A stretch of 64,000 nucleotides of DNA from Bacteroidota bacterium (lineage in GTDB: Bacteria; Bacteroidota; Bacteroidia; Bacteroidales; F082), in contig WOUZ01000004.1 of assembly GCA_009773165.1 (NCBI GenBank), positions 1 to 64,000 of the forward strand. Direction: 5' to 3'. Below are positions 1 to 64,000 of the stretch, piece by piece (within the stretch, counting starts at the first letter, position 1; every line of letters starts with the position of its first letter). A model generated the notes under the pieces. The model saw only the letters and a program-made list of their open reading frames with translations, was not told the origin of the DNA and ran no database searches. The position numbers were made by a program, and so were the translations under genes.

Positions 1-1152
1 GCGGCGGTAGCTGGTGGTCGTGGTTAACAATCCTGGATTATAACTTGCCGTATTACTTTCGATGTCGATGGCATCACTGAACGTGCCGTTGGCCGACGAT
101 TGCCAGCTGTAGCTGATGTTGCCATCGCCTCCGCTGGCAGCTGTGGTACTACCAATAGGCATCGGGTCACCATTGTAACAAATGGCTTCGCCCGCAGTTT
201 GGATGGCACCTGCAGTGAATTCATCATGAACAGTGACTTCTATATGATTAGTTGAGGTTGCACTTACCCAACCAACAGGATCACAGGTCACCCTTGCTAA
301 ACGTCTGAACCAGGTGGTTTGGGTGACCGTCCCGACAGGTGTATACGTCTCCGATACCGCTCCTGGTATATCTACAAAAGTTGGACTTGAGGTGCTTATC
401 TGCCATTGGTATTCAATCGTGCCTGAATGGCCCGTTGGCAGTGCAGTGCTGGTAAGCGCAACTGGTTTTGTATTGTAGCAAATGATTTGGCTGGAGGCGA
501 TTAAGCCGCCATCGGTAGGGTTTATGCAAGGTATAGGAGAATAAGTCAATGTTGCTGTTACATTGTAAGTAAATGATAGAGCTTCATTTATACTCCTGAA
601 ATAATAAGTCGTTCCTGGAATCGCATTGCTGGTAGCTTTGATACACCATTCCAATTCATTTTCCAGAGTAGTAAAAGCGGGAGCTGGTGATATAGTAGAA
701 GATGAAATGCAGTACCACGGTGTAAAATTTATTGTGGATAATTGATTAGTTGTAGGATCTCCATCAGAAAAATGAGTGGTAGTAGACAAAGCAAAGGCAT
801 TAATAGTTCCGACCGAAGTTATGGTAGTCCAGTTAGATTCGTCTGCTGAATATTGTAAAGAATAACCTTTTGGAGGAATACCATTAAAAACAACATTGGT
901 ATGTGCTATCCGTAATCTGAAATTGGTATTTGCAGAGCTAAGCGTTGTAGCAATGTTTTCTGCAGCTTTCCAGGTTGCAGTGGTTTCAGAACCATCATCA
1001 TTTCTCCACCGGTACTTATTCATTATGCAAGTTCCACCGGCAAAAGCATCGATAGTAGAAATTAGAAAGACGAAAAAAATTAAACTTTTAAGGAAAGTTG
1101 GTCTGCTTAAGTAAACTTTTGGGGAAAACAAGAGAATCTGTTTTGTTTTCAT
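1..1152 (-). CDS. Secreted Ig-like repeat protein, 5' part (runs off left edge)
   Basis: A continuous reading frame runs on the minus strand from an ATG at 1150-1152 to the left edge without a stop (about 384 codons visible). The N-terminus has a basic start and a hydrophobic stretch ending in IDAFAG, a good Sec signal peptide. The following sequence is Thr/Ser-rich with repeated blocks of the type ICYNTKPV...YQWQIS and ICYNGDPM...YSWQSS, the pattern of PKD/Ig-like repeats in large Bacteroidota surface proteins. Such proteins usually end in a gliding-motility/type IX secretion C-terminal domain, but that end is outside the window, so the sorting route is inference. An in-frame ATG at 1176 is an alternative start. 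The product probably is an adhesin or surface polymer; the ligand is unknown. Confidence 0.85.
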   Translation of the reverse strand, partial: MKTKQILLFSPKVYLSRPTFLKSLIFFVFLISTIDAFAGGTCIMNKYRWRNDDGSETTATWKAAENIATTLSSANTNFRLRIAHTNVVFNGIPPKGYSLQYSADESNWTTITSVGTINAFALSTTTHFSDGDPTTNQLSTINFTPWYCISSSTISPAPAFTTLENELEWCIKATSNAIPGTTYYFRSINEALSFTYNVTATLTYSPIPCINPTDGGLIASSQIICYNTKPVALTSTALPTGHSGTIEYQWQISTSSPTFVDIPGAVSETYTPVGTVTQTTWFRRLARVTCDPVGWVSATSTNHIEVTVHDEFTAGAIQTAGEAICYNGDPMPIGSTTAASGGDGNISYSWQSSANGTFSDAIDIESNTASYNPGLLTTTTSYRR

Positions 1153-1243
1153 GCTTATAGCTTTATTTGATTCCATAAAAAAAGAATTTGATGTGTTGAC
1201 GACTTTATCAAAATATTTTCGGCTAAGATAACTATTGCAAAAA

Positions 1244-2836
1244 CTAATTTCTTTTAAAAATCATGCTGGCGCAAATCCAAAGCAACCATAGGAGAGAAAA
1301 TAACAGAGGTGTTCCGGCAAGCACAGTGAATGCGTTATTTTTTCTATTTGGGCTGACTTGTACTTGTTTAAGCCCCTTTGTACTATTAAATCCCATGTTT
1401 TGTGGCAAACCGCTTGCCTCAATCAGGCCGGAATAACCTCCGTTTAAATGTACGATTAAATCTTTTCTGTTTTCTACAGCCCTGATCCTGCAAATATAAT
1501 AATGACCTTTGCTAACCCAAGTATTAGGAAACCAGCTATCATTTCCTATATTAATTAAAAATCGGCTTCCTTGTTTTGTCAAATCATAGCATGGTAAACC
1601 TGCTTCATTGCATATCATCATCCCAGCTTTACCGATGGAAGTAGTTAAAGGTTGCTGATTTTCACCTTCCGACAATTCGGAATTACTTGCCACAAAAGGG
1701 AGTAAGAATTTGATAGCTTTACTTCCAATAGGTTTTTCAATTATAGATAGTAGATTTTGTTTAAAATAAGTTTGACTGTTTCCATCAGGGTTTACTATCA
1801 AAGCAGTATTGTAAATTCTTTTATCAGGCATGGCAAAATAGGTTCCAATTATCATTTCGGTATTTTTACCGGCAATCTGCGAACCCATCTTCAAGAGTAA
1901 CTCGTCATTTTCATCAATCGTCCACGGAATGGTGGTTTCTGTCCAAAGGATGATTTTTGGGTTTAGTGCTACAGCTTGTTTATTCAGATTAATAATTATT
2001 GCAGCCAGGGAATCGCCGTTTGTTTCATCCCAAACCAAGTTGGATCCGAAATTATGCGTTGCCAATACTACTTCTTGGGTGTTTTTCCTGCTATTGTTGC
2101 TTTGAAAAAATTCAAAAATGATGTAACCTGATAAAAAATAGACACCAATAAAAACAAAAGAATAGACCAAATGTCTAAGACTTTTTTTGCTGATAGCTTT
2201 GGCTAAAAGTAAGTTTCCAATAATAATTGCAAAAGACATTATACTATAACCAAAAACAGCAACTGGCTGAATGGCAAACAAACTGGAAGCTAAAGAATAA
2301 CCCGATTGAAAAGCTAGTAACGAAAATCCAGGGAACCAAAACATTCTTGCTGCTTCAACCAATAAAATTATTGAAGAAAATAATAATGCGTTTTTCCACC
2401 AAATAGCTTTGTAATTTTTATGCGTAATAATAAATGAATATAACCCACAAGCAATGGCGTAAAATAGCGAAAAGAACAGAGCTCCGAAAATGATTACCAA
2501 CACTCCAGCCTGATTTATTTCCCCTGAATAAGTAAAAATTGCAAGAGGTATAAATGAATAGGATATGCCGAATGTTGTAATCCCGAAGATGAATCCAAGT
2601 ATAATTGCCTTTTTTGTATTGATTCTATCTAGTGCAAAAATCAAAGGAATATAGCAAATCCAGATCAGTACCCAACTAACTGTAACAAAAGACCAGGAGA
2701 TTAAAATACCGGACAACACAGCCAGTATAATAGGAAATAATTGCTTTAAAAATTTACTTTTCACTAAACTATTAGCAATTATTTCATTTTGTTTACAATC
2801 CTCTGCGTTTTTCTTAGCTTTTGGTTTTGCTGTCAT
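1244..2836 (-). CDS. lnt: Apolipoprotein N-acyltransferase
   Basis: This 530-residue protein has a hydrophobic N-terminal half with several membrane segments (from about residue 30 to 245) followed by a nitrilase-fold domain. That is the architecture and length of Lnt, which transfers an acyl chain from phospholipid to the N-terminal Cys of lipoproteins in the inner membrane. The catalytic Glu-Lys-Cys triad can be placed at WTETTIPW, the YFKQNLL segment and MMICNEAG. The Cys is followed by Asn where E. coli Lnt has Tyr388 (CYE), a residue reported to be important, so this is a divergent Lnt. A last membrane segment closes the C-terminus. The Ig-repeat gene lies downstream on the same strand after 91 bases, and a 365-base gap lies upstream. 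Confidence 0.85.
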   Translation of the reverse strand: MTAKPKAKKNAEDCKQNEIIANSLVKSKFLKQLFPIILAVLSGILISWSFVTVSWVLIWICYIPLIFALDRINTKKAIILGFIFGITTFGISYSFIPLAIFTYSGEINQAGVLVIIFGALFFSLFYAIACGLYSFIITHKNYKAIWWKNALLFSSIILLVEAARMFWFPGFSLLAFQSGYSLASSLFAIQPVAVFGYSIMSFAIIIGNLLLAKAISKKSLRHLVYSFVFIGVYFLSGYIIFEFFQSNNSRKNTQEVVLATHNFGSNLVWDETNGDSLAAIIINLNKQAVALNPKIILWTETTIPWTIDENDELLLKMGSQIAGKNTEMIIGTYFAMPDKRIYNTALIVNPDGNSQTYFKQNLLSIIEKPIGSKAIKFLLPFVASNSELSEGENQQPLTTSIGKAGMMICNEAGLPCYDLTKQGSRFLINIGNDSWFPNTWVSKGHYYICRIRAVENRKDLIVHLNGGYSGLIEASGLPQNMGFNSTKGLKQVQVSPNRKNNAFTVLAGTPLLFSLLWLLWICASMIFKRN

Positions 2837-3201
2837 TCTTAAACTTTTAGTGTAGGCTGATACTAAAAATTACTCTTTTTGACTTTTTTAATTACAAAGT
2901 AGAGTCTGTTTACATTGTTTCAATAAAGCATGACAATATTACTCATAAAATTCCAACTTATAATCAAAATATTTACTTTTTTATTCAATAGTACTTTCGG
3001 AAATACTGGTAACTGAATAGTAAAACTGAATTATAATATAAATAATTATAATTCAATTACATAATGATTCCCAAGGTTAAATAAGTGGATAAAAAATTCT
3101 ATCGCTATGGTTTTCTATTACTTACGTTGATAAAGCAAGACAGACTGTCTTAGAAAAAAGATTTAAAGTTAATCGAAAACAAAATTGAATTAATATCAAT
3201 A
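2837..3201. other. Intergenic stretch without recognisable gene
   Basis: This 365-base AT-rich stretch separates Lnt from the O-antigen-ligase-like gene on the same strand. I see no coding frame, tRNA or strong hairpin with a T-tract. A TTG-N19-TACTTTG sequence reading towards Lnt resembles a promoter but has one base fewer than the TAnnTTTG consensus. Confidence 0.4.
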
Positions 3202-4860
3202 TTATGTTTCATCAGCAACGCTTTGAAAAACCAGAAAATTAAGGAAAAACGCAAACAAACTAACACCTATTTGTGTCTCCAACGTATCCTCCGACAACAT
3301 GGAGAGTAACATAAGCAATAAAAATACCAGATAAAGGGTTTCCTTGATTTTTCCTGACTTCAGTCCTGGATAAATCAACATGAACAAAAACCACAGAAAC
3401 CCAAGTATTCCAAAAGCAATCAGCATTGAAACATATTGATTATGCGACCTCCACCTTACGTCTTGGTTAAGACTTGATTGCATTTTATTATAAGCTTCTG
3501 CGAATGATGAAGGCATATCCCCTGTTCCAACTCCAAACCAGAAATGTTGTTTTATCAAAATAAAGGAGGCTTTTAAATGCTCAACTCGCTGCATCACACT
3601 ACTTCCGTTTGGATTATTGAGGTCGACAAACTGCTCATAACCAGTGATTATTTTTGATAATCTGTTTTTTAAACCTGGTGTTGTTACATATCTTTTGTTG
3701 GCTATCCCTTTCTCAATGAAACTAATATCCTCACTACTAAGCGCATTCACTCCTTCTGCATCTTTGCGCAAATCGGCTGAAGTCAGGTAGCGGATGATGG
3801 TGTACATTATGAGTTGCCCGGCATCGTCAGTAGCATAAAAATCATATGCACTGCGTTCGTTCCAGGCATTGGCCATTTCCGCTTCAGCAAAATAGATTCC
3901 AACATACTTTCCATCTTCAACGCCAAAGTTTATTGTATCATGCCTGTATTCATTACCAAGTTTTGAAAACTTATCTAATTTACTGATATCCAGCTTGGGA
4001 CGATAGGTTAATTCAATGATGGATGAATAGGTGTACCATCCAATTGTTGAAACAATACCAATAAATAAGGCTACTGCAGCAATTTTAACAGCTTTGATCT
4101 GGTTTTTCAAAGCCTCACGAACAAGTAAAAACCCAGCAATTAAAACTACACTTACAAGACCAATAACTGACTCAATAAGAAGGAGATACATGAAAAGCCA
4201 AACTGAAATCAAAAGAAAAACAAGTCTGACAGAGATTTTCCATGAACCAGTTTTGAGTAGCTCCAGCCATAAAATAAAAAAGGTGAAAACAACCATCAAA
4301 CTAAACCTCACCGAACTGATAAACAAGGAAATTTCCCTTATGTCCTTAAAATCCTTTTGAAGATATACGACCAGACTTATAAGCGTTCCAGTAATGACTG
4401 CAGCCGAGAAAAATCCTAAAAGAATCCTGGTTTTTAATGTACTAAAACGAGGCATCGAACTCATTACAATGGGAAAAAGCAGTAATGGAAGTTTCGTTCT
4501 TAAGTCTTTCATTGCATACGCTAAATCTGTAGTGGTGAACAATCCGGCCACATGCAACAAATAAAGGGAAGCCAAAACAACAGCGATAGGGTTGCTTAAA
4601 AACACCCTGATCTTTCTGATAAAGTTTTGCCCAATGGCCTTAGCACCAAATGAAATCCTTCTAATCAGCGAGGTTGGTATATTTTCCTTATTAATCGGTT
4701 GTCTCCTGCTTTTCCAATCAATTCCTTCATTTAACCATATGACAATCAATGCAAACTGAAAAACACTCAGTGTAAACTTCGAAAAAGGCAGGCTTATGGC
4801 GATAAGAATCATCACCACGAAATAGGCATCAAGCTTAATTTTCTCGAAATTTTTTACCAT
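3202..4860 (-). CDS. O-antigen ligase / polymerase family membrane protein
   Basis: This 552-residue polytopic membrane protein has a cluster of hydrophobic helices in the N-terminal half, a large soluble loop (roughly residues 270-430) and three or four C-terminal helices. At the end of the loop it carries RSHNQYV followed by a helix. The H-N-x-x-Y pattern there is typical of the Wzy_C/WaaL family, which joins or polymerises undecaprenyl-linked glycans at the periplasmic face. The 170-residue loop is longer than usual. No glycosyltransferase genes are nearby, so the substrate cannot be read from context. The CTP gene follows 17 bases after the O-antigen-ligase start in the reverse reading order, that is, CTP is transcribed first and this gene second. 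Confidence 0.75.
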   Translation of the reverse strand: MVKNFEKIKLDAYFVVMILIAISLPFSKFTLSVFQFALIVIWLNEGIDWKSRRQPINKENIPTSLIRRISFGAKAIGQNFIRKIRVFLSNPIAVVLASLYLLHVAGLFTTTDLAYAMKDLRTKLPLLLFPIVMSSMPRFSTLKTRILLGFFSAAVITGTLISLVVYLQKDFKDIREISLFISSVRFSLMVVFTFFILWLELLKTGSWKISVRLVFLLISVWLFMYLLLIESVIGLVSVVLIAGFLLVREALKNQIKAVKIAAVALFIGIVSTIGWYTYSSIIELTYRPKLDISKLDKFSKLGNEYRHDTINFGVEDGKYVGIYFAEAEMANAWNERSAYDFYATDDAGQLIMYTIIRYLTSADLRKDAEGVNALSSEDISFIEKGIANKRYVTTPGLKNRLSKIITGYEQFVDLNNPNGSSVMQRVEHLKASFILIKQHFWFGVGTGDMPSSFAEAYNKMQSSLNQDVRWRSHNQYVSMLIAFGILGFLWFLFMLIYPGLKSGKIKETLYLVFLLLMLLSMLSEDTLETQIGVSLFAFFLNFLVFQSVADET

Positions 4861-4877
4861 TGAGAAGCCTTTAGATC

Positions 4878-6530
4878 TTAGATTTTCCCCAATAGAATTG
4901 CCTTTGTCTTCTCTTTATCAAGGATTATTTCAACAGCTTTTTCAATCTCAGGATCATGTTTTAATGCTGTTATGATTTTTCCTTTTTGATAATAGTAACG
5001 TGAAGCAATCTCACTTCTTAGAATACGCTCAATTTCAGGACGGTGTTTTTTAATATCGTTTTGCTTTATTGTTTTAAATTGCTCTTCAAGCGCCAGAAGT
5101 TGATTGGACACATCCTGTAAATAGGACTCGTCTTCTGCTATTTGTTTTAACTCACCAAGACGTTTTTCGCTTTCAGTTGTATACGTAAATTTATCATCTT
5201 CAAGAAATTGCATAAACTCATCATAAATAGAATCCGTAATCTCAAATTCGTTTACCGGTGGAATTGTTTGATGCTCCAAAGCAAATTTGTTGGCATATTT
5301 GAAAAATAGGTTTGATCCGTAAAGATGAGCCGTAACAGGGCTGAATTCAAAAGGTTCAAGGGCAATATCAGGCATGATTCCGCCATTATCATAAACAGTT
5401 CTGCCATTTCGGGTTTTAAAGGTTGATACCAGTGAGTCAGGTATCTTACCTCCGTTTTCTTTAATGTGGCTGTAATCAATGGCTTGAATACAGCGACCGC
5501 TGGGGATATAGTACTTGGCAACAGTTATCTTCAATTGGGTATTGTAAGTTAATGGAACAACATTTTGCACCAATCCTTTACCAAAAGTTTTTTGCCCTAC
5601 AATTACTGCTCTGTCAAGATCCTGCAACGATCCGGCTACAATTTCACTCGCCGATGCGCTCGATTCATTCACAAGCACTACCAAAGGAATCTCAAGGTCA
5701 ACTGGCGAAAGCCGTGTGCGATGAACGCTTGTACGCTCCGGCGATTTGCCTTTTGTTGATACGATTAGTTCATTTTTATTCACAAAAATATTCGCAATAT
5801 CCACTGCTTCATTAAGCAGTCCTCCCCCATTGCCGCGTAAATCAATTATTAGCCCTTTCAGCTGGGTTTGTTCCTTCATCTTAACAAATATATCCTTCAG
5901 CTCAGCAGCAGCTTTTTGTGTAAAGCCATTCAAAAGAATATATCCTACTCCTGAATCCAAAATCGTATGGTAGGGTATATTGTCAAGTTTTATTTTCTCG
6001 CGTGTAAGTTCTACCGTAAAGGGCTCAGGCCTGCCTGCACGCTGAATTTTTAAACGAACGACTGATCCAGGCACTCCTTTTAATAATTCACTGATTTCAG
6101 ACGAAGCTTTCTTTACCGTATTAAAATCATTTATTTCCAAAATAATATCTCCCGGAATCAATCCTGATTTTTGAGCAGGAAACCCTTCATAAGGTTCACT
6201 TATAATTACATAATCACCCATTTGCTGAATCAAGGAACCAATACCTCCATATTCTCCGGTAGTCATCATACGCATATCTTCAATCTGTGATTCCGGTACA
6301 AAAACTGTGTAGGGATCCAAATCCTCCAGCATGGCATTGATTGCCGCTTCGTTCAGCTTGCCTGGATTTACTTCATCTACATAATTGATATTTAATTCCT
6401 TAAATAAACTATTATAAATATCAATACTTTTCGATATTTCAAAATTATTGTTAACCTGAGCCTTAATTGAAAGTGAAAGACCCAAAATGAGGACCAGCAA
6501 AAGCTTCTTACTTAAATTTTTCTTATTCAT
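4878..6530 (-). CDS. C-terminal processing peptidase, S41 family
   Basis: The product is a periplasmic serine protease of the CTP/Prc type. A signal peptide (KKLLLVLILGLSLSIKAQ) is followed by a PDZ domain (about residues 90-170, with GGIGSLI and LIPGDIILEIN) and the S41 core. The catalytic Ser lies in NESSASASEIVAG and the Lys in GQKTFGKGLVQ, together forming the Ser-Lys dyad. I chose the ATG at 6530 because the longer frame would begin at a TTG. The gene lies 15 bases downstream of yidD and forms the end of the rnpA-yidD-CTP group common in Bacteroidota. The C-terminal region (residues 430-550) is helical and charged and is of unknown function. Confidence 0.9.
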   Translation of the reverse strand: MNKKNLSKKLLLVLILGLSLSIKAQVNNNFEISKSIDIYNSLFKELNINYVDEVNPGKLNEAAINAMLEDLDPYTVFVPESQIEDMRMMTTGEYGGIGSLIQQMGDYVIISEPYEGFPAQKSGLIPGDIILEINDFNTVKKASSEISELLKGVPGSVVRLKIQRAGRPEPFTVELTREKIKLDNIPYHTILDSGVGYILLNGFTQKAAAELKDIFVKMKEQTQLKGLIIDLRGNGGGLLNEAVDIANIFVNKNELIVSTKGKSPERTSVHRTRLSPVDLEIPLVVLVNESSASASEIVAGSLQDLDRAVIVGQKTFGKGLVQNVVPLTYNTQLKITVAKYYIPSGRCIQAIDYSHIKENGGKIPDSLVSTFKTRNGRTVYDNGGIMPDIALEPFEFSPVTAHLYGSNLFFKYANKFALEHQTIPPVNEFEITDSIYDEFMQFLEDDKFTYTTESEKRLGELKQIAEDESYLQDVSNQLLALEEQFKTIKQNDIKKHRPEIERILRSEIASRYYYQKGKIITALKHDPEIEKAVEIILDKEKTKAILLGKI

Positions 6531-6545
6531 ATTATTCAATTTATT

Positions 6546-6776
6546 TCATGGAACAGGATCGTATCCGCTCCCACCCCAGGGGTGACAAGAAGCAATACGT
6601 TTAATGGACAATTTGCCACCTTTTATCACTCCATATTTTTGCAATGCCTCAACACTGTAATGTGAGCACGTGGGAGTGTAGCGACACGACCTCCCAATAA
6701 AAGGTGATAAAGTATATTGATAAACCCTTATAAAGAGAATAAAAATACTTGAAAGTAGCTTATTTATCCATTTCAT
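6546..6776 (-). CDS. yidD: Membrane protein insertion efficiency factor YidD
   Basis: This 76-residue protein has the conserved YidD core: an amphipathic N-terminus, [20 protein letters not shown], then [13 protein letters not shown] at the end. YidD is a small inner-membrane-associated protein thought to help YidC/Sec insertion. I chose the ATG at 6776 because the longer frame starts at TTG and adds residues not found in the family. From this start the gene overlaps the end of rnpA by 17 bases, which points to translational coupling. Confidence 0.93.
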
Positions 6777-7152
6777 TCTTCTCAAGTAAACGTTCAATAA
6801 TTCGCTTTATTTTATCTTCAAGAACCATACTGGTTTCTATATTCTTACCCGTGTAAATCAACCCGACATTCAACACATCGGACTTCTCTCTTAATCTGAA
6901 AATCAACGTAGAAACGTTTTTTCTCCAGCACTCTTTACACCTTCTTTTTATCGTATTTCTGTCGGTCGCATTCTTGAAATTTCGTCTGGAAACAGTTACC
7001 AGCAGCCTAACGGATGCATCGTTTTGCTCAATATCTTTAAGATAAACTATTTTAAAAGGATAAACAAAAAACGATTCTCCGGTTGTAAATAAACTATCCA
7101 CAACTTTCTTACCACTTAGGCGCATTTCCTTTGTCAACTTCTGTTTTTCCAT
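6760..7152 (-). CDS. rnpA: Ribonuclease P protein component
   Basis: This is the protein subunit of RNase P, which matures the 5' ends of tRNAs. The 130 residues show the family signature [20 protein letters not shown], corresponding to the RNR motif helix that contacts the catalytic RNA. Other parts match the family less closely, as is usual in Bacteroidota. It is the first gene of the rnpA-yidD-CTP operon and has a near-perfect Bacteroidota promoter 17 bases upstream. The rpmH gene that precedes rnpA in many other phyla is absent here. Confidence 0.93.
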
Positions 7153-7168
7153 TTTCCTTTCTGGCTGA

Positions 7169-7199
7169 CAAAGATACTGCCAAAAGCCTAACCGCCAAA
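7169..7199 (-). promoter_or_regulatory. Promoter of the rnpA operon
   Basis: Reading on the minus strand, TTTG (7199-7196) is separated by 19 bases from TATCTTTG (7176-7169). This matches the Bacteroidota housekeeping sigma consensus TTTG-N19-21-TAnnTTTG. The -7 box ends 16 bases before the rnpA ATG, so the leader is very short. Confidence 0.75.
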
Positions 7200-7735
7200 T
7201 ACATCACCTATTGATTTGTTCGTGAAGCATTTTTAACCCTAAATCTGAACCGAAAATTTGCAATTAACATCAACTTTTCTCAAATGGGACTTTCGACCAA
7301 AAAAATTCGAAAATCTTCAGAAAAAGTGAAGTATCCTAATGTAACAAACTGAATAGTAATAAATTATGTATGATAAATAAGAATTAATTTACAGAATAAT
7401 GTTACTTTTCAACCTTGAAATCATTACTTATCTTAAACAACTTAAACGAAGAAAAAGAAAAAAATTTCAAAGTTTGGTTGTATCATTTGAAAATTTATTA
7501 AAATTGCAGCATATTTTAAAAATGCACTTATCAGATAGTTAAGTTTATTGTTCCGTATATCCGACAATGTTATCTATATCACTCCATATCTGCATACGCC
7601 CTGATTTACAGAGGCAGTCCTTTGAATCTTATTCAGAAACTTTCCCATTGAACTTATGCAATTAAGATTGATAACTTTAATCTATCATTTATATCAATAA
7701 CCTTTAATTCACTCTACCAAAAGTAAATTTTCCCA
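7200..7735. other. Intergenic stretch without recognisable gene
   Basis: Divergent spacer between the rnpA promoter and the small charged protein at 7736. It is strongly AT-rich. I found no open frame of note on either strand, no tRNA-like arms and no riboswitch pattern. A small RNA cannot be excluded by eye. Confidence 0.4.
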
Positions 7736-7933
7736 ATGAAACCGGCAAAGAAAAAAGAGCGCCCAAAGGAAATTAATTCCAATGACGAATTTATCAAGAA
7801 ACCTGTAAAAAAAACTCAGGCTAAACGCGACCGTAAATTAAGCATTTACGACCCTTTGGATGAAGAGGACGAAAATGCTGATCTTGATTTATTTGACTAT
7901 GATGTTGATGACAATGAAGATGATGATTTTTAA
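7736..7933 (+). CDS. Small charged protein with basic N-half and acidic tail
   Basis: This 65-residue protein is lysine-rich in its first half (KPAKKKERPKE, KKPVKKTQAKRDRK) and very acidic in its second half (DPLDEEDENADLDLF followed by a D/E run). It is probably disordered. A proper intrinsic terminator begins 37 bases after the stop, which supports expression as a single gene. Charge-segregated short proteins of this kind are common in Bacteroidota but have no assigned role; binding to nucleic acid or ribosomes would be a guess. Confidence 0.7.
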   Translation: MKPAKKKERPKEINSNDEFIKKPVKKTQAKRDRKLSIYDPLDEEDENADLDLFDYDVDDNEDDDF

Positions 7934-7970
7934 ACTGGTTATCAAAAAATCAAACAAAACTGCTAATATT

Positions 7971-7999
7971 AAACCTGTCGTTTGACAGGTTTTTTATTT
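7971..7999 (+). terminator. Intrinsic terminator after the small charged protein
   Basis: AAACCTGTC (7971-7979), loop GTTT, GACAGGTTT (7984-7992) form a perfect nine-pair stem directly followed by a T-rich run (7993-7999). Confidence 0.9.
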
Positions 8000-8204
8000 A
8001 CTGCTCTCTTTTAATGTTTTGAGAAGTTCAAAGGTCAATTGAACATAAAGAATACCTTTTTTAAAACTAATTTTTTTAATACCACAAGAATTCAACATTT
8101 GATTACCTAAAACAACATATTTTACTGAAACTGTATTTTTATAAGCTTGGGATGTAAACTTTCTATCCGTTTTTTTATAATTTTGCCTCTCAATAACTTT
8201 CAAA

Positions 8205-8597
8205 ATGAATGATTTGGACTTATTGAAATACACCCTGCTGATCGCAGAAGATAATGAATCAAATTTCAATTATTTTCGCCTCAACCTGAAAAAAAACAGG
8301 TACAAATATTCTCAATACTCCTAATTGTCTGTAAGTCATATAGTTATGTGAACAAAACACCATAAAATTATGGTGTTTATGGATGGGATGATGCCATCTT
8401 TAAACGGTTATGATGCAACTCCACTTATTCACCAATTCAGGCCCGACCTCCCTGTTATTCTTGTTACTGCTTTTGTAAGTCCTGCATCTATGCATGATGC
8501 CATATCAAACGGATGTAACGATTATCTTGCAAAACCAATTGGCCCTGAAGCTGTTTTGTCTACCTTAACCAAATGGCTACCTTTAATTAATGATTAG
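8205..8597 (+). pseudogene. Decayed single-domain response regulator
   Basis: Codons 1-39 from the ATG at 8205 read as the start of a receiver domain (TLLIAEDNESNFNYFRLNLKK, acidic pair E-D at codons 15-16). From codon 56 the same frame gives the rest: VFMDGMMPSLNGYDAT with the phosphoacceptor Asp, then VTAF and YLAKP. The frame is broken by TAA at 8322 and TGA at 8349. The distance from the acidic pair to the phosphoacceptor is 44 codons, the same as in CheY, so the domain length is kept while the middle (about codons 31-55) has decayed. The intact 3' half could only be translated from the internal ATG at 8370 and would lack the first beta strand. There is no partner kinase nearby. Confidence 0.8.
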
Positions 8598-8701
8598 CAG
8601 TTAAACCCTGCCTTCATTCAATTTTATGTTGCCACGCCGAAAAATTGTTTCCTGATTTTAGTTCAGTTTAATTATTATTTTTGTAGCATCTAACATATGC
8701 T

Positions 8702-9193
8702 ATGAAAAAAGAAATTTTTCAGCTCGAAATGAATCTATATGAAGGTTCTCACGAACTTCTTCCTGTGGAGCTAAATCTTCTTTCTGAAGCGAAAAAAGCC
8801 GCATTAAATGCCTATGCTCCCTATTCCAGATTTAAAGTTGGAGCAGCAGTTTTACTTGCCAATGGAGAGATTGTTCTTGGTAACAATCAGGAAAACGCTG
8901 CTTATCCATCAGGTTTATGCGCTGAAAGGGTCGCTTTGTTTCATGCCAGCGCTATTTTCCCTAACATCGCTGTGATGGCCATCGCAGTGACAGCAATCAG
9001 CGAAAAATCCATCATCGATGAACCTATATCCCCATGCGGATCATGCCGTCAGGTGATGGCCGAATATGAAAAAAAATCGAATTGCGACATGAAAGTCATA
9101 ATGCAGGGCCAGGAAGGTCCGGTATTAATAGCTCCTTCCATGCGTTCATTATTACCCTTTTCTTTTCTTGATGATTTCCTTTTAAAATATTGA
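8702..9193 (+). CDS. cdd: Cytidine deaminase
   Basis: The enzyme hydrolytically deaminates cytidine and deoxycytidine in pyrimidine salvage. The zinc site is complete: CAERVALF carries the first Cys and the proton-shuttle Glu, and PCGSCRQ carries the other two Cys. NQENAAYPSG is the nucleoside-binding segment. At 163 residues it is of the short, homotetrameric type with a roughly 25-residue N-terminal extension, as in Bacteroidota. The ChaN-like gene follows after six bases, so the two are probably co-transcribed. TATTTTTG upstream is a possible -7 box, without a clear -33 box. Confidence 0.95.
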   Translation: MKKEIFQLEMNLYEGSHELLPVELNLLSEAKKAALNAYAPYSRFKVGAAVLLANGEIVLGNNQENAAYPSGLCAERVALFHASAIFPNIAVMAIAVTAISEKSIIDEPISPCGSCRQVMAEYEKKSNCDMKVIMQGQEGPVLIAPSMRSLLPFSFLDDFLLKY

Positions 9194-9199
9194 TTTACA

Positions 9200-10072
9200 A
9201 TGAAATATCGTACTATTATCCTAATTTCAGCTTTGGTTGTTTTTGCCTCATTTAAAAGCGACAAACCTGCATACAAGCTTTTTGACTCAAAAGGTAAAGA
9301 AGTTAAATACCGGAAATTGGTTGAGGCTGCATCAAACGCCGAAGTCGTTTTTTTTGGAGAATTACATAATAATCCAATTAGTCATTGGCTGCAGCTTGAA
9401 CTTACAACCGACTTACTTAAGGCTAATCCTGCAGGGTTAACATTAGGTGCCGAAATGTTCGAAACAGACAATCAATTGTTTTTGAATCAGTACCTTAATG
9501 GAAGTATAGAAACTGATAGTCTTAAAAAATTAGCCCGACTATGGCCAAATTATAAAACAGATATCGCTCCTTTGGTTGATTTTGCTAAAGAGAACAAGTT
9601 AAAGTTTGTTGCTTCAAACATACCCCGAAAGTATGCCAGCATGGTTTTTAGAAAAGGTTTTGAAGCGCTTGACACCTTGCCTGACAACGAAAAAACATTT
9701 ATTGCTCCACTACCCATCGCCTACGATCCTCAATTGCCAGGCTATGTGGAAATGGTTAAAATGATGGAAGATATGGGTCATGGTAGTTCAACCGAGAATT
9801 TTCCGAAAGCTCAGGCCGTAAAAGATGCTACAATGGCCTGGTTTATTTATAAAAATATCGAAGCTTCAAAAGTTTTTATCCATTACAACGGCGCATATCA
9901 TTCTGATAATTATGAAGGTATTATCTGGTATCTGAAAAGGCTGATCCCTGAAATACGTATTGTAACTATTTCAAGTATTGAAACCGATCAGCCTGTTAAG
10001 CTTCCTGCTGACAAGAAAAATGTTGCCGATTTCATAATCGCAGTTCCTTCAACGATGACTAAAACTCATTAA
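9200..10072 (+). CDS. ChaN-like (DUF399) haem-regulatory family protein
   Basis: This 290-residue protein matches the ChaN/DUF399 family. Its core starts with VVFFGELHNNPISHWLQLEL and contains a conserved glutamate after LGAEMFE. Family members bind haem or act in iron uptake at the outer membrane, and some resemble a hydrolase fold. The N-terminus is a signal-like hydrophobic stretch (IILISALVVFASF), but Ser replaces the Cys of a lipobox (FASFKS), so unlike many relatives it is probably not a lipoprotein. It lies directly behind cdd. The haem connection is family knowledge, not visible here. Confidence 0.75.
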   Translation: MKYRTIILISALVVFASFKSDKPAYKLFDSKGKEVKYRKLVEAASNAEVVFFGELHNNPISHWLQLELTTDLLKANPAGLTLGAEMFETDNQLFLNQYLNGSIETDSLKKLARLWPNYKTDIAPLVDFAKENKLKFVASNIPRKYASMVFRKGFEALDTLPDNEKTFIAPLPIAYDPQLPGYVEMVKMMEDMGHGSSTENFPKAQAVKDATMAWFIYKNIEASKVFIHYNGAYHSDNYEGIIWYLKRLIPEIRIVTISSIETDQPVKLPADKKNVADFIIAVPSTMTKTH

Positions 10073-10272
10073 TGGAGAACTCACTTCTTGTTTTGATTAT
10101 TTATTGATGAATCAATAAGTACAGATAACAAGATTCAATTGATTATGTTACGTATGTAGAACATCAAAACGGATGAGAGTTATTTCTCTAAAATTTCGTT
10201 TCACTGATAATGTTTACACATTGGTTACAATAAGATTGTGAGACATATTTCAGTTTAACTTAAGCAAATCCT

Positions 10273-11385
10273 CTATAATCCCATCAAAATTCCGGCTGCT
10301 CCAACAATAAATGCAACCGTTATGTTGACAAGCTTCACGGCAATGAACCCACGTGGTGATTCTGCCAGCATTGGCAACATACCATGTCCATCTTGAGAAA
10401 TTGAACTTGCCAGCAATATACTCATTGGGAGTACACCTTGGGCAAACAACAATACAAAAACATAATGCGGGCCTGATTCAGGAATAATGCCAATTAGAAT
10501 CGCAAGCACTAAAACAACCCACAAATTTGCAGATATCCATGTTTCAAGATTTACGTATTGATTCATGAAATAAATAACTATCAATACTCCCAGGGTCCAT
10601 AAAAAGATCTTCGCAAAGTGCTTACGTATAATATGTTGCCACAAATGCTCTTGTAAAAAATGTTCTTTTGTTGAAACAATAATAAACATAATAACAGTAA
10701 ATATTCCTATCAAACTGTAGCGAATCCAATCAGCTTCACCGCTGTGATCATGTTCATGGCCATCAACAGCATGACTATGGTCATGCTCCAAATCCACGCT
10801 CCCTCCCATCAAGGTATTCAAATGATGACTTCCATCAATGACACCACTAAAAAGCAAAATCAAAATTCCAGCTACACCAGCAATCAAAAGCGCACGTGTA
10901 AAACTTAAATTTCGAATATTTTCAATCGAACTTGAGGGATGAAACGGATGACATTCTTCGTTTGGGTTATGAAGTGGTAAATCACCATGTCCTTTTAAAC
11001 CAATAAACTTGTTTTTTACTGTAAAATGAACAATTACACCTGAAACGATAGCTATTAGTAGTAAAAAAATATGCAGTTTAAAAGCATCTTCAGGAAACAA
11101 GGAAAACATGATAAATGCTTCATCGCCTGATGTAGCAATCATTGTAGCAACAATAGCCGGAAACATAACAACGCGGTGGATATACAATGAAACCATAGTG
11201 TAAGAACCTAGACAACCTGGAATTATTCCCATTAGTGTTCCAAGTATGATCTGGAGAAAAGGAGAATGCTGAATTTGAAGCGACCATAACCCTCTCGTTT
11301 GTATATTAATATACTCAATGATAATCATCATCCCCATTACAAAAGTGGTGATAATGAAAGTCTGCTGAAGCATTGTTGCTACCAT
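10273..11385 (-). CDS. Putative ten-helix heavy-metal exporter (ArsP_2 type)
   Basis: This 370-residue polytopic membrane protein resembles the ArsP_2/DUF2899 family, annotated as putative metal or manganese exporters. Features are GTLMGIIPGCLGS near the first helices, its inverted echo AILIGIIPESGPH in the second half, and a hydrophilic loop around residues 190-215 rich in His and Asp (HDHSHAVDGHEHDHSG). The two related G-I-I-P-(G/E) segments suggest an internal repeat. It is transcribed away from the Rrf2 gene with 141 bases between the starts. TACTTTTG on the minus strand is a possible -7 box. The transported ion is unknown; the His-rich loop points to Zn, Ni, Co or Mn. Confidence 0.7.
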   Translation of the reverse strand: MVATMLQQTFIITTFVMGMMIIIEYINIQTRGLWSLQIQHSPFLQIILGTLMGIIPGCLGSYTMVSLYIHRVVMFPAIVATMIATSGDEAFIMFSLFPEDAFKLHIFLLLIAIVSGVIVHFTVKNKFIGLKGHGDLPLHNPNEECHPFHPSSSIENIRNLSFTRALLIAGVAGILILLFSGVIDGSHHLNTLMGGSVDLEHDHSHAVDGHEHDHSGEADWIRYSLIGIFTVIMFIIVSTKEHFLQEHLWQHIIRKHFAKIFLWTLGVLIVIYFMNQYVNLETWISANLWVVLVLAILIGIIPESGPHYVFVLLFAQGVLPMSILLASSISQDGHGMLPMLAESPRGFIAVKLVNITVAFIVGAAGILMGL

Positions 11386-11473
11386 AAATTAAAAGTGTGT
11401 TGATTTGAAATTCAATTTACAAAAGTATCTCATTTTTCCGTAAGGATATCTTTGATTTTTTTTTCTGAAAAAG

Positions 11474-11503
11474 TTGGAGATTAAAGTAATCGGAGTAATT
11501 TTG
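11474..11503 (+). promoter_or_regulatory. Promoter of the rrf2 gene
   Basis: TTG (11474-11476), 19 bases, TAATTTTG (11496-11503): a consensus Bacteroidota promoter 24 bases before the ATG. Its last base is the first base of the putative operator. Confidence 0.7.
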
Positions 11504-11521
11504 GTATTTAATTACCTATTA
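11503..11521 (+). promoter_or_regulatory. Putative Rrf2 operator, site 1
   Basis: GGTATTTAATTACCTATTA contains an inverted repeat (GGTA...TACC) and lies exactly where transcription of the rrf2 gene should begin. The same sequence with 17 of 19 positions identical occurs at 33854-33872. Its place between promoter and start codon suggests autorepression. Confidence 0.6.
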
Positions 11522-11526
11522 ACAAG

Positions 11527-11925
11527 ATGTCCAAAATAGTTACACTTACCAAGGGAGCCTCAATTGCATTACACGGAATGATAATCGTTGCCAAATCGGG
11601 TGGCAAAGCAAATGTCATTCAGATTGCTGACATTACAAATAGCTCTAAACACCACGTAGCTAAGATCTTCCAACGATTAGTGAAGGACAACTTTCTTGAT
11701 TCTCATCGTGGTCCAAGCGGCGGTTTTAGCCTAAAAAAAGATCCAAAAAACATATCTCTGCTTGAAATTTATGAGTCTATCGAAGGCAAGATTGAGGTTA
11801 CTTCTTGCCCTCACGATAAACAAATATGTCCATTTAATAAATGTATAATGGACAATGTGACTTTCAAAATGACAAATGATTTCCGCGAGCACTTAAAAAA
11901 ACACAGTTTGGCGGATTATCTTTGA
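11527..11925 (+). CDS. Rrf2-family Fe-S transcriptional regulator (IscR/NsrR-like)
   Basis: This 132-residue protein has an N-terminal winged helix with RGPSGGFSL in the wing, typical of Rrf2 proteins. Three cysteines near residues 94, 101 and 106 (SCPHDKQICPFNKC) lie where IscR, NsrR and RsrR bind their Fe-S cluster, so it should sense NO, redox state or Fe-S/iron status. It sits between two metal-transporter genes and has a repeated 19-bp palindrome in its own promoter. Which member of the family it is functionally cannot be told from sequence. A nitrosative-stress (NsrR-like) role is favoured because the second operator controls the operon next to nrfHA. Confidence 0.88.
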   Translation: MSKIVTLTKGASIALHGMIIVAKSGGKANVIQIADITNSSKHHVAKIFQRLVKDNFLDSHRGPSGGFSLKKDPKNISLLEIYESIEGKIEVTSCPHDKQICPFNKCIMDNVTFKMTNDFREHLKKHSLADYL

Positions 11926-12016
11926 GGCATTCTTTTTTATTTTTTAATCCTCAGCAAAGTAACTTTTTATCCAAAATACTTCATATTAAAGCTATATTTT
12001 TGTAAAAAATGTCGTT

Positions 12017-12784
12017 ATGCATGAGACGCTACTTTGGATCACGCTTCACGCTGATCATCAACACATTACTGTAGGAGCACCTTTTTTAATCGGATTATTA
12101 GCCAGTATTATGCATGTGGTCTCTGGTCCCGACCATTTAGCAGCTGTTACCCCACTCGCGATTGACAACAAATTGAAAGCATGGATAATTGGTCTTGGAT
12201 GGGGTTTAGGTCACACTTCAGGTATGTTGCTAATTGGTGGACTGTTCATCTTTTTTAAGAATTACATCCCTGTCGATGCGATATCAAGTTATAGTGAGCT
12301 CATAGTAGGCTTTATACTTATTGCTATCGGCGTCTGGGCATTATGGAGAATTTTTGGAGGAAATCACGCTCATGCTCATGAGCACCCTCATACTCATCAC
12401 TCTCCAACCGGTGAAGTAATCACACACATTCACGAGCATGATCATCCTGCAGTTAATGTGCATGATCACAGTCACTTATTACCAATTAAACAGTCCTTTA
12501 TTTCTGCAATACTAATTGGGACTCTGCATGGTTTAGCAGGCGTTTCTCACCTAATTGGCATGTTGCCAACGTTGGCGTTTCCGACAATTTCAGATTCTAC
12601 ATTGTATCTTATTGGCTTTGGCATTGGGACAATAGTCGCTATGATCATATTTTCAATACTCCTGGGATTCGTGTCATATAAATCGGATGATATAAAAAAA
12701 CCGTACCTATTCAAAAGCATTCAAATTGTTGGGGCTTCAGCATCTCTGATAGTTGGAATTTATTGGATATCAGCTTATTTCTAA
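12017..12784 (+). CDS. His-rich UreH/NicO-type nickel/cobalt transporter
   Basis: This 255-residue membrane protein has two three-helix bundles separated by a cytosolic or periplasmic loop (about residues 120-155) with some fourteen histidines (HAHAHEHPHTHH, HIHEHDHP, HDHSH). The first bundle carries HVVSGPDHLAA and the second GTLHGLAGVSHL, the H-x4-D-H-like signature of the UreH/NicO/NiCoT families that move Ni or Co. It follows the rrf2 gene on the same strand after 91 bases, with a TATTTTTG -7-like box in the gap. A role in Ni/Co supply or efflux is inferred from the family. Confidence 0.75.
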   Translation: MHETLLWITLHADHQHITVGAPFLIGLLASIMHVVSGPDHLAAVTPLAIDNKLKAWIIGLGWGLGHTSGMLLIGGLFIFFKNYIPVDAISSYSELIVGFILIAIGVWALWRIFGGNHAHAHEHPHTHHSPTGEVITHIHEHDHPAVNVHDHSHLLPIKQSFISAILIGTLHGLAGVSHLIGMLPTLAFPTISDSTLYLIGFGIGTIVAMIIFSILLGFVSYKSDDIKKPYLFKSIQIVGASASLIVGIYWISAYF

Positions 12785-12785
12785 C

Positions 12786-13550
12786 ATGAAAAAGACTTCT
12801 CTGTTTTTCGTATTACTCCTTTTCTTTTTAAGTTCTGTTAATGGACAAAGCATTTCTCAAAAAGGAAGTTGGTTTGTTGGTATCACAGGAGGTCCATTAT
12901 ATGGCGATACAGATGCTAATGCGATTAATTCAAAAACAACAAATAAAAAGAGTATTCAAGCCGGGGCTACTCTGGCCTATGGTTTGACGGATGATTTAAG
13001 ATTGCAGTTTGAAATGCTTTTTGAACGAAGAGGTTTTCAATCACAGCGTTATGTAAACGGATTCAGGCTAACAGACACTTCTTCTCATGTTTGCTGGGAA
13101 TGTTTCTACGCTTATGATGTGACTTATTTTTCTGATTATTTGCAGTTACCACTGCTTGTTCATTATTCAAAAAAGAAAGGTCATTTTGAGTTTGCTGCAC
13201 AAGCAGGTTTGTTTTATTCACTTTTGCTCGTCAACAACCATTCTGGTTACGAAGAACTTTACCTCGATCCTGTTAGCGCTGATTCCTTTCTTCAATATGG
13301 CTTTGAACCTGGTTATTCGCGCATATTATATAGTGGCCAAACATCTAACGTCATCAATACATATGATGCTGGAATTCTTATAGGATTATCTGGAAATTAC
13401 AACATCTATGGGCCTCTCTCAGTCTCGCTTGAAGGAAGATTACAGCTAGGATTTGCAGGTATATACGAAAATCCTGAAATGCCGGATCTTAATTTCAAAA
13501 GTTACATCATACGTCTTGGGCTAATGTGTAACCTGCCAAAAAAAAGATAA
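12786..13550 (+). CDS. Outer-membrane beta-barrel protein
   Basis: The start at the ATG 12786, one base after the UreH-like stop, gives a clean signal peptide (KKTSLFFVLLLFFLSSVNGQ). The remaining 235 residues alternate hydrophobic and polar residues with many Gly and aromatic positions and end in YIIRLGLMCNLPKKR, as in small PorT-like or OmpW-like barrels of Bacteroidota. It contains two Cys in CWEC. No specific function can be assigned. It is tightly packed between the transporter and rex, so the three are probably co-transcribed. Confidence 0.65.
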   Translation: MKKTSLFFVLLLFFLSSVNGQSISQKGSWFVGITGGPLYGDTDANAINSKTTNKKSIQAGATLAYGLTDDLRLQFEMLFERRGFQSQRYVNGFRLTDTSSHVCWECFYAYDVTYFSDYLQLPLLVHYSKKKGHFEFAAQAGLFYSLLLVNNHSGYEELYLDPVSADSFLQYGFEPGYSRILYSGQTSNVINTYDAGILIGLSGNYNIYGPLSVSLEGRLQLGFAGIYENPEMPDLNFKSYIIRLGLMCNLPKKR

Positions 13551-13553
13551 TGA

Positions 13554-14174
13554 ATGCTGCATAGTTTACCCGAACAAACTGTCGAAAGGTTAAGTCAATA
13601 CCGCCGCGTTCTTCTCAATTATCAATATCTTGAACATGCTTTTATTTTTTCACACAACCTTGCCCGTGTATTAAAAACAAAACCAGCAACTGTGCGCCGC
13701 GATTTTATGCTCATCGGTGTAACCGGCGATGTACATAAAGGATACAGCATCAGCGAGTTAATTAATAAAATTGGAGATGCTATTGATGATGACCAACCAG
13801 AAAAGATGTGTTTTGTTGGTATAGGACATCTGGGTAAAGCGGTTTCTGAATACTTTACTTCTGATGATAAGAAACTGAAAGTTGCTGCCTCTTTCTATTT
13901 CGACATGTCCCACCCATTATTAACAGATGTACCCTGTTACAGCATTACGCAACTTTCAGAAGTCATTAAACAAGAGAAAATCTTTATATGTGCTTTGGCT
14001 GTGCCTCGTGAATTTGCAAAGGAAATAAGTATGATTTTGGTTAATGCAGGCATAATAGGCATTTTAAATTTTACCTCCGTTCAGCTTCAGGTGCCAGCAT
14101 ATGTGTATGTTGAAAACTACGATATTATAGCTAAACTTGAAAAGATAGCCTATTTCATGAAAGTAAAGCGATAA
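13554..14174 (+). CDS. rex: Redox-sensing transcriptional repressor Rex
   Basis: Rex represses fermentative and respiratory genes when NADH is low. The 206 residues show the N-terminal winged helix (LPEQTVERLSQYRRVL and KPATVRRDFM), then a Rossmann fold with GIGHLGKAV, which is the NAD(H)-binding G-x-G-x-x-G-x-A loop. The usual Asn of GNLG is His here. The start is three bases after the barrel gene stop. I did not find a classical TTGTGA-N6-TCACAA operator in the window, so its targets are probably elsewhere or use a divergent box. Confidence 0.93.
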   Translation: MLHSLPEQTVERLSQYRRVLLNYQYLEHAFIFSHNLARVLKTKPATVRRDFMLIGVTGDVHKGYSISELINKIGDAIDDDQPEKMCFVGIGHLGKAVSEYFTSDDKKLKVAASFYFDMSHPLLTDVPCYSITQLSEVIKQEKIFICALAVPREFAKEISMILVNAGIIGILNFTSVQLQVPAYVYVENYDIIAKLEKIAYFMKVKR

Positions 14175-14226
14175 TTAACTCATAATGAATACTTAAGACT
14201 TTGTCCAGGATTCAAAAATAACAAGC

Positions 14227-15045
14227 TTAAGGGTTAAATGGAGAGTCATGCTCTTTTGCCATTTGATTATAAACCATTGTGTCAAGTTTGGAAGGGAAAA
14301 GTTTGTTCAACCAAACGGTTAACTTCCCAACCGTAGTTAGAATTATCGAGCGTTTTTTCTTTTCAATTGCATCCAATAAGTATTCGGCAACTTTCTCGCT
14401 GCTCATCATTTTTCCTTCGTCTCGTGGCGATTCACCCTGAGGGCTGCCATCAGCTGATAATGCAACAGCACGAATGTTGGATGCAGTGAAACCCGGACAA
14501 GCGACCAACACATGCAACCCCTTTTTTAAATTCTCAACCCTAAGGGCATCCAAAAAACCTTGCATAGCAAATTTTGATGCTGAGTAGCCTGTTCTACCAG
14601 GTAAACCCTTATATCCGGCTATTGACGAAACACCTACCACAGAACCCTTGCTTTCAAGCAGAAAAGGAAGAGCATATTTTGTACAATATACGGTTCCCCA
14701 AAAGTTGACATCCATAATCTTATGAATTACAGATAGATCTGTCCTCTCAAAAACAGCCCGCATCGAAATGCCTGCGTTGTTAATCAACACATCTATTCTG
14801 CCAAAATGTTTAATAGTTTTGTCAATCAGCAGACGACAATCCTCTTCTTTGCTCACATCAGTCTGTACAATTAAAACCTGAGCTCCATTTTTACGGCACA
14901 ATTCACCAACGCTATTTAAGAAAGCTAAATTACGTGCAGCAAGCACCATTTTGCCACCTCTTTGTGATGCAGCCAGGGCAGTTGATTTGCCGATACCGGA
15001 AGAGGCTCCAGTAATAATAATGACTTTATCTGAAAGCCTGCTCAT
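14227..15045 (-). CDS. Short-chain dehydrogenase/reductase
   Basis: This 272-residue classical SDR has the cofactor loop GASSGIGKSTA near residues 13-23, the NNAG motif, and the catalytic Ser in GVSSIAG with Y-x-x-x-K in GYSASKFAMQG. The ARN segment after the second strand argues for NADP(H). The C-terminal region (KKKRSIILTTVGKLTVWLNKLFPSKLD) resembles the DltE/YqjQ-like group that acts on lipid or polyol substrates. The substrate is unknown. It stands alone, convergent with rex. Confidence 0.85.
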   Translation of the reverse strand: MSRLSDKVIIITGASSGIGKSTALAASQRGGKMVLAARNLAFLNSVGELCRKNGAQVLIVQTDVSKEEDCRLLIDKTIKHFGRIDVLINNAGISMRAVFERTDLSVIHKIMDVNFWGTVYCTKYALPFLLESKGSVVGVSSIAGYKGLPGRTGYSASKFAMQGFLDALRVENLKKGLHVLVACPGFTASNIRAVALSADGSPQGESPRDEGKMMSSEKVAEYLLDAIEKKKRSIILTTVGKLTVWLNKLFPSKLDTMVYNQMAKEHDSPFNP

Positions 15046-15229
15046 ACCTGAATTTTTTGCAAATGTAGTGCATAGGAAAGAATTTTGCAGTTAATAAATG
15101 AAAAGATCGTTCTAAAGGTAAAATTCAAAGAGTTATTAACAATCATCCTATCATTGTTGAAAGATAAATGATTGGCAACCTATCTTACGTTGTACTAATT
15201 AGTGATAATTTTGCACAAATTAATTTTGA

Positions 15230-16432
15230 ATGCTGACTAACAGACAAATGTTTCAATTACACATGGGATTGCCTTCAGTTGTGGATAATCCAATTGAAAT
15301 AGTAAAGGCAGAAGGTATATATCTTACAGATAGCGAAGGTAATAGTCATATCGATCTTGTTTCGGGTGTTTCTGTTAGTAATGTTGGACATCGCCACCCT
15401 AAAGTAATTGCAGCTATAAAGTCGCAATTGGATGACTATATGCATGTGATGGTTTATGGCAAATTTATTCATTCCCCACAAGTTAAACTTGCAACATTGC
15501 TGGCACAGAACCTTCCATCAACTTTAGATGCCGTCTATTTTGTTAACTCAGGCAGCGAGGCAATTGAAGGAGCATTAAAATTAGCCAAACGAATAACGAA
15601 CAGGGCTGAAATTGTCCATTTCAGAAACGCTTATCACGGAGGCACTGCTGGAGCATTAAGTCTGTTGGGTCACGAAACTATGAAAAATGCTTTCAGGCCT
15701 TTGGTACCTGCAACCCGAATGCTTGATTTCAATGATTTTCAGCAACTAAATCAAATAACAAGAGCAACAGCAGCAGTTTTAATCGAACCTATTCAAGCCG
15801 AAGCCGGAATTATACTGCCTGCCGAAAACTACTTGTCAGCTTTACGTAGTAAATGCAAAGAAACAGGCACTTTACTTATATTTGACGAAATACAGATGGG
15901 CTTTGGTCGTAGCGGTAAGCTTTTTGCTTTTGAAAAGTACGATATAGTTCCTGATATTCTCTGTCTGGCAAAAGGAATGGGAGGCGGAATGCCTATAGGT
16001 GCTTTCATCGCATCAAAACAAATGATGATGGAACTAACGCATCACCCTGAATTAGGCCATATTACCACTTTCGGCGGACACCCTGTTTCATGCGCCGCTG
16101 CATTAGCATCGCTCGAAGTAATTCTAAATGAAAAGCTTGCCGAAGCTGCCAATAATAAAGGAAAACATTTTGAAGATGCCTTACTCTTCCACCCGGCTGT
16201 TTCAACAATTCGCAGGGCTGGGCTAATGTTGGCTGTTGAAATCAAAGAAGATATCAAAATCAATGATATTATGTATGCACTAAAACAACAGCGACTTGTT
16301 GTTGATCAGTTTTTATTTCATGAAAAAGCCTTTAGAATAGCTCCTCCTCTCACAATAACCGATGAAGAGATTGAAATCGCAATCGAATACCTCTCAAAAG
16401 CTCTAAATCAAGTACTCCAACAATTACAATGA
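15230..16432 (+). CDS. Class III (fold type I) aminotransferase
   Basis: This 400-residue PLP enzyme belongs to the acetylornithine/4-aminobutyrate aminotransferase group. Visible signatures are VNSGSEAIEGALKLAKR (phosphate-binding), FDEIQMGFGRSGKLFAFE with the Asp that contacts the pyridine N, and LAKGMGGGMPIGAF with the Schiff-base Lys. No arginine biosynthesis genes are nearby, so I do not assign argD. The stop overlaps the start of the GGT gene by ATGA, so the pair may act together on an amino acid or gamma-glutamyl compound. Confidence 0.85.
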   Translation: MLTNRQMFQLHMGLPSVVDNPIEIVKAEGIYLTDSEGNSHIDLVSGVSVSNVGHRHPKVIAAIKSQLDDYMHVMVYGKFIHSPQVKLATLLAQNLPSTLDAVYFVNSGSEAIEGALKLAKRITNRAEIVHFRNAYHGGTAGALSLLGHETMKNAFRPLVPATRMLDFNDFQQLNQITRATAAVLIEPIQAEAGIILPAENYLSALRSKCKETGTLLIFDEIQMGFGRSGKLFAFEKYDIVPDILCLAKGMGGGMPIGAFIASKQMMMELTHHPELGHITTFGGHPVSCAAALASLEVILNEKLAEAANNKGKHFEDALLFHPAVSTIRRAGLMLAVEIKEDIKINDIMYALKQQRLVVDQFLFHEKAFRIAPPLTITDEEIEIAIEYLSKALNQVLQQLQ

Positions 16433-18123
16433 AAAGATCACATATTTTATTTATCATTTCCGTTATTTTTATCGCTAATACTGTAAATGCTCAGGATCGC
16501 GTAACAGGAAAAAACTTTGCATCACGATCTGAAGTCATTGCCCGTCAAGGTATTGCAGCAACTAGTCACCCTTTGGCAACACAAGTGGCTCTCGATATGC
16601 TTAAACTTGGCGGCAATGCTATAGATGCTGCCATCGCTGCAAATGCCCTACTTGGATTGGTTGAACCAACTGGTTGTGGTATTGGAGGCGATCTTTTTGC
16701 AATCATCTGGGATGCTAAAACAAAACAGTTGTACGGATTAAACGGTAGTGGCAGATCACCCCAAACACTGACATTAGATTATTTTAAAAAAAATAAAATA
16801 AAGGAAATTCCTTCCTATGGCCCACTGCCTGTAACTGTTCCGGGCTGTGTTGATGCATGGAATGAGATGCACCAAAAATTTGGAAAACTATCAGTTGAAG
16901 AAATTTTAGCACCAGCTATTTCGTATGCTGAAGCAGGATTTCCCTTAACCGAAGTGGTTGCCTATTATTGGAAGTCCAACGCAGCCAGATTAAAGAATTA
17001 TCCGGGATTTTCTGAAGTTTATCTGCCTGAAGGTAATGCGCCGGTCAAAGGTGAAATTTTCAAAAATCAGAAACTAGCCAACACTTACCGTCATATGGCT
17101 GAGGCTGGATTAAGAAGTTTTTACGAAGGCGAAATCGCTGAACAGATTGCGACCTATGTTCAGGCAAATGGAGGCTTTCTTTCTGCCAATGATCTTAACA
17201 CCCACCGCAGCGAGTGGGTTAAACCTGTTTCTACAAATTACAGAGGCTATGATGTGTGGCAACTTCCGCCAAACGGACAAGGGATTGCTGTTTTACAAAT
17301 GCTTAATATATTAGAGTTAAGCGATTTGAAAACAATGGGTTATGGAAGTGAAGAATATATACACCTTTTTGTGGAAGCAAAGAAACTTGCTTTCGAAGAC
17401 AGGGCTAAATATTATGCTGATCCAGCTTTTTCAAACTTACCGGTAGATAGACTTATTTCGAAAAATTATGCTCTTGAAAGATCAAAGCTTATCAGCAAGG
17501 ATAAAGCTGGTAAAAGCTACCCTGCTGGAATTCTCGAAACAGATAATACTATTTACCTTACTGTTGCTGACTCTGAAGGAAATATGGTTTCACTTATTCA
17601 AAGCAACTACAGAGGAATGGGATCAGGAATGACTCCTGCTGATTTAGGTTTTGTTTTGCAGGACAGAGGAGAGTCATTTTCTCTTGAGGCTGGGCATCCA
17701 AATGTTTACCAGCCAGGAAAACGTCCTTTTCATACAATCATTCCCGGGTTTGTTACGAAAGATGGTGCTCCCTGGCTTAGTTTTGGACTCATGGGGGGCG
17801 CAATGCAACCTCAGGGCCATGTGCAAATATTGGTTAATCTGATTGATTTCGAAATGAATCTTCAGGAAGCCGGTGATGCAACACGTATCAGTCACGAAGG
17901 CAGTACAGAGCCAACAGGTAACCCTATGAGTGACGGAGGTTGGGTTAACCTGGAATCAGGATTCAATTATGAAACAATCCGTGAGCTCATGAAAAAAGGT
18001 CATCGAATTAAATTTGATGTTGGCGGATACGGTGGTTATCAGGCAATTATGCGCGACCCCGTCACCGGAGTTTATTATGGAGCTTCCGAGTCAAGAAAAG
18101 ATGGACAGGCAGCTGGATTTTAA
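16429..18123 (+). CDS. ggt: Gamma-glutamyltransferase
   Basis: GGT hydrolyses or transfers the gamma-glutamyl group of glutathione-like compounds in the periplasm. The 564 residues start with a signal peptide (ILFIISVIFIANTVNAQ). The precursor should cut itself before Thr374 (ETDNTIYLTVAD), the N-terminal nucleophile of the small subunit; the motif is the TIYL variant of the YwrD-like branch rather than TTHYSVVD. The SNYRGMGSGM segment and SFGLMGGAMQPQGH complete the active-site region. Its start overlaps the stop of the aminotransferase gene. There are no glutathione biosynthesis genes in the window. Confidence 0.9.
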   Translation: MKRSHILFIISVIFIANTVNAQDRVTGKNFASRSEVIARQGIAATSHPLATQVALDMLKLGGNAIDAAIAANALLGLVEPTGCGIGGDLFAIIWDAKTKQLYGLNGSGRSPQTLTLDYFKKNKIKEIPSYGPLPVTVPGCVDAWNEMHQKFGKLSVEEILAPAISYAEAGFPLTEVVAYYWKSNAARLKNYPGFSEVYLPEGNAPVKGEIFKNQKLANTYRHMAEAGLRSFYEGEIAEQIATYVQANGGFLSANDLNTHRSEWVKPVSTNYRGYDVWQLPPNGQGIAVLQMLNILELSDLKTMGYGSEEYIHLFVEAKKLAFEDRAKYYADPAFSNLPVDRLISKNYALERSKLISKDKAGKSYPAGILETDNTIYLTVADSEGNMVSLIQSNYRGMGSGMTPADLGFVLQDRGESFSLEAGHPNVYQPGKRPFHTIIPGFVTKDGAPWLSFGLMGGAMQPQGHVQILVNLIDFEMNLQEAGDATRISHEGSTEPTGNPMSDGGWVNLESGFNYETIRELMKKGHRIKFDVGGYGGYQAIMRDPVTGVYYGASESRKDGQAAGF

Positions 18124-18434
18124 ACTTTGACACTTTCCAAATTTTGCTCTTGAACCTGCTTTTTAGTTTTGGCTGTAATTACTATCCAAATCGTTTTCAT
18201 GTTCCTGAAATGACAGGATAATAGTTAAACTTCCCAACATTAATCAATAATTGTAGAGAGTTTACCTTTGTGTTTCATGTTAAGTTATGCTTATATTACA
18301 GTATAACAGTATTTTATGAACATTAAATATTTTATCAATATTTAGGTAATCTAATGCTTTAATTCTTATATATTTGCATTGATATTTATTAAAACAAATG
18401 AATTATATCGTTTTATATTATAAAAATCGATTTT
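18124..18434. other. Gap before the cupin gene, with candidate promoter and weak operator
   Basis: This 311-base AT-rich spacer holds a -7-like TATATTTG at 18369-18376. Ten bases before that is ATTTAGGTAATCTAATGCT (18340-18358), which matches the reverse complement of the Rrf2 operator candidate at 13 of 19 positions, including the core AGGTAAT-N-TAAT. In the SBP-like promoter at 33.8 kb the corresponding spacer is nine bases. I see no gene in the rest of the spacer. Confidence 0.35.
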
Positions 18435-18758
18435 ATGAATACATTTCCAAAAGGTCAAATCGTTCAATTTCAACATGCTATAGCTTATACCGATGCTGGC
18501 ATTGTAAGCAAACAAGTTATTAAAAATGAAAAAGGCAATGTAACCCTTTTCGCCTTTAGTGAGGGTGAAGGTCTGTCTGAACACACAGCACCTTTTGATG
18601 CATTAGTGCAAGTTATTGATGGGCAAGTAAATATTAAGATCGGAGGCGAAACCTTCCTACTTACCACAGGTGACAGCATTATAATGCCTGCAAATATTTC
18701 GCATGCATTGCAGTCAATAACATCCTTTAAAATGATTTTAACAATGATTAAAGTCTGA
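18435..18758 (+). CDS. Small cupin-domain protein
   Basis: This 107-residue protein forms a single cupin_2 barrel. EGEGLSEHTAPFDALVQVIDG corresponds to cupin motif 1 (one His visible where two His and a Glu are usual), and GDSIIMPANISHAL to motif 2 with one His. The metal site may therefore be incomplete. Such small cupins occur next to electron-transfer and nitrogen-oxide genes in anaerobes, but their role is unsettled. A weak copy of the Rrf2 operator candidate upstream would put it in the same regulon as the ABC/GTPase operon. Confidence 0.75.
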   Translation: MNTFPKGQIVQFQHAIAYTDAGIVSKQVIKNEKGNVTLFAFSEGEGLSEHTAPFDALVQVIDGQVNIKIGGETFLLTTGDSIIMPANISHALQSITSFKMILTMIKV

Positions 18759-18805
18759 AAATGCCTTTTTATGTCTTATTTTTGTGAGGAGAAACATTCA
18801 CAACA

Positions 18806-19582
18806 ATGGCATTATACGACAGTTTTGGCCTTGCCTTAAGTGGTGGAGGAGCCAGAGCAATTATTCATGCAGGATTTTTACAAGCACTCGATGAAGCCCA
18901 ATTAAAACCTGCGATTATATCAGGCGCAAGCATGGGTGCTATTGTTGGTGCTATGTATTCCAGTGGAGTTGCACCTGCTGATATGCTAAAAGCAATTGTT
19001 AAACCCGAGCTAACAAAACTTCCGGCATGGATTGGTCGCAGAGGTGGAATTGGTTCACTTGTTGTCCTTAGGGAAAAACTAAGTCTCTTCCTAAGTGTTC
19101 ACACTTTTGAAGAATTACAGATTCCGTTGATAATATCAGTAACAAACCTCAATCGTGGGTGCAATGAATTGATTTCCAGTGGAAACCTGATTGATTGGGT
19201 TGTTGCATCGGCTTCAATCCCTATTTTGTTTCAGCCGGTGGTGATCAACAATTATTATTATGTGGATGGAGGTCTCACGAATAACCTTCCGATTAATTGC
19301 CTTCGAAAAGAAAAAAGGTTGGTTATTGCATTGGAATCCAATCATTTGGAGGAAGTTGACACTGCATTTGATTCAATTAAAACTGTAAGTGAGAGGGTGC
19401 TTTTTCTAGGTGTTAACAATACATTGAAAGATCAGATTGATGGTTGCGACCTTTTTATTGACGCCCCTGAAGTTCGCAAATATGGTATTTTCGACTTTCA
19501 ATTTGCTGACAAGCTTTTCCAAATCGGCTACACTATTGGAAAAAGAAACATCGAAAGAATCCTAAAAATGCTCGAAAGTTAG
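18806..19582 (+). CDS. Patatin-like phospholipase
   Basis: The 258-residue protein has all patatin signatures: the oxyanion loop LSGGGARAIIHAG at the N-terminus, the nucleophile elbow GASMGA (G-x-S-x-G) and the catalytic Asp in VDGGLTNNLPI. It should be a Ser-Asp dyad lipid acyl hydrolase of the RssA type. No signal peptide is seen, so it is cytoplasmic or peripherally membrane-bound. It starts 47 bases behind the cupin gene, with a TATTTTTG box in between. Confidence 0.9.
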   Translation: MALYDSFGLALSGGGARAIIHAGFLQALDEAQLKPAIISGASMGAIVGAMYSSGVAPADMLKAIVKPELTKLPAWIGRRGGIGSLVVLREKLSLFLSVHTFEELQIPLIISVTNLNRGCNELISSGNLIDWVVASASIPILFQPVVINNYYYVDGGLTNNLPINCLRKEKRLVIALESNHLEEVDTAFDSIKTVSERVLFLGVNNTLKDQIDGCDLFIDAPEVRKYGIFDFQFADKLFQIGYTIGKRNIERILKMLES

Positions 19583-19766
19583 CTTGGACTTTACCATCCA
19601 CAGTCTAAAAATTAATTGCAAATAAATTTCAAATTACTCTATAAAGCCAACATTATAATGAATCAGGAGGTATTATTGCTTGTTATTTGGTTAGAAAATC
19701 AAAAGCGCTCTTTATCCTGAATCATTTTTTTGCTAACTTAGCGAAAAATCAAAACGTATAGATTCG

Positions 19767-21239
19767 ATGCAGATAACGCTTGAGCATTTCTTATTGGTAT
19801 CCTCTATCCTATTGTTAATCAGTGTTCTGGCTGGCAGAACATCTTACAATTATGGAGTTCCTACCTTATTGCTTTTTATTGCAATAGGGATGCTGGCTGG
19901 TTCGGAAGGTATCGGTAAGATTTATTTTGACAACCCGCAAATTGCGCAGTTTTTAGGAGTCATCTCACTCAATTTCATTCTTTTCTCAGGTGGACTTGAC
20001 ACAAACTGGACATCTATTAAACCTATATTGCGCAAAGGAATCACATTGTCAACTGCAGGCGTTTTTCTTACTGCCGCAATTGTAGGCCTTTTTGTTTGGG
20101 CCATCACTGATTTCACCATTTATGAAAGTTTGTTGCTCGGTTCAATTGTTTCTTCAACGGATGCCGCTGCTGTATTTTCAATTTTACGATCTAAAAATGT
20201 TGCTCTGAAAAGTCAGTTAAGGCCAACCCTCGAACTTGAAAGCGGCAGTAACGATCCAATGGCTTATGTACTTATGTTATCATTTCTTGGTTTAGTGGTG
20301 AATCAGGATCAGGAGTTGGCTTCCCTTATTCCTTTGTTCTTGAAGCAGATGTTAATAGGAGCTGTCATAGGCCTGGCTTTTGGAAGGATAAGTAAATGGC
20401 TGATAAATAATATCAAACTTGGCTTTGAGGGTCTTTACCCAGTTTTGGTTATTACTTTAATGCTTTTAACTTACTCATTAACACAAGTTTTAAGCGGAAA
20501 TGGTTTTCTGGCTGTTTATCTTACTGCTGTATATGTTGGTAATCAACACTTTATACATAAGAAAACAATCCTAAAAGTGTTTGATGGATTGGCTTGGCTT
20601 ATGCAAATAATACTCTTTTTAACCTTGGGATTACTTGTATATCCCTCAGAAATTATACCTGTAATAGGTATTGGCTTGCTTATTTCACTGTTTCTAATTT
20701 TTGTAGCTCGTCCTTTAAGTGTATTTATCAGCATGAGTGCTTTTAAAATGACTTTTCAGGAAAAAACATTTCTTTCTTGGGTTGGTTTAAGAGGAGCTGT
20801 TCCAATTGTTTTTGCGACCTATCCCCTCTTATCCGGAATTGAAAAAGCAGATTTAATCTTTAATATCGTATTCTTTATCTCGGTAACTTCAGTTCTCATT
20901 CAAGGCACGACCCTATCAACGTTAGCCCGATGGTTGCATCTTGAAGTACCTGAAGGTGAGAAGAAAAGCTACCCTTTGGATGACTTTTTAACTGAACCAA
21001 AGGGAGCATTCCTCGAGGAATTTTTAATCAACCCGGAGCATACCGCAGTTGGAAAGAAAATAGTTGAACTGAATTTCCCTGAAAACGCAATTATTGCAAT
21101 GATTCAACGTGAAGGTGAGTATCTTACACCAAACGGAATGACCAAAATAGAAATAAATGACAAGCTTTTTATCCTTTCAGGAAGTAAAGATGTGATGAAT
21201 GAAGTTATTAGCTGTTTTTCAAAAGAAGGGAAACGCTAA
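19767..21239 (+). CDS. Potassium/proton antiporter, CPA1 family (NhaP2/CvrA-like)
   Basis: This 490-residue protein has about twelve membrane helices in the first 385 residues followed by a soluble RCK_C/TrkA_C domain (about residues 400-490, from LEEFLINPEHTAVGKKIVEL). The helix motif SSTDAAAVFSILRS and ELESGSNDPMAY are diagnostic of the NhaP2/CvrA branch, which exports K+ in exchange for protons. The C-terminal domain probably senses nucleotide or ion levels. It has its own upstream spacer of 184 bases and is convergent with purE. Confidence 0.9.
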   Translation: MQITLEHFLLVSSILLLISVLAGRTSYNYGVPTLLLFIAIGMLAGSEGIGKIYFDNPQIAQFLGVISLNFILFSGGLDTNWTSIKPILRKGITLSTAGVFLTAAIVGLFVWAITDFTIYESLLLGSIVSSTDAAAVFSILRSKNVALKSQLRPTLELESGSNDPMAYVLMLSFLGLVVNQDQELASLIPLFLKQMLIGAVIGLAFGRISKWLINNIKLGFEGLYPVLVITLMLLTYSLTQVLSGNGFLAVYLTAVYVGNQHFIHKKTILKVFDGLAWLMQIILFLTLGLLVYPSEIIPVIGIGLLISLFLIFVARPLSVFISMSAFKMTFQEKTFLSWVGLRGAVPIVFATYPLLSGIEKADLIFNIVFFISVTSVLIQGTTLSTLARWLHLEVPEGEKKSYPLDDFLTEPKGAFLEEFLINPEHTAVGKKIVELNFPENAIIAMIQREGEYLTPNGMTKIEINDKLFILSGSKDVMNEVISCFSKEGKR

Positions 21240-21267
21240 TTGACATTCATTTTCAAATGACTTATGG

Positions 21268-21777
21268 CTAGATGTGCAGATTCTTCGAAGCCTTTTCAAG
21301 CACGGTCTCCGTCTGTGTTTTCATAAAAGCTTCCATCTTTTTTCTTACAGTCATGTCAAAAGCTCCAATGATGCGTGCTGCTAAAATTCCTGCATTAGCC
21401 GCACCATTAATAGCTACAGTTGCAACCGGTATTCCTTTAGGCATCTGCACTATAGATAACAGTGAATCAATACCTTCAATCGAATTGGAAGATTTTACAG
21501 GAACACCTATGACAGGAAGTGGTGTTAAACTAGCCACCATTCCAGGAAGATGCGCTGCTCCCCCTGCTCCGGCAATAATTACTAAAATTCCTCTTTCGGC
21601 AGCCTCCCTGGCAAACTGAACCATGTATTCCGGAGTCCGGTGAGCAGAAACAACCCGAATCTCATAATCAATTCCAAAGAAAGTCAAGCGTTCAGCTGCC
21701 TCTTTCATTATTGGTAAATCGGAATCCGATCCCATAATTATGCTAACCATAATGTTCTGTTTGGATGAATTTTTCAT
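21268..21777 (-). CDS. purE: N5-carboxyaminoimidazole ribonucleotide mutase
   Basis: PurE moves the carboxylate of N5-CAIR to C4 in purine biosynthesis. The 169 residues contain [23 protein letters not shown] with the catalytic His, and [14 protein letters not shown], all typical of class I PurE. It lies 16 bases downstream of purK on the same strand. The pair makes the two-step CAIR route complete. Confidence 0.97.
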
Positions 21778-21793
21778 AGTTATCTATTGAATT

Positions 21794-22948
21794 TTAAGCT
21801 TCAACTTTCAACGTTTTAAGCACAAAATCAGCTTTTTCCAAAGCCTCCTCTGGTGTTTTGGCCAAAATTGTGGCGTGACCCATTTTTCGATAAGGACGTG
21901 TTTGCTTCTTACCGTAGATATGTAATTTAACACCTTCTACCATTAATACCTCATTCAAGCCCTTATAAATCACCTGACCAGAAAACCCCTCACTACCCAG
22001 AATATTTACCATAACTGCTGGCATTTTCAGGTTGGTTGAACCGGGATGATAGCCGAAAATAGCTCTCAAATGCTGTTCATACTGTGAAGTAAGTGCACTT
22101 TCAATGGTGTGATGTCCACTATTGTGAGGTCGTGGTGCAACTTCATTTATTAACAAATGATTTTGTTTATCAATAAAAAACTCAACAGCTAAAAGACCTA
22201 TAATACCCAGATCCTCTGCAGTTTTAATAGCTAAAGCTGAAGCTATTTTTTCAATCTGATGTGAAATACGCGCAGGTGATAGTAGTGACTCAACCAAATT
22301 AGCAACAGGATTAAAAACCATTTCCACAGCTGGATAACAACTCGTTTCACCATTTGCATTACGTGAAACTATAACTGCAATTTCTAAAGCATCCTCTACA
22401 AAATCTTCAACCAGGGAAGGCACATCAAATAATTGTTTCAAATCTTCTTCATTTCTGGCAATAAGAACTCCTTGTCCATCATATCCTGACAGTCTGATTT
22501 TTTGTACAAAAGGTAATCTGATCTGTCCTTGATTTATTGCATCCCTGACTTCAGAAGCATTCTGAAACAGCTTAAATGGCGCTGTAGGCAAGTCATGCTC
22601 AAGATAAAACAACTTCTGTAGTCCTTTATCTCTTATGATTCGCAAACAAGATGGCTGTGGCAGCACAGGAATACCTGATTGTTCCAGTTTCTCAACAGCT
22701 TCAATATTAACCCCTTCTATTTCAATAGTGATCATATCAAGACCTTCGGCAAACTTCATTACTGTATCAAAATCACGAAATGAACCTTGAACAAAATGTG
22801 TAGAAACACCAGATGCTGATGCCTCCGAGTCAGGATCAAGCACACAGGTAGTTATGTCCCAGCTGCTTGCAGCTTGACACAGCATCTTTCCCAACTGTCC
22901 GCCTCCCAATATCCCAAGCTTAAAATCGGAACTTATCGTTTGTCTCAT
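21794..22948 (-). CDS. purK: 5-(carboxyamino)imidazole ribonucleotide synthase
   Basis: PurK is an ATP-grasp enzyme that carboxylates AIR with bicarbonate. The 384 residues begin with LGILGGGQLGKMLCQAA, the nucleotide-binding start of the family, and contain EFFIDKQNHLLINEVAPRPHNSGHHT, of which EVAPRPHNSGH is the catalytic signature. A TATTTTTG -7-like box lies upstream; the nearest TTG is 22 bases away, slightly too far. Confidence 0.96.
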   Translation of the reverse strand: MRQTISSDFKLGILGGGQLGKMLCQAASSWDITTCVLDPDSEASASGVSTHFVQGSFRDFDTVMKFAEGLDMITIEIEGVNIEAVEKLEQSGIPVLPQPSCLRIIRDKGLQKLFYLEHDLPTAPFKLFQNASEVRDAINQGQIRLPFVQKIRLSGYDGQGVLIARNEEDLKQLFDVPSLVEDFVEDALEIAVIVSRNANGETSCYPAVEMVFNPVANLVESLLSPARISHQIEKIASALAIKTAEDLGIIGLLAVEFFIDKQNHLLINEVAPRPHNSGHHTIESALTSQYEQHLRAIFGYHPGSTNLKMPAVMVNILGSEGFSGQVIYKGLNEVLMVEGVKLHIYGKKQTRPYRKMGHATILAKTPEEALEKADFVLKTLKVEA

Positions 22949-23110
22949 ATAGAATTTTATGGATTATCATTCGCTCTTATACTGGCAAAAATACCATATT
23001 TCTTCCTATTGAAAGCAACGAAACTTTCAAGACCATTATTCAGCTGTTCTTTTCCGATTATCGTGATATTTCCGAAAAAGAATTGTTTCAAATAAATAGT
23101 AAGCTAAACT

Positions 23111-23368
23111 TTATTCTGTATGTAAACTTAATAATTTGGCATCTACAGACTTAACGAGATTAAGTTTTCTTTCGATTTCCTGCATATTCTCCAAATCGCC
23201 GGTGAGTTCAAGAAAAATCAACCCACTTTGTGAGCAATTATCCAGAACATCGTCATGCAAACCAAGGCGTGTTTTAATAAAACATCCCCAACCTGTGAGT
23301 ATTTTCTGAACTTTATCAGCTGCTTCTTGTCTCGATCCAATAAGGATCAACATTACATGTCTGGTCAT
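23111..23368 (-). CDS. Small ACT-fold protein resembling TM1266 family
   Basis: This 85-residue protein has the beta-alpha-beta-beta-alpha-beta outline of ACT/ferredoxin-like regulators (HVMLILIGSRQEAADKVQKI, IKTRLGLHDD, GLIFLELTGD, VDAKLLSLHTE). Spacing and the R-x-G-x-x segment resemble the TM1266-type proteins called iron-only hydrogenase system regulators. No hydrogenase gene is in the window, so a link to H2 metabolism is only inferred from the family name. It is a single gene between purK and the ATP-grasp protein. Confidence 0.6.
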   Translation of the reverse strand: MTRHVMLILIGSRQEAADKVQKILTGWGCFIKTRLGLHDDVLDNCSQSGLIFLELTGDLENMQEIERKLNLVKSVDAKLLSLHTE

Positions 23369-23509
23369 TGTGAAGTGTATTGTTAAGTAATTAACAAATA
23401 TACAGCTATTCCATTCCCAAAATCAAAATCTGGTAGTTCAAAACCTAATTTAGAAAAATTATAAAAAGCAACTAATTGGCTTTCAATAATTTTTCGATTT
23501 AAGCTAGAA

Positions 23510-26509
23510 TTATCCTTTAACCTTTTCAAAATCCATTCCATCTTTTAAAATCACACCTTTGTTGTGCTTTCCATCGATGGCAATGGTAATCTGCTTTTCA
23601 AACCTGATATGCCTTATGAACTCATCTTCATAAATAACCTCTTGTTTGTCAAGATATTCCAAGTCGTAAAACCCATCATGGATAAAAGGATTTATAGTAA
23701 AATACCCCACTCCAAAAGAGGTAAGATTTTGAAAAAAGTGCGTGCCCTGACTTGGATCAATGCGATAATTTTCTAAACCTGACTCGATGATTACACGTGC
23801 AGCTGAAATCTGAGGCCATTTTACAGGAATACCAAGCCATGGATCACTTGAACCCCATCGTCCAGGACCTACTAACACATAATTCTTCCCTTCGAGTAAA
23901 AATTTATCATTTATTTGTCCGACTAAAGCAGCAATTTCGCGTGTTTTTGAAGAATCAAAAGTTTGTGGCTTCACATACACAAAATCGAAAATATTATTAA
24001 TTATACCATTACCAAGTGTGTGCTCAGCTCTGATCAACATTTTTTCTTTTTCAATCCCATCAAGATCTAGTTCAATTGTCTCGTCGATATTTACAATCGG
24101 ACGAATCTGCAACACATAAAACATCTTTTGAACACCAACAGGCTTATTCAACTCAATAGCAAACTCTATTTCTATCGGTTTGCCCATTTCTTTTTGACCA
24201 GTCTCCAAAACCAATTGAAGAATTTCAGCTAGCGGAAATGTGTTGTATTTCAATATGTTAGCAAAAGTAACAAGTCGTTTCCCATCCTCCTGAAATCCAT
24301 CTCTCAACACATTGCTATGATAATCGTAGGTTGAGCAGATAAGTTTCATTACACCATCTTTTTCAGCTTCAACAATCCTTAACTGTAGCAAGTTGGCCGA
24401 CTCATCAGGGGTAATTTTAAAACTTTCAGGATCGAGATTCAGCGCATAAAAAACCTTTTGTGTTTCACGTAATGCAAGGTCAGGCTGTGAAGTTTGCAAC
24501 ACTTTTTGAGGGAACTTGGGTGAAAAACGCAATGTTTGTCCTCCGTCAACGATATGTTTTCCAAGTCCCAGCGCGATATTTGCTATACCATCTTCAGGTT
24601 TCTCTGGTCCAATAGGATAAAAATTTATCGACCTGGCAACACCGGAACAAGCTGGATAGTAACGAGTTCCATATGATTTCCCACAGACTTCCTGCAGCAC
24701 TATTCCCATTTTCTCTTCATCAATCACATTTTTAGTGGCCATCATATAGGCTTTGGAGTCCTTAAAAAATGCACTCGCATAAACACTTTTGATGGCATTG
24801 CTCAATAATTTGATCATGGTGCGTTCATCATTCTCCACAATAGGTATCATGTAAGTACTGTAAATACCTGCAAACGGCTGATAATGTGAATCTTCTAAAA
24901 GACTCGAAGAACGCACAGCCAAAGGATTCCGGATAACTGAAATCAGAGTATACAAATCTTCATGAATACGAAAAGGAAGGCGAGCCTCGATGAACTGACG
25001 CAAAATCTCTTCATCAGAATATTCATCAGACAATGCAATGGAGTACAAATTATTCTCCTCCATAAATTCATCAAAGATATCGGTGCATAAAACAACAGTA
25101 CGCGGAATCCCAATAGTAACACCTTCATATCTGTCATACAGTCTGTTACGTTTAATTAAAGAATCAAGAAACGCAAGACCGCGGGCTTTCCCTCCAATAG
25201 ACCCCTGCCCTATCCGTGTAAAAGATAAGTATTCATCAAAACTCTCACGATTAAACTCAGCAATAACACCCCGCGCTTTATTTAAACGAAAAGTGGCTAT
25301 AGCGTCAAAAACAAACCTTTTAATGTCGTCACAGTCGGAAAAATCTTCAGGTGAGAACATTTTAAATAAATCAGCTAACGGAAATAAAGCTCTGGCCCTG
25401 AGCCACTTTGATAAATGATTGCGTTCGATATGATATTGAAGCGATTCATTAGGAACCTGAAATATCTTTTCTTGCATTGATTTCAGATCGTTAGCCCTTA
25501 AAACCTCCATGCCGGTAGCAGGGTCTTTAAAAACAAAGTCACCGAAAGCGAAATATTCGCGAATAAACCGTCTGAGTTCTATTGAAAGTGATTTTGAGTT
25601 CTTATTTATAAAACCAACCTTGATTTGTTTTGCAATCTCTTCGTTCTCATCATCGGAAGATTGCAAAAGTAGTGGCATGAATTTATCATTCTTTTTTACC
25701 ACCTGACATAAACGAATACCAGCTTCCGGATCGGTTTTACCTTCTCGTTCGTATGAAATATCAGATATGATTCCCAGCAAATTTCCTTTGAATTTCTTAT
25801 ACAAACTGATTGCCTCTTCGTAATTGGTTGCCAGTAGAATCTTAGGGCGTCCACGCATGCGTAGTGTTTTCTGATGCTCGTTTAGACCCTCAGTCATAAA
25901 TGATTTTGACTGTTTAAAAATGATTTTATAAATATTTGGCAAATAGCTGCTATAAAACCTTACCGAGTCTTCAACAAGTATAATACATTGAACACCAATA
26001 TCAACGATATCGTGATCTGCATTCATCCGGTCTTCGATCAGCTTAATGATCGCAAGCAAAATATCAGCATTTCCTAACCAATTAAAAACATAATCAATTG
26101 ATTTTAAATCCTTTCTATCGATGCGGATACTCAATTCTCTTGAAAGTGGCGCTAACACCACAATTGGGATGTCTTCGTAGCTTTTCTTTATCTTCTCGGC
26201 CAGTTCATATGTTTGTTTTTCTTGTGAGCTTAACATAATAATGACCAAATCAATGGTTTCATCTGCCAGGGTTTTCATGACTTCTTCCTGTGTACTTACA
26301 AGAATGAAAGTTGGTGGATAACGAAGGTTCAGAGAAACATATTCATTGAATATTTGCTCATCAATACGACCGTCTTCTTCGAGCATAAAAGCATCATATA
26401 CGGATGAAACAAGCAAAACATGATAGATTCGCTTCTTCATCAGACTGATAAACGGCGTATCATTAAAAAGGTGGTTTTTCTTGTGAAAATCGAATCGGGC
26501 TGGAACCAT
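23510..26509 (-). CDS. REC-REC-PPDK_N (ATP-grasp) protein of PEP-synthase family
   Basis: This 999-residue protein begins with two receiver-like domains (about residues 25-160 and 170-330; the second has an ILVEDSVRFY start and ISDIS as possible phosphoacceptor). A PPDK_N ATP-grasp domain follows (about 435-850), with GQGSIGGKARGLAFLDSL and NPLAVRSSSLLEDSHYQPFA. The swivelling phospho-His domain and the C-terminal PEP/pyruvate barrel of PEP synthase are absent, so it cannot catalyse the full reaction. The C-terminal 150 residues (GPGRWGSSDPWLGIPV) are not recognised. The product may be a phosphate-transferring signalling protein. TATCTTTG upstream is a possible -7 box. It lies downstream of the nrfA terminator and is probably transcribed separately. 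Confidence 0.8.
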   Translation of the reverse strand: MVPARFDFHKKNHLFNDTPFISLMKKRIYHVLLVSSVYDAFMLEEDGRIDEQIFNEYVSLNLRYPPTFILVSTQEEVMKTLADETIDLVIIMLSSQEKQTYELAEKIKKSYEDIPIVVLAPLSRELSIRIDRKDLKSIDYVFNWLGNADILLAIIKLIEDRMNADHDIVDIGVQCIILVEDSVRFYSSYLPNIYKIIFKQSKSFMTEGLNEHQKTLRMRGRPKILLATNYEEAISLYKKFKGNLLGIISDISYEREGKTDPEAGIRLCQVVKKNDKFMPLLLQSSDDENEEIAKQIKVGFINKNSKSLSIELRRFIREYFAFGDFVFKDPATGMEVLRANDLKSMQEKIFQVPNESLQYHIERNHLSKWLRARALFPLADLFKMFSPEDFSDCDDIKRFVFDAIATFRLNKARGVIAEFNRESFDEYLSFTRIGQGSIGGKARGLAFLDSLIKRNRLYDRYEGVTIGIPRTVVLCTDIFDEFMEENNLYSIALSDEYSDEEILRQFIEARLPFRIHEDLYTLISVIRNPLAVRSSSLLEDSHYQPFAGIYSTYMIPIVENDERTMIKLLSNAIKSVYASAFFKDSKAYMMATKNVIDEEKMGIVLQEVCGKSYGTRYYPACSGVARSINFYPIGPEKPEDGIANIALGLGKHIVDGGQTLRFSPKFPQKVLQTSQPDLALRETQKVFYALNLDPESFKITPDESANLLQLRIVEAEKDGVMKLICSTYDYHSNVLRDGFQEDGKRLVTFANILKYNTFPLAEILQLVLETGQKEMGKPIEIEFAIELNKPVGVQKMFYVLQIRPIVNIDETIELDLDGIEKEKMLIRAEHTLGNGIINNIFDFVYVKPQTFDSSKTREIAALVGQINDKFLLEGKNYVLVGPGRWGSSDPWLGIPVKWPQISAARVIIESGLENYRIDPSQGTHFFQNLTSFGVGYFTINPFIHDGFYDLEYLDKQEVIYEDEFIRHIRFEKQITIAIDGKHNKGVILKDGMDFEKVKG

Positions 26510-26581
26510 AGCTCTATTGTTAGTATGTTGCTTTGCAAAGATACATTTTAGGGCTTTGAATCAGCACAACTTCTTGAATCA

Positions 26582-26623
26582 CTAAAAAACTTCTTAATTT
26601 CCTTTGATGGAAACTAAGAAGTT
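26582..26623 (-). terminator. Intrinsic terminator after nrfA
   Basis: On the plus strand AACTTCTTAATTTCC (26588-26602) and GGAAACTAAGAAGTT (26609-26623) pair over 15 positions with one mismatch and a six-base loop. Read on the minus strand, the hairpin is followed directly by TTTTTTAGT, so it ends the nrfHA transcript about 100 bases after the nrfA stop. Confidence 0.8.
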
Positions 26624-26724
26624 ATCTTAAATTGTTATAAACAACCACAAGTGAGTAAAGAGACACTAACTCTACCTAGCTTGAAAGCCTTTATGTGACT
26701 GATATTTATAATTTGAATAAGCCC

Positions 26725-28242
26725 CTAATTATTTAGAACTACTTTCACCGAAGCCTCACGTTCAGCTGCTTTCCGTTTCCAAGCGGGGACAATTTCCTCT
26801 AGAAACTCTTTTTTCTCCTGTCTCAATTTGTCCATTGGTAATCCAATATACTCCTGTGCTTTGGCCTTTGTTGAAATATCAGGATACGGTATTTCATCTG
26901 TTAATCCTTTGGATGCCAATAACCTTGCTAACATTACCCTGGCGTTTTGAGCATGTTCAATGGATTTCCCAATCACTCTCGCGCTTTCAACAGGTGAATG
27001 AAACGATCCTCCATGAGACGCTGCTACATAATCCCAAAACCACTGTCCTGCACGAATTTCATACAAAACTGGTTTCATTTCGGTTTCCGTCGCACCATGG
27101 TCCCAAGCTATTTTTGCTTCAACATGCGCTCTTGTTAGCATCTTCTCTGCAGTATGTCGTATTTTAGCAACTTTATTCTGCCGGTCATAAACATTTTTCA
27201 GGAGAGTGGCTTCACTTTCTCTATGACATGTTTGACAGGCTTGTGAAACGTATTTCAAAGGTGATGTTACATGATGATTCGAATATTTCAATCCTCCTTC
27301 GCTAACGTACGGCATATGGCAATCAGCGCATGAAACTCCGCGCTCAGCATGAATTCCTGTCATAAAAACTTCATAATCAGGATGTTGAGCTTTCAACATC
27401 GGCGCTCTGCTAATGGAATGTGTCCAGTCAGAAAAATTAATATCGTCATAATACTTTAACATATTCTCTGGCTCAAAACCATTAACCCATGGAAATGTCA
27501 AATAATTTGGTCGCTCCTCTTTGTTTTGGTTATTAAAATAATATTCCACGTGACATTGAGCGCAAACCAATGAACGCATTTCCTGATGAGTTGCCTGTTG
27601 GATATCCTTGCCCATGGCTGTGTATGCCTCGATCAGTGCTGGCCGCGAAATGGCAAGATCCATTGTTTCCGGATTGTGGCAATCGGCGCAACCAATCGAA
27701 TTAACAATTTCTTCTCCATTTTTCGCCCATTTTCCTGCGTAAAAAGCAGCCGGACTACCCAGCTGATTCATCATTCTGGGAACATCCGGACTTTTACATG
27801 CCCAGCAAGTACTTGGCATTGGACCATCATCCGGTGCTTTTGGGCCACCAGTCCTGAGCGAGTTGTTGATGTCTTCGATGGCATATGAATGGCCTCTTCC
27901 CTGATTATAATCCTTAGAAAAGCCATATCCCGCCCACATGACAACCAATTCCGGACTTTCTTCCAAAACATCTTTCATAGCATTTCCACCATGAGGCGTT
28001 TTGAAATCGGTTTGTTGAGTCTTACGATAGGATTCATATTGCCAGGGGTAATTTTTACCCCACACCTCATTACGAGGCTCAAAATCAGCTATTTTAACTT
28101 TTGGAGCATAAGCAAAAATTGCCTCGGCCCGTCGTTCACTGATAGTTGAAACTAGCAACCCTAACAAAAAAACTGCTGTTAAAGAAATAAAAAACAGTGC
28201 CCAATTCATCCAGGGACTTCTTTTTTTACCAATAATATTCAT
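26725..28242 (-). CDS. nrfA: Ammonia-forming cytochrome c nitrite reductase, catalytic subunit
   Basis: NrfA reduces nitrite to ammonium with six electrons in the periplasm. The 505 residues include an N-terminal membrane anchor or uncleaved signal (about residues 12-33) and five haem sites. The active-site haem has the diagnostic CWACK motif (about 146-150); the others are CADCH (185-189), CAQCH (227-231), CADCH (305-309) and CQTCH (336-340). Length and order are standard. It follows nrfH by 30 bases and ends at an intrinsic terminator. No dedicated haem lyase for the CxxCK site is in the window. NrfA also reduces NO, which fits an NsrR-like regulator acting nearby. Confidence 0.97.
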   Translation of the reverse strand: MNIIGKKRSPWMNWALFFISLTAVFLLGLLVSTISERRAEAIFAYAPKVKIADFEPRNEVWGKNYPWQYESYRKTQQTDFKTPHGGNAMKDVLEESPELVVMWAGYGFSKDYNQGRGHSYAIEDINNSLRTGGPKAPDDGPMPSTCWACKSPDVPRMMNQLGSPAAFYAGKWAKNGEEIVNSIGCADCHNPETMDLAISRPALIEAYTAMGKDIQQATHQEMRSLVCAQCHVEYYFNNQNKEERPNYLTFPWVNGFEPENMLKYYDDINFSDWTHSISRAPMLKAQHPDYEVFMTGIHAERGVSCADCHMPYVSEGGLKYSNHHVTSPLKYVSQACQTCHRESEATLLKNVYDRQNKVAKIRHTAEKMLTRAHVEAKIAWDHGATETEMKPVLYEIRAGQWFWDYVAASHGGSFHSPVESARVIGKSIEHAQNARVMLARLLASKGLTDEIPYPDISTKAKAQEYIGLPMDKLRQEKKEFLEEIVPAWKRKAAEREASVKVVLNN

Positions 28243-28272
28243 AATAGTTCAGTTTATGATTCGTAAATGATT

Positions 28273-28842
28273 TTATTTTTTGAGCCAATCAGGCACAGGT
28301 GATGGTAACATCGGGACTCTTGCATAAGGAGTGCTTGACAAACTTTTAACCCTTCCGTGTGGAACTTCGCGGTGGCAATCCCAACACAGGCGATCCTCAA
28401 ATTTTTCATGAAAGCTGCTTGTTTGAACAAGCAATTTTGTATCGGTAATCAAATTATTATGACAGCGGATGCAATTTTCCTGAACTACCCCGATGCCAGC
28501 CTCTTTGATAAAAATGTTCTGTGGCTCTAACCGCAAAGTAAACATTGAAGCATGACGCATCCCATCCATTGCTTTAAAATAGTAAGTCCTGAAAACATTG
28601 TCATGCGGCACATGACAATCGTTACAAGTTGCAACTTCACGGTGTGAACTGTGCTGCCAGGTAGCATACTGAGGTGCCATAATGTGACAATTAACACATG
28701 TAGCCGGCGAATCGGACAGATACGAAAGTGCTTTGCTTGAATACATTGCATACATTCCAAGCCCAACAAAAACACCGATTATGATCACCGCTATTGCTCT
28801 CCATTCAGGTGGTGGTATAAAATATGAAAGCCATTTTTTCAT
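28273..28842 (-). CDS. nrfH: NrfH tetrahaem quinol dehydrogenase, membrane subunit
   Basis: NrfH takes electrons from menaquinol and passes them to NrfA. The 189 residues have one N-terminal membrane helix (about residues 14-36) and four CxxCH haem sites: CVNCH (49-53), CNDCH (73-77), CIRCH (124-128) and CWDCH (153-157), as expected for the NapC/NirT family. nrfH and nrfA form a two-gene operon with a consensus promoter 48-78 bases upstream and a perfect FNR-type palindrome further up. Confidence 0.96.
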   Translation of the reverse strand: MKKWLSYFIPPPEWRAIAVIIIGVFVGLGMYAMYSSKALSYLSDSPATCVNCHIMAPQYATWQHSSHREVATCNDCHVPHDNVFRTYYFKAMDGMRHASMFTLRLEPQNIFIKEAGIGVVQENCIRCHNNLITDTKLLVQTSSFHEKFEDRLCWDCHREVPHGRVKSLSSTPYARVPMLPSPVPDWLKK

Positions 28843-28889
28843 GTGATTTTAATTTAGTATTTCGGTATTTATATTCTTATTTTCCTGTA

Positions 28890-28920
28890 CAAATTTAAGA
28901 TCTAATTTCAATTTTCACAA
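28890..28920 (-). promoter_or_regulatory. Promoter of nrfHA
   Basis: Reading on the minus strand, TTG (28920-28918) is followed after 20 bases by TAAATTTG (28897-28890). This gives nrfHA its own promoter inside the gap behind the PepSY gene. Confidence 0.65.
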
Positions 28921-28960
28921 GAATTAATTTCAATTGCTAAAATATTTTTTGAGTTTATTA

Positions 28961-28974
28961 TTGATTTTGATCAA
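28961..28974. promoter_or_regulatory. FNR/CRP-type box upstream of nrfHA
   Basis: TTGATTTTGATCAA matches the FNR consensus TTGAT-N4-ATCAA exactly. It lies 119 bases upstream of the nrfH start, and its centre is about 84 bases before the expected transcription start. The only gene that it could activate in this gap is nrfH. No CRP/FNR-family gene is in the window. Confidence 0.6.
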
Positions 28975-29024
28975 TTACATTGTGAATTTCATTTTCAATA
29001 TGATACAATTGTATGTCTCAATAA

Positions 29025-30536
29025 TTAAATACCTTTTTTTCGATTTGAAACGCTTTTTCTCAGCCAAATTACGAGGCCAGAAAGCAAAATTAACAGCGTT
29101 AACAAGCCAAATAATGGAATGATTAGAATATAGAATACACCTATCAGCGACTGAAAAATTCGTGTAGTATGAATTTCCAGCGCCAAATTCCATAATGGCA
29201 TTGGAGTTTGTTTCAAAACTTCAGGCATAGGAATTTCATGATTTAGTAAACCTTTATTATACTCAAAAATATACTCTTTACCACTTTGGTTTATCATCCC
29301 GGTTATAAGATATTGTCCTAAAGGTGACCCGGCGGAACTTTTCTGAATAGGCATTTCTCCTGTAATATAATCGATAATCACTTCTTTTTCAGGATTCCAA
29401 AGAAATAAACCATTAAAGCTACCAACCAGAAAATCATCCTCTGATGTTGCTTTCAATACATTAATGCCCATTACTGAAAGTGGAGGTGTTTTCTCGATTT
29501 GGACAGGAACTGAGGAAAATGAGGCATCCACCCGAAAAAGGCCGTCAGCAGTTCCAATGATCCATCCTTTTGATGATTCGTCCCAAACTAAAGCTCTAAG
29601 CCGATCATGCCAACTGTTCGAATGGTTCAATATAGTAAAGGGAATTTTTGAAATTCTTTGATTTGCGATTGCTATCAACAAGGGTGGTCGCAAGAACATA
29701 CCTGTAAAAACAGTTATAAGCAGGAAAAATACTGTCCAGATTCCAACCTTGTTGTGCCACTTAACCGAAAACTTAGTAGCTTTAACATGGTTTTTTGATT
29801 CAAAGTTTTGCTTTCTTCTATTTTTTATCCATCGCGGGAAGAAAAAATAAATATACCCCGTTATAATCAAAAAAATAAGCACTAAAGCCATAAAATCAAC
29901 AATTAACTTACCCGGCAAGCCAAATATTTCGCCACTATGAATGACCCAAAGGGTGCGAAACAATCCAATTTTACCATCATCACTCGATGCATTTGACAAT
30001 TGAACTGTTTTTACCAAATCAATTGTTTCACCAATTTCATAGACGAATATTTCTGATCGTGTCATTGCAAAAAGCGTGTCTTTTCGGATTGACAAATCCA
30101 CAACTCTCTTATCCTTAATATTTTGTACAATATTAGTCCAGTAATCACTTTTTGCTTCTAAAGCATAGAGTCCTGACTGGGTAGCTGCAAATATCCTTCC
30201 ATCGCCTGCTTTCACGAGCTTCATTGTCCTTGCCTGGTCAACTCCATCAGGCAGGCCATTCATATAGGGGAAAAACTCTTCAAATGTGGTGTCGGTTTGC
30301 CAAATCCCAATCGCACCATAAATAAACATCTTACCGTTTTCAAGTTCCAATGCTGAGCGAACTGAAGCATTATTCCAGTTATTGAAATGGTATTCAGCAG
30401 GAAGTATACTCCTGCTTATTTGAATAGATGAAAAAAGCTCTCTGTGATTAAGTATTATTCCTGAGAATGCCCATAAAAGCAAAAAAACACCTAAAACGAG
30501 TGAAAACCAACGATGAATCCATTTCCATTTTCTCAT
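29025..30536 (-). CDS. PepSY-associated membrane protein with propeller-like loops
   Basis: The 503-residue protein opens with WIHRWFSLVLGVFLLLWAFSGIILNHRELF, the PepSY-associated TM signature found in ferric-siderophore reductases and related electron-transfer proteins. Further helices lie near residues 215-235, 265-285 and 465-490. Two large loops contain paired segments (GRIFAATQSGLYAL; GWIIGTADGLFRV; DFLVGSFNGLFLW) that look like blades of a two-component-regulator-type propeller. It is the last gene of the operon starting at 33808 and is followed by nrfHA. A role as a membrane redox or metal-reducing partner is inference. Confidence 0.75.
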   Translation of the reverse strand: MRKWKWIHRWFSLVLGVFLLLWAFSGIILNHRELFSSIQISRSILPAEYHFNNWNNASVRSALELENGKMFIYGAIGIWQTDTTFEEFFPYMNGLPDGVDQARTMKLVKAGDGRIFAATQSGLYALEAKSDYWTNIVQNIKDKRVVDLSIRKDTLFAMTRSEIFVYEIGETIDLVKTVQLSNASSDDGKIGLFRTLWVIHSGEIFGLPGKLIVDFMALVLIFLIITGYIYFFFPRWIKNRRKQNFESKNHVKATKFSVKWHNKVGIWTVFFLLITVFTGMFLRPPLLIAIANQRISKIPFTILNHSNSWHDRLRALVWDESSKGWIIGTADGLFRVDASFSSVPVQIEKTPPLSVMGINVLKATSEDDFLVGSFNGLFLWNPEKEVIIDYITGEMPIQKSSAGSPLGQYLITGMINQSGKEYIFEYNKGLLNHEIPMPEVLKQTPMPLWNLALEIHTTRIFQSLIGVFYILIIPLFGLLTLLILLSGLVIWLRKSVSNRKKGI

Positions 30537-30559
30537 GACAAGAGTAGTATCACGGCAAT

Positions 30560-30805
30560 TTAATAGCCAATACCAGCTGACTTAACAAATGCAGCATCAA
30601 ATGCATGGCAGGGAGTAACAGCGTATACCATATCGCATTGCGGGCAATGACTTTCGTAGCATTCCATTTCGAAGCTGGTTTGGCAATTTTCGCAAACTAT
30701 GGTTAAAGGCATTGGCATATAATGTTGATCGAATCCCATTTGTCTGACCTTGTTAACAACTAACTGACCATTTTCGAAGCTTCCTGAGCAACCTTCATGT
30801 GACAT
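30560..30805 (-). CDS. Cys-rich mini-protein (zinc-ribbon-like)
   Basis: This 81-residue protein contains seven cysteines: one near the start (HEGCSG), a pair in CENC, then CYESHCPQC and one in TPCHAF. The C-x2-C...C-x4-C-x2-C spacing suggests a zinc ribbon or rubredoxin-like metal site. There is no signal peptide. It lies between the ABC ATPase and PepSY genes on the same strand, 24 bases before the PepSY start. I do not recognise the family by name; a metal-carrying or redox adaptor for the operon's GTPase/ATPase is a plausible guess. Confidence 0.7.
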   Translation of the reverse strand: MSHEGCSGSFENGQLVVNKVRQMGFDQHYMPMPLTIVCENCQTSFEMECYESHCPQCDMVYAVTPCHAFDAAFVKSAGIGY

Positions 30806-30871
30806 AATAAATTATTTTAGAGTGTTGATTTTGAATATATTATCTAATTTCATGCTGAAATCTAACTAATG

Positions 30872-31891
30872 TTATGGAAAGAAATCATCCACAATTGATT
30901 CACCAGAGCGTAGTTTCGTCCGCAATTGCTGAATTCTGCGATCAGCTTCTTCAAGCTTAATTAACATCGATTTTTCAGCTTCAGAAGTTTGCAGCACTTT
31001 GTGAATGCCACCATTTTTGATCACTATTCGTTGATCTGCCATCAATGCAAGAATTGGATCATGCGTAGCCATTAACACAATCTTCTCCTCACCTGTAAGT
31101 ATTTCCAGCGCTTTTTTGCGATCAATGCCCGCATTTTCGATTTCATCTATCAAAACGACCGGGCTCGAGCTAAGCATTGCAGTATCAGCGATCATAAGTG
31201 CCCTCGATTGCCCGCCACTTAACGAAGTAATGGGAGTATCTGCTTTAAACTTCTCTCCTGCCAAATCATTGGCGGCGTCAATTATTTTATCAACAATAAT
31301 TGAAGCATTTGCAATCATTCGACTGCCAGCATGAAGTTCCAAAAATTCCCTTACGGTAAGATCCATAACAAAATTCATGTTTTGCGATAGCTGTGCAACA
31401 AGTTTTTTACCACTTGCGTACCTCCAGTCAGTGGAAGGCTTTGTGTTATTAACCAAAATAGTTCGTGAAGTTGGCGTATCTGCTTGAGCAACCCATTCAA
31501 TATCAGCTAGTAAACGACTTTTACCTGATCCTGTTGGCCCAACAATACTTGTAATGGTACTCTTTTTAAAATTCAACTCAACAAATCCTTCTGGCTGACC
31601 CGATTTATCCGTTCCGGGAAGAATGGTCAAAACTTCAACTACCTGACTGTTAACTCCGCTAAACTCTTGCATCTGACCAATAAAATCATGCAGCTGATCC
31701 AAAAAATGTGTTGCATCAAATGCAGTATCTTCTGCACCCGATTCATCCATTTGAATCATAATTTGTTTCAAAGTCATTGATTCATCAGCCATCATGTTCA
31801 CAGCCTGATTTGTGAAAAAAGCTTCCAGATATGGATATTTTTCCAGTAATTCCAACGGGCTTTTTAATAATAGTTGTTCTTTGCTATGCAT
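30872..31891 (-). CDS. Stand-alone ABC ATPase with N-terminal DUF1858-like module
   Basis: The ATG at 31891, overlapping the GTPase stop by eight bases, is preferred to the TTG at 31906. The 339-residue protein has a complete ABC ATPase: Walker A GPTGSGKS (about 118-125), a Q-loop, signature LSGGQ (about 224-228), Walker B VVLIDE (about 245-250) and the H-loop MATHD. The first 80 residues (SPLELLEKYPYLEAFF) resemble the N-terminal module of the solute-binding-like protein in the same operon, similar to DUF1858/ScdA-N. No permease gene exists here, so it is unlikely to be a transporter ATPase; it may power a soluble assembly reaction as SufC does. Confidence 0.78.
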   Translation of the reverse strand: MHSKEQLLLKSPLELLEKYPYLEAFFTNQAVNMMADESMTLKQIMIQMDESGAEDTAFDATHFLDQLHDFIGQMQEFSGVNSQVVEVLTILPGTDKSGQPEGFVELNFKKSTITSIVGPTGSGKSRLLADIEWVAQADTPTSRTILVNNTKPSTDWRYASGKKLVAQLSQNMNFVMDLTVREFLELHAGSRMIANASIIVDKIIDAANDLAGEKFKADTPITSLSGGQSRALMIADTAMLSSSPVVLIDEIENAGIDRKKALEILTGEEKIVLMATHDPILALMADQRIVIKNGGIHKVLQTSEAEKSMLIKLEEADRRIQQLRTKLRSGESIVDDFFP

Positions 31892-32588
31892 TAGAATTCT
31901 CCTCAAGATTCATTTTTCTGACATTTCCTAATTGATATGATTCACCAATTCGTGTCTCCCCAAGGCAGTACGAACATAAGGCGGAAGGCATCGAAAACCG
32001 GAGTTTCTTTCCTTTCAATGTCTTAACATGTTGTTCGGAATCGATAAACATTGTGCTTAGCTCATATGCTCCCTGTCCAGTTAATCCATTGATGTTCATA
32101 ACTATAGCTGTTGGGTTAACCGCATGAACCCGGGCGGCAAACACTTCTCTCTCAGCCTGGGAAACAATATCACCTTTTGTAATGACAACGATATCAGCCA
32201 TACGAAGCATTGGGCCAATTTTTTTTGGTGTATTGATTCCACTTAAATTATCGATCACACACACAGCTTTTATTTCCTTGACATAAGGTGAGCATCGATT
32301 ACATAAACCTGCACTTTCTGAAACGAGAAGGTCAAAGCCTTCCTTCAATCCCCATTCCAACACTGCTTCTATATTTGAAACAAAATAGTGATCTGGGCAA
32401 AGTTGACCCGACAGTCCTTTTTTTATTGGAATTCCAGCTTTTTCATAAGCAACGTCGTCATCGGTATGCAAACAGTCGAACTTTACTGCTCCAATCTTAA
32501 CTCCGCGTTTCATGAGTGTTTCTGCAGTTTTTATTATTACCGCAGTCTTTCCTGAAGACGGAGGTCCTGAAATTGTTATTAGGTTCAT
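31884..32588 (-). CDS. HypB/UreG-like P-loop GTPase with CxxC pairs
   Basis: The 234 residues carry a Walker A loop GPPSSGKT (8-15), a second switch-like segment LLVSESAGLC and a G4-type TKGD (137-140), the layout of the SIMIBI metallochaperone GTPases HypB and UreG. Eight or so cysteines include LCNRC (about 96-99) and CSYC (about 205-208), which could bind metal. It lies 14 bases downstream of the solute-binding-like gene and overlaps the ABC gene. No hydrogenase or urease genes are present, so its client is not the usual nickel enzyme. The association with an ABC ATPase and a cytoplasmic binding protein is the striking point. Confidence 0.78.
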   Translation of the reverse strand: MNLITISGPPSSGKTAVIIKTAETLMKRGVKIGAVKFDCLHTDDDVAYEKAGIPIKKGLSGQLCPDHYFVSNIEAVLEWGLKEGFDLLVSESAGLCNRCSPYVKEIKAVCVIDNLSGINTPKKIGPMLRMADIVVITKGDIVSQAEREVFAARVHAVNPTAIVMNINGLTGQGAYELSTMFIDSEQHVKTLKGKKLRFSMPSALCSYCLGETRIGESYQLGNVRKMNLEENSNA

Positions 32589-32602
32589 AAAATGATAATT
32601 TT

Positions 32603-33808
32603 TTAAATTGTCTCAAAAGCAAGACGACACGCTTCAAATTCTTGATTAAGGTTGTGAGAGGAGATATAATCCCAACCAAGCCACATAAATTTTGTTCCTT
32701 CCGGGAGTCTGTTATCCACTTCCGGATGTAAGGATGGAAATAATCCCTGATGTGCTAATATTTCAGCTACAGATTTACTTCCAATGAATTCACATACAGC
32801 ATTTTGATAATCTTTTTGCATCGACTTTCCAATCATAAAAATTGGACTTATTATCGCTCCGTCTTTGGGCCATACTGCTTTCATAGCACTTCCTTCTTTT
32901 ACCATTTTTGTGAAAAAATTAGGCATGATGGTGATCGCCGGCCTGTTCTCTTTTAGTCTTTCAGATTTCACCATTTGAGCAGGATGCATACTTTGAAGCA
33001 TATTTTTTCCAAGAGCTGTAATCGCTTTTCGCCCATAAGTTTTGTCAAGGGTAAGTAAAATTGCATTGAACAAATCAAAGTCAGAAACCGGTAAGCTAAC
33101 CGACCGCTCATAAATGGGGTCGAGCAACTCCTCCCATGATTGTGGAATGGGTCTGTCGCCTAAAATTGCCGTGTTTACCAAAAAAACTGCCGGAACAACG
33201 GCTATCATTCCATAACGACCTTGAAGGTCATCCAATTGCAAGTCGGAATTCATGAAAATGGGGTTAATAGAATTCCAATTCAATGGATTTCCAAATTCCC
33301 CTTTCTTTATAAAGCGGCCAAAATAGGCATCTTCAAAAAAGATATCAAATCCGGCCGACAAGTAAATATCATCCAATTCATTAGATGAGGTGGCTGCCAA
33401 CACTTCTTCTTTGATCCAATCGAGGCCCATTGAAGCAGATTTGAGGTCTGTTTGAACAGTTATTCCCTTTGCCCTCAGCTCATTAAAATAATTGTCAAGA
33501 TTCTCCTGCATAGGAATTCTGACAGGACATGGTAACAACCCTTTGATTTTGACCGATGAGCCGTTGGCTTTTTGATTATCAGAAGTTAGTTTTCCGTTTT
33601 CTATTGTTTCTTCAAGAAGATTAACGAAAGCATCTAAATCCAATTGGCGCATTGTCAAAGCAATGCCTAATTGTAAAGCTTTGCCAAATGTGTTACGTTT
33701 TGTCTCATCAGATAGTTGAGTAAAACCATTCGCAATGAACACCTTAAGTGTTTCGGGATACTGCTCCGTAATATCGTATAGCGTTGTCTTTTCATCAAAA
33801 TATTTCAT
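32603..33808 (-). CDS. Cytoplasmic solute-binding-like protein with N-terminal DUF1858-like module
   Basis: The first gene of the operon encodes 401 residues. Residues 1-75 (TTLYDITEQYPETLKVFIANGF) resemble the DUF1858 / hybrid-cluster-protein-associated module but lack the C-x-x-C. From about residue 85 the chain reads as a periplasmic-binding-protein fold of the iron/thiamine type (LPCPVRIPMQENLDNYF, LSAGFDIFFEDAYF, PVSDFDLFNAILL). There is no signal peptide or lipobox, so it is probably cytoplasmic. The promoter carries the Rrf2-type palindrome over its -33 region. The ligand, perhaps a metal complex, is unknown. Confidence 0.75.
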   Translation of the reverse strand: MKYFDEKTTLYDITEQYPETLKVFIANGFTQLSDETKRNTFGKALQLGIALTMRQLDLDAFVNLLEETIENGKLTSDNQKANGSSVKIKGLLPCPVRIPMQENLDNYFNELRAKGITVQTDLKSASMGLDWIKEEVLAATSSNELDDIYLSAGFDIFFEDAYFGRFIKKGEFGNPLNWNSINPIFMNSDLQLDDLQGRYGMIAVVPAVFLVNTAILGDRPIPQSWEELLDPIYERSVSLPVSDFDLFNAILLTLDKTYGRKAITALGKNMLQSMHPAQMVKSERLKENRPAITIMPNFFTKMVKEGSAMKAVWPKDGAIISPIFMIGKSMQKDYQNAVCEFIGSKSVAEILAHQGLFPSLHPEVDNRLPEGTKFMWLGWDYISSHNLNQEFEACRLAFETI

Positions 33809-33836
33809 AGCCTGACGTTTGCTGATAATTATGACG

Positions 33837-33872
33837 CAAAATTAAACTAATTAGGTATTACATTACCTATTA
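33837..33872 (-). promoter_or_regulatory. Promoter with putative Rrf2 operator, site 2
   Basis: On the minus strand TAATTTTG (33844-33837) is a perfect -7 box. The -33 position has no TTG. Instead it is covered by the palindromic 19-mer at 33854-33872 (plus strand GGTATTACATTACCTATTA), identical at 17 of 19 positions to the site in the rrf2 promoter. AGGTA and TACCT are its inverted arms. The layout suits repression by blocking the polymerase. Confidence 0.6.
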
Positions 33873-34042
33873 TCCGAATTAATTTGTATTCTAAATTTAT
33901 TTTATTCAATTTCAATATGTTAAACTGCTTATTTAGAATGCAAGCTGAAACAGGCATTAAAATAAAACTCGATATTTTCTTCAATTTCAATTATTTACAA
34001 AATCAATAATTATACTGAAATCAACATGAAAGAGTTTTTTAC

Positions 34043-34072
34043 TTGACAAAGCCAACAATCTGCTTAATTTTG
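34043..34072 (+). promoter_or_regulatory. Promoter of the TPP riboswitch transcript
   Basis: TTG (34043-34045), 19 bases, TAATTTTG (34065-34072). Transcription would start a few bases before the riboswitch. Confidence 0.75.
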
Positions 34073-34085
34073 CAACGAATTCCAA

Positions 34086-34173
34086 TAGGGGTGCCTTAGT
34101 CCGCTGAAGCGGAACAAAAGACAGGCTGAGATCATACCCTTTGAACCTGATCCGGATAATGCCGGCGAAGGGA
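34086..34173 (+). promoter_or_regulatory. Thiamine pyrophosphate (TPP) riboswitch
   Basis: The stretch has the THI-box landmarks in order: AGGGGTGCC, a variable stem TCCGCTGAAGCGGA, GGCTGAGATCATACCCTTTG, AACCTGATCCGGATAATGCC and GGCGAAGGGA. It lies between a consensus promoter and the TonB-dependent receptor gene, with 62 bases to its ATG. High TPP should switch the receptor off. An obvious T-tract terminator is not seen after it, so control of translation is more likely. Confidence 0.95.
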
Positions 34174-34235
34174 AAAAGAAAAGCTCGTTTCCTCTATTGA
34201 TTTATTGGTTATTAAAATCTTTAAATCAATGTGTT

Positions 34236-36662
34236 ATGAAAAAAAGTATTTTGCTATTTATGATGGTAGCCTTTGCGGCTATCCAATTGTTCAGTCAAAC
34301 AAAACTGACGGGGAGAATTATTGAACTTGCATCGGGTGAGGCACTTACCGGGGCGCACATTCGGCTCATTCCATCCAATCAGCATAAAATAAGTGCATCA
34401 GATGGAACATTTGTCTTCAATTCACTTAAGCCTGGAAATCTTCAGATCGAAGTTAGCTTCATAGGTTTTGAGAAGCAACTGCTCAATCTGAATTTGCTTA
34501 ATGATACTTCGATTCAGATTGTTATGCCGCCATCGGCTTTTTTGCAGGACGAAGTTGTTGTAAGTGCATCACGTGTTACAAATAATCAGCCCATCACTTT
34601 CAGTGTCTTATCATCAGAAGCAATACAAAAAAATAATCAAGGGACCGATCTGCCTTATCTCCTTCAATCGACACCATCTGTGGTGGTTAGCTCTGATGCA
34701 GGAGCAGGTATAGGCTATACGAACCTGCGAATCAGAGGTACCGACCTCACCCGAATCAATGTTACTCTCAACGGAGTCCCTGTAAATGATCCTGAATCAC
34801 ATGCGGTTTTCTTTGTAAACCTACCTGATTTGGCATCTTCTGTCGAAAACATTCAGATTCAACGCGGTGTTGGCACTTCGTCGAACGGTGTTGCAGCATT
34901 TGGAGCAAGCATTAATATTAAAACTTCTGACAGATCTGATAAGCCTTTTGGTACTCTGAGCAGCTCAGCAGGTTCTTTCAATAGCTTTAAAAACACACTT
35001 CAATTTGGAACAGGAACAAGTAAAAATGGATTCTCCTTAGATGGAAGGTTGAGCAAAATCAATTCTGAGGGATATATTGACCGGGGATGGTCTGATTTAA
35101 AGTCGTTTTATCTTTCCGGAACATGGGCAAATAAATCTACAATGGTTAAATTGATAGCAACCAGCGGAATAGAACAGACTTATCAATCATGGTATGGTAT
35201 ACCTAAAGATAGTCTTAATTCCAATCGAACCTATAATCCTGCAGGTGAGATAATTGATAATGAGGGAAATAGCCTCGGTTTCTATGATAATCAAACCGAT
35301 AATTATCAGCAAGATTATTATCAGTTTCACCTGGCTCACCAAATTAGTCCATCGGTTTTATTTACAGGGGCAGCTTTTCTTACACGTGGTAAAGGATTTT
35401 ATGAAAGTTGGAAAAACGATCAAAAGCTTAGTAGTTATGGCTATGATGCAGTTCAGGTTGGAAATGAAGTAATAGAACGGACTGATTTAATTCAACAAAA
35501 ATGGTTGGATAATTACTTTTTCGGTGGACAAGCATCTGTGTATTTTACAACTAAATCAACCTCAAACACTTTTGGGGCAGGTTGGAACAGGTATGAGGGT
35601 GATCATTATGGATTGATAAGTTGGGCGAAACATTTTCCAAACACATCTTTAGACACTCCATGGTATTTTAATGATGGTGAAAAAACTGATTTTCACATTT
35701 TTGCAAAGTCAACATACCAGCTAACAACAACTATTGCATTATTCGGCGATTTGCAATACAGGAGTATCGATTACGTAATTGAAGGAATTCATGATGATTT
35801 AGGAGATATTACTCAAAGTCATAACTTTCGGTTTTTTAACCCCAAGGCAGGAATAAACATTAAGTTTTCATCCAGATGGGGTGCATATGCCAGTATTGCT
35901 GTTTCCAACCGTGAGCCTAACAGATCCGTTTACCGTGATGCAGATTCCGGGCAAGTGATTTTACCTGAGCGACTTATAAACTATGAAACAGGAGCTCGTT
36001 TTGAAAGTGCAAAACTAAAATTCGAAACGAATCTTTTTTTCATGGATTATCATAATCAACTCGTTCTCACTGGCAAAATTAATAACGTTGGTTCAGCAAT
36101 TCTTACCAATGTTGAAACAAGTTACAGGGCAGGTTGGGAAACAAGTGCATCATTGATGATCACACCAAAAATTCAGTTTTCCGGACATTTTACTCTGAGC
36201 ACCAACAAAATAAAGAACTTTACCGAATACGTTGATAATTGGAATTACTGGGATGATCCGGAAACCGAACCGTATCAGTTTGTTTTCGAACGAGGAACCA
36301 CTGATATTTCATTTTCACCAAATGTTACAGCTTCAGCAAGTGTAAGCTGGATGCCGTTTTCAAATTTCGAAATAGCATATCAGTCCCAATATGTTAGCAG
36401 ACAATTTATTGACAATACCTCTAATGAATATCGGAGTATTGACCCATATCACATTGGAAACATGCGTGTTAATTATGAATTAACGAATTCCGTCTTCAGA
36501 AAAACAACAATTGGTTTACAAATGAATAATCTTTTCAACACAAAGTACGAAACGAATGCATGGGTTTACAGATACTATTACAATAACGAGCCATATCAAC
36601 TTGATGGTTATTTTCCACAAGCTGGTTTTCATTGGATGCTTCAGTTGACATTGGGAATTTAA
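34236..36662 (+). CDS. TonB-dependent receptor under TPP control (thiamine uptake)
   Basis: I chose the ATG at 34236 because it gives a proper signal peptide (KKSILLFMMVAFAAIQLFSQ) and lies outside the riboswitch; the longer frame starts inside the leader. After a carboxypeptidase-regulatory-like domain (about 20-100: LTGRIIELASGEALTGAHI), a plug domain (about 105-230) includes NLRIRGTDLTRINVTLNGVP and IQIQRGVGTSSNGVAAFGAS. The barrel follows and ends in HWMLQLTLGI. The riboswitch identifies the cargo as thiamine or a precursor. It stands alone: no inner-membrane thiamine transporter or thi genes follow. Confidence 0.9.
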   Translation: MKKSILLFMMVAFAAIQLFSQTKLTGRIIELASGEALTGAHIRLIPSNQHKISASDGTFVFNSLKPGNLQIEVSFIGFEKQLLNLNLLNDTSIQIVMPPSAFLQDEVVVSASRVTNNQPITFSVLSSEAIQKNNQGTDLPYLLQSTPSVVVSSDAGAGIGYTNLRIRGTDLTRINVTLNGVPVNDPESHAVFFVNLPDLASSVENIQIQRGVGTSSNGVAAFGASINIKTSDRSDKPFGTLSSSAGSFNSFKNTLQFGTGTSKNGFSLDGRLSKINSEGYIDRGWSDLKSFYLSGTWANKSTMVKLIATSGIEQTYQSWYGIPKDSLNSNRTYNPAGEIIDNEGNSLGFYDNQTDNYQQDYYQFHLAHQISPSVLFTGAAFLTRGKGFYESWKNDQKLSSYGYDAVQVGNEVIERTDLIQQKWLDNYFFGGQASVYFTTKSTSNTFGAGWNRYEGDHYGLISWAKHFPNTSLDTPWYFNDGEKTDFHIFAKSTYQLTTTIALFGDLQYRSIDYVIEGIHDDLGDITQSHNFRFFNPKAGINIKFSSRWGAYASIAVSNREPNRSVYRDADSGQVILPERLINYETGARFESAKLKFETNLFFMDYHNQLVLTGKINNVGSAILTNVETSYRAGWETSASLMITPKIQFSGHFTLSTNKIKNFTEYVDNWNYWDDPETEPYQFVFERGTTDISFSPNVTASASVSWMPFSNFEIAYQSQYVSRQFIDNTSNEYRSIDPYHIGNMRVNYELTNSVFRKTTIGLQMNNLFNTKYETNAWVYRYYYNNEPYQLDGYFPQAGFHWMLQLTLGI

Positions 36663-36840
36663 TCAAAATTTGTTCAATTAAGCATGTATGGAAAATTTAC
36701 AACTCAAACGTTATCAATCTATTAATACATGAGTTTCTTTTAAATAATAGAAAAAAAATTCTAAATATGAACCCAATAATTGGTTTCATTCCCAACTATT
36801 AACGCTTTGATTGATAGTTTTTATGAAATCATAAAGAATC

Positions 36841-37680
36841 CTATGGCAAATGAAAATCGATTAATCCTTTGCCAAGATTCTGTTGAATGCTAGTAATTTG
36901 AATATTTCTCAACTCGCATCGCGCCTTTAGTATTGTGCTGAAATGAAATGCGATAGAACCAACGAAGGCTAGTTTAACCCTTCTTAATGGCGCATACCTT
37001 TCAAGTTGAACTTCAATAAATGCATCAAACGAGCTGGCCACCAACTGATAACAGTATTCATTGTGAATGTTATCTTTCACAAAAGGAGCAAAATCGGCTA
37101 AAAATTTACCTGGTCGCCCGGTGCGGTAAACACGATCCAATGCATCTGAAGGCGTCAATTTGTAACGTTCTTCAAATGCTTCTGATAAATGCTGTGGAAG
37201 GTTTCCATATAGCCACTGAGTAAGCAGTTTTTTTCCAATAAAAGTTCCACTACCTTCATCTCCAAGCATATATCCAAGTGATCGTACATTTTGAATAATT
37301 GTTTTTCCATCATACAAACAGGAATTACTTCCTGTTCCAAGGATACATGCGACACCTTCATTTTTACCTAACAGCGCATGAGCTGCTGCCATTAGATCCG
37401 TAAAAACTTGTATATCAATTAATCCAAAAACCGATTGAAAAGAAGTTCGAATCAGCGAGCAGTTATAAGATGTTGAACATCCAGCACCATAATAAACAAT
37501 ATATTCAGGTCGCTCGTCAAGATATGGAAGAAGTTCCTCAAAAAGAATACTTGTGATTTCATGTGCCGGCTGATAATAAGGATTAAAACCACGACTATAA
37601 ATAGTTTTCATAAGTTGCCCATTATCATTTACAACCAACCATTCTGTTTTTGTTGAACCGGAATCAGCTATAATGTGCAT
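36841..37680 (-). CDS. BadF/BadG-type sugar kinase (N-acetylglucosamine kinase-like)
   Basis: This 279-residue ASKHA kinase begins with IIADSGSTKTEWLV (phosphate 1 motif), followed by ACILGTGSNSCLYDG (phosphate 2) and GDEGSGTFIGKKLL, characteristic of the BadF/BadG/BcrA/BcrD ATPase family members acting on N-acetylglucosamine. It probably phosphorylates an amino sugar in the cytoplasm, perhaps during cell-wall recycling. The neighbours do not reveal the substrate. It lies 67 bases downstream of the PLP enzyme gene on the same strand. Confidence 0.85.
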   Translation of the reverse strand: MHIIADSGSTKTEWLVVNDNGQLMKTIYSRGFNPYYQPAHEITSILFEELLPYLDERPEYIVYYGAGCSTSYNCSLIRTSFQSVFGLIDIQVFTDLMAAAHALLGKNEGVACILGTGSNSCLYDGKTIIQNVRSLGYMLGDEGSGTFIGKKLLTQWLYGNLPQHLSEAFEERYKLTPSDALDRVYRTGRPGKFLADFAPFVKDNIHNEYCYQLVASSFDAFIEVQLERYAPLRRVKLAFVGSIAFHFSTILKARCELRNIQITSIQQNLGKGLIDFHLP

Positions 37681-37747
37681 ATCAATGAAGTATTTATTGA
37701 CAATTGTCTAAAAGAAGTTAGAAAAATCAAAGTTAACCTAATTTGAA

Positions 37748-38845
37748 TTATTCCTGATTCATGGTGTGAATCTTTGTTCCATCAAGTGTACAAACTTCAC
37801 TTAAAGAGCTCATTGTCAAGCACGAATGTATAGGTAAAATACCAATTATGTCGCCAACTTTAAACATATCCTTTTGATTATCCGAAAGCTGAACGATTCC
37901 ATGCTCCTGAGAAACAGCCATCAACCACGCTCCGGGAACAGGATCTGACCAACCATCGTCATTAAACTTCACCACATAACCAAACAGCTTAAAACCATCG
38001 TCAGCCGCTATAGACTCTTTCGAAAAATGAACGGCCCCACCATAAATAATCGCTTGATTTCTTTCAGGATGAACTTCCACAACCGGACATGCAACAGCAA
38101 GCGCAATATCTTCCAGACCACATGAACCTATATGATATTGCATCACGTCATAAAAAACAAAGTTACCAGGTCGCCATTCATCAAAGTATGAAGTAAGATT
38201 TGCCTTCGAACAAGAAGGAGTATCGCCCCAACTCACCATATATGACAGATTACCTGTATATTGCTTAAGGTATTGAAATGATCTGTAACTCTTATCTGAA
38301 ATTAATTGTATTGCTTGCAGTCCTTTTGCCTGGTATGTATGACCAGCATGTGTTATGAAACCTTTCAGATTAAGTTTGCATGATTTTGACAGGTAAGATG
38401 CCAATTCATTAATTAAATCCGGGTTTTCAATCGAAATGCCAGCTCTGCCAGCTCCCACATCTATTTTTATGAAAACGTCCGTTACTTCTGAGAGATTCTT
38501 CTCGAGAACTGCAAATGTTTGAATTGAGCTTGCAATCAACGTAATTCTTGATTTTTTCTGAAGTTCAATGAGATCGTCTAATTCATTGATATTGAATGGA
38601 AAAGCAATAGTTATATCTGTCCATCCCCTATTTGCAAAGTAACGAGCCATAGCAATGGAGGAAACAGTAATTGCATCAACGCCAATTTCTCTGAACCATT
38701 CGGCCACATCGGCAGATTGATGTGTTTTGAAATGAGGTCTGAAAATAGCCCCAGCTTCACCTGCCCGATTTTTCATTCGCAAAATATTTGATTTTGCTTT
38801 TTTAGCATCGATGATTATTGTCGGTGTTTTTATCTGAAAATTCAT
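37748..38845 (-). CDS. D-threonine aldolase / D-serine dehydratase-like PLP enzyme
   Basis: This 365-residue enzyme has the alanine-racemase barrel fold. FRPHFKTHQSADVAEW near residue 38 carries the PLP Lys, and the C-terminal domain ends with LPIHSCLTMSSL, whose His and Cys match the metal-binding H-x-C of the DSD1/D-TA family. It should act on a D-beta-hydroxy-amino acid with PLP and a divalent metal. The ATG at 38845 is preferred. TATTTTTG is a possible -7 box upstream. It shares orientation with the kinase gene and may form an operon with it. Confidence 0.87.
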   Translation of the reverse strand: MNFQIKTPTIIIDAKKAKSNILRMKNRAGEAGAIFRPHFKTHQSADVAEWFREIGVDAITVSSIAMARYFANRGWTDITIAFPFNINELDDLIELQKKSRITLIASSIQTFAVLEKNLSEVTDVFIKIDVGAGRAGISIENPDLINELASYLSKSCKLNLKGFITHAGHTYQAKGLQAIQLISDKSYRSFQYLKQYTGNLSYMVSWGDTPSCSKANLTSYFDEWRPGNFVFYDVMQYHIGSCGLEDIALAVACPVVEVHPERNQAIIYGGAVHFSKESIAADDGFKLFGYVVKFNDDGWSDPVPGAWLMAVSQEHGIVQLSDNQKDMFKVGDIIGILPIHSCLTMSSLSEVCTLDGTKIHTMNQE

Positions 38846-38983
38846 AAAACTGTGTAGGATTAAGCATCTTGAATTCTACAAAAATAGCTGGTTTTGTTCA
38901 GTTCATTCCGGAATTGATTAGTTTTGCGATAAATAATTAAGGCATTTGCTCCTTAATTATATTTATCCGATGCATTTATTTCT

Positions 38984-40231
38984 ATGACACCATCATACAC
39001 TGATTACCACTATTATCAATTTTCAAATGGCATCAGACTGATTCACAGGCACAATCCTTCTCCTGTCTCTCATCTTGCATTGATGATTAATACAGGATCG
39101 AGAGACGAATTGTCAAATGAGTTCGGACTGGCCCATATGATTGAACATATGGTCTTTAAAGGTACTAAAAAGCGTAAGGCTTTTCATGTTATCAGTCGTA
39201 TGGAAAATGTAGGCTGCGACCTTAATGCCTACACTACCAAAGAAGAAACCTGCCTTCATGCCACTTTTTTGCACCCACATTATGAGCGTGCGTTAGAGCT
39301 TTTTGCTGATATCACTTTTAACTCAGTTTTCCCGTTACATGAGTTTGAAAAGGAAAAGGAAGTGATTATTGATGAAATACACTCCTATCGAGATAATCCT
39401 ACCGAGGAAATTGTTGATGAATTTGAAAATCAGTTGTTTAGTGGACACCAGCTTGGTCATAATATTCTTGGAACAACTGAGTCGGTGAAGCAGTTTACAC
39501 GGGAATCGCTTTTTTCATTTACACAAAACAATTACTCGCCTTCACAAATTGTCATCTCATCAGTTGGAAACAGTTCATTTAAGAATTTAGTGCGAATGGT
39601 TGAGAAGCATTATGGATCTTTTCCAGCCTCTGATACTGGTATCTTGCGAACTAAGTTTGCTGATTATCAGCCAAAATCACTTACCGAAGAAAGAGATAAC
39701 TATCTGACTCATTGCTATATAGGAAATCTTGCATTTGATTATAACCATCCTCAAAAGACAGCTCTTGTCTTGTTAAACAATATTTTAGGTGGACCAGGCC
39801 TAAATTCGAGGCTTAACATGAATATCAGGGAAAAGTTTGGCTTTACTTATTCAATTGATTCTCAATACACAGCCTATTCTGATATTGGCTGGTTTGGTGT
39901 TTACCTTGGAACTGACCATGCAACTGTTGAAAAAGCTAAGCAACTTGTTTACAAAGAATTGAAGAAATTAAGGGAAGAGAAATTAGGAGGTCTCCAGCTT
40001 TCAAGAGCAAAACAGCAATTGATCGTTCAAATGGCAATAGGTTATGAATCAGGATTGCAAGAAACGCTTGGTATAGGCCGTAATCATCTTTCAAACGCTT
40101 TGGTTGACAGCATGCCTCAAATCATTTCTCAAATCGAATCAATAGATTCGGCCCAATTGCTGGAGATTGCAAATGAGATTTTTAATCCTTCACAGCTATC
40201 TACCCTGACATTTGCTGGGAGTAACTCATAA
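38984..40231 (+). CDS. M16-family zinc peptidase
   Basis: The 415-residue protein has the inverted zinc motif HMIEHMVFKGT (H-x-x-E-H) near residue 50, with the downstream Glu ligand probably in EKEVIIDEI. The second half is the matching non-catalytic M16_C domain (GGPGLNSRLNMNIREKFGFTYS). There is no signal peptide, so it is a cytoplasmic peptidase of the PqqL/YmxG type. TAGTTTTG with a TTTTG 22 bases earlier is an imperfect promoter. The next two genes follow closely and are probably co-transcribed. Confidence 0.9.
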   Translation: MTPSYTDYHYYQFSNGIRLIHRHNPSPVSHLALMINTGSRDELSNEFGLAHMIEHMVFKGTKKRKAFHVISRMENVGCDLNAYTTKEETCLHATFLHPHYERALELFADITFNSVFPLHEFEKEKEVIIDEIHSYRDNPTEEIVDEFENQLFSGHQLGHNILGTTESVKQFTRESLFSFTQNNYSPSQIVISSVGNSSFKNLVRMVEKHYGSFPASDTGILRTKFADYQPKSLTEERDNYLTHCYIGNLAFDYNHPQKTALVLLNNILGGPGLNSRLNMNIREKFGFTYSIDSQYTAYSDIGWFGVYLGTDHATVEKAKQLVYKELKKLREEKLGGLQLSRAKQQLIVQMAIGYESGLQETLGIGRNHLSNALVDSMPQIISQIESIDSAQLLEIANEIFNPSQLSTLTFAGSNS

Positions 40232-40241
40232 TTGATTGAAT

Positions 40242-40790
40242 ATGTTAACAATACGATATTTTACTACGTCAGGTTTAAGAAAATTAGTTCATTTTTCATT
40301 GCTAGCTATCTTTGTTTTCGCATCAAGTAACATAATAAAAGCTCAGTCAGGTAATTACATTTTATCACAACAAACTAAAAATGAAAATCTAGACACTTAT
40401 CAAGATTCCACTTATTCTGATAAAGTTGTTTTGTTAAAACTCATTGATTTATCGCAATACCAACAATGTGTTCGAATGGTTTTTGAATTAGAAAATATCA
40501 GTGGTGGATTTATAAACAACTGTTGGTTTCATGTCTCATTACAAGATTCTGAACGCGGGTTTCTATACAGGGAACAACCATTACTGTTTGCTGAAGTTGC
40601 CATCGGAGGCCGGCAGCAGCTCGAATTACTTTGCGAAAGTGTAGGAATTGAAGAAGTTGGATTTATTATTCTTCATCCCCAACTTTTGGAAATTGAACGT
40701 GTAGAAACTCTGGCCAATCCATCAAAAGTTCAAGTTATTCCTTTACCTGATTCTGATGTCAAAGTTGTATTTAACTCCGAATTAAGATGA
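40242..40790 (+). CDS. Secreted protein of unknown function
   Basis: I prefer the ATG at 40242 to the TTG at 40236. The N-terminus contains a hydrophobic stretch ending IFVFASSNIIKAQS, a signal peptide with typical A-x-A-like end. The remaining 145 residues are predicted mainly beta (VFELENISGGFINNCWFHVSL) and show no catalytic motif. It starts 10 bases after the M16 gene and its stop overlaps the O-methyltransferase start (ATGA), so it belongs to that operon. I do not recognise the family. Confidence 0.65.
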   Translation: MLTIRYFTTSGLRKLVHFSLLAIFVFASSNIIKAQSGNYILSQQTKNENLDTYQDSTYSDKVVLLKLIDLSQYQQCVRMVFELENISGGFINNCWFHVSLQDSERGFLYREQPLLFAEVAIGGRQQLELLCESVGIEEVGFIILHPQLLEIERVETLANPSKVQVIPLPDSDVKVVFNSELR

Positions 40791-41416
40791 AAGTGACCCT
40801 TGATCAATATCTCGAAAATCATACTACACCACCTTCATCTCTTTTAGAGGAGGTTTATCGTAATGCCCATCTTACAACCATCTATCCCAGAATGCTTTCC
40901 GGGCCTATCCAGGGTAAGTTTCTGGAAATGATCAGCAGAATGATTCAGCCAAAAAACATTCTTGAGATTGGGACTTTTACAGGTTATTCAGCAATTTGTT
41001 TGGCAAATGGAATGTCAGCAGGTGGCAGACTTACGACAATTGAAGTAGATGAAGAATTGGAAGATGTTATTATTCAGCACTTTGAATCGGCCGGGTTAAA
41101 AGATAAGATATCATTAATGATAGGTAATGCTTTGGAAATACTTCCACAGTTGAATGAAACCTACGATCTGATTTTCCTCGATGCAGACAAAGTGAATTAC
41201 CCGCATTATTATACAATTGTAATGGAGAAGCTTCGGTCAGGCGGATTCCTATTAGCCGATAATGTGCTTTGGGGAATGAAGGTGCTGGATGACAGCATTC
41301 AGGATTTTGAAACAAAAGCGATAAGGCAATTTAACGATATGGTTGCAATCGATAGCCATGTTCATCAGGTATTACTGCCAATGCGTGACGGGCTGATGCT
41401 CATACAGAAACACTGA
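40787..41416 (+). CDS. Class I SAM-dependent O-methyltransferase
   Basis: This 209-residue enzyme is of the caffeoyl-CoA/catechol O-methyltransferase family. Motif I is LEIGTFTGYSAICLANGM, motif II-like TTIEVDEEL, and the metal-binding region is LIFLDADKVNYPHYY with DNVLWGMKV further on. Length and order are complete. The acceptor substrate is unknown. It is the last gene of the three-gene M16 operon, to which it is coupled by ATGA overlap. Confidence 0.9.
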   Translation: MKVTLDQYLENHTTPPSSLLEEVYRNAHLTTIYPRMLSGPIQGKFLEMISRMIQPKNILEIGTFTGYSAICLANGMSAGGRLTTIEVDEELEDVIIQHFESAGLKDKISLMIGNALEILPQLNETYDLIFLDADKVNYPHYYTIVMEKLRSGGFLLADNVLWGMKVLDDSIQDFETKAIRQFNDMVAIDSHVHQVLLPMRDGLMLIQKH

Positions 41417-41569
41417 TAAATTTCTAATCAATTTTATTTTGTTTGAACGAATCAGGATTGAAATAATTAACTACCCTTCTTTTTTTAGACGTTTTAGGCA
41501 GTGCAATTGATTGAAAACTTATATTTGTAGGTTCAAATTGTATTTCGATTTAAAGATTAAGAATAATAT

Positions 41570-42109
41570 ATGAGCAGAATTAAAGTTCACGACAAAGAAT
41601 TTGAGATTTATATACCTCAGGATCAGATAGAGAGAGCGATAAAGAAGGTTGCAGAACAGATTAATCGTGATTTCGCGGGAAAAAATCCCTTGTTTTTAAT
41701 CGTGCTCAATGGCGCTTTTATGTTTGCTGCCGAATTGTTTAAGCATGTTGAAATTGAATGTGAAATTTCATTTGTAAAACTTTCGTCATACCGTGGAACG
41801 GAATCAACTTCAGTTGTAAGGGAATTGATCGGGCTTGATCATTCGGTAAACGGTAGAAACATTGTTTTGGTCGAAGATATCATTGATTCGGGCCTGACGA
41901 TGCTATATACGATGGATAAACTGAGGAAGTTAGACGCAGCTGACGTGAAAATTGCCACCTTACTATTCAAACCAAAAGCTTTTCAATACACTTATCCAAT
42001 TGATTATGTGGGAATGGAAATTCCAAATGATTTTATCATAGGCTATGGCCTTGATTACAACGAACATGCACGTAATCTGCCAGATATTTACCGTATTGTT
42101 TCTGAATAA
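41570..42109 (+). CDS. hpt: Hypoxanthine phosphoribosyltransferase
   Basis: The enzyme makes IMP/GMP from bases and PRPP. The 179 residues contain the PRPP loop VEDIIDSGLTM and the flexible-loop segment SSYRGTESTS; GLDYNEHARNLPDIY is the conserved C-terminal end. TATATTTG upstream is a possible -7 box without a good -33 partner. It precedes the adenylate kinase gene by 20 bases and starts the hpt-adk-obgE order that is common in Bacteroidota. Confidence 0.95.
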   Translation: MSRIKVHDKEFEIYIPQDQIERAIKKVAEQINRDFAGKNPLFLIVLNGAFMFAAELFKHVEIECEISFVKLSSYRGTESTSVVRELIGLDHSVNGRNIVLVEDIIDSGLTMLYTMDKLRKLDAADVKIATLLFKPKAFQYTYPIDYVGMEIPNDFIIGYGLDYNEHARNLPDIYRIVSE

Positions 42110-42129
42110 AACCAACACTTTATTACAAA

Positions 42130-43311
42130 ATGTTAAACATTGCCCTCTTTGGCCCTCCCGGAGCCGGTAAAGGAACGCAGTCGAAGTTGCTGCTTGAAAA
42201 ATACAACCTCACTTATATTTCAACAGGTGATATTCTCCGTGATGAGATTGCCAAGCAAACTCCATTGGGTAAAGAGGCTAAAGAAATAATAGACAAAGGT
42301 GGTCTTGTGCCAGATGAAATTATCGTTCAAATCATTGAAAAGAAAGTGATTATGAACCTTGATAGCAGAGGGATTCTCTTTGACGGCTTTCCAAGAACTG
42401 TAGTTCAGGCTTATATTCTTGAAGGTTTGCTACTCAAATTAAACAGCAGCTTAACCTGTATGTTAAGTTTAGAAGTTCCTACAGATCAATTAATTGATCG
42501 TATGCTTGAACGTTCAAAAACAAGTGGACGTGCTGATGATAACCTGGAGGTAATCAATGTGCGTTTGCAAGAGTATGAGAACAAGACCAAACCAGTGATG
42601 GATTTCTATAAAAAGAAGGGCAACTTCTACCCTATCAATGGCGTTGGTAACGTGGAAGAGATCTTCAGCCAATTATGTGATACCATTGATAATACCATCC
42701 GACACGATTACTTTAACGTTGTTCTTCTAGGTAAACCAGGCTCAGGAAAAGGCACTCAAGGTGAAATACTGGCTAAAAATAATAACCTGGTTTATATTTC
42801 AACAGGGAAACTTATGCGCAGGGAAATTGCAGCCGGCACTGAGTTGGGATTGGCAGCAAAACCCTATTTGGAAAGAGGCGAAATTGCGCCAGATGAAATA
42901 GCTATTAAATTGATTGAAAGACAAATAGAGCTAAACAAATCGGCTGCAGGATTCATTTTCAAAGGCTTTCCCCGCACAATTGTCCAGGCATATATATTGG
43001 ATGGATTGCTTCGACGATCTAACTCAAAGGTAAGTTTGATGCTAAACCTCCGTTTGTCTACTCTGGATGCCATGAAGCGGCTGAATGACAGGTCGAAAAC
43101 TGAAAGAGCACGTGTATACGACTCTTCAACCGAAATGATTTTAAACCGACTTGAGGAATACGAGAAAAAGACTAAGCCTGTTATCGAATATTATAAAAAG
43201 CAAAGTGTATTTTTTGATGCCGATGCCGCTGGCACAAAAGAAGAAGTGAACGAACGTCTTCAGGATGCTATCAAAAGAGGTATCAGGGAAATACGCGTGA
43301 GCAAATCATAA
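42130..43311 (+). CDS. adk: Fused tandem adenylate kinase, second domain degenerate
   Basis: The 393 residues hold two complete short-type adenylate kinase domains in one frame. Domain 1 (1-190) has P-loop GPPGAGKGTQ (K14), STGDILRDEI, DGFPRTVVQAY and GRADDNLEVINVRL, all that is needed for activity. Domain 2 (194-393) has P-loop GKPGSGKGTQ (K207), but STGKLMRREI puts Lys227 where domain 1 has Asp34. FKGFPRT puts Lys278 for Asp85, and the R-x-D-D motif has become RVYDSS. These acidic residues bind Mg-nucleotide in E. coli Adk (Asp33, Asp84, Asp158/159), so domain 2 is probably inactive or altered. The usual length is about 190. The locus between hpt and obgE is the normal adk place, so this is the housekeeping enzyme. 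Confidence 0.92.
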   Translation: MLNIALFGPPGAGKGTQSKLLLEKYNLTYISTGDILRDEIAKQTPLGKEAKEIIDKGGLVPDEIIVQIIEKKVIMNLDSRGILFDGFPRTVVQAYILEGLLLKLNSSLTCMLSLEVPTDQLIDRMLERSKTSGRADDNLEVINVRLQEYENKTKPVMDFYKKKGNFYPINGVGNVEEIFSQLCDTIDNTIRHDYFNVVLLGKPGSGKGTQGEILAKNNNLVYISTGKLMRREIAAGTELGLAAKPYLERGEIAPDEIAIKLIERQIELNKSAAGFIFKGFPRTIVQAYILDGLLRRSNSKVSLMLNLRLSTLDAMKRLNDRSKTERARVYDSSTEMILNRLEEYEKKTKPVIEYYKKQSVFFDADAAGTKEEVNERLQDAIKRGIREIRVSKS

Positions 43312-43386
43312 ATTCGGGCTTCATTTTAACGTTTTGGACAGCTATCACTGCAGATTGTGTATCTTTGCACGAATATTTGCATTTAT

Positions 43387-44385
43387 ATGGCCAGTTCAAA
43401 TTTTGTTGATCAAATTAAAATTTATTGCCGCTCAGGAAAAGGAGGTGCAGGTTCAGCACACTTCAGAAGAGAGAAATTTGTTCCTAAAGGTGGTCCTGAT
43501 GGTGGTGACGGAGGTCGTGGTGGCCATATCATCATTCGCGGTAATGTTCAAATGTGGACTTTGCTACATTTAAGATACACAAAGCATCTTCATGCCGGAC
43601 ATGGTGAATCGGGAGGTAAACAGCAAAGTACCGGAGCAAGTGGCGAAGATATTTATATTGATGTTCCGCTTGGTACTTTAGCCCGGCACGCTGAAACAAA
43701 TGAGCTTTTAGCTGAGATAACGGAAGACGGTCAAACTGCTATCCTTATAAAAGGCGGTCGCGGAGGTCAGGGAAACGTTCACTTCAAATCGCCCACCAAC
43801 CAAGCGCCACGTTATGCGCAGCCAGGAGAGCCTGAGCAGGAAGCCTATATCATCATGGAGTTGAAAATTCTTGCTGATGTTGGATTGGTTGGTTTCCCCA
43901 ATGCAGGAAAATCAACTTTGTTGTCTGTTGTTTCTGCAGCTAAGCCTGAGATTGGCGATTATCCTTTCACCACGCTTACACCTAATCTTGGAATTGTCAG
44001 TTATTACAATCACCAATCATTTATTATGGCGGATATACCTGGTATCATTGAAGGTGCATCTGAGGGTAAGGGATTGGGATTGAGATTTTTACGTCATATT
44101 GAAAGAAATTCTCTGCTGCTGTTTATGATTCCTGGCGACAGTAATGATATTTCAAAGGATTATAAGGTGCTGCTCAATGAGCTTCAGTCATACAACCCTG
44201 ATTTAATTGATAAAACGCGACTTTTGGCCATTACTAAAAGTGACTTAATCGACCAGGAACTTCGTGAAGGAATTAAACCTAACCTGCCTGAAATTCCTTA
44301 CATTTTTATTAGTTCAATAACTGGTGAAGGCATAAAGGATTTAAAAGATATGTTGTGGAAAAACCTTAACGCATCAATAGATTAG
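43387..44385 (+). CDS. obgE: GTPase ObgE/CgtA
   Basis: This essential ribosome-associated GTPase is involved in 50S maturation and stress control. The ATG at 43387 gives the family start [19 protein letters not shown]; the longer frame adds ten residues of no family character. The glycine-rich Obg fold spans about 1-155, and the G domain carries GFPNAGKST (G1), [10 protein letters not shown] (G3) and TKSD (G4). There is no C-terminal OCT domain. TATCTTTG 25 bases before the start is a good -7 box, with TTTTG 23 bases further up. Confidence 0.96.
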
Positions 44386-44412
44386 CAAAACTGTTGTAAT
44401 TCTGTTTAAATT

Positions 44413-45048
44413 ATGAAAATCAATTTAATTGTATTCACAACTTTCATCCTGCTGATTCAGTCAGTTTTATTATTCTCACAAGCTGATACGACAGCATTTG
44501 ACGTTGTTCAAAGCAGGAATATAAACATCAGACATATGCTTGATTACCGGTTCAAAGGTGGATCGGGTGCATTTGAGCGTGAACTTTTAAAGCACGTAAG
44601 TTACACTCCTGAAGCGTTAAATAATTGTATCATCGGGACCGTAATACTTTCATTTACTGTTGGTTGTGATAATAAGATCAGTGATTTAAGGATGCGTAAT
44701 CCATTGCATTATGGATTAAATGAAAAGCTGCAAGAATTTTTTAAAGCCACTGAAGGAAATTGGAATAGCTGCAAAGATGACCGTTATACCCGCTTTGAGG
44801 TACCTGTTTTGTTCACTATCTCAAAAACAGAAACAACAGCTCAGGGATTCATTGTAATTGAAGGAGTTAGCCCCGGGCTTCGATGTAAAAGTGATGCCCA
44901 TTATATGGAACTTTTTGAAAAGTATAGCAGTAAGGGTAAAGTAAAGCGTGCGTTGGAGTCGTTGGATGTGCTGATTCGCAGGGATCCTTACAATCAAAAC
45001 TATTACGATCTAAAGAAGAACCTTCTGACAGCAAAAACAGAGGAATAA
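44413..45048 (+). CDS. Secreted TonB_C-like protein of unknown function
   Basis: The 211-residue product has a signal peptide (LIVFTTFILLIQSVLLFSQ). Residues of about 45-140 resemble a TonB C-terminal domain (ALNNCIIGTVILSFTVGCDNKISDL, EKLQEFFKATEGNWNSCKDD), as in many small Bacteroidota envelope proteins. The C-terminus (KRALESLDVLIRRDPYNQNYYDL) looks like one TPR. It follows obgE by 27 bases and abuts the PAP2 gene (stop then ATG), so it is in their operon. The role is unknown. Confidence 0.7.
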   Translation: MKINLIVFTTFILLIQSVLLFSQADTTAFDVVQSRNINIRHMLDYRFKGGSGAFERELLKHVSYTPEALNNCIIGTVILSFTVGCDNKISDLRMRNPLHYGLNEKLQEFFKATEGNWNSCKDDRYTRFEVPVLFTISKTETTAQGFIVIEGVSPGLRCKSDAHYMELFEKYSSKGKVKRALESLDVLIRRDPYNQNYYDLKKNLLTAKTEE

Positions 45049-45627
45049 ATGCTTGAATTTCTATTACAGCTCGATCGCACTGCCTTTCTTTTTTTAAACT
45101 CATTGCATCATCCTGTAGTTGACCCCATTATGGTTTTTGTTTCGGGGAAATTTACCTGGTTACCTCTCTATATCCTACTTCTTGTTATCTTAGTTAAACA
45201 CTACAAATGGCAATCAATCCGCATTCTTTTATTTATTGCCCTTTTAATTAGTCTTTCGGACCAGATTTCAGTTAAAGCTTTTAAAGATGTATTTGAACGT
45301 CTACGACCATGTCATGAACCTGAAATCCAATCGATTATACATCTTGTGACCGGTAAATGCGGCGGAAGTTACGGTTTCATTTCCTCACATGCTGCCAATA
45401 GTTTTGCCATGGCAACATTTATGTCATTTGCATTAAAGCCAATTTATTCAAAATCAGGGTTGATTTTACTCATTTGGGCTACACTTGTGAGCTACAGCAG
45501 GATCTATCTTGGTGTTCACTACCCCGGTGATGTGCTGGTTGGAGCAGTTGTCGGAGCAGGAATTGGTTGGATTGTATGGAACTTTTATCAGTTTTTCCGA
45601 AAAAAGATCTGTGGTGATCAGTGTTGA
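45049..45627 (+). CDS. PAP2-family membrane phosphatase
   Basis: The 192 residues show the three PAP2 motifs in order: KAFKDVFERLRPC (K-x6-RP), SSHAANSFAMA (PSGH variant with SSH) and SRIYLGVHYPGDVLVG (SR-x5-H-x3-D). About five membrane helices surround them. It should hydrolyse a lipid phosphate such as undecaprenyl pyrophosphate or phosphatidylglycerol phosphate at the outer face of the inner membrane. Its stop is directly adjacent to the stop of the convergent SAM-hydrolase-like gene with no spacer. Confidence 0.92.
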   Translation: MLEFLLQLDRTAFLFLNSLHHPVVDPIMVFVSGKFTWLPLYILLLVILVKHYKWQSIRILLFIALLISLSDQISVKAFKDVFERLRPCHEPEIQSIIHLVTGKCGGSYGFISSHAANSFAMATFMSFALKPIYSKSGLILLIWATLVSYSRIYLGVHYPGDVLVGAVVGAGIGWIVWNFYQFFRKKICGDQC

Positions 45628-46401
45628 TTAAAGAAATCGAATTGAGACAGGAGTATTGCGTTCTAGTCCGCAGAGTGAAGCTGCTTTCCCCTGATTCATA
45701 GCTATTTCGAGCATTCCATGTGTTCCAAAAATTGCTAACAAGTCAGCCACTCCAACATCCATATATCCTGTTTGAATCTTTTGTAGCCGATAACCAGCAA
45801 AATAAATTTCAAAAGGCCTTTGCTTCCTGATTTCCTTAAAGAGCTTATAAGGAATGTTAGTTATAGCGTTTTCATAGGCATCAATATGCATCACCATACC
45901 TTTCAAATGATCAGTTCCAGTGACTGGTTCAAAAAGCAGCTTATGTGTGATTTTTTCACGGGGCTCGCCTAAAGAAGCAACAGGCACTCCTTTTGATAGC
46001 TGTACTGCAGCTTTCACAAAACGATCACGGGTACTGAACGTAAAAAAATCAGAATCCTGCGGAATATCAATCTCAGCTGCTTCATCAATAGCATCACCTA
46101 AAATCATTGAAAAGATTCCGTTATCTGTGCCAATAAAAAAATGATCACCACTACGAATTGCAATATGAGGGTGCTCGATGGATTCTTCAGTATTCACCGA
46201 AACAATATGAATCGTTCCAGGCGGAAAACTTTTGTAACTATTTCGAACAGTAAATGCAGCCGCTTCAATGTCGAATTGCTTGATATGATGTGATATATCA
46301 ATAATTACAGCATCTGGTAACTGAGATAAAATAGTTCCCTTTACTGCCGCAAGGTAGTAGTCTGAAGTTCCCCAATCGCTGGTTAATGTAATAATTGCCA
46401 T
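45628..46401 (-). CDS. SAM hydroxide adenosyltransferase (DUF62)
   Basis: The 257-residue protein matches the DUF62 family, which hydrolyses S-adenosylmethionine to adenosine and methionine and is related to chlorinase/fluorinase enzymes. The N-terminus IITLTSDWGTSDYYLAAVKG contains the conserved Asp that binds the ribose, IIDISHHIKQFD follows, and the C-terminal barrel starts around residue 165. A halogenase is unlikely because such enzymes are rare and have special loops. The gene has its own 224-base upstream spacer. Confidence 0.9.
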   Translation of the reverse strand: MAIITLTSDWGTSDYYLAAVKGTILSQLPDAVIIDISHHIKQFDIEAAAFTVRNSYKSFPPGTIHIVSVNTEESIEHPHIAIRSGDHFFIGTDNGIFSMILGDAIDEAAEIDIPQDSDFFTFSTRDRFVKAAVQLSKGVPVASLGEPREKITHKLLFEPVTGTDHLKGMVMHIDAYENAITNIPYKLFKEIRKQRPFEIYFAGYRLQKIQTGYMDVGVADLLAIFGTHGMLEIAMNQGKAASLCGLERNTPVSIRFL

Positions 46402-46625
46402 ATATTCACCTATGAATCAATTGAAAAACATGTTTTCTTTCAAGTGATTTTTCTACAATTTAATGTGCAAATATACGCATTCAATAATTCAGTAAGATAA
46501 TAGTTTACAAATTGAATTGTAATATTGTTTTACTCAATTCCTGTTATGACCTACCACAAACAGAAAAAGATACTATTTTTGCCAACTAAACTCAATTAGC
46601 TTTGTTAATATTAAAATTATAACAT

Positions 46626-47585
46626 ATGTTTTTAAACATTTTACTTTTAGTGGGTGGTCTGGTAATCCTGATTTATGGAGCAGACTGGTTAGTTGCGGGT
46701 GCCTCAGCCATAGCAAAAAAAATGAAAGTGTCTGATCTGGCTATCGGTCTCACCGTGGTTTCTTTTGGCACTTCAGCGCCAGAGTTCGTTGTTAATACCT
46801 TTGCGGCATGGCAAGGCAACGCCGATATTGTTTTTGGAAATATAATCGGCAGTAACAATTTCAATTTATTATTTATTCTTGGCATAACAGGCTTGATATC
46901 CCCATTAGTGGTACAAAAAAGTACTGTTTGGAAAGAAATTCCAATTTCATTTATTGCCGTTATTGTATTGTATTTTCTGGTTAATGATCAGTTAATTATG
47001 AATAATGAAAATATGTTGAGTCGGATTGATGGTATCATATTGCTGGTCTTTTTTCTTGGTTTTCTTTATTATGTTTACAAGCAACTTGGTGCTGAAGAAG
47101 CTACAATTGTTTCTGAAAAACAACGACCAACAATCGTTTTATGGGGAATGATAATTGGAGGATTATTCGGTTTAGTATTAGGTGGTCGTTTGGTTGTTAC
47201 CAATGCTGTTGAGATGGCACAGATGATGGGAGTCAGTGAAAAAATCATCGGTTTGACAATTATTGCCGCCGGAACTTCTTTACCAGAATTAGCAACAAGC
47301 GTAGTAGCAGCGTTGAAAAAGAATAACGATATTGCTGTAGGTAACGTTGTTGGATCAAATATCTTTAATATCTTCTTTATTCTTGGAGCAAGTTCCGTTT
47401 TGAAACCTGTAACGTTCTCAACTGCTTTCAACCTTGATTTATATCTCCTTGCCGGAGGAACGCTATTCCTTTTCGCAGCAATGTTTTTAAGTGGGAAAAA
47501 GAAGCTTGATCGTTGGGAGGCAGCCCTTTTGCTTGCTGTGTATTTAGGTTATACAACTTGGTTAGTTATGAAGGAGCTAAACTAA
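46626..47585 (+). CDS. Calcium/sodium antiporter (CaCA, YrbG-like)
   Basis: The 319 residues form two homologous halves of five helices. Alpha-1 has SFGTSAPEFVVN with GNIIGSNNFN and alpha-2 has AAGTSLPELATS with GNVVGSNIFN, the ion-binding glutamates lying in each (APE, LPE). This is the bacterial K+-independent Na+/Ca2+ exchanger group. TATTTTTG upstream is a possible -7 box. It is separated by ten bases from the TsaC-like gene, which could be in the same transcript. Confidence 0.93.
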   Translation: MFLNILLLVGGLVILIYGADWLVAGASAIAKKMKVSDLAIGLTVVSFGTSAPEFVVNTFAAWQGNADIVFGNIIGSNNFNLLFILGITGLISPLVVQKSTVWKEIPISFIAVIVLYFLVNDQLIMNNENMLSRIDGIILLVFFLGFLYYVYKQLGAEEATIVSEKQRPTIVLWGMIIGGLFGLVLGGRLVVTNAVEMAQMMGVSEKIIGLTIIAAGTSLPELATSVVAALKKNNDIAVGNVVGSNIFNIFFILGASSVLKPVTFSTAFNLDLYLLAGGTLFLFAAMFLSGKKKLDRWEAALLLAVYLGYTTWLVMKELN

Positions 47586-47595
47586 ATTGTTTCAT

Positions 47596-48588
47596 ATGAT
47601 AAGAAAGCCGGAAAAGACTATCTCTATACAAGAGATTGAGGCGGCTTCTCAGATTATTAGAAGCGGTGGTTTGGTGGCTTTTCCAACAGAGACTGTTTAT
47701 GGTTTGGGAGCCAATGCGCTGGATGCTAAAGCTGTAGCTCAGATTTTTGTTGTTAAAGAGCGTCCTGCATTTGATCCTTTGATTGTCCATATATGTCAAT
47801 TAAATGACCTTTTCAATTTATGTAAAGAAGTTGATGATCGTGCACTTATACTTGCCAATGTATTTTGGCCTGGTCCTTTAACAATCATTTTACCGAAAAG
47901 TGATCTTATTCCTTCACTTGTTACATCAGGACTACCTGATGTTGCAGTGAGAATGCCTAATCATGAAGTTGCACTGAAGCTTATTGAAGCAGCAGGATGC
48001 CCCATAGCTGCTCCCAGCGCTAACAAGTTTGGAAAACTGAGTCCGACTAATGCAGTACATGTTAGAAAGCAACTTCCCGAAGTGAATTGTATTTTAGATG
48101 GCGGAAATTGCTCAGTTGGCTTGGAGTCAACTGTTGTAAAATTAAATGATGATGGTTTTGTAATTCTGAGACATGGTGCAATAACTGAATCCATGCTTTT
48201 GCAGTATGTCCCTAAATCTTCTGGTAAAAATATCAACCCGTTGCCCGAAGCATCACCCGGCCTGATGAAGTCGCATTATAGTCCTGAAAAGAGAGTTTAT
48301 ATTATTGGAGAACATACTATTCCGGAAGATACAAGCGATGCAGCTTTGGTAAACTTTCACCTATCACATTATCAAGGATTTAAAATTGTAGAAAATTTAA
48401 GCAAAGACGGTGACTTAATGGAGGCGGCTGAGAATTTGTTTCAAATTTTACATCAGTTAGAAGATCAAGATATTTCCTTTTTAGTAGTTGAACCGGTTCC
48501 TGAGATAGGTATTGGGATTGCGATTATGGATCGTCTCCGCAAAGCTGCCTTTCGATTTCATAACGATATTGAAATGATAAAAGAGTGA
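47596..48588 (+). CDS. Threonylcarbamoyl-AMP synthase, Sua5 type
   Basis: The enzyme makes the TC-AMP used for t6A37 in tRNA. I prefer the ATG at 47596 over the TTG at 47587. The YrdC domain (about 1-205) shows GGLVAFPTETVYGLGANA, FVVKERPAFDPLIVHI and PSANKFGKLSPT. The Sua5 C-terminal domain (about 230-330) follows a linker with SPGLMKSHYSP. The length of 330 is that of full Sua5 rather than short TsaC. Confidence 0.93.
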   Translation: MIRKPEKTISIQEIEAASQIIRSGGLVAFPTETVYGLGANALDAKAVAQIFVVKERPAFDPLIVHICQLNDLFNLCKEVDDRALILANVFWPGPLTIILPKSDLIPSLVTSGLPDVAVRMPNHEVALKLIEAAGCPIAAPSANKFGKLSPTNAVHVRKQLPEVNCILDGGNCSVGLESTVVKLNDDGFVILRHGAITESMLLQYVPKSSGKNINPLPEASPGLMKSHYSPEKRVYIIGEHTIPEDTSDAALVNFHLSHYQGFKIVENLSKDGDLMEAAENLFQILHQLEDQDISFLVVEPVPEIGIGIAIMDRLRKAAFRFHNDIEMIKE

Positions 48589-48622
48589 ATCACTTAACCC
48601 ATTTTCTTATAAGTTTTCCGAA

Positions 48623-49186
48623 ATGCATGTTGAACCAAAAAGAGATAAACTATTGATTCAGGTGGATGAATCCATCAGCTTGCATGAAATTTGTCATCAC
48701 GATGCCAGGGTTATTTTTGAAACTATTGATCAACAGAGAGAATATCTGGCTAGATGGTTGCCCTTTGTTGAGAATACCAAAGAACTTTCGGATACTGAAA
48801 ATTTTATCATTTATGCAGTTGCGTCAGGAATAGCTGCGCAGGAATACGTATTTCGGATAAATTATGAAGGTCAGTTTGCGGGATTGATAGGTTTTAGAAA
48901 TTCAGACATCAGAAACCATCGGTCAGAATTGGGTTATTGGCTTTCAGAACCATACCAGCATAAAGGAATTGCAAGAAAATCAGTTGAAGCTTTATCCCTT
49001 TTCGCTTTTGAAAAGCTAAATCTTAAAGAAATTATAATTCGCTGCGCTGTTGATAACGCGCCAAGCAGACGAGTTCCGGAGGCAACCGAATACACTTTTT
49101 TTAAGACGGAGTTTATGTCTGAAAAGCTATCGGATGGCACCATAACTGATGTTGTCGTATATATCCGAAAAAACTCAAAACTTTAA
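48623..49186 (+). CDS. GNAT N-acetyltransferase, RimJ/RimL type
   Basis: The 187 residues have the RimL-like N-terminal strand (LLIQVDESISLHEICHHDARVIFETI), the acetyl-CoA region LGYWLSEPYQHKGIARKSVEAL (Q/R-x-x-G-x-A) and a C-terminal CAVDNAPSRRVPEATEYTFF. It is likely to acetylate a protein N-terminus or small amine. It lies 34 bases behind the Sua5 gene. Its last 12 bases overlap the end of the convergent regulator gene at 49175. Confidence 0.85.
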   Translation: MHVEPKRDKLLIQVDESISLHEICHHDARVIFETIDQQREYLARWLPFVENTKELSDTENFIIYAVASGIAAQEYVFRINYEGQFAGLIGFRNSDIRNHRSELGYWLSEPYQHKGIARKSVEALSLFAFEKLNLKEIIIRCAVDNAPSRRVPEATEYTFFKTEFMSEKLSDGTITDVVVYIRKNSKL

Positions 49187-52135
49187 TAGGTAGTCAATAA
49201 GATTATCATCACGTTCCAGTTCAAGTTTTTTTCGCAACCGGTACCTGCCAATCTCTACTCCTCTGACGGAGATATTCATAAGTGGTGCTATTTCTTTGGT
49301 TGAAAGGTTCATTTTTAAATAAGCGCAAAGGCGCAATTCACGTGGTGAAAGATCAGGATGCTTATCTTTTAGTCGTGCAATAAAATCCTGATGCACATCA
49401 TCGAAATACTCATCAAATACTTGCTGAAATTTTTCGTTTTTGAGTTCTTTATTAATTTTAAGAACTAAATTTTCAATCTGATTTTTCTTGGATTGGGCCA
49501 ATGCATTATCAAGTAGTCCATTCAGTTGAGTTTTGATGGCATTGAGGATTTTATTCTTGTGAATAAGATGTAAAGTTGTGTTAGCCAGCTCTTTATTTTT
49601 ATGACTTACCTGAGATTGAAGACTTTCATTTTTTAAGTTAATGATTTCTTTTTCTGCTAAAAGTGCATGTTCTCTGAAACTAAGTTCCTGATCGCGTAAT
49701 GCTTTGCTGTGTTTTTCCTTTTCTTGTTGCTTAGTAAGGGAAACCCTGCGCTGAATAAAGAAAACGTTTCCAATAACCACTGCAATTAAAATAATTACAT
49801 ACAATATATATGCAACAACAGACCGGTAAAAAGGTGGTTGAACAGTAAAATTGAACCGGCTATATTTCTCTTCTGAATTATTAAAACTACGTGCCTTTAA
49901 TTCAAATAAATAATCCCCTTCCGGTAGATTCATATACTCTTTAAAAGTTTGTTGACTCCAATCGGACCATGTGGATTCAATTCCGTCAAGTCGGAAAGAA
50001 AACAAACAACTTCCTGCTCCTTCAAATTCGGGATTTGAGAACCGAATCATCATGTCATTCAAAGAAAAGGGAATTTTCAAATCAGACGACCCTACAGGAT
50101 CTTCTTCGGTTTCTTTTACTGTTGTATTGCCAATTCTGATGCTTCGTCCGTCACCTGAGAAAGTAATATCTCTCAGCACTAAAGGCTGACTTTTATAATA
50201 ATCTTTCCGATAAAATGGATCATAATGTATTAATCCATTTTTTGTTCCAATAAACACATTCCTGTTATCGTATACAAACACACTTTCAAATGCCTGTATG
50301 AGTGAGAAATTTATGCGCATAAATGGTGCGGTAACATTGCTGTAACTTCCATCCTCCAACAAACGAAGAAGGCCCATCCTGCCACTTGAAAAATACCAAA
50401 TATTACCATTTTCGTCCGTAACTATCTGATCTATATTTACATTCATTTTCTCACCAAAAAACTCTTTATGCTTTAGAAATGGCTCAAATTGCTCAATTTC
50501 GGTATTAAAGGTAAATAGGCCAGTTTTGGATGCAAAAACTATCTCATCGCGTAATTTGAAAACACTGTAGGGCAACTCTTTGGGCAAACCGTTTGTACCA
50601 GAATATAATTTGTATTCATTGACTCTTTTCAGATCCTTACTCAACTTTAAATGATAAAGGCCCCTATATCCATGAGCCATCCAAATCTCTTCTTTTTCGG
50701 TATTAAGAACAAAACTCTTACATGATTCGGAAAAGCCAGCAATTAAATGAGAAAACTTCCAATTCACACCCTCCAAGACCATGACAGTCAAACCGTTGTA
50801 AGTTCCGCAAATGAGAGTGTCATTAGATGTATCATGAGCTAAAAACGACCAATAGCCCCTTTCGGAAGTAACCTTTCGTGCCTGATCACCTCTAATTTGA
50901 AATAATCCAAAATTATGACCACATAACAAGGTATTATTTACAACTTCCAGTTTCCATACCTGACCTTCAGTGCCTTCAATAAACCTGAAACTATTGTGGG
51001 TTGCCTCCTTTTTATTAATCTCATCAAGAGGCATATAAAAAAGACCTTGATTTGTACCAACATACAAATTGTCATCAAAAACAATTGAGGCGTAGGTGCT
51101 TTCAATATGGTAAGTATGATCAAATATTGATAATGGCGAATTGATTTCGATGTAGTCAATTCCATTATCAAGACCCAGCCAAAGATTTCCGGTTTTATCT
51201 TCATACAAGCTCAGAACAGTATTATTCTGTAACCCTTTGAAACGGTTCAAATGCTGAAGAATATTACCTTGCTCATCGGATATATACAACCCGTTTTGAA
51301 TAGTACCAAAAGCAAAATTACCGCTTGAAAGCCGAATAGCTGAAAAAATACTACTTTGAAGAATTTCGTTGTTTACATCTGAATTCCATTTTGTTAACTT
51401 ATCATCTTCGAGAATATAAAGCCCCTCGTTGATAAATCCCAATAAATATTTACCTTTTCCAAAAGGCAAAATAGCTCTTAACTCGTTTGATTCAAACAAT
51501 GGGTTGCTCAACAATTTCTGTGAACCATTAAAATTGAAATTATATAAGCTTGATGGATCGTCGACATATAAAAATCCATTTCCAACTGTAAAGGAATGAC
51601 CATAAGTCCCTTTTGGTTCGATGACCTTTACAGTGTTATTGTCATAATTAAAAAGAAACTTAAACGACTGAAAAATAATACCTTGTGGTGTTTTATGAAT
51701 ATTCCAAATTTCATCGAAAGATCGAAATCCTTCGGGGACTAAATGCAATAGTGAGGTATAAATTAAACTTCCTTCCTTGTCAGGGGCGAAGTAACCAAAA
51801 TCTTCAAATGCACCAACATAAATTGTGTCGCCAATAGCGATGACTGACCTAACAATCGACTTATTTGGCATAGGAAAGGTTCTCCAATGTTGGCCATCAA
51901 ATTCGAGTAATCCATCATTATTGGCAAAATAAATAAACCCAAGTTTATTCTGGACTATATCCCAGTTTTGTGTTGAAGCGTTATAAGTGGTACGCGGGAA
52001 ATTATTTATCAATGGCAAACCTATACTTTTCACCTGAGCAACCATTGGAGTTGATGTCAAAATGAAAAGATATAAAATACAAATATTAAATAAGTTACGA
52101 ATTATGTAAGTATAGTTAATTATTCCTTTGGCCAT
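49175..52135 (-). CDS. Membrane-tethered propeller/triple-Tyr regulator with LuxR-type HTH
   Basis: The ATG at 52135 is preferred to the TTG at 52159. The 986-residue chain has a signal/anchor, about 600 residues of repeated propeller segments (LSLYEDKTGNLWLGLDNGI is a clear two-component-regulator repeat), then a triple-Tyr domain (about 670-740: FSFRLDGIESTWSDWS...YMNLPEGDY). One membrane helix (VVAYILYVIILIAVVIGNVF) and a coiled coil follow, and the chain ends in LSPRELRLCAYLKMNLSTKEIAPLMNISVRGVEIGRYRLRKK, a LuxR/GerE-type HTH. There is no histidine kinase or receiver domain, so it is a one-component transmembrane regulator. Its target is unknown; secreted protein genes are upstream. Confidence 0.88.
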   Translation of the reverse strand: MAKGIINYTYIIRNLFNICILYLFILTSTPMVAQVKSIGLPLINNFPRTTYNASTQNWDIVQNKLGFIYFANNDGLLEFDGQHWRTFPMPNKSIVRSVIAIGDTIYVGAFEDFGYFAPDKEGSLIYTSLLHLVPEGFRSFDEIWNIHKTPQGIIFQSFKFLFNYDNNTVKVIEPKGTYGHSFTVGNGFLYVDDPSSLYNFNFNGSQKLLSNPLFESNELRAILPFGKGKYLLGFINEGLYILEDDKLTKWNSDVNNEILQSSIFSAIRLSSGNFAFGTIQNGLYISDEQGNILQHLNRFKGLQNNTVLSLYEDKTGNLWLGLDNGIDYIEINSPLSIFDHTYHIESTYASIVFDDNLYVGTNQGLFYMPLDEINKKEATHNSFRFIEGTEGQVWKLEVVNNTLLCGHNFGLFQIRGDQARKVTSERGYWSFLAHDTSNDTLICGTYNGLTVMVLEGVNWKFSHLIAGFSESCKSFVLNTEKEEIWMAHGYRGLYHLKLSKDLKRVNEYKLYSGTNGLPKELPYSVFKLRDEIVFASKTGLFTFNTEIEQFEPFLKHKEFFGEKMNVNIDQIVTDENGNIWYFSSGRMGLLRLLEDGSYSNVTAPFMRINFSLIQAFESVFVYDNRNVFIGTKNGLIHYDPFYRKDYYKSQPLVLRDITFSGDGRSIRIGNTTVKETEEDPVGSSDLKIPFSLNDMMIRFSNPEFEGAGSCLFSFRLDGIESTWSDWSQQTFKEYMNLPEGDYLFELKARSFNNSEEKYSRFNFTVQPPFYRSVVAYILYVIILIAVVIGNVFFIQRRVSLTKQQEKEKHSKALRDQELSFREHALLAEKEIINLKNESLQSQVSHKNKELANTTLHLIHKNKILNAIKTQLNGLLDNALAQSKKNQIENLVLKINKELKNEKFQQVFDEYFDDVHQDFIARLKDKHPDLSPRELRLCAYLKMNLSTKEIAPLMNISVRGVEIGRYRLRKKLELERDDNLIDYLLKF

Positions 52136-52323
52136 GCTTTTCAATAAAATCAACTCCAAAGATACAATAAAAGTGCTTTTTTGTGCTTGTTAGTGAAGTT
52201 TGTAGTTTCAAGTCACTAAAAGGTGAGCTAAAAAGTCAATTTATTCAATTGAAATTAAGGTAATAACATATTCAAATAATTCAGAACCTATTAAGTAAAT
52301 ACTTGATAAAATTCGCAGTGAAA

Positions 52324-53085
52324 TCATTCGCATTTTATAAAATAGGTGAATTTTATTGGGGTTTCATCTGTTTTTTCCAAAAAAAGTCGTGAAAATGTTC
52401 CCCCTTCGTAAACCAATATTAGATTTGGTAGAGCAATGAAATCATCTTGATTTTCATAGTTCATAGAAAACTTTTTTAAAGTTTGGATCACATCTACGTT
52501 TCGAGGAACAACTATATGAACTTCATGAATAAAACCTTCAACATCTGAATGATTGAATGATATTTGGATCGGTGATGAGTAGATTCTCAACGGAACAGGA
52601 ATTAAATCCGGCCAAACAACTTCAGGAGGCAGTAGTGACAGTAATTTTGTTAATCCCAGAATGTTTTCCATTTGTTTTTTATCCTCCTTGCTATCAACAC
52701 TTAATGTGATGCAAGAAGATGATTCAATATGCTGAACCTGAAGATAGGTAATGAGATCAGTTTGCAAATACTTTGTTTCAAAACCCTCAAAAAGGTATGA
52801 CTCTGCTAAACCAGCAAGTCGTCCACATGAAGGAAGAGTCTCAATCTTAATCATCAACAACCTTGCATTCTGGAGTTTTAGCACTGCTTCATAACCTTGA
52901 GGCAATTCCTTGATGCTCAACAAATCAATACCATTAGATGAACTAAAATCATTGATTTTACTTTTAAAATCAGAGAAAGGAATCCTAAGTTCTTGCGCTT
53001 GACATTTGAAATTTGATTGTAAAAGTGTGATGACAACTAAAGAAAAGTAAACCCAATAAGTAAAAATTAACGTCAGTTGCTTCAT
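52324..53085 (-). CDS. Secreted protein of unknown function
   Basis: With the ATG at 53085 (53094 is also possible) the product has 253 residues. An N-terminal hydrophobic segment ends in FKCQAQE, which may be a signal peptide. The rest is mixed alpha/beta with a central run of leucines (NILGLTKLLSLLPPEVVWPD) and has no recognisable catalytic motif. It is the last of a run of six secreted or envelope genes on the minus strand (57771 to 52324). I do not recognise the family. Confidence 0.6.
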   Translation of the reverse strand: MKQLTLIFTYWVYFSLVVITLLQSNFKCQAQELRIPFSDFKSKINDFSSSNGIDLLSIKELPQGYEAVLKLQNARLLMIKIETLPSCGRLAGLAESYLFEGFETKYLQTDLITYLQVQHIESSSCITLSVDSKEDKKQMENILGLTKLLSLLPPEVVWPDLIPVPLRIYSSPIQISFNHSDVEGFIHEVHIVVPRNVDVIQTLKKFSMNYENQDDFIALPNLILVYEGGTFSRLFLEKTDETPIKFTYFIKCE

Positions 53086-53135
53086 ATAATGCATTCAATC
53101 AAAGGATAGATCATATTTTTTTGACCTGAAGGGGT

Positions 53136-53726
53136 TTAATAAACCAAACCAAGTTTCCCTCCCTTTATTGTTGCAATGCCACCTCCTGCTTTCTTCATTG
53201 TACCTTCAAAGGATAATTCAAGAGAATAACCTTTTATATTGTCAACCAAAACTGCCTCAGAAATATTCCGGGCTTCTGCGGCAAAATCTGTAGATGTTGC
53301 AAGAAGCATTGTTTTTCCATTCTCAATCGCTGTTTTATCATTAATGTGAAGTGTAACTTTTTGCATTTGGTTAGCGCCTTCCTGAATTCTTCCAAAAATT
53401 CGAAATTCCAAAAAAAGTTCCTCATTTGGGTATTCGGCTGTGCTACCCCGAACCCAGATTACTGTTACATTTTCTTGCTCATCGAAAAAAGCAAATGGCA
53501 TTATTGAACTATTCAACATATTGACATTCAAGAAAATAGTTTTTCCGTCCATTTGAAATTCCAAGTCATATTGTTTTGGTTTCATGAATTCGGCCTGAGG
53601 TTCTGCAGCTTGTGTCAGCACCTGCATATCGTCTGTTGAAGGAATATGCTCAGAAACATTTGTTTGTTGATTACCTGTGCATTGAACAAGAATTATGGCA
53701 ATAATTAAAACAATAACTTTTCGCAT
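53136..53726 (-). CDS. Putative lipoprotein of unknown function
   Basis: The 196-residue precursor has a lipoprotein signal: VIVLIIAIILVQC, with Cys16 as the probable lipid attachment site. The mature part has a beta-rich character (YDLEFQMDGKTIFLNVNM and SLELSFEGTMKKAGGG). It belongs to the run of envelope genes. The function cannot be assigned. Confidence 0.65.
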   Translation of the reverse strand: MRKVIVLIIAIILVQCTGNQQTNVSEHIPSTDDMQVLTQAAEPQAEFMKPKQYDLEFQMDGKTIFLNVNMLNSSIMPFAFFDEQENVTVIWVRGSTAEYPNEELFLEFRIFGRIQEGANQMQKVTLHINDKTAIENGKTMLLATSTDFAAEARNISEAVLVDNIKGYSLELSFEGTMKKAGGGIATIKGGKLGLVY

Positions 53727-53836
53727 GGGTTTCGAATTTTAAAAAACAAAGATAGGAGATTGTTTGCTTTGGAAAGTTACAATCTCCTATTAACATAAAA
53801 TTGGCTTGTAAATGATAAGCCTATAATAATAAGCTT

Positions 53837-54517
53837 TTACTCCTCATCATCAGGCAAACCCAATAATCCGTTGATTTGATTCATATCAATTTCTTGAATC
53901 TCAAAACCAGATGGAACGTTAAACTTCGAAGAGGGAATAGAAATATTTTCTTCAAAAGAAATAGCTTCTTCAATGGATGAACCGAGCATTCCTCCAAAAT
54001 CAACACTCATTTTTAATGGAATACGTTTATACTCCCAATGTTTAGAGTTAAGTTTACCACTTGTTGTTACTTTACATTGTCTACCAAGAATAGTTTCCAT
54101 ACCGCCATCTTTCATATCCATATCCTTCTGTACATCCTCACCAAATTTTTTGAGCTGTTCATCAGTCGTTGCATCAGTTACAACGTTAAGCATCTCATTA
54201 GCCTGGTCAACATGCATTTTTGTTCCTGTTTTGTCAACCAAATTAAGGTCATACATCCATTCTTTATCCCTGATTCGAAGTCTTTCTTCTTTGGATGTCA
54301 TTCCGAACATTTTTGTAGTTGTAACGGTGTGCTCGTACTGAAAGCGTCCATAATCATCGAACCAAAGTGTTTTTGTTCCCTTTGTTTTACCTTCGATTTT
54401 GTACTCAATTTTACCAGATTTTACATCAAACTGTTTCATGTTCATGTAATCTTCATTTTGGGCTGTTGAAGCCAAGGCAATCGTCATTAAAATTGCCAGA
54501 GTTAACATTTTTTTCAT
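53837..54517 (-). CDS. Secreted protein, LolA-like fold suspected, paralogue of 54604-55257
   Basis: The ATG at 54517 gives a signal peptide (KKMLTLAILMTIALASTAQ); the longer frame starts at TTG. The 226 residues include GKIEYKIEGKTKGTKTLWFDDYGRF, ILGRQCKVTTSG and EAISFEENISIPSSKFNVP, and these last two blocks are shared with the next gene upstream. The alternating beta pattern and the phrase WFDDYGRFQYE recall DUF4412 and outer-membrane lipoprotein-carrier-like proteins, which is an inference. It ends with an acidic tail LPDDEE. Confidence 0.65.
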   Translation of the reverse strand: MKKMLTLAILMTIALASTAQNEDYMNMKQFDVKSGKIEYKIEGKTKGTKTLWFDDYGRFQYEHTVTTTKMFGMTSKEERLRIRDKEWMYDLNLVDKTGTKMHVDQANEMLNVVTDATTDEQLKKFGEDVQKDMDMKDGGMETILGRQCKVTTSGKLNSKHWEYKRIPLKMSVDFGGMLGSSIEEAISFEENISIPSSKFNVPSGFEIQEIDMNQINGLLGLPDDEE

Positions 54518-54603
54518 AAGAAAAAGTTTAGTTGATTTATAAATTAAAATATCCAATTATGCTAAAATTAACGGTTGTTTGAATTGAAGTTGAAACATCA
54601 AAT

Positions 54604-55257
54604 TCATAACGAAGGAATTGTTTTCACTTCGATACCTTCAGGCACATCAAACTTCTCAGACGGAATAGTTATATTCTCTTCAAATGAAATAGCCTCCATA
54701 ACAGATAGTTGATTAATAATTTTTAATGGAATGCCACGGTAGAACCAAATCTTCGTGAGGGTTTTCCTACCCGACTCATCCATCTCTGGTATCTCAACTA
54801 CCTTACAACTGCGCCCAAGAATCTGCTCCTCCCCTACTATTCTGCCATTGTCTTCTTCGACCATTTCCTTCAATTTTGCAGTTTCAGCTGGTTTAAGATA
54901 CCCCGAAACCAATTTCTCATCCTGATTGGTTTTTGATCTGAAACCAGATCTATCATCAAGATTTAAAACATAACTCCACCCATCTATATTAATCATCAAT
55001 GACTTTCCGGCCAGTTTGCGACCAGCAATATCTGTCTCGGTGTTAGTTAAAACTGCATATCTTTTATGCTCATTATCAACCCATTGTGTCATATTAGAAA
55101 GACTTTTAAGGTTATCTTGCTCAACAGTTGTTCTGTATTCTATGATATAAGAGGAAATGATAGCATCATTTGTCAAGGTTTTATAGTGATTATCGCACGA
55201 TCCAAAACTTAATATGACTACCAAAAATAAAAACATTTTAAAATATATAGCTTTCAT
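54604..55257 (-). CDS. Putative lipoprotein, paralogue of 53837-54517
   Basis: The ATG at 55257 gives a lipoprotein signal MFLFLVVILSFGSC with the Cys at about residue 21. The mature protein carries ILGRSCKVVEIPEM and EAISFEENITIPSEKFDVPEG, nearly the same as in its downstream neighbour, which shows an old tandem duplication. In contrast to the neighbour, this copy is lipidated. It lies 86 bases upstream of the second copy. The role is unknown. Confidence 0.65.
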   Translation of the reverse strand: MKAIYFKMFLFLVVILSFGSCDNHYKTLTNDAIISSYIIEYRTTVEQDNLKSLSNMTQWVDNEHKRYAVLTNTETDIAGRKLAGKSLMINIDGWSYVLNLDDRSGFRSKTNQDEKLVSGYLKPAETAKLKEMVEEDNGRIVGEEQILGRSCKVVEIPEMDESGRKTLTKIWFYRGIPLKIINQLSVMEAISFEENITIPSEKFDVPEGIEVKTIPSL

Positions 55258-55275
55258 AATCATTACGTTAGACGA

Positions 55276-56364
55276 TTAAAATTCAGACAACTCCCATCCG
55301 CTAACGGGATAAAACATGAACTTAAACCTGGCCTGATAACTTGGCAACTCATCAACCCTCACTACTTCGGAAACCGTAAAAGGTCGTCTTGCTTTGATAG
55401 CAGAAATGTGACTAGTCAGATTAATTTCAACTGACTGCCCATGTTCAGAGAAACCAATATATGATAACAGGCGCAATGAACGGGGAGCCACGGTATTTTC
55501 TGCACAGATCGTCAGATTGCCATCCACAATGTCTTGCGCAAAAGTTTCATCACCATCTGTCATTGTAAGATGGGTTTTGATTTTTCCACCTTTATGAGAT
55601 ACCACACCCCCATCACAGGCATAGGGGAATGTGATTCGATCGTCGTATTCCAGATGCATACATTTGTCTTCAAGCTCTGAAATGTTTGCAATAAGATGAA
55701 AATTCTCCCATTGTGCATAACCGGCCATAGTCACATATTCATCATCGTTTCTCCACTCAATATTAACTTTACCAACTGCTACCCATTTGGTCTCACAGGG
55801 CTCGCAGCCTTTTTCCAGGATTTCGTTGGCTTTGGCCTCAAGCAAATCATAAACTGAATTATGCACGATACCTATTAACTCTCTCTGAGCCATTGCTTTA
55901 AAAATACAAGCCAAATAATCTTTGCAAAGTTCATCACCAACCGGTGGAATGGTGTATGCAAACTGGGTAGTCCATAAATCAACTCCTTCTGATGCGCGTT
56001 GCATTCCCCTTTGAGACAAGTCGGAATTGCCAGTCAGTTCGACTCTGGCGGTAAGCTTCAGCAAACAGGCAATGTGACGCACTGTTGGGTTTTCTTTACA
56101 AAAAAGACCCTGAGGATCAGGAATAGGTTGCTCAATGGCTTGCAGCAAGTCAGCTTCAGCGAGTTGAGCTGCTTGTTCCATCATTGCTTGTGATCCGGCT
56201 TCATCGCCAGCTTCTTCCAACCTGGCAGCTTCCCGAAGTAATTCACCTACTCTATTTTCATCCAATTGACTACATGAGCTGCTTTGTGCCCATAAGGTAT
56301 TGTTTGATGATGAAATCAATAAGATAAGCAATAAGTAACTGATAATAAGACTTTTTGCCTTCAT
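55276..56364 (-). CDS. Secreted Cys-containing protein of unknown function
   Basis: This 362-residue protein has a signal peptide (SLIISYLLLILLISSSNNTLWAQ) and a helical first half with paired alanine-rich segments (LLREAARLEEAGDEAGSQAM), resembling TPR-like helices, followed by a beta-rich second half with LTMTDGDETFAQDIVDGN. Seven or more cysteines (including CEPCE, ICAE) suggest disulphides. It lies 12 bases ahead of the lipoprotein gene start at 55257 and 72 bases behind the OmpA gene. I do not recognise the family. Confidence 0.6.
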   Translation of the reverse strand: MKAKSLIISYLLLILLISSSNNTLWAQSSSCSQLDENRVGELLREAARLEEAGDEAGSQAMMEQAAQLAEADLLQAIEQPIPDPQGLFCKENPTVRHIACLLKLTARVELTGNSDLSQRGMQRASEGVDLWTTQFAYTIPPVGDELCKDYLACIFKAMAQRELIGIVHNSVYDLLEAKANEILEKGCEPCETKWVAVGKVNIEWRNDDEYVTMAGYAQWENFHLIANISELEDKCMHLEYDDRITFPYACDGGVVSHKGGKIKTHLTMTDGDETFAQDIVDGNLTICAENTVAPRSLRLLSYIGFSEHGQSVEINLTSHISAIKARRPFTVSEVVRVDELPSYQARFKFMFYPVSGWELSEF

Positions 56365-56436
56365 TTAAATTGTTTATATTTTTTGATATGAATCTCCTTT
56401 ATGATGAGAAAAGCATTTTTTAGTATAAATTTCAGG

Positions 56437-57771
56437 CTAAAATTGCACGAACTCTACTCTGCGATTCTGTGCTTTTCCTTCGGGCGTTTCGTTGCCGGTC
56501 ATTGGTTTGCTTTCGCCACAGCCCTTAGAGGTAAGTCTGTCAGCAGCAATGCCGAGCTCAACCATTTTTTCCATTACTGCTTTCGAGCGGGCTTCACTTA
56601 GTTTTTGGTTGGATGCATCTTCTCCATCACTGTCAGTATGGCCCTCAACCGAGAATTTCAATTCAGGATGGTCTGTCATCATTTTCACCACGTAATTGAT
56701 AGTTCCAATCGATTCGGCTTTGATGCTAGCTTTATTCACATCAAATTTGATACCTGTCGTAACGAACTTTCCATCAGTTAGGAACTTATCATACAATGGC
56801 ACAGCTCCTTTAGCAATACGGATGTTTTTAATAAAATAATATCCGGCTTTTTGGCTGGTTGTACCAATTGTTAATCCGGTAGGGTTTTCTTCAATGTTTG
56901 GGATATTAAGCAACCGAGCATCATCCATGTATACTTTTAATGCCCTCTTGTTAAAGGAAATTGCAATATGTCGCCAGCGAGCTTGTTTATCAATATTTGA
57001 ACGGCTGGCACCCGGATAAACACCTTGTATATCAGTATTACCATATTGAGCTTCATTTGTAGATATAACAAGCCTTTTTAAGGCTGATTTTTGTTTTTTC
57101 GCAGCATAAAAACTTAGATAATAGCGCTGGCTGTATACTTCTTTTTCGAAATAGCAATCAAACTCAATCGTAAACTCTTCTGGCAAGTAATCACTCTTGC
57201 TGTCATTAAGCAAAGGTGTGATACCACCTAAATTCCCAATCTCCCTGAAAAAGATTACGTTTGAGTTGTCAAAAAAAGCATTTTCAACAACGCCACCTGC
57301 CAAATCCCATTTACTTGGGAACTCCCCATTCTGCTCGCCTTCCTGATTGTCTTCGAAAATGATCTCAGTTCCTGGAACAAAATCATATTTGGCCCAGGTT
57401 AAAGTTGGAGCAGGTTTTTCAGCCTCTTTTGATTGAATTTCAACCGCTGTTTCATCAGATTCTGATCCAGCATTCTTTGATTCGTCTTTCTTTTTTGTTG
57501 ATGAAGTCGTGTTTTTGGTATCTGCTTTGCTTTCCTTTTCTTTTTTATCTTTCTTTTCCTTATCGTCACCCTTTACGCTTTCATCGATTGTTTCTTCAGT
57601 TTTATCCAGAGCTTTGTCAACTCCCTTGTCAATCCTGCGTTCTACACGATTTTCGACATTTCGCTCGGCCTTTTTAACACTGCGGTTTACAACTTTATTC
57701 AGATCTATTTGAGCAGATCCAGCAACATGTAATACGATTAACATTAAAAATAGTAAGAATAACTTTTTCAT
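56437..57771 (-). CDS. OmpA-family protein with jelly-roll domain
   Basis: The 444-residue protein has a signal peptide (LFLLFLMLIVLHVAGSAQ) and a highly charged repetitive stretch (about 25-105, rich in K, E and D). A concanavalin-like jelly-roll domain follows (about 150-310: FTIEFDCYFEKEVYSQRYYLS), and then a C-terminal OmpA domain (about 335-444: VEGHTDSDGEDASNQKLSEARS, ending NRRVEFVQF). The OmpA domain carries the D...R residues that hold peptidoglycan. The charged stretch resembles that of other Bacteroidota OmpA proteins. It starts the envelope-gene run. TAATTTTG at 57923-57930 on the minus strand is a possible -7 box. Confidence 0.85.
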   Translation of the reverse strand: MKKLFLLFLMLIVLHVAGSAQIDLNKVVNRSVKKAERNVENRVERRIDKGVDKALDKTEETIDESVKGDDKEKKDKKEKESKADTKNTTSSTKKKDESKNAGSESDETAVEIQSKEAEKPAPTLTWAKYDFVPGTEIIFEDNQEGEQNGEFPSKWDLAGGVVENAFFDNSNVIFFREIGNLGGITPLLNDSKSDYLPEEFTIEFDCYFEKEVYSQRYYLSFYAAKKQKSALKRLVISTNEAQYGNTDIQGVYPGASRSNIDKQARWRHIAISFNKRALKVYMDDARLLNIPNIEENPTGLTIGTTSQKAGYYFIKNIRIAKGAVPLYDKFLTDGKFVTTGIKFDVNKASIKAESIGTINYVVKMMTDHPELKFSVEGHTDSDGEDASNQKLSEARSKAVMEKMVELGIAADRLTSKGCGESKPMTGNETPEGKAQNRRVEFVQF

Positions 57772-58849
57772 TGTTTGGAAGATTTATAATAGTAATAAGA
57801 TTCCAAATCAATGTTGAATAAAAATGGGAGATGAAACTTAAAAATAACGCTATAGTAAAAATCAGAAAATGATTTTAAAAAGAAATTTCTCATCTTTTTA
57901 ATTCGAATTAATTTGGTTGAAGCAAAATTACAAACAAAATCGATGGAAAATATCAAGAATTTGAATTCGTAAGAATAAGATCAGAATTTGCTATTTAGAC
58001 TTATTAAATCGTTAGAAAGCTGCAACAAGAAAATTATTAAAGCCTCAAGATTACCTCAAGGAGCAAAGATTTTCGGTGTATTAAAACCAGTACTAAAGTA
58101 CTATCAAATACATACAAGTGACCACCAAGGTTTTTCAAACTTTTTAATTAAGGTTAAATTAATCAAATGTGATTGATGTACCAAAAGAAACCATGTTGCT
58201 CCAATAACTTATCATAATTAAATAATAATTTGAATATCAATAATTTATCATCAAATTCAAAAGAGAGAGTAGTTTAAATACTTTCAGCTACGCAATTAAT
58301 AATGCCTTATATTAACAATATGAATATCAGTACAAGTCCATAAAATAAGATTCTTTGAATTTCTTGAAGAAGAAGTTCTGTGTTATTGATTCAATATTTC
58401 TTCATTTCTAATGTTTACTGTGCTCATAGTCTTATCTAAAACATTTTAAATTCAACTTAATTTATTGTTTCAAAACCAGAAAACAATTCGTTTCAGTATA
58501 GAATTCCGATTCGGGTCATTCTTGCCCTTTGCAGTTAATTATGAGTGTAACCGTATCCTTAGATTCTCTTAACACTAATGTTAGCAACGTTTCAAGCAAT
58601 TAAATGTTGAATTTTGTTAAAAATTAAACACCTAAGTTTATAAGATGCTTGCGCTATTGAAACGTTATTACCCTCATTTTCAGATTCTTGCACTTATTTA
58701 AGATGTGATTCTTTTTTCTTGTGCAAAACTCAGTTACAACGCAAAAAAAAGAAGCTGAAAAATACTAAACAAACTAACTTGATGATTATGAAAAACAGAT
58801 ATTTAGATAAGTGATTTTATAGTAGAATAGTTAATCCAAATTATTGAAA
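57772..58849. other. Long intergenic stretch without recognisable gene
   Basis: This 1078-base AT-rich stretch separates the hybrid kinase from the OmpA operon. It contains the possible -7 box TAATTTTG (57923-57930, minus). A 62-codon frame at 57988 has no family character. I see no tRNA, riboswitch or terminator. Confidence 0.4.
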
Positions 58850-61309
58850 CTAATTAAGACCAGATGACCTCATATGATTGATAACGTCTTTAAAAATGGA
58901 AACAACTTGTGTTACCATTATTTTTAGTTGTTCAAGTTCCAGTTTTTCGTTCTCATATTCAATACGTTCGAGTAAATCAGCAGCAGTGATCATTTGAAAC
59001 TGACGAGCTGAAGATTTCATTGAGTGTGCAATTTTACGAAGCGATGATCTATCTTCCTGCTCAATTGCACTTTCAAGTGTTCCCATCATTTGGGTTGAAT
59101 AGGAAACAAATGAATGGATAATATCCTTTAAGTCATCAGTATTGTCCCCTATCATTTTACGAAGAATTGTCAGATCATATGCTTGTTCCGAAAGTGCTTC
59201 AGACATATTGCTTTTTAAACCTCTTTCTTCCATCATTTGATGAATGCTAACTACTAACTCCTCGGTTTTTTGGTAATTTTTTAGAATTAAACCATCGATC
59301 ATGGCCTTTTTACACGCTTCTCTTGTTTCATCAGAGTCATCAGCGCTATATGCGATAATGCAAGAGTTTTTGTTAATCTCGCGCATTTTAAGTGCAAGTT
59401 CAAATCCCTCAATATCTGGCAGATACAAATCAAGCAAAACAAAATCATAGGTATTTGAGGAAAAGAATTCAAGTGCTGATTCCCCATCTTGTGCAAGGTC
59501 AAATTTGCAGGCCGCATCTTTCATATGTCGTATGGTCAGCAATTGTATCATTTTATTATCCTCAACAATAAGCGCTTTCATTCCCGACAAATCGGTTGGT
59601 TTTACAACCTCTCTTTCCTGAGCAACAAGTTCAGGGCGTTTTAGCTTTTCAATGATGGTCTGAATGAGGTTGTCTTTATCATAAGGTTTTGGAACGAAAG
59701 CATCCATTCCGGCATTTAGACATTCTTCAATAGTTGTCTCTTGCACCTCACCTGAAACCGCAACAATAATAGCCTTGCTTTTTAACTCTTCCCGAATAAT
59801 ACGTGTTGCACTAATGCCATCAAGCACAGGCATACGGATGTCCATCAAAACAATTTGAGTGTCTGTATTCTCCCGTAAAAACTGAATCGCATCATAGCCA
59901 TTTTCAGCAATGCTGAGATTCCATCCTTTCAATATTTTAGAACCCATATCCCGTTGATATGGGTCATCATCAACTAATAAAACTTTTATACCTGCAGTTA
60001 ATTTTTCGTCGGTTTCCAAATGTTTATTCCATATCAGGTCTTTTTTATGCCTGTCCTTTCTAAAAGGAATTCGAAATACAACCTTTGTTCCTTCTTCTTT
60101 TTTACTAAATAACTCAAATGCACCCCCCATGCGGGTAATGAACTCATTTGCTATACTTAGACCAAGTCCTAATCCACCATAATGACGCGTAATACTGTCG
60201 TCTTCCTGTCCGAAAAACTCAAAAATCTGATCGAAATGCTTTTCTTCTATTCCTTTCCCAGTATCTGTGACTTCAAATTGTAATGCAACTGTATCATCAG
60301 TGTCAGCTAAAACTTTGACATGAACATGCACCTCACCTTTTGCTGTAAATTTAATCGCATTGTCCAGCAAATAAATCAGTACATCACTTAGCTTTGAGAC
60401 ATCGCCCAAAAGCCAGCTTTTAAGATGATTATCAACAGAAAAATTCAGGCTTAAACGTTTTTTTGCTACCTGATGTGCCATTATTTTTTCAAGCTGATCA
60501 AATAACTGAATCAGGTTAAATGAGGAAGTATCGAATACATTTTGATCCAACGTAAGGTTCGTAAATTGAAAGACTTTTTTAACAGTATAATACAAGCCTT
60601 GACTTGTATCAGTGATGATTTCTAAATATTCTTTTTGTTCTTTGCTCAGTTTCGTTTCGGAAAGCAAATCAAGATATCCCATAATGATATTGAGAGGATT
60701 TCTGAATTCATGGCTCAGGGTGGCTACAATTCTGCGCTGGAAGTCTTTTCTAATCAACAAATTACCAAGCGCTGACCTGCTCTCTTTGCTTTTTTCACGT
60801 TGTAAAGCCCGGTCATAGACATCAGCATCACGTCTGAGTTGATTCGAAAACTTATCCAAAACCGGTGAAAACTCCAGATAATCGTTTTTGTTGAAAATAC
60901 TATTTAATCCAAAAACACCTTTAGAACTTTTATCAAAAATCAATTCAATAAACCCTGCATTGCCAAGTGAAAGTAAAAAATATTTGGTTTTCGCTTGCTG
61001 GTCAATTACTGGAAACAATTCAACTGAGGGTTCAGCAATAAATCCTTCCTCAGATAGTTTATCAAATAACCTATTGGCATTGAATGAATTAAGTAATTTT
61101 CCCTGTTCAGGGTAACTTACATATAATTCTGCATGACCCGCAATTCCTTCCAAGGAAGGCAAAAGTGCCACTTTCTGTATCCAAAAATTCACCTGTGGTG
61201 CAAGTTGATTCTTAACTAATGAAGCAATAAAAATCTCTATACTTTTTTTGAAATCTTCTGAACTCCCAATGGAAAGAGCAATTGAATACAGTGCCGATTT
61301 ATTGATCAT
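58850..61309 (-). CDS. Hybrid histidine kinase with two receivers and an HPt domain
   Basis: This 819-residue protein has a non-transmembrane sensory N-terminus (about 1-180), a HisKA domain with VATLSHEFRNPLNIIM (phospho-His about 200) and an ATPase domain with N-box LLDNAIKF, DTGKGI and GGLGLGLSI. Two receivers follow: the first has LLVDDDPYQ and phosphoacceptor Asp about 490, the second has LIVEDNKMI and Asp about 627, but its last motif is LKNY without the usual K-P. The C-terminal HPt domain has IAHSMKSSARQF (His about 762). There is no membrane helix, so it senses a cytoplasmic signal. No DNA-binding partner is encoded nearby. Confidence 0.93.
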   Translation of the reverse strand: MINKSALYSIALSIGSSEDFKKSIEIFIASLVKNQLAPQVNFWIQKVALLPSLEGIAGHAELYVSYPEQGKLLNSFNANRLFDKLSEEGFIAEPSVELFPVIDQQAKTKYFLLSLGNAGFIELIFDKSSKGVFGLNSIFNKNDYLEFSPVLDKFSNQLRRDADVYDRALQREKSKESRSALGNLLIRKDFQRRIVATLSHEFRNPLNIIMGYLDLLSETKLSKEQKEYLEIITDTSQGLYYTVKKVFQFTNLTLDQNVFDTSSFNLIQLFDQLEKIMAHQVAKKRLSLNFSVDNHLKSWLLGDVSKLSDVLIYLLDNAIKFTAKGEVHVHVKVLADTDDTVALQFEVTDTGKGIEEKHFDQIFEFFGQEDDSITRHYGGLGLGLSIANEFITRMGGAFELFSKKEEGTKVVFRIPFRKDRHKKDLIWNKHLETDEKLTAGIKVLLVDDDPYQRDMGSKILKGWNLSIAENGYDAIQFLRENTDTQIVLMDIRMPVLDGISATRIIREELKSKAIIVAVSGEVQETTIEECLNAGMDAFVPKPYDKDNLIQTIIEKLKRPELVAQEREVVKPTDLSGMKALIVEDNKMIQLLTIRHMKDAACKFDLAQDGESALEFFSSNTYDFVLLDLYLPDIEGFELALKMREINKNSCIIAYSADDSDETREACKKAMIDGLILKNYQKTEELVVSIHQMMEERGLKSNMSEALSEQAYDLTILRKMIGDNTDDLKDIIHSFVSYSTQMMGTLESAIEQEDRSSLRKIAHSMKSSARQFQMITAADLLERIEYENEKLELEQLKIMVTQVVSIFKDVINHMRSSGLN

Positions 61310-61624
61310 AGTGACAATTTTTTAAACATTAATGTGTCAATTAGGAATTATCATTGACCCAAAGGTAAGAATCATTTTAACTTTTTATGTAAAAAAAATT
61401 GTCAAACTAAAAATTACTATATTTGAACCATAAGATGCAAATTATCTCAGAAATAAATGTACTTTCCACTTTTGTTACGCTGAAGTGAAAGAGGATGTTT
61501 GAAATCGTAAGTTACTCAATTACAAGTAGTTTTTATTAATTCTAAAAAGAATTTTTCTGAAAAAATTATTGAAGTTTTTCATTTATTGAATACATATAAT
61601 ACCGAGTTTAAATAATTGAATCTG
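61310..61624. other. Divergent spacer between hybrid kinase and YdcF-type gene
   Basis: The 315-base stretch contains TATATTTG on the plus strand (after a TTG 16 bases earlier, shorter than usual) and TACCTTTG on the minus strand as possible -7 boxes. I see no coding frame or structured RNA in it. Confidence 0.35.
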
Positions 61625-62257
61625 ATGAAAAAGAAAAACATTCGCCTCATTATTTTGGTTGTAGGATTGATTGCCCTTATTCTCATTTCTCGAAACATGG
61701 GAAAAATCTTACTTTCATCTTCATCTGCAACACAAAGTGATTTAATTTTTGTACTTCTTGGTCCAGTACCCGACCGAGCTCTGCTTGCAGCTGAATTGTT
61801 TAACACAAAAATGGCTCCCAAAATATTGATGGCCAACGAGTATCAGGCAGGATTAGATGCAGTTTTGGCTGAGCGGCTTCATATTGATAAAACAGCAGAT
61901 GTTTTTAAAACAGCTTTATTATCATTAGGAGTTCCAGAGGAGAATATCGAATTACTTCCTGAAGTTTCATCCAGCACAAAGGATGAAGCGCTTATACTAA
62001 TAAATTATCTTGAACTACATCCTGAAATCAACTCTGTTATCATTGTTACGTCTTCTTTTCATGGATTACGGACAAAGAAAATTTTCAATAAAGCTATTAA
62101 GCAACTTGATCGGGAAATCTTAGTAGTTGTCCCGTTTAATAATCACTCCGTATTTAATTCCAAAAAGTGGTGGTCTGATCGATACAGCGCTACTATGGTA
62201 GCTTTTGAATACCTCAAACTGATCAATTATTACGTAAGCGATCAGTTTAGTTTGTAA
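61625..62257 (+). CDS. YdcF/SanA-type (DUF218) membrane-anchored protein
   Basis: The ATG at 61625 is chosen over the TTG at 61616. The 210 residues have one N-terminal helix (LIILVVGLIALILISRN) and a DUF218 domain: SDLIFVLLGPVPDRALLAAELF, GVPEENIELLPEVSSSTKDEA and VIIVTSSFHGLRTKKIF. Family members (ElyC, SanA, YdcF) are linked with envelope integrity and undecaprenyl-phosphate metabolism. The neighbouring UppS-like gene, convergent to this one, makes a lipid-carrier link attractive but unproven. Confidence 0.85.
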   Translation: MKKKNIRLIILVVGLIALILISRNMGKILLSSSSATQSDLIFVLLGPVPDRALLAAELFNTKMAPKILMANEYQAGLDAVLAERLHIDKTADVFKTALLSLGVPEENIELLPEVSSSTKDEALILINYLELHPEINSVIIVTSSFHGLRTKKIFNKAIKQLDREILVVVPFNNHSVFNSKKWWSDRYSATMVAFEYLKLINYYVSDQFSL

Positions 62258-62292
62258 TCAAATAGAAATTCAATAAGTATACTTTTAATATT

Positions 62293-62973
62293 TTAATCCC
62301 CATATTTTCGATCAAGCTGATTATAGAAAGCAATCCAATCAGCAATTTCCTCCCAGCTAAGTTCATTAAATAGCTTATCAGAGAAAAAAATACGTGCAAA
62401 GCCTGATTGTAAAGGAAGAAAATTGCTTAACAAATTTGCATCTCCTGTACGAATAATCAAATCAAGCGGATTAGTGACCCACAAATGATCAGTAAAGCTT
62501 TCATTTTCTTTTGTAAGTTGCTGTGCTTGAATTATTTCCTCAAGTGGATTGTATGCAATACAGAGATTAATTTTGTAATTTTTATTATTGATTGAAGAGA
62601 GAATTAGCTCACTCAAAGCCATTTCTGATTCATTTCCTAAAAACGATGGATTTCCTGCTATAGAGATTCTTATGTTAAACTGATTGACAATTCGTGCAAG
62701 GTCTTCTAATAAAGCGGTTTGAATAGCATTAGAAAAAGCTAAAATTTCGTGATTTTCCCGTCTGTAATTCTGACTACTTGATAAATATATACTGATTTCA
62801 TCAACACCTTCCTGAAACATTTTAGGAACAAATTCAGCTAAATGTTTCCTTGTAATTGTGTATGACTCACTTAAACTCACATCGTTTTTTACCGCCCATC
62901 TCCTTCCTCCATCAGGAATCAATCCAAGGTGCAGTTTTTTTTTCGACTTGTCAGGATGGAAATTATCAAACAT
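62293..62973 (-). CDS. UppS-like cis-prenyltransferase, several catalytic residues changed
   Basis: The ATG at 62973 is preferred to the TTG at 62988. The 226 residues follow the fold of undecaprenyl diphosphate synthase (HLGLIPDGGRRWA, IYLSSSQNYRRE, IRTGDANLLSNFLPLQSG). The normal D-G-N-G-R-W-A reads DGGRRWA, so the Asn28-equivalent is Gly. In the C-terminal motif the R-I-S-N is LLSN and the Glu of A-E-x-Y-F is Arg (FARIFF). Asp of the first motif and the Arg of IRTG remain. It may be a pseudo-enzyme or a partner like Nus1/NgBR, or it may use another substrate. Confidence 0.75.
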   Translation of the reverse strand: MFDNFHPDKSKKKLHLGLIPDGGRRWAVKNDVSLSESYTITRKHLAEFVPKMFQEGVDEISIYLSSSQNYRRENHEILAFSNAIQTALLEDLARIVNQFNIRISIAGNPSFLGNESEMALSELILSSINNKNYKINLCIAYNPLEEIIQAQQLTKENESFTDHLWVTNPLDLIIRTGDANLLSNFLPLQSGFARIFFSDKLFNELSWEEIADWIAFYNQLDRKYGD

Positions 62974-63079
62974 AAAAAGATGGTTCAAAAAATTTAATTT
63001 GAAAAAGGTACCCTTGTTATAAAAACAAAGATACCTTTAAATTTTGTTTGTCTATTTTTTAAAAACTACTTCCGAAGGG

Positions 63080-64000
63080 TTAGTTTCCTTTATCATATAT
63101 AAACTCTTGATCACGGTAGCCTTGTTTATTCTCGTACCAATCCATATAGCTAAATCCGCTGCTTTGAACCCATTGTCCAAAAACCAAATGAGCATCCAGA
63201 ATCACTTTCTTTTCTAATGGATAGGCAAAAGCCTGCGGAAGATGCATTCCCCATGGGAGGTTAGTCTTTGATTTATAATATTTTCCTGTACTTAAATTTG
63301 TGTCGTCATCTTCAGTGCCAAAATAGACAGGATTTGCTAAAGCAGTAGGTGGATAACCAGGTAAATGAACTTCTTTATCCCGTTGTTTATTAATAAAAAT
63401 GAAAGGATTATACGGAGGTAATCCAATAGCAGCCATTGTTTGAGCGTTTGTAAAAGTTACATTAACAGTGACATCCTCCGGCTGAACATAAGCCATTTCG
63501 GGACGGGTATTCACAAAACCTGAAGCGATTGTTTCAAAAAGATTATAGGTATTATCGAAAGGAATAATTGTTGCTTTGGTCTGCCCAGCTTCAGTATTAT
63601 TTGCATTAAGGGTAACAATATTTTCTCTGTGATCAAAACCATCAACAGAAGCAACCGCAGAAGGAGGAACATTAATTTGAAATCCAAAACCATTCTTATA
63701 ACCAGCTCCAATTGCCTCAATTGTGAAGGTGGAAACGATATCCTTAACCAGATTATCGGCATTGGTCACCTGGTTAATGTTGTAAGAAAGCACAAGATCA
63801 TTAAAATCATAATCACCTTTCAAAGGCCAAAGGTCTTCGTAAGCCAGTGATCCTGTTTTGTTTCTGCCTGGAAAATAATTATTAAAAGCCCTTAAGGGAT
63901 CAGCAGGATAATCGTCCATAACATCAAAAACACCATCTGCGTCGGTATCGATCAGGTTAGGATCCACGAAAGGCATATTTGAATTATCAATAGCCTCAAT
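63080..64000 (-). CDS. LruC-domain secreted protein, 3' part (runs off right edge)
   Basis: The frame is open to the right edge; about 306 codons are visible before the stop at 63080. The N-terminal visible part has a thrombospondin-type calcium loop (DTDADGVFDVMDDYPADPLRAF), followed by the LruC/DUF4842 domain (YEDLWPLKGDYDFNDLVLSYNINQV, GFGFQINVPPSAV, ending FEYDKG-like EFIYDKGN). Such proteins are secreted in Bacteroidota and Leptospira and may bind calcium. No signal peptide can be seen because the start is outside the window. Confidence 0.85.
   Translation of the reverse strand: MEAIDNSNMPFVDPNLIDTDADGVFDVMDDYPADPLRAFNNYFPGRNKTGSLAYEDLWPLKGDYDFNDLVLSYNINQVTNADNLVKDIVSTFTIEAIGAGYKNGFGFQINVPPSAVASVDGFDHRENIVTLNANNTEAGQTKATIIPFDNTYNLFETIASGFVNTRPEMAYVQPEDVTVNVTFTNAQTMAAIGLPPYNPFIFINKQRDKEVHLPGYPPTALANPVYFGTEDDDTNLSTGKYYKSKTNLPWGMHLPQAFAYPLEKKVILDAHLVFGQWVQSSGFSYMDWYENKQGYRDQEFIYDKGN

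Follow-up and report, generated by a model that had tools for sequence, protein, structure and literature searches.

The described systems that come closest to the locus analysed here are the HypA/HypB and UreE/UreG pairs, the SUF machinery (SufBCD), ABC importers of the FbpABC/FutABC, PLP and PotABCD classes, the HcpR regulon, and the iron-centre repair proteins RIC, ScdA and YtfE together with DUF1858 proteins. HypA/HypB and UreE/UreG, which insert nickel, combine a SIMIBI-type GTPase with a small partner, which in HypA starts with MHE and has two CxxC motifs (from the available part of PMC7055735), and SUF, which assembles Fe-S clusters, includes the soluble ABC ATPase SufC (role as given in the available part of PMC9164220). 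The HcpR regulon comprises hcp and frdX, joined by nrfHA in some delta-proteobacteria; the HcpR2 operator has the consensus GTAACN4GTTAC, and in Fusobacterium nucleatum and most Bacteroides hcp is the only predicted member of the HcpR2 regulon. In related loci, the genes described below share with this regulon a predicted HcpR2 operator and an hcp neighbourhood, but they are unmentioned in the available part of that account (PMC1274295).

The window, the whole stretch of 64,000 nucleotides that was analysed, contains a cassette of four minus-strand genes at 30560-33808 in the list of open reading frames, near a membrane protein gene and nrfHA:

32603..33808, minus strand: gene 1, 401 aa, a DUF1858 module (residues 5-62) and a solute-binding fold (residues ~84-401)
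31884..32588, minus strand: gene 2, 234 aa, a HypB/UreG-class GTPase
30872..31906, minus strand: gene 3, a soluble ABC ATPase, 344 aa from TTG, with an N-terminal module of ~100 residues
30560..30805, minus strand: gene 4, 81 aa with 7 Cys; M-S-H-E start, C6, C38xxC41, C54xxC57 and C66-H67
29025..30536, minus strand: PepSY-TM membrane protein, 23 bases past gene 4
28273..28842, minus strand: nrfH, nitrite reductase small subunit
26725..28242, minus strand: nrfA, ammonia-forming cytochrome c nitrite reductase

The gaps between genes 1 and 2, 2 and 3, and 3 and 4 are 14, -23 and 66 bases, the second becoming -8 if gene 3 begins at its likely start, an ATG at 31891 that lies in frame five codons after the TTG. 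The complete set is present in 62 of 80 related loci with an identical order in 62/62, a co-occurrence that exceeds chance. These four-gene loci span eight or nine phyla (the phyla of the 80 loci were assigned by hand), and named carriers are Fusobacterium vincentii, Labilibaculum, Marinifilum, Ancylomarina, Desulfobulbus rhabdoformis, Tepidibacter and Dethiosulfatibacter. As the 80 loci are the closest of 484 matches, they under-represent distant contexts; many end near the cassette, with 4 kb on both sides in 46/80. The sequence-only reading of the window, which had described four tightly packed genes and asked for their co-occurrence across genomes to be checked, is borne out by the open reading frames, the Pfam domains and the gene order alike. 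Its remark that no system of this composition had been described also holds for the literature searched, in which no account of the four-gene set was found, including the available parts of PMC12915319, PMC5701242, PMC13056359, PMC1274295, PMC10949509, PMC7055735, PMC9164220, PMC13370916 and PMC13140499; this does not imply absence from print.

The gene 1 protein matches DUF1858 (2e-12) and SBP_bac_6 (3e-72) in Pfam and carries the conserved motifs LLPCPxRxP, MPxFFT and WPxDGAI, with conserved aromatic residues in the binding fold. Its model (pLDDT 88) has its best fold matches in P5PA and FutA, of the P5PA/FutA/FbpA class. This fold and the accompanying ABC ATPase are shared with the importers named above; unlike them, the cassette has neither signal peptide nor permease, and it features a fused DUF1858 module and a metallo-GTPase partner. 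A hydrophobic N-terminal stretch was found in 0/47 binding-protein sequences and in 4/4 exported-SBP controls, which upholds the earlier view of a binding protein lacking an export signal and leaves its close relatives equally devoid of the signal peptide expected of an ordinary ABC importer. That identity is rejected, the set having neither signal peptide nor permease. The DUF1858 module, which we take to resemble ScdA_N and to be of a kind associated with prismane proteins, recalls RIC/ScdA/YtfE, as does the NO-stress setting; in contrast to these, no hemerythrin-like domain was found with Pfam, and the module has a solute-binding fold as its fusion partner. An N-terminal module common to the binding protein and the ABC protein, as had been claimed, is only suggested by their alignment (hhalign 53%, E 1.4e-4) and stays weak.

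Gene 2 encodes a protein above the cut-off of PF02492 (CobW/HypB/UreG; 7e-12, 45.7 against 20.7 bits), with a P-loop GPPSSGKT, C64-P-D-H67, C96xxC99, TKGD and C205xxC208 as landmarks. Across 34 sequences C96/C99 and C205/C208 do not vary, as expected of the SIMIBI-type GTPase with two C-x-x-C pairs that had been recognised; mean column identity over the 34 is 82%, and identity remains at 74-79% beyond Bacteroidales. The C-P-D-H motif is likewise invariant in the 34 and lies near the position of the C-P-H of UreG, where C64-P65 aligns with C-P and the UreG His aligns with D66, not H67. Unlike the GTPases of the described pairs, this protein falls far under the curated cut-offs, scoring 47.9 of 121.2 bits for HypB (TIGR00073) and 23.5 of 204.2 bits for UreG (TIGR00101). 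Matches to recA in the GTPase/UreG comparison were disregarded as repeated weak matches in concatemers.

The product of gene 4 has the length and the seven Cys first reported, and stays below the HypA cut-offs of both Pfam (E 0.0025, 18.3 of 28.9) and NCBIfam (14.5 of 88.1); its confident structure model gave no PDB fold match at E<=0.001. Among the small proteins, 65/67 open with M-H or M-S-H followed by D/E/N-G-C, and the four CxxC Cys are invariant in 36 sequences. As a rule the initial Met is removed before Ser, which would place a His second in the mature chain of 65/67, a HypA-type trait along with CxxC-Xn-CxxC. The likeness to HypA is one of motifs; in contrast to HypA, the small protein lacks most of the HypA chain and is absent in some copies. 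Its gene was not found in 10/72 loci that have the other three genes (in 7 of the 10, Hcp-linked Bacillota copies included, at least 2 kb past the ABC gene is covered), nor in F. vincentii, which shows that the cassette need not contain a HypA/HypB pair. The cassette also differs from HypA/HypB and UreE/UreG in having an extra binding-fold carrier and an ABC ATPase. The latter, the gene 3 protein, matches ABC_tran (4e-16), and its Walker A, LSGGQ, Walker B and H-loop are invariant in 38 ABC sequences except for P124 of Walker A, in keeping with the complete ATPase originally described. Membership in the SufC-type ATPases invoked at the same time is unsupported, and a SufC identity was set aside, no SufC model being among the 25 of 123 NCBIfam matches listed. 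The GTPase and the binding-fold protein set the cassette further apart from SUF.

Within the window's group, NrfA lies within 6 kb of the cassette in 8/18 loci, and the PepSY-TM protein, among the 80 loci, was matched only in that Bacteroidales group. The usual neighbour in other phyla is hcp, the hybrid cluster protein gene, not nrfHA: 14/80 loci, from five groups, have Hcp within 4 kb, at most 609 bases away in 12 of them, and Hcp lies close by in 8/10 Bacillota carriers whose GTPase is at least 68% identical. It is present in 36/45 genomes behind diverse loci, and some Hcp match occurs in 19/20 Bacillota carriers vs 241/299 of the whole Bacillota sample. Searches for Hcp gave no match in the window genome, which is 98.85% complete, nor in 6 more carriers of its genus, all with an intact cassette. 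An Hcp match is missing in 15/23 carriers of the window's family, the window genome included; with 8/23 carriers vs 36/126 non-carriers, Hcp is no commoner in the carriers of this family. Hcp therefore cannot be the sole client, and that candidate was dropped. Neither NrfA nor Hcp was found in three carriers (G013, G015 and G039). A CODH client of CooC/T/J-type maturation was also rejected: CODH exceeds the cut-off in 11/52 carriers, none near the cassette, and was not found in the window genome. Genes for NifU and a class-V aminotransferase (cysteine-desulfurase-like) occur near four Spirochaetota copies, and an nrf-like pair lies ~2 kb from one Desulfobacterota copy.

The HcpR2 consensus precedes the cassette in 24/90 promoters vs 0.24 expected (13 of the 24 are from close Marinifilaceae), in 29/80 loci within a 1.5 kb upstream limit, where ~1.2 would be expected at the 90-promoter rate (18 of the 29 from close Marinifilaceae), and in 21/71 vs a Markov mean of 0.02. 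F. vincentii has a site at -104, an Aminicenantes locus (L034) has one although no Hcp was found there, and the consensus also precedes hcp in L080 and L133. By these consensus matches the relatives' cassettes are predicted to be under HcpR2 control. The window has no HcpR2 site, up to one mismatch allowed, and features a different candidate system:

33852..33869, no strand: predicted operator TAGGTATTACATTACCTA, a palindrome at -61 to -44 from the gene 1 start codon
11527..11925, plus strand: Rrf2-family regulator, C-x6-C-x4-C, NsrR/IscR-like
11501..11518, no strand: operator-like site in the Rrf2 promoter, one mismatch, second best in the window
28862-28879, upstream of nrfH: weak operator-like site, score 13.4

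Across the 4.38 Mb genome, TARGTAN6TACYTA is matched exactly by TAGGTATTACATTACCTA alone; the reversed pattern gives 5 matches. The window Rrf2 protein shares 76% identity with its counterpart in L017, where an Rrf2 gene is the first of the row that contains the cassette, and 21/22 sequences of Rrf2 neighbours (two of them duplicates) have the three Cys. It is predicted to regulate the cassette and, through the site at 11501..11518, probably its own gene. Predicted operator sets in the window's lineage comprise the cassette, Rrf2 and nrfH, with nrfH scoring at least 9.0 in 8/9 relatives vs 6/111 other genes; the nrfH site of the window itself is rated weak because its score lies within the window's random range. 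The usual hcp neighbourhood elsewhere and the HcpR2 operator together indicate a link to NO defence rather than to nitrite respiration as such. The nitrogen-oxide connection drawn earlier from the adjoining nrfHA is thus supported, but nrfHA adjoins the cassette in the Bacteroidales lineage, with an nrf-like pair by one Desulfobacterota copy, and hcp usually takes that place elsewhere.

We propose, with a probability of roughly 0.43, that the cassette encodes a cytosolic NTP-driven machine for metal delivery or metal-site repair, induced by nitric oxide or nitrite. The GTPase, of the UreG/HypB class, would bind the metal at C64-P-D-H67 and pass it, gated by GTP, to the small HypA-like protein where present, which could act as acceptor through its M-H start and zinc ribbon. 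The cytosolic binding-fold protein would replace a periplasmic carrier in holding the metal or a metal complex, the soluble ABC ATPase would power the loading or release step, in the manner of SufC on its scaffold, and the N-terminal modules may dock carrier and ATPase to one another or to the client. Clients would be NO-sensitive metalloenzymes, Hcp where present and another in Hcp-free genomes such as this one. Control of the cassette would lie with HcpR2 in several phyla and with an Rrf2 protein in the lineage of the window; family precedent would point to nickel as the metal, context to iron. The metal-chaperone flavour of the sequence-only reading gains weight from the UreG-like C-P motif and the HypA-like N-terminus, and what has changed is that the best reading is now of an NO-induced machine. 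It is possible, though we hold it only tentatively, that a binding protein and an ABC ATPase of importer type now serve as cytosolic carrier and motor and, with a HypA/HypB-like GTPase module, form an undescribed class of machine that rebuilds metalloenzymes under NO stress in anaerobes. Little is settled about how anaerobes preserve or restore metal centres damaged by NO, and the cassette offers a concrete genetic handle, given its multi-phylum spread, its predicted HcpR2 or Rrf2-type operators and the adjoining hcp or nrfHA. Solute-binding and ABC folds here apparently function without a membrane partner, beside a metallo-GTPase.

Other explanations share parts of this evidence. The carrier might serve as a sink that binds free metal, a metal-nitrosyl or some other small molecule produced by NO damage for the NTPases to pass on or dispose of. 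A binding fold located in the cytosol, with its conserved aromatic residues, would suit this role, as would the flanks of the predicted regulator gene in the window (an ArsP_2/arsenic-efflux family gene on one side, a weakly RcnA-like gene on the other), the ArsP_2 gene ahead of Rrf2 and cassette in L017, and a heavy-metal-type P-type ATPase near 4/80 loci, directly upstream in Dethiosulfatibacter; we consider it unlikely, however, since a sink would hardly need a GTPase, an ABC ATPase and a HypA-like protein, and the ArsP_2 cluster occurs in 5 loci, the P-type ATPase in the four already given. Dedication to the maturation or repair of the hybrid cluster of Hcp, for which we know of no dedicated assembly factor, would account for the close hcp neighbours in five groups, for HcpR2 sites common to hcp and cassette, and for the frequency of Hcp in the genomes of diverse loci and in Bacillota carriers. 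It is nevertheless rather improbable, as copies without hcp would have to be relics or serve a distant homologue, when the cassette is intact in the window genome and its six congeners, the Aminicenantes copy keeps its HcpR2 site, and many genomes have Hcp without the cassette (in the Bacillota sample, Hcp over cut-off in 212/299 and the cassette GTPase in 20/299).

A sensor or regulatory complex, in which a ligand on the carrier would gate the NTPases so that they control some other protein, no metal being moved, could be built from the binding fold, the NTPases and the small Zn-ribbon protein as a switch, with N-terminal modules that look like docking domains; the invariance of metal-type motifs in the GTPase and the small protein makes this decidedly improbable. 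Least probable of all is the soluble half of an ABC importer with a permease borrowed from elsewhere. A binding-fold protein and an ABC ATPase do share one gene row, related sub-clades of Bacillota and Desulfobacterota adjoin FecBCD, SsuABC-type or TonB importers, and in F. vincentii ZnuABC-type genes come after the cassette, but 47/47 binding proteins lack a signal peptide, the neighbouring importers own their SBP and ATPase, and importer-type permease matches (four queries) occur in 4/80 loci, all in Spirochaetota, on the opposite strand and belonging to a separate transporter. The cassette thus has no permease of its own, as first noted, and the constant permease partner that would mark an importer is missing from the main clade, although the sub-clades mentioned do adjoin importers. 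A Sao-type (selenoprotein-linked) transporter was rejected, its permease score being merely weak and the literature search giving nothing on the cassette. ABC-2 exporter permeases, which escape the four importer queries, lie farther from the cassette with their own ATPase: the genes are on the opposite strand in 14 loci of cluster 8 (one member checked), and in Vallitalea (L058) the permease is on the same strand, 1.6 kb upstream. By appearance, the gene row of L080 looks similar to the ABC-2 exporter row.

The cassette occupies 33808-30560 on the minus strand of the window; a PepSY-TM gene lies 23 bases past it, followed by nrfHA, and the binding-protein gene is present in one copy in the genome.

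33808-30560, minus strand: four-gene cassette, comprising
minus strand: binding protein, 401 aa, DUF1858 and SBP_bac_6
minus strand: GTPase, 234 aa, CobW/HypB/UreG domain
minus strand: ABC ATPase, 344 aa
minus strand: small protein, 81 aa, seven Cys

A TPP riboswitch (RF00059, 69.2 bits; 34077-34190, plus strand) precedes the divergent gene 34197-36662, a TonB-receptor-like ORF by appearance and probably a gene for thiamine uptake; both are separate from the cassette.

The cassette is a conserved unit. A GTPase scan gave 484 confirmed places, and among the best 80, fetched for the locus counts used throughout, all four genes were found in 62, invariably on one strand in the order binding protein-GTPase-ABC-small Cys protein (62/62), which bears out the co-occurrence that the sequence-only reading had proposed to check. 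Another ten loci carry the first three genes without the small one, seven of them (L067, L075, L076, L077, L082, L084 and L090) with at least 2 kb present beyond the ABC gene, and eight are incomplete, mainly at contig ends. By record titles, these 80 carriers belong to Bacteroidales, Marinifilaceae, Spirochaetota, Desulfobulbaceae, Fusobacteria, Bacillota, Cloacimonadota, Fermentibacterota, Aminicenantes and Acidobacteria. Column identity averages 82% across 34 GTPase sequences, 72% across 36 of the small protein, 66% across 38 of the ABC protein and 56% across 47 of the binding protein. Separate genome samples, with distant sub-clades counted, yielded a GTPase relative at E<=1e-60 in 20 of 299 genomes of Bacillota and in 10 of 247 of Desulfobacterota; among 149 relatives of the window, its own genome included, 23 encode the binding protein.

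The system is predicted to be cytosolic and lacks a permease of its own, as had been claimed from the sequence. None of 47 binding proteins has a hydrophobic N-terminus, versus all four exported control proteins, and importer permeases (four queries) matched in only 4 of the best 80 loci, on the opposite strand and as a separate transporter. Farther away, ABC-2 exporter permeases accompanied by a separate ATPase occur in 14 of the 80 loci (cluster 8, one member checked) and in locus L058; a row in L080 resembles ABC-2 exporter genes by look.

Regulatory sites and neighbours point to nitric oxide. Of 90 cassette promoters, 24 carry the HcpR2 operator consensus of PMC1274295, GTAACN4GTTAC, no more than 300 bases upstream (13 Marinifilaceae, 6 Bacillota, 2 Spirochaetota and one each from Fusobacteriota, Aminicenantes and Acidobacteria) against 0.24 expected from the same loci, where several "background" sites sat before operon heads, mis-set starts or hcp; a Markov control gave 0.02 against 21 of 71 observed. 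Within 1.5 kb upstream it is found in 29 of the best 80 loci. A further site lies at -104 in the Fusobacterium vincentii cassette, and the delta-proteobacterial site TTGACN4GTCAA at -173 in one Desulfobulbaceae copy. The F. vincentii locus (L157) has, besides its -104 HcpR2 site, no small gene found, and two ZnuA-type proteins, an ABC-3 permease and an ATPase downstream.

The hcp gene lies within 4 kb in 14 of the best 80 loci (Bacteroidales 2, Spirochaetota 1, Desulfobacterota 2, Bacillota 5, Cloacimonadota 4), and, read by eye, is a near neighbour in 8 of the 10 Bacillota carriers whose GTPase is at least 68% identical; the other ten Bacillota carriers showed no Hcp among the adjoining genes listed. 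In the window's group, 8 of 18 loci have NrfA no more than 6 kb away. A Desulfobacterota copy (L138) has an nrf-like pair (216 of 595 bits) at a distance of about 2 kb, and at the Desulfobulbus copy a multihaem cytochrome and a NapC/NrfH-like gene stand on the opposite strand. Rrf2 genes are near the cassette in 17 of the best 80 loci, with C-x6-C-x4-C in 21 of 22 Rrf2 neighbour sequences, and Crp-family genes adjoin it in further loci. The suggested role in nitrogen-oxide respiration keeps its adjoining nrfHA in the window, and the hcp neighbours and HcpR2 operators elsewhere shift the link to NO defence. We regard the cassette as a conserved, NO-stress-linked, soluble multi-protein system (probability about 0.85).

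The window itself has no HcpR2 site, even allowing one mismatch, and appears to use another operator.

33852-33869: predicted operator TAGGTATTACATTACCTA, pattern TARGTAN6TACYTA
11501-11518: predicted operator-like site, promoter of Rrf2 gene 11527-11925

The former is the sole exact match in the 4.38 Mb genome (five for the reversed pattern). Related cassette promoters match in 10 of 16 cases at up to one mismatch, versus 11 of 207 other genes (four of these 11 being nrfH), and in 15 of 16 versus 23 of 207 at up to two. With a weight matrix derived from cassette promoters, the latter ranks second in the window (20.4, against a maximum of 17.4 in 20 random Markov windows); its Rrf2 protein is 76% identical to that heading the gene row in L017, another cassette locus. 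Among relatives, 8 of 9 nrfH promoters score at least 9.0, versus 6 of 111 other genes; the window's nrfH site is weak. These matches make it probable that, in the window's lineage, the cassette, nrfHA and the regulator's own gene are under the control of an Rrf2 protein. The third-best site, 18343-18360 (15.2), falls inside the random range with no gene start near. Within 10273-12784, the genes on either side of the Rrf2 gene are a member of the arsenic-efflux/ArsP_2 family, scoring over its NCBIfam cut-off, and a transporter gene with weak likeness to RcnA.

Hcp, encoded in 36 of 45 genomes behind diverse loci, was considered as sole client and rejected: neither Hcp nor CODH was found in the window's genome, and in its family Hcp occurs in 8 of 23 carriers versus 36 of 126 non-carriers. 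The machine therefore serves, or also serves, something else. NrfA is found in 19 of these 23 carriers versus 44 of the 126 non-carriers (E<1e-50, counted by hand), an excess for which phylogeny alone could be explanation enough, and carriers G013, G015 (83% complete) and G039 showed neither NrfA nor Hcp.

As for mechanism, the GTPase aligns with UreG and HypB structures but falls below the curated cut-offs of both; its invariant C64-P65 aligns with the UreG C-P, and the His follows one position further on (C-P-D-H). In 65 of 67 sequences the small protein starts M-H-(D/E/N)-G-C or M-S-H-(D/E)-G-C (M-S-V-H in the other two); it has C38xxC41 and C54xxC57, sharing the M-H-type start and two CxxC with HypA, which uses M-H-E and two CxxC (PMC7055735). 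This apparent likeness is motif-level, the HypA Pfam match (E 0.0025) being under the cut-off and a structure search giving no fold match. The binding protein resembles PLP-, ferric- and sugar-phosphate-binding proteins in fold. FbpA binds iron through two tyrosines; since an invariant FF replaces them, an Fe(III)-tyrosinate site seems unlikely. The N-terminal module said to be shared by the binding and ABC proteins is indeed alike, but weakly (hhalign 53%, E 1.4e-4). Of the proposed metal-delivery machine, the conserved soluble system stands firmly; a HypA/HypB-like machine that delivers metal or repairs metal sites and includes an ABC/carrier module is a tentative reading, slightly short of even odds, in which metal, client and transfer direction are what we infer. 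An obligatory HypA/HypB pair is disfavoured because some copies lack the small protein.

Several neighbours fit a metal or metal complex as substrate, without naming which. Four Spirochaetota copies (L031, L035, L054, L074) have NifU and cysteine-desulfurase-like genes (clusters 39 and 40) on the other strand, at a distance of a few kb; a heavy-metal-type P-type ATPase (cluster 43) is near four of the best 80 loci, and in Dethiosulfatibacter one is directly upstream, with an ArsR gene. Bacillota GTPases at 50-66% identity adjoin FecBCD or SsuABC-type importers, methyltransferase and Crp genes. In the Bacillota paralogues L121-L127, a GTPase, an ABC protein and a small binding protein adjoin SsuABC/FecBCD importers, in some cases together with a SAM methyltransferase; the small binding protein gave no DUF1858 match (one member scanned). 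In the Desulfobacterota genome that carries the nrf-linked L138, a related GTPase-ABC-binding-protein set (L139; G693 contig 31, 2648-15064), its GTPase in the same 50-66% identity range, is lined up with genes for a TonB receptor and a FecBCD-type importer and with nifH, nifX and a nifA-like gene, possibly a metal-supply cluster for nitrogenase.
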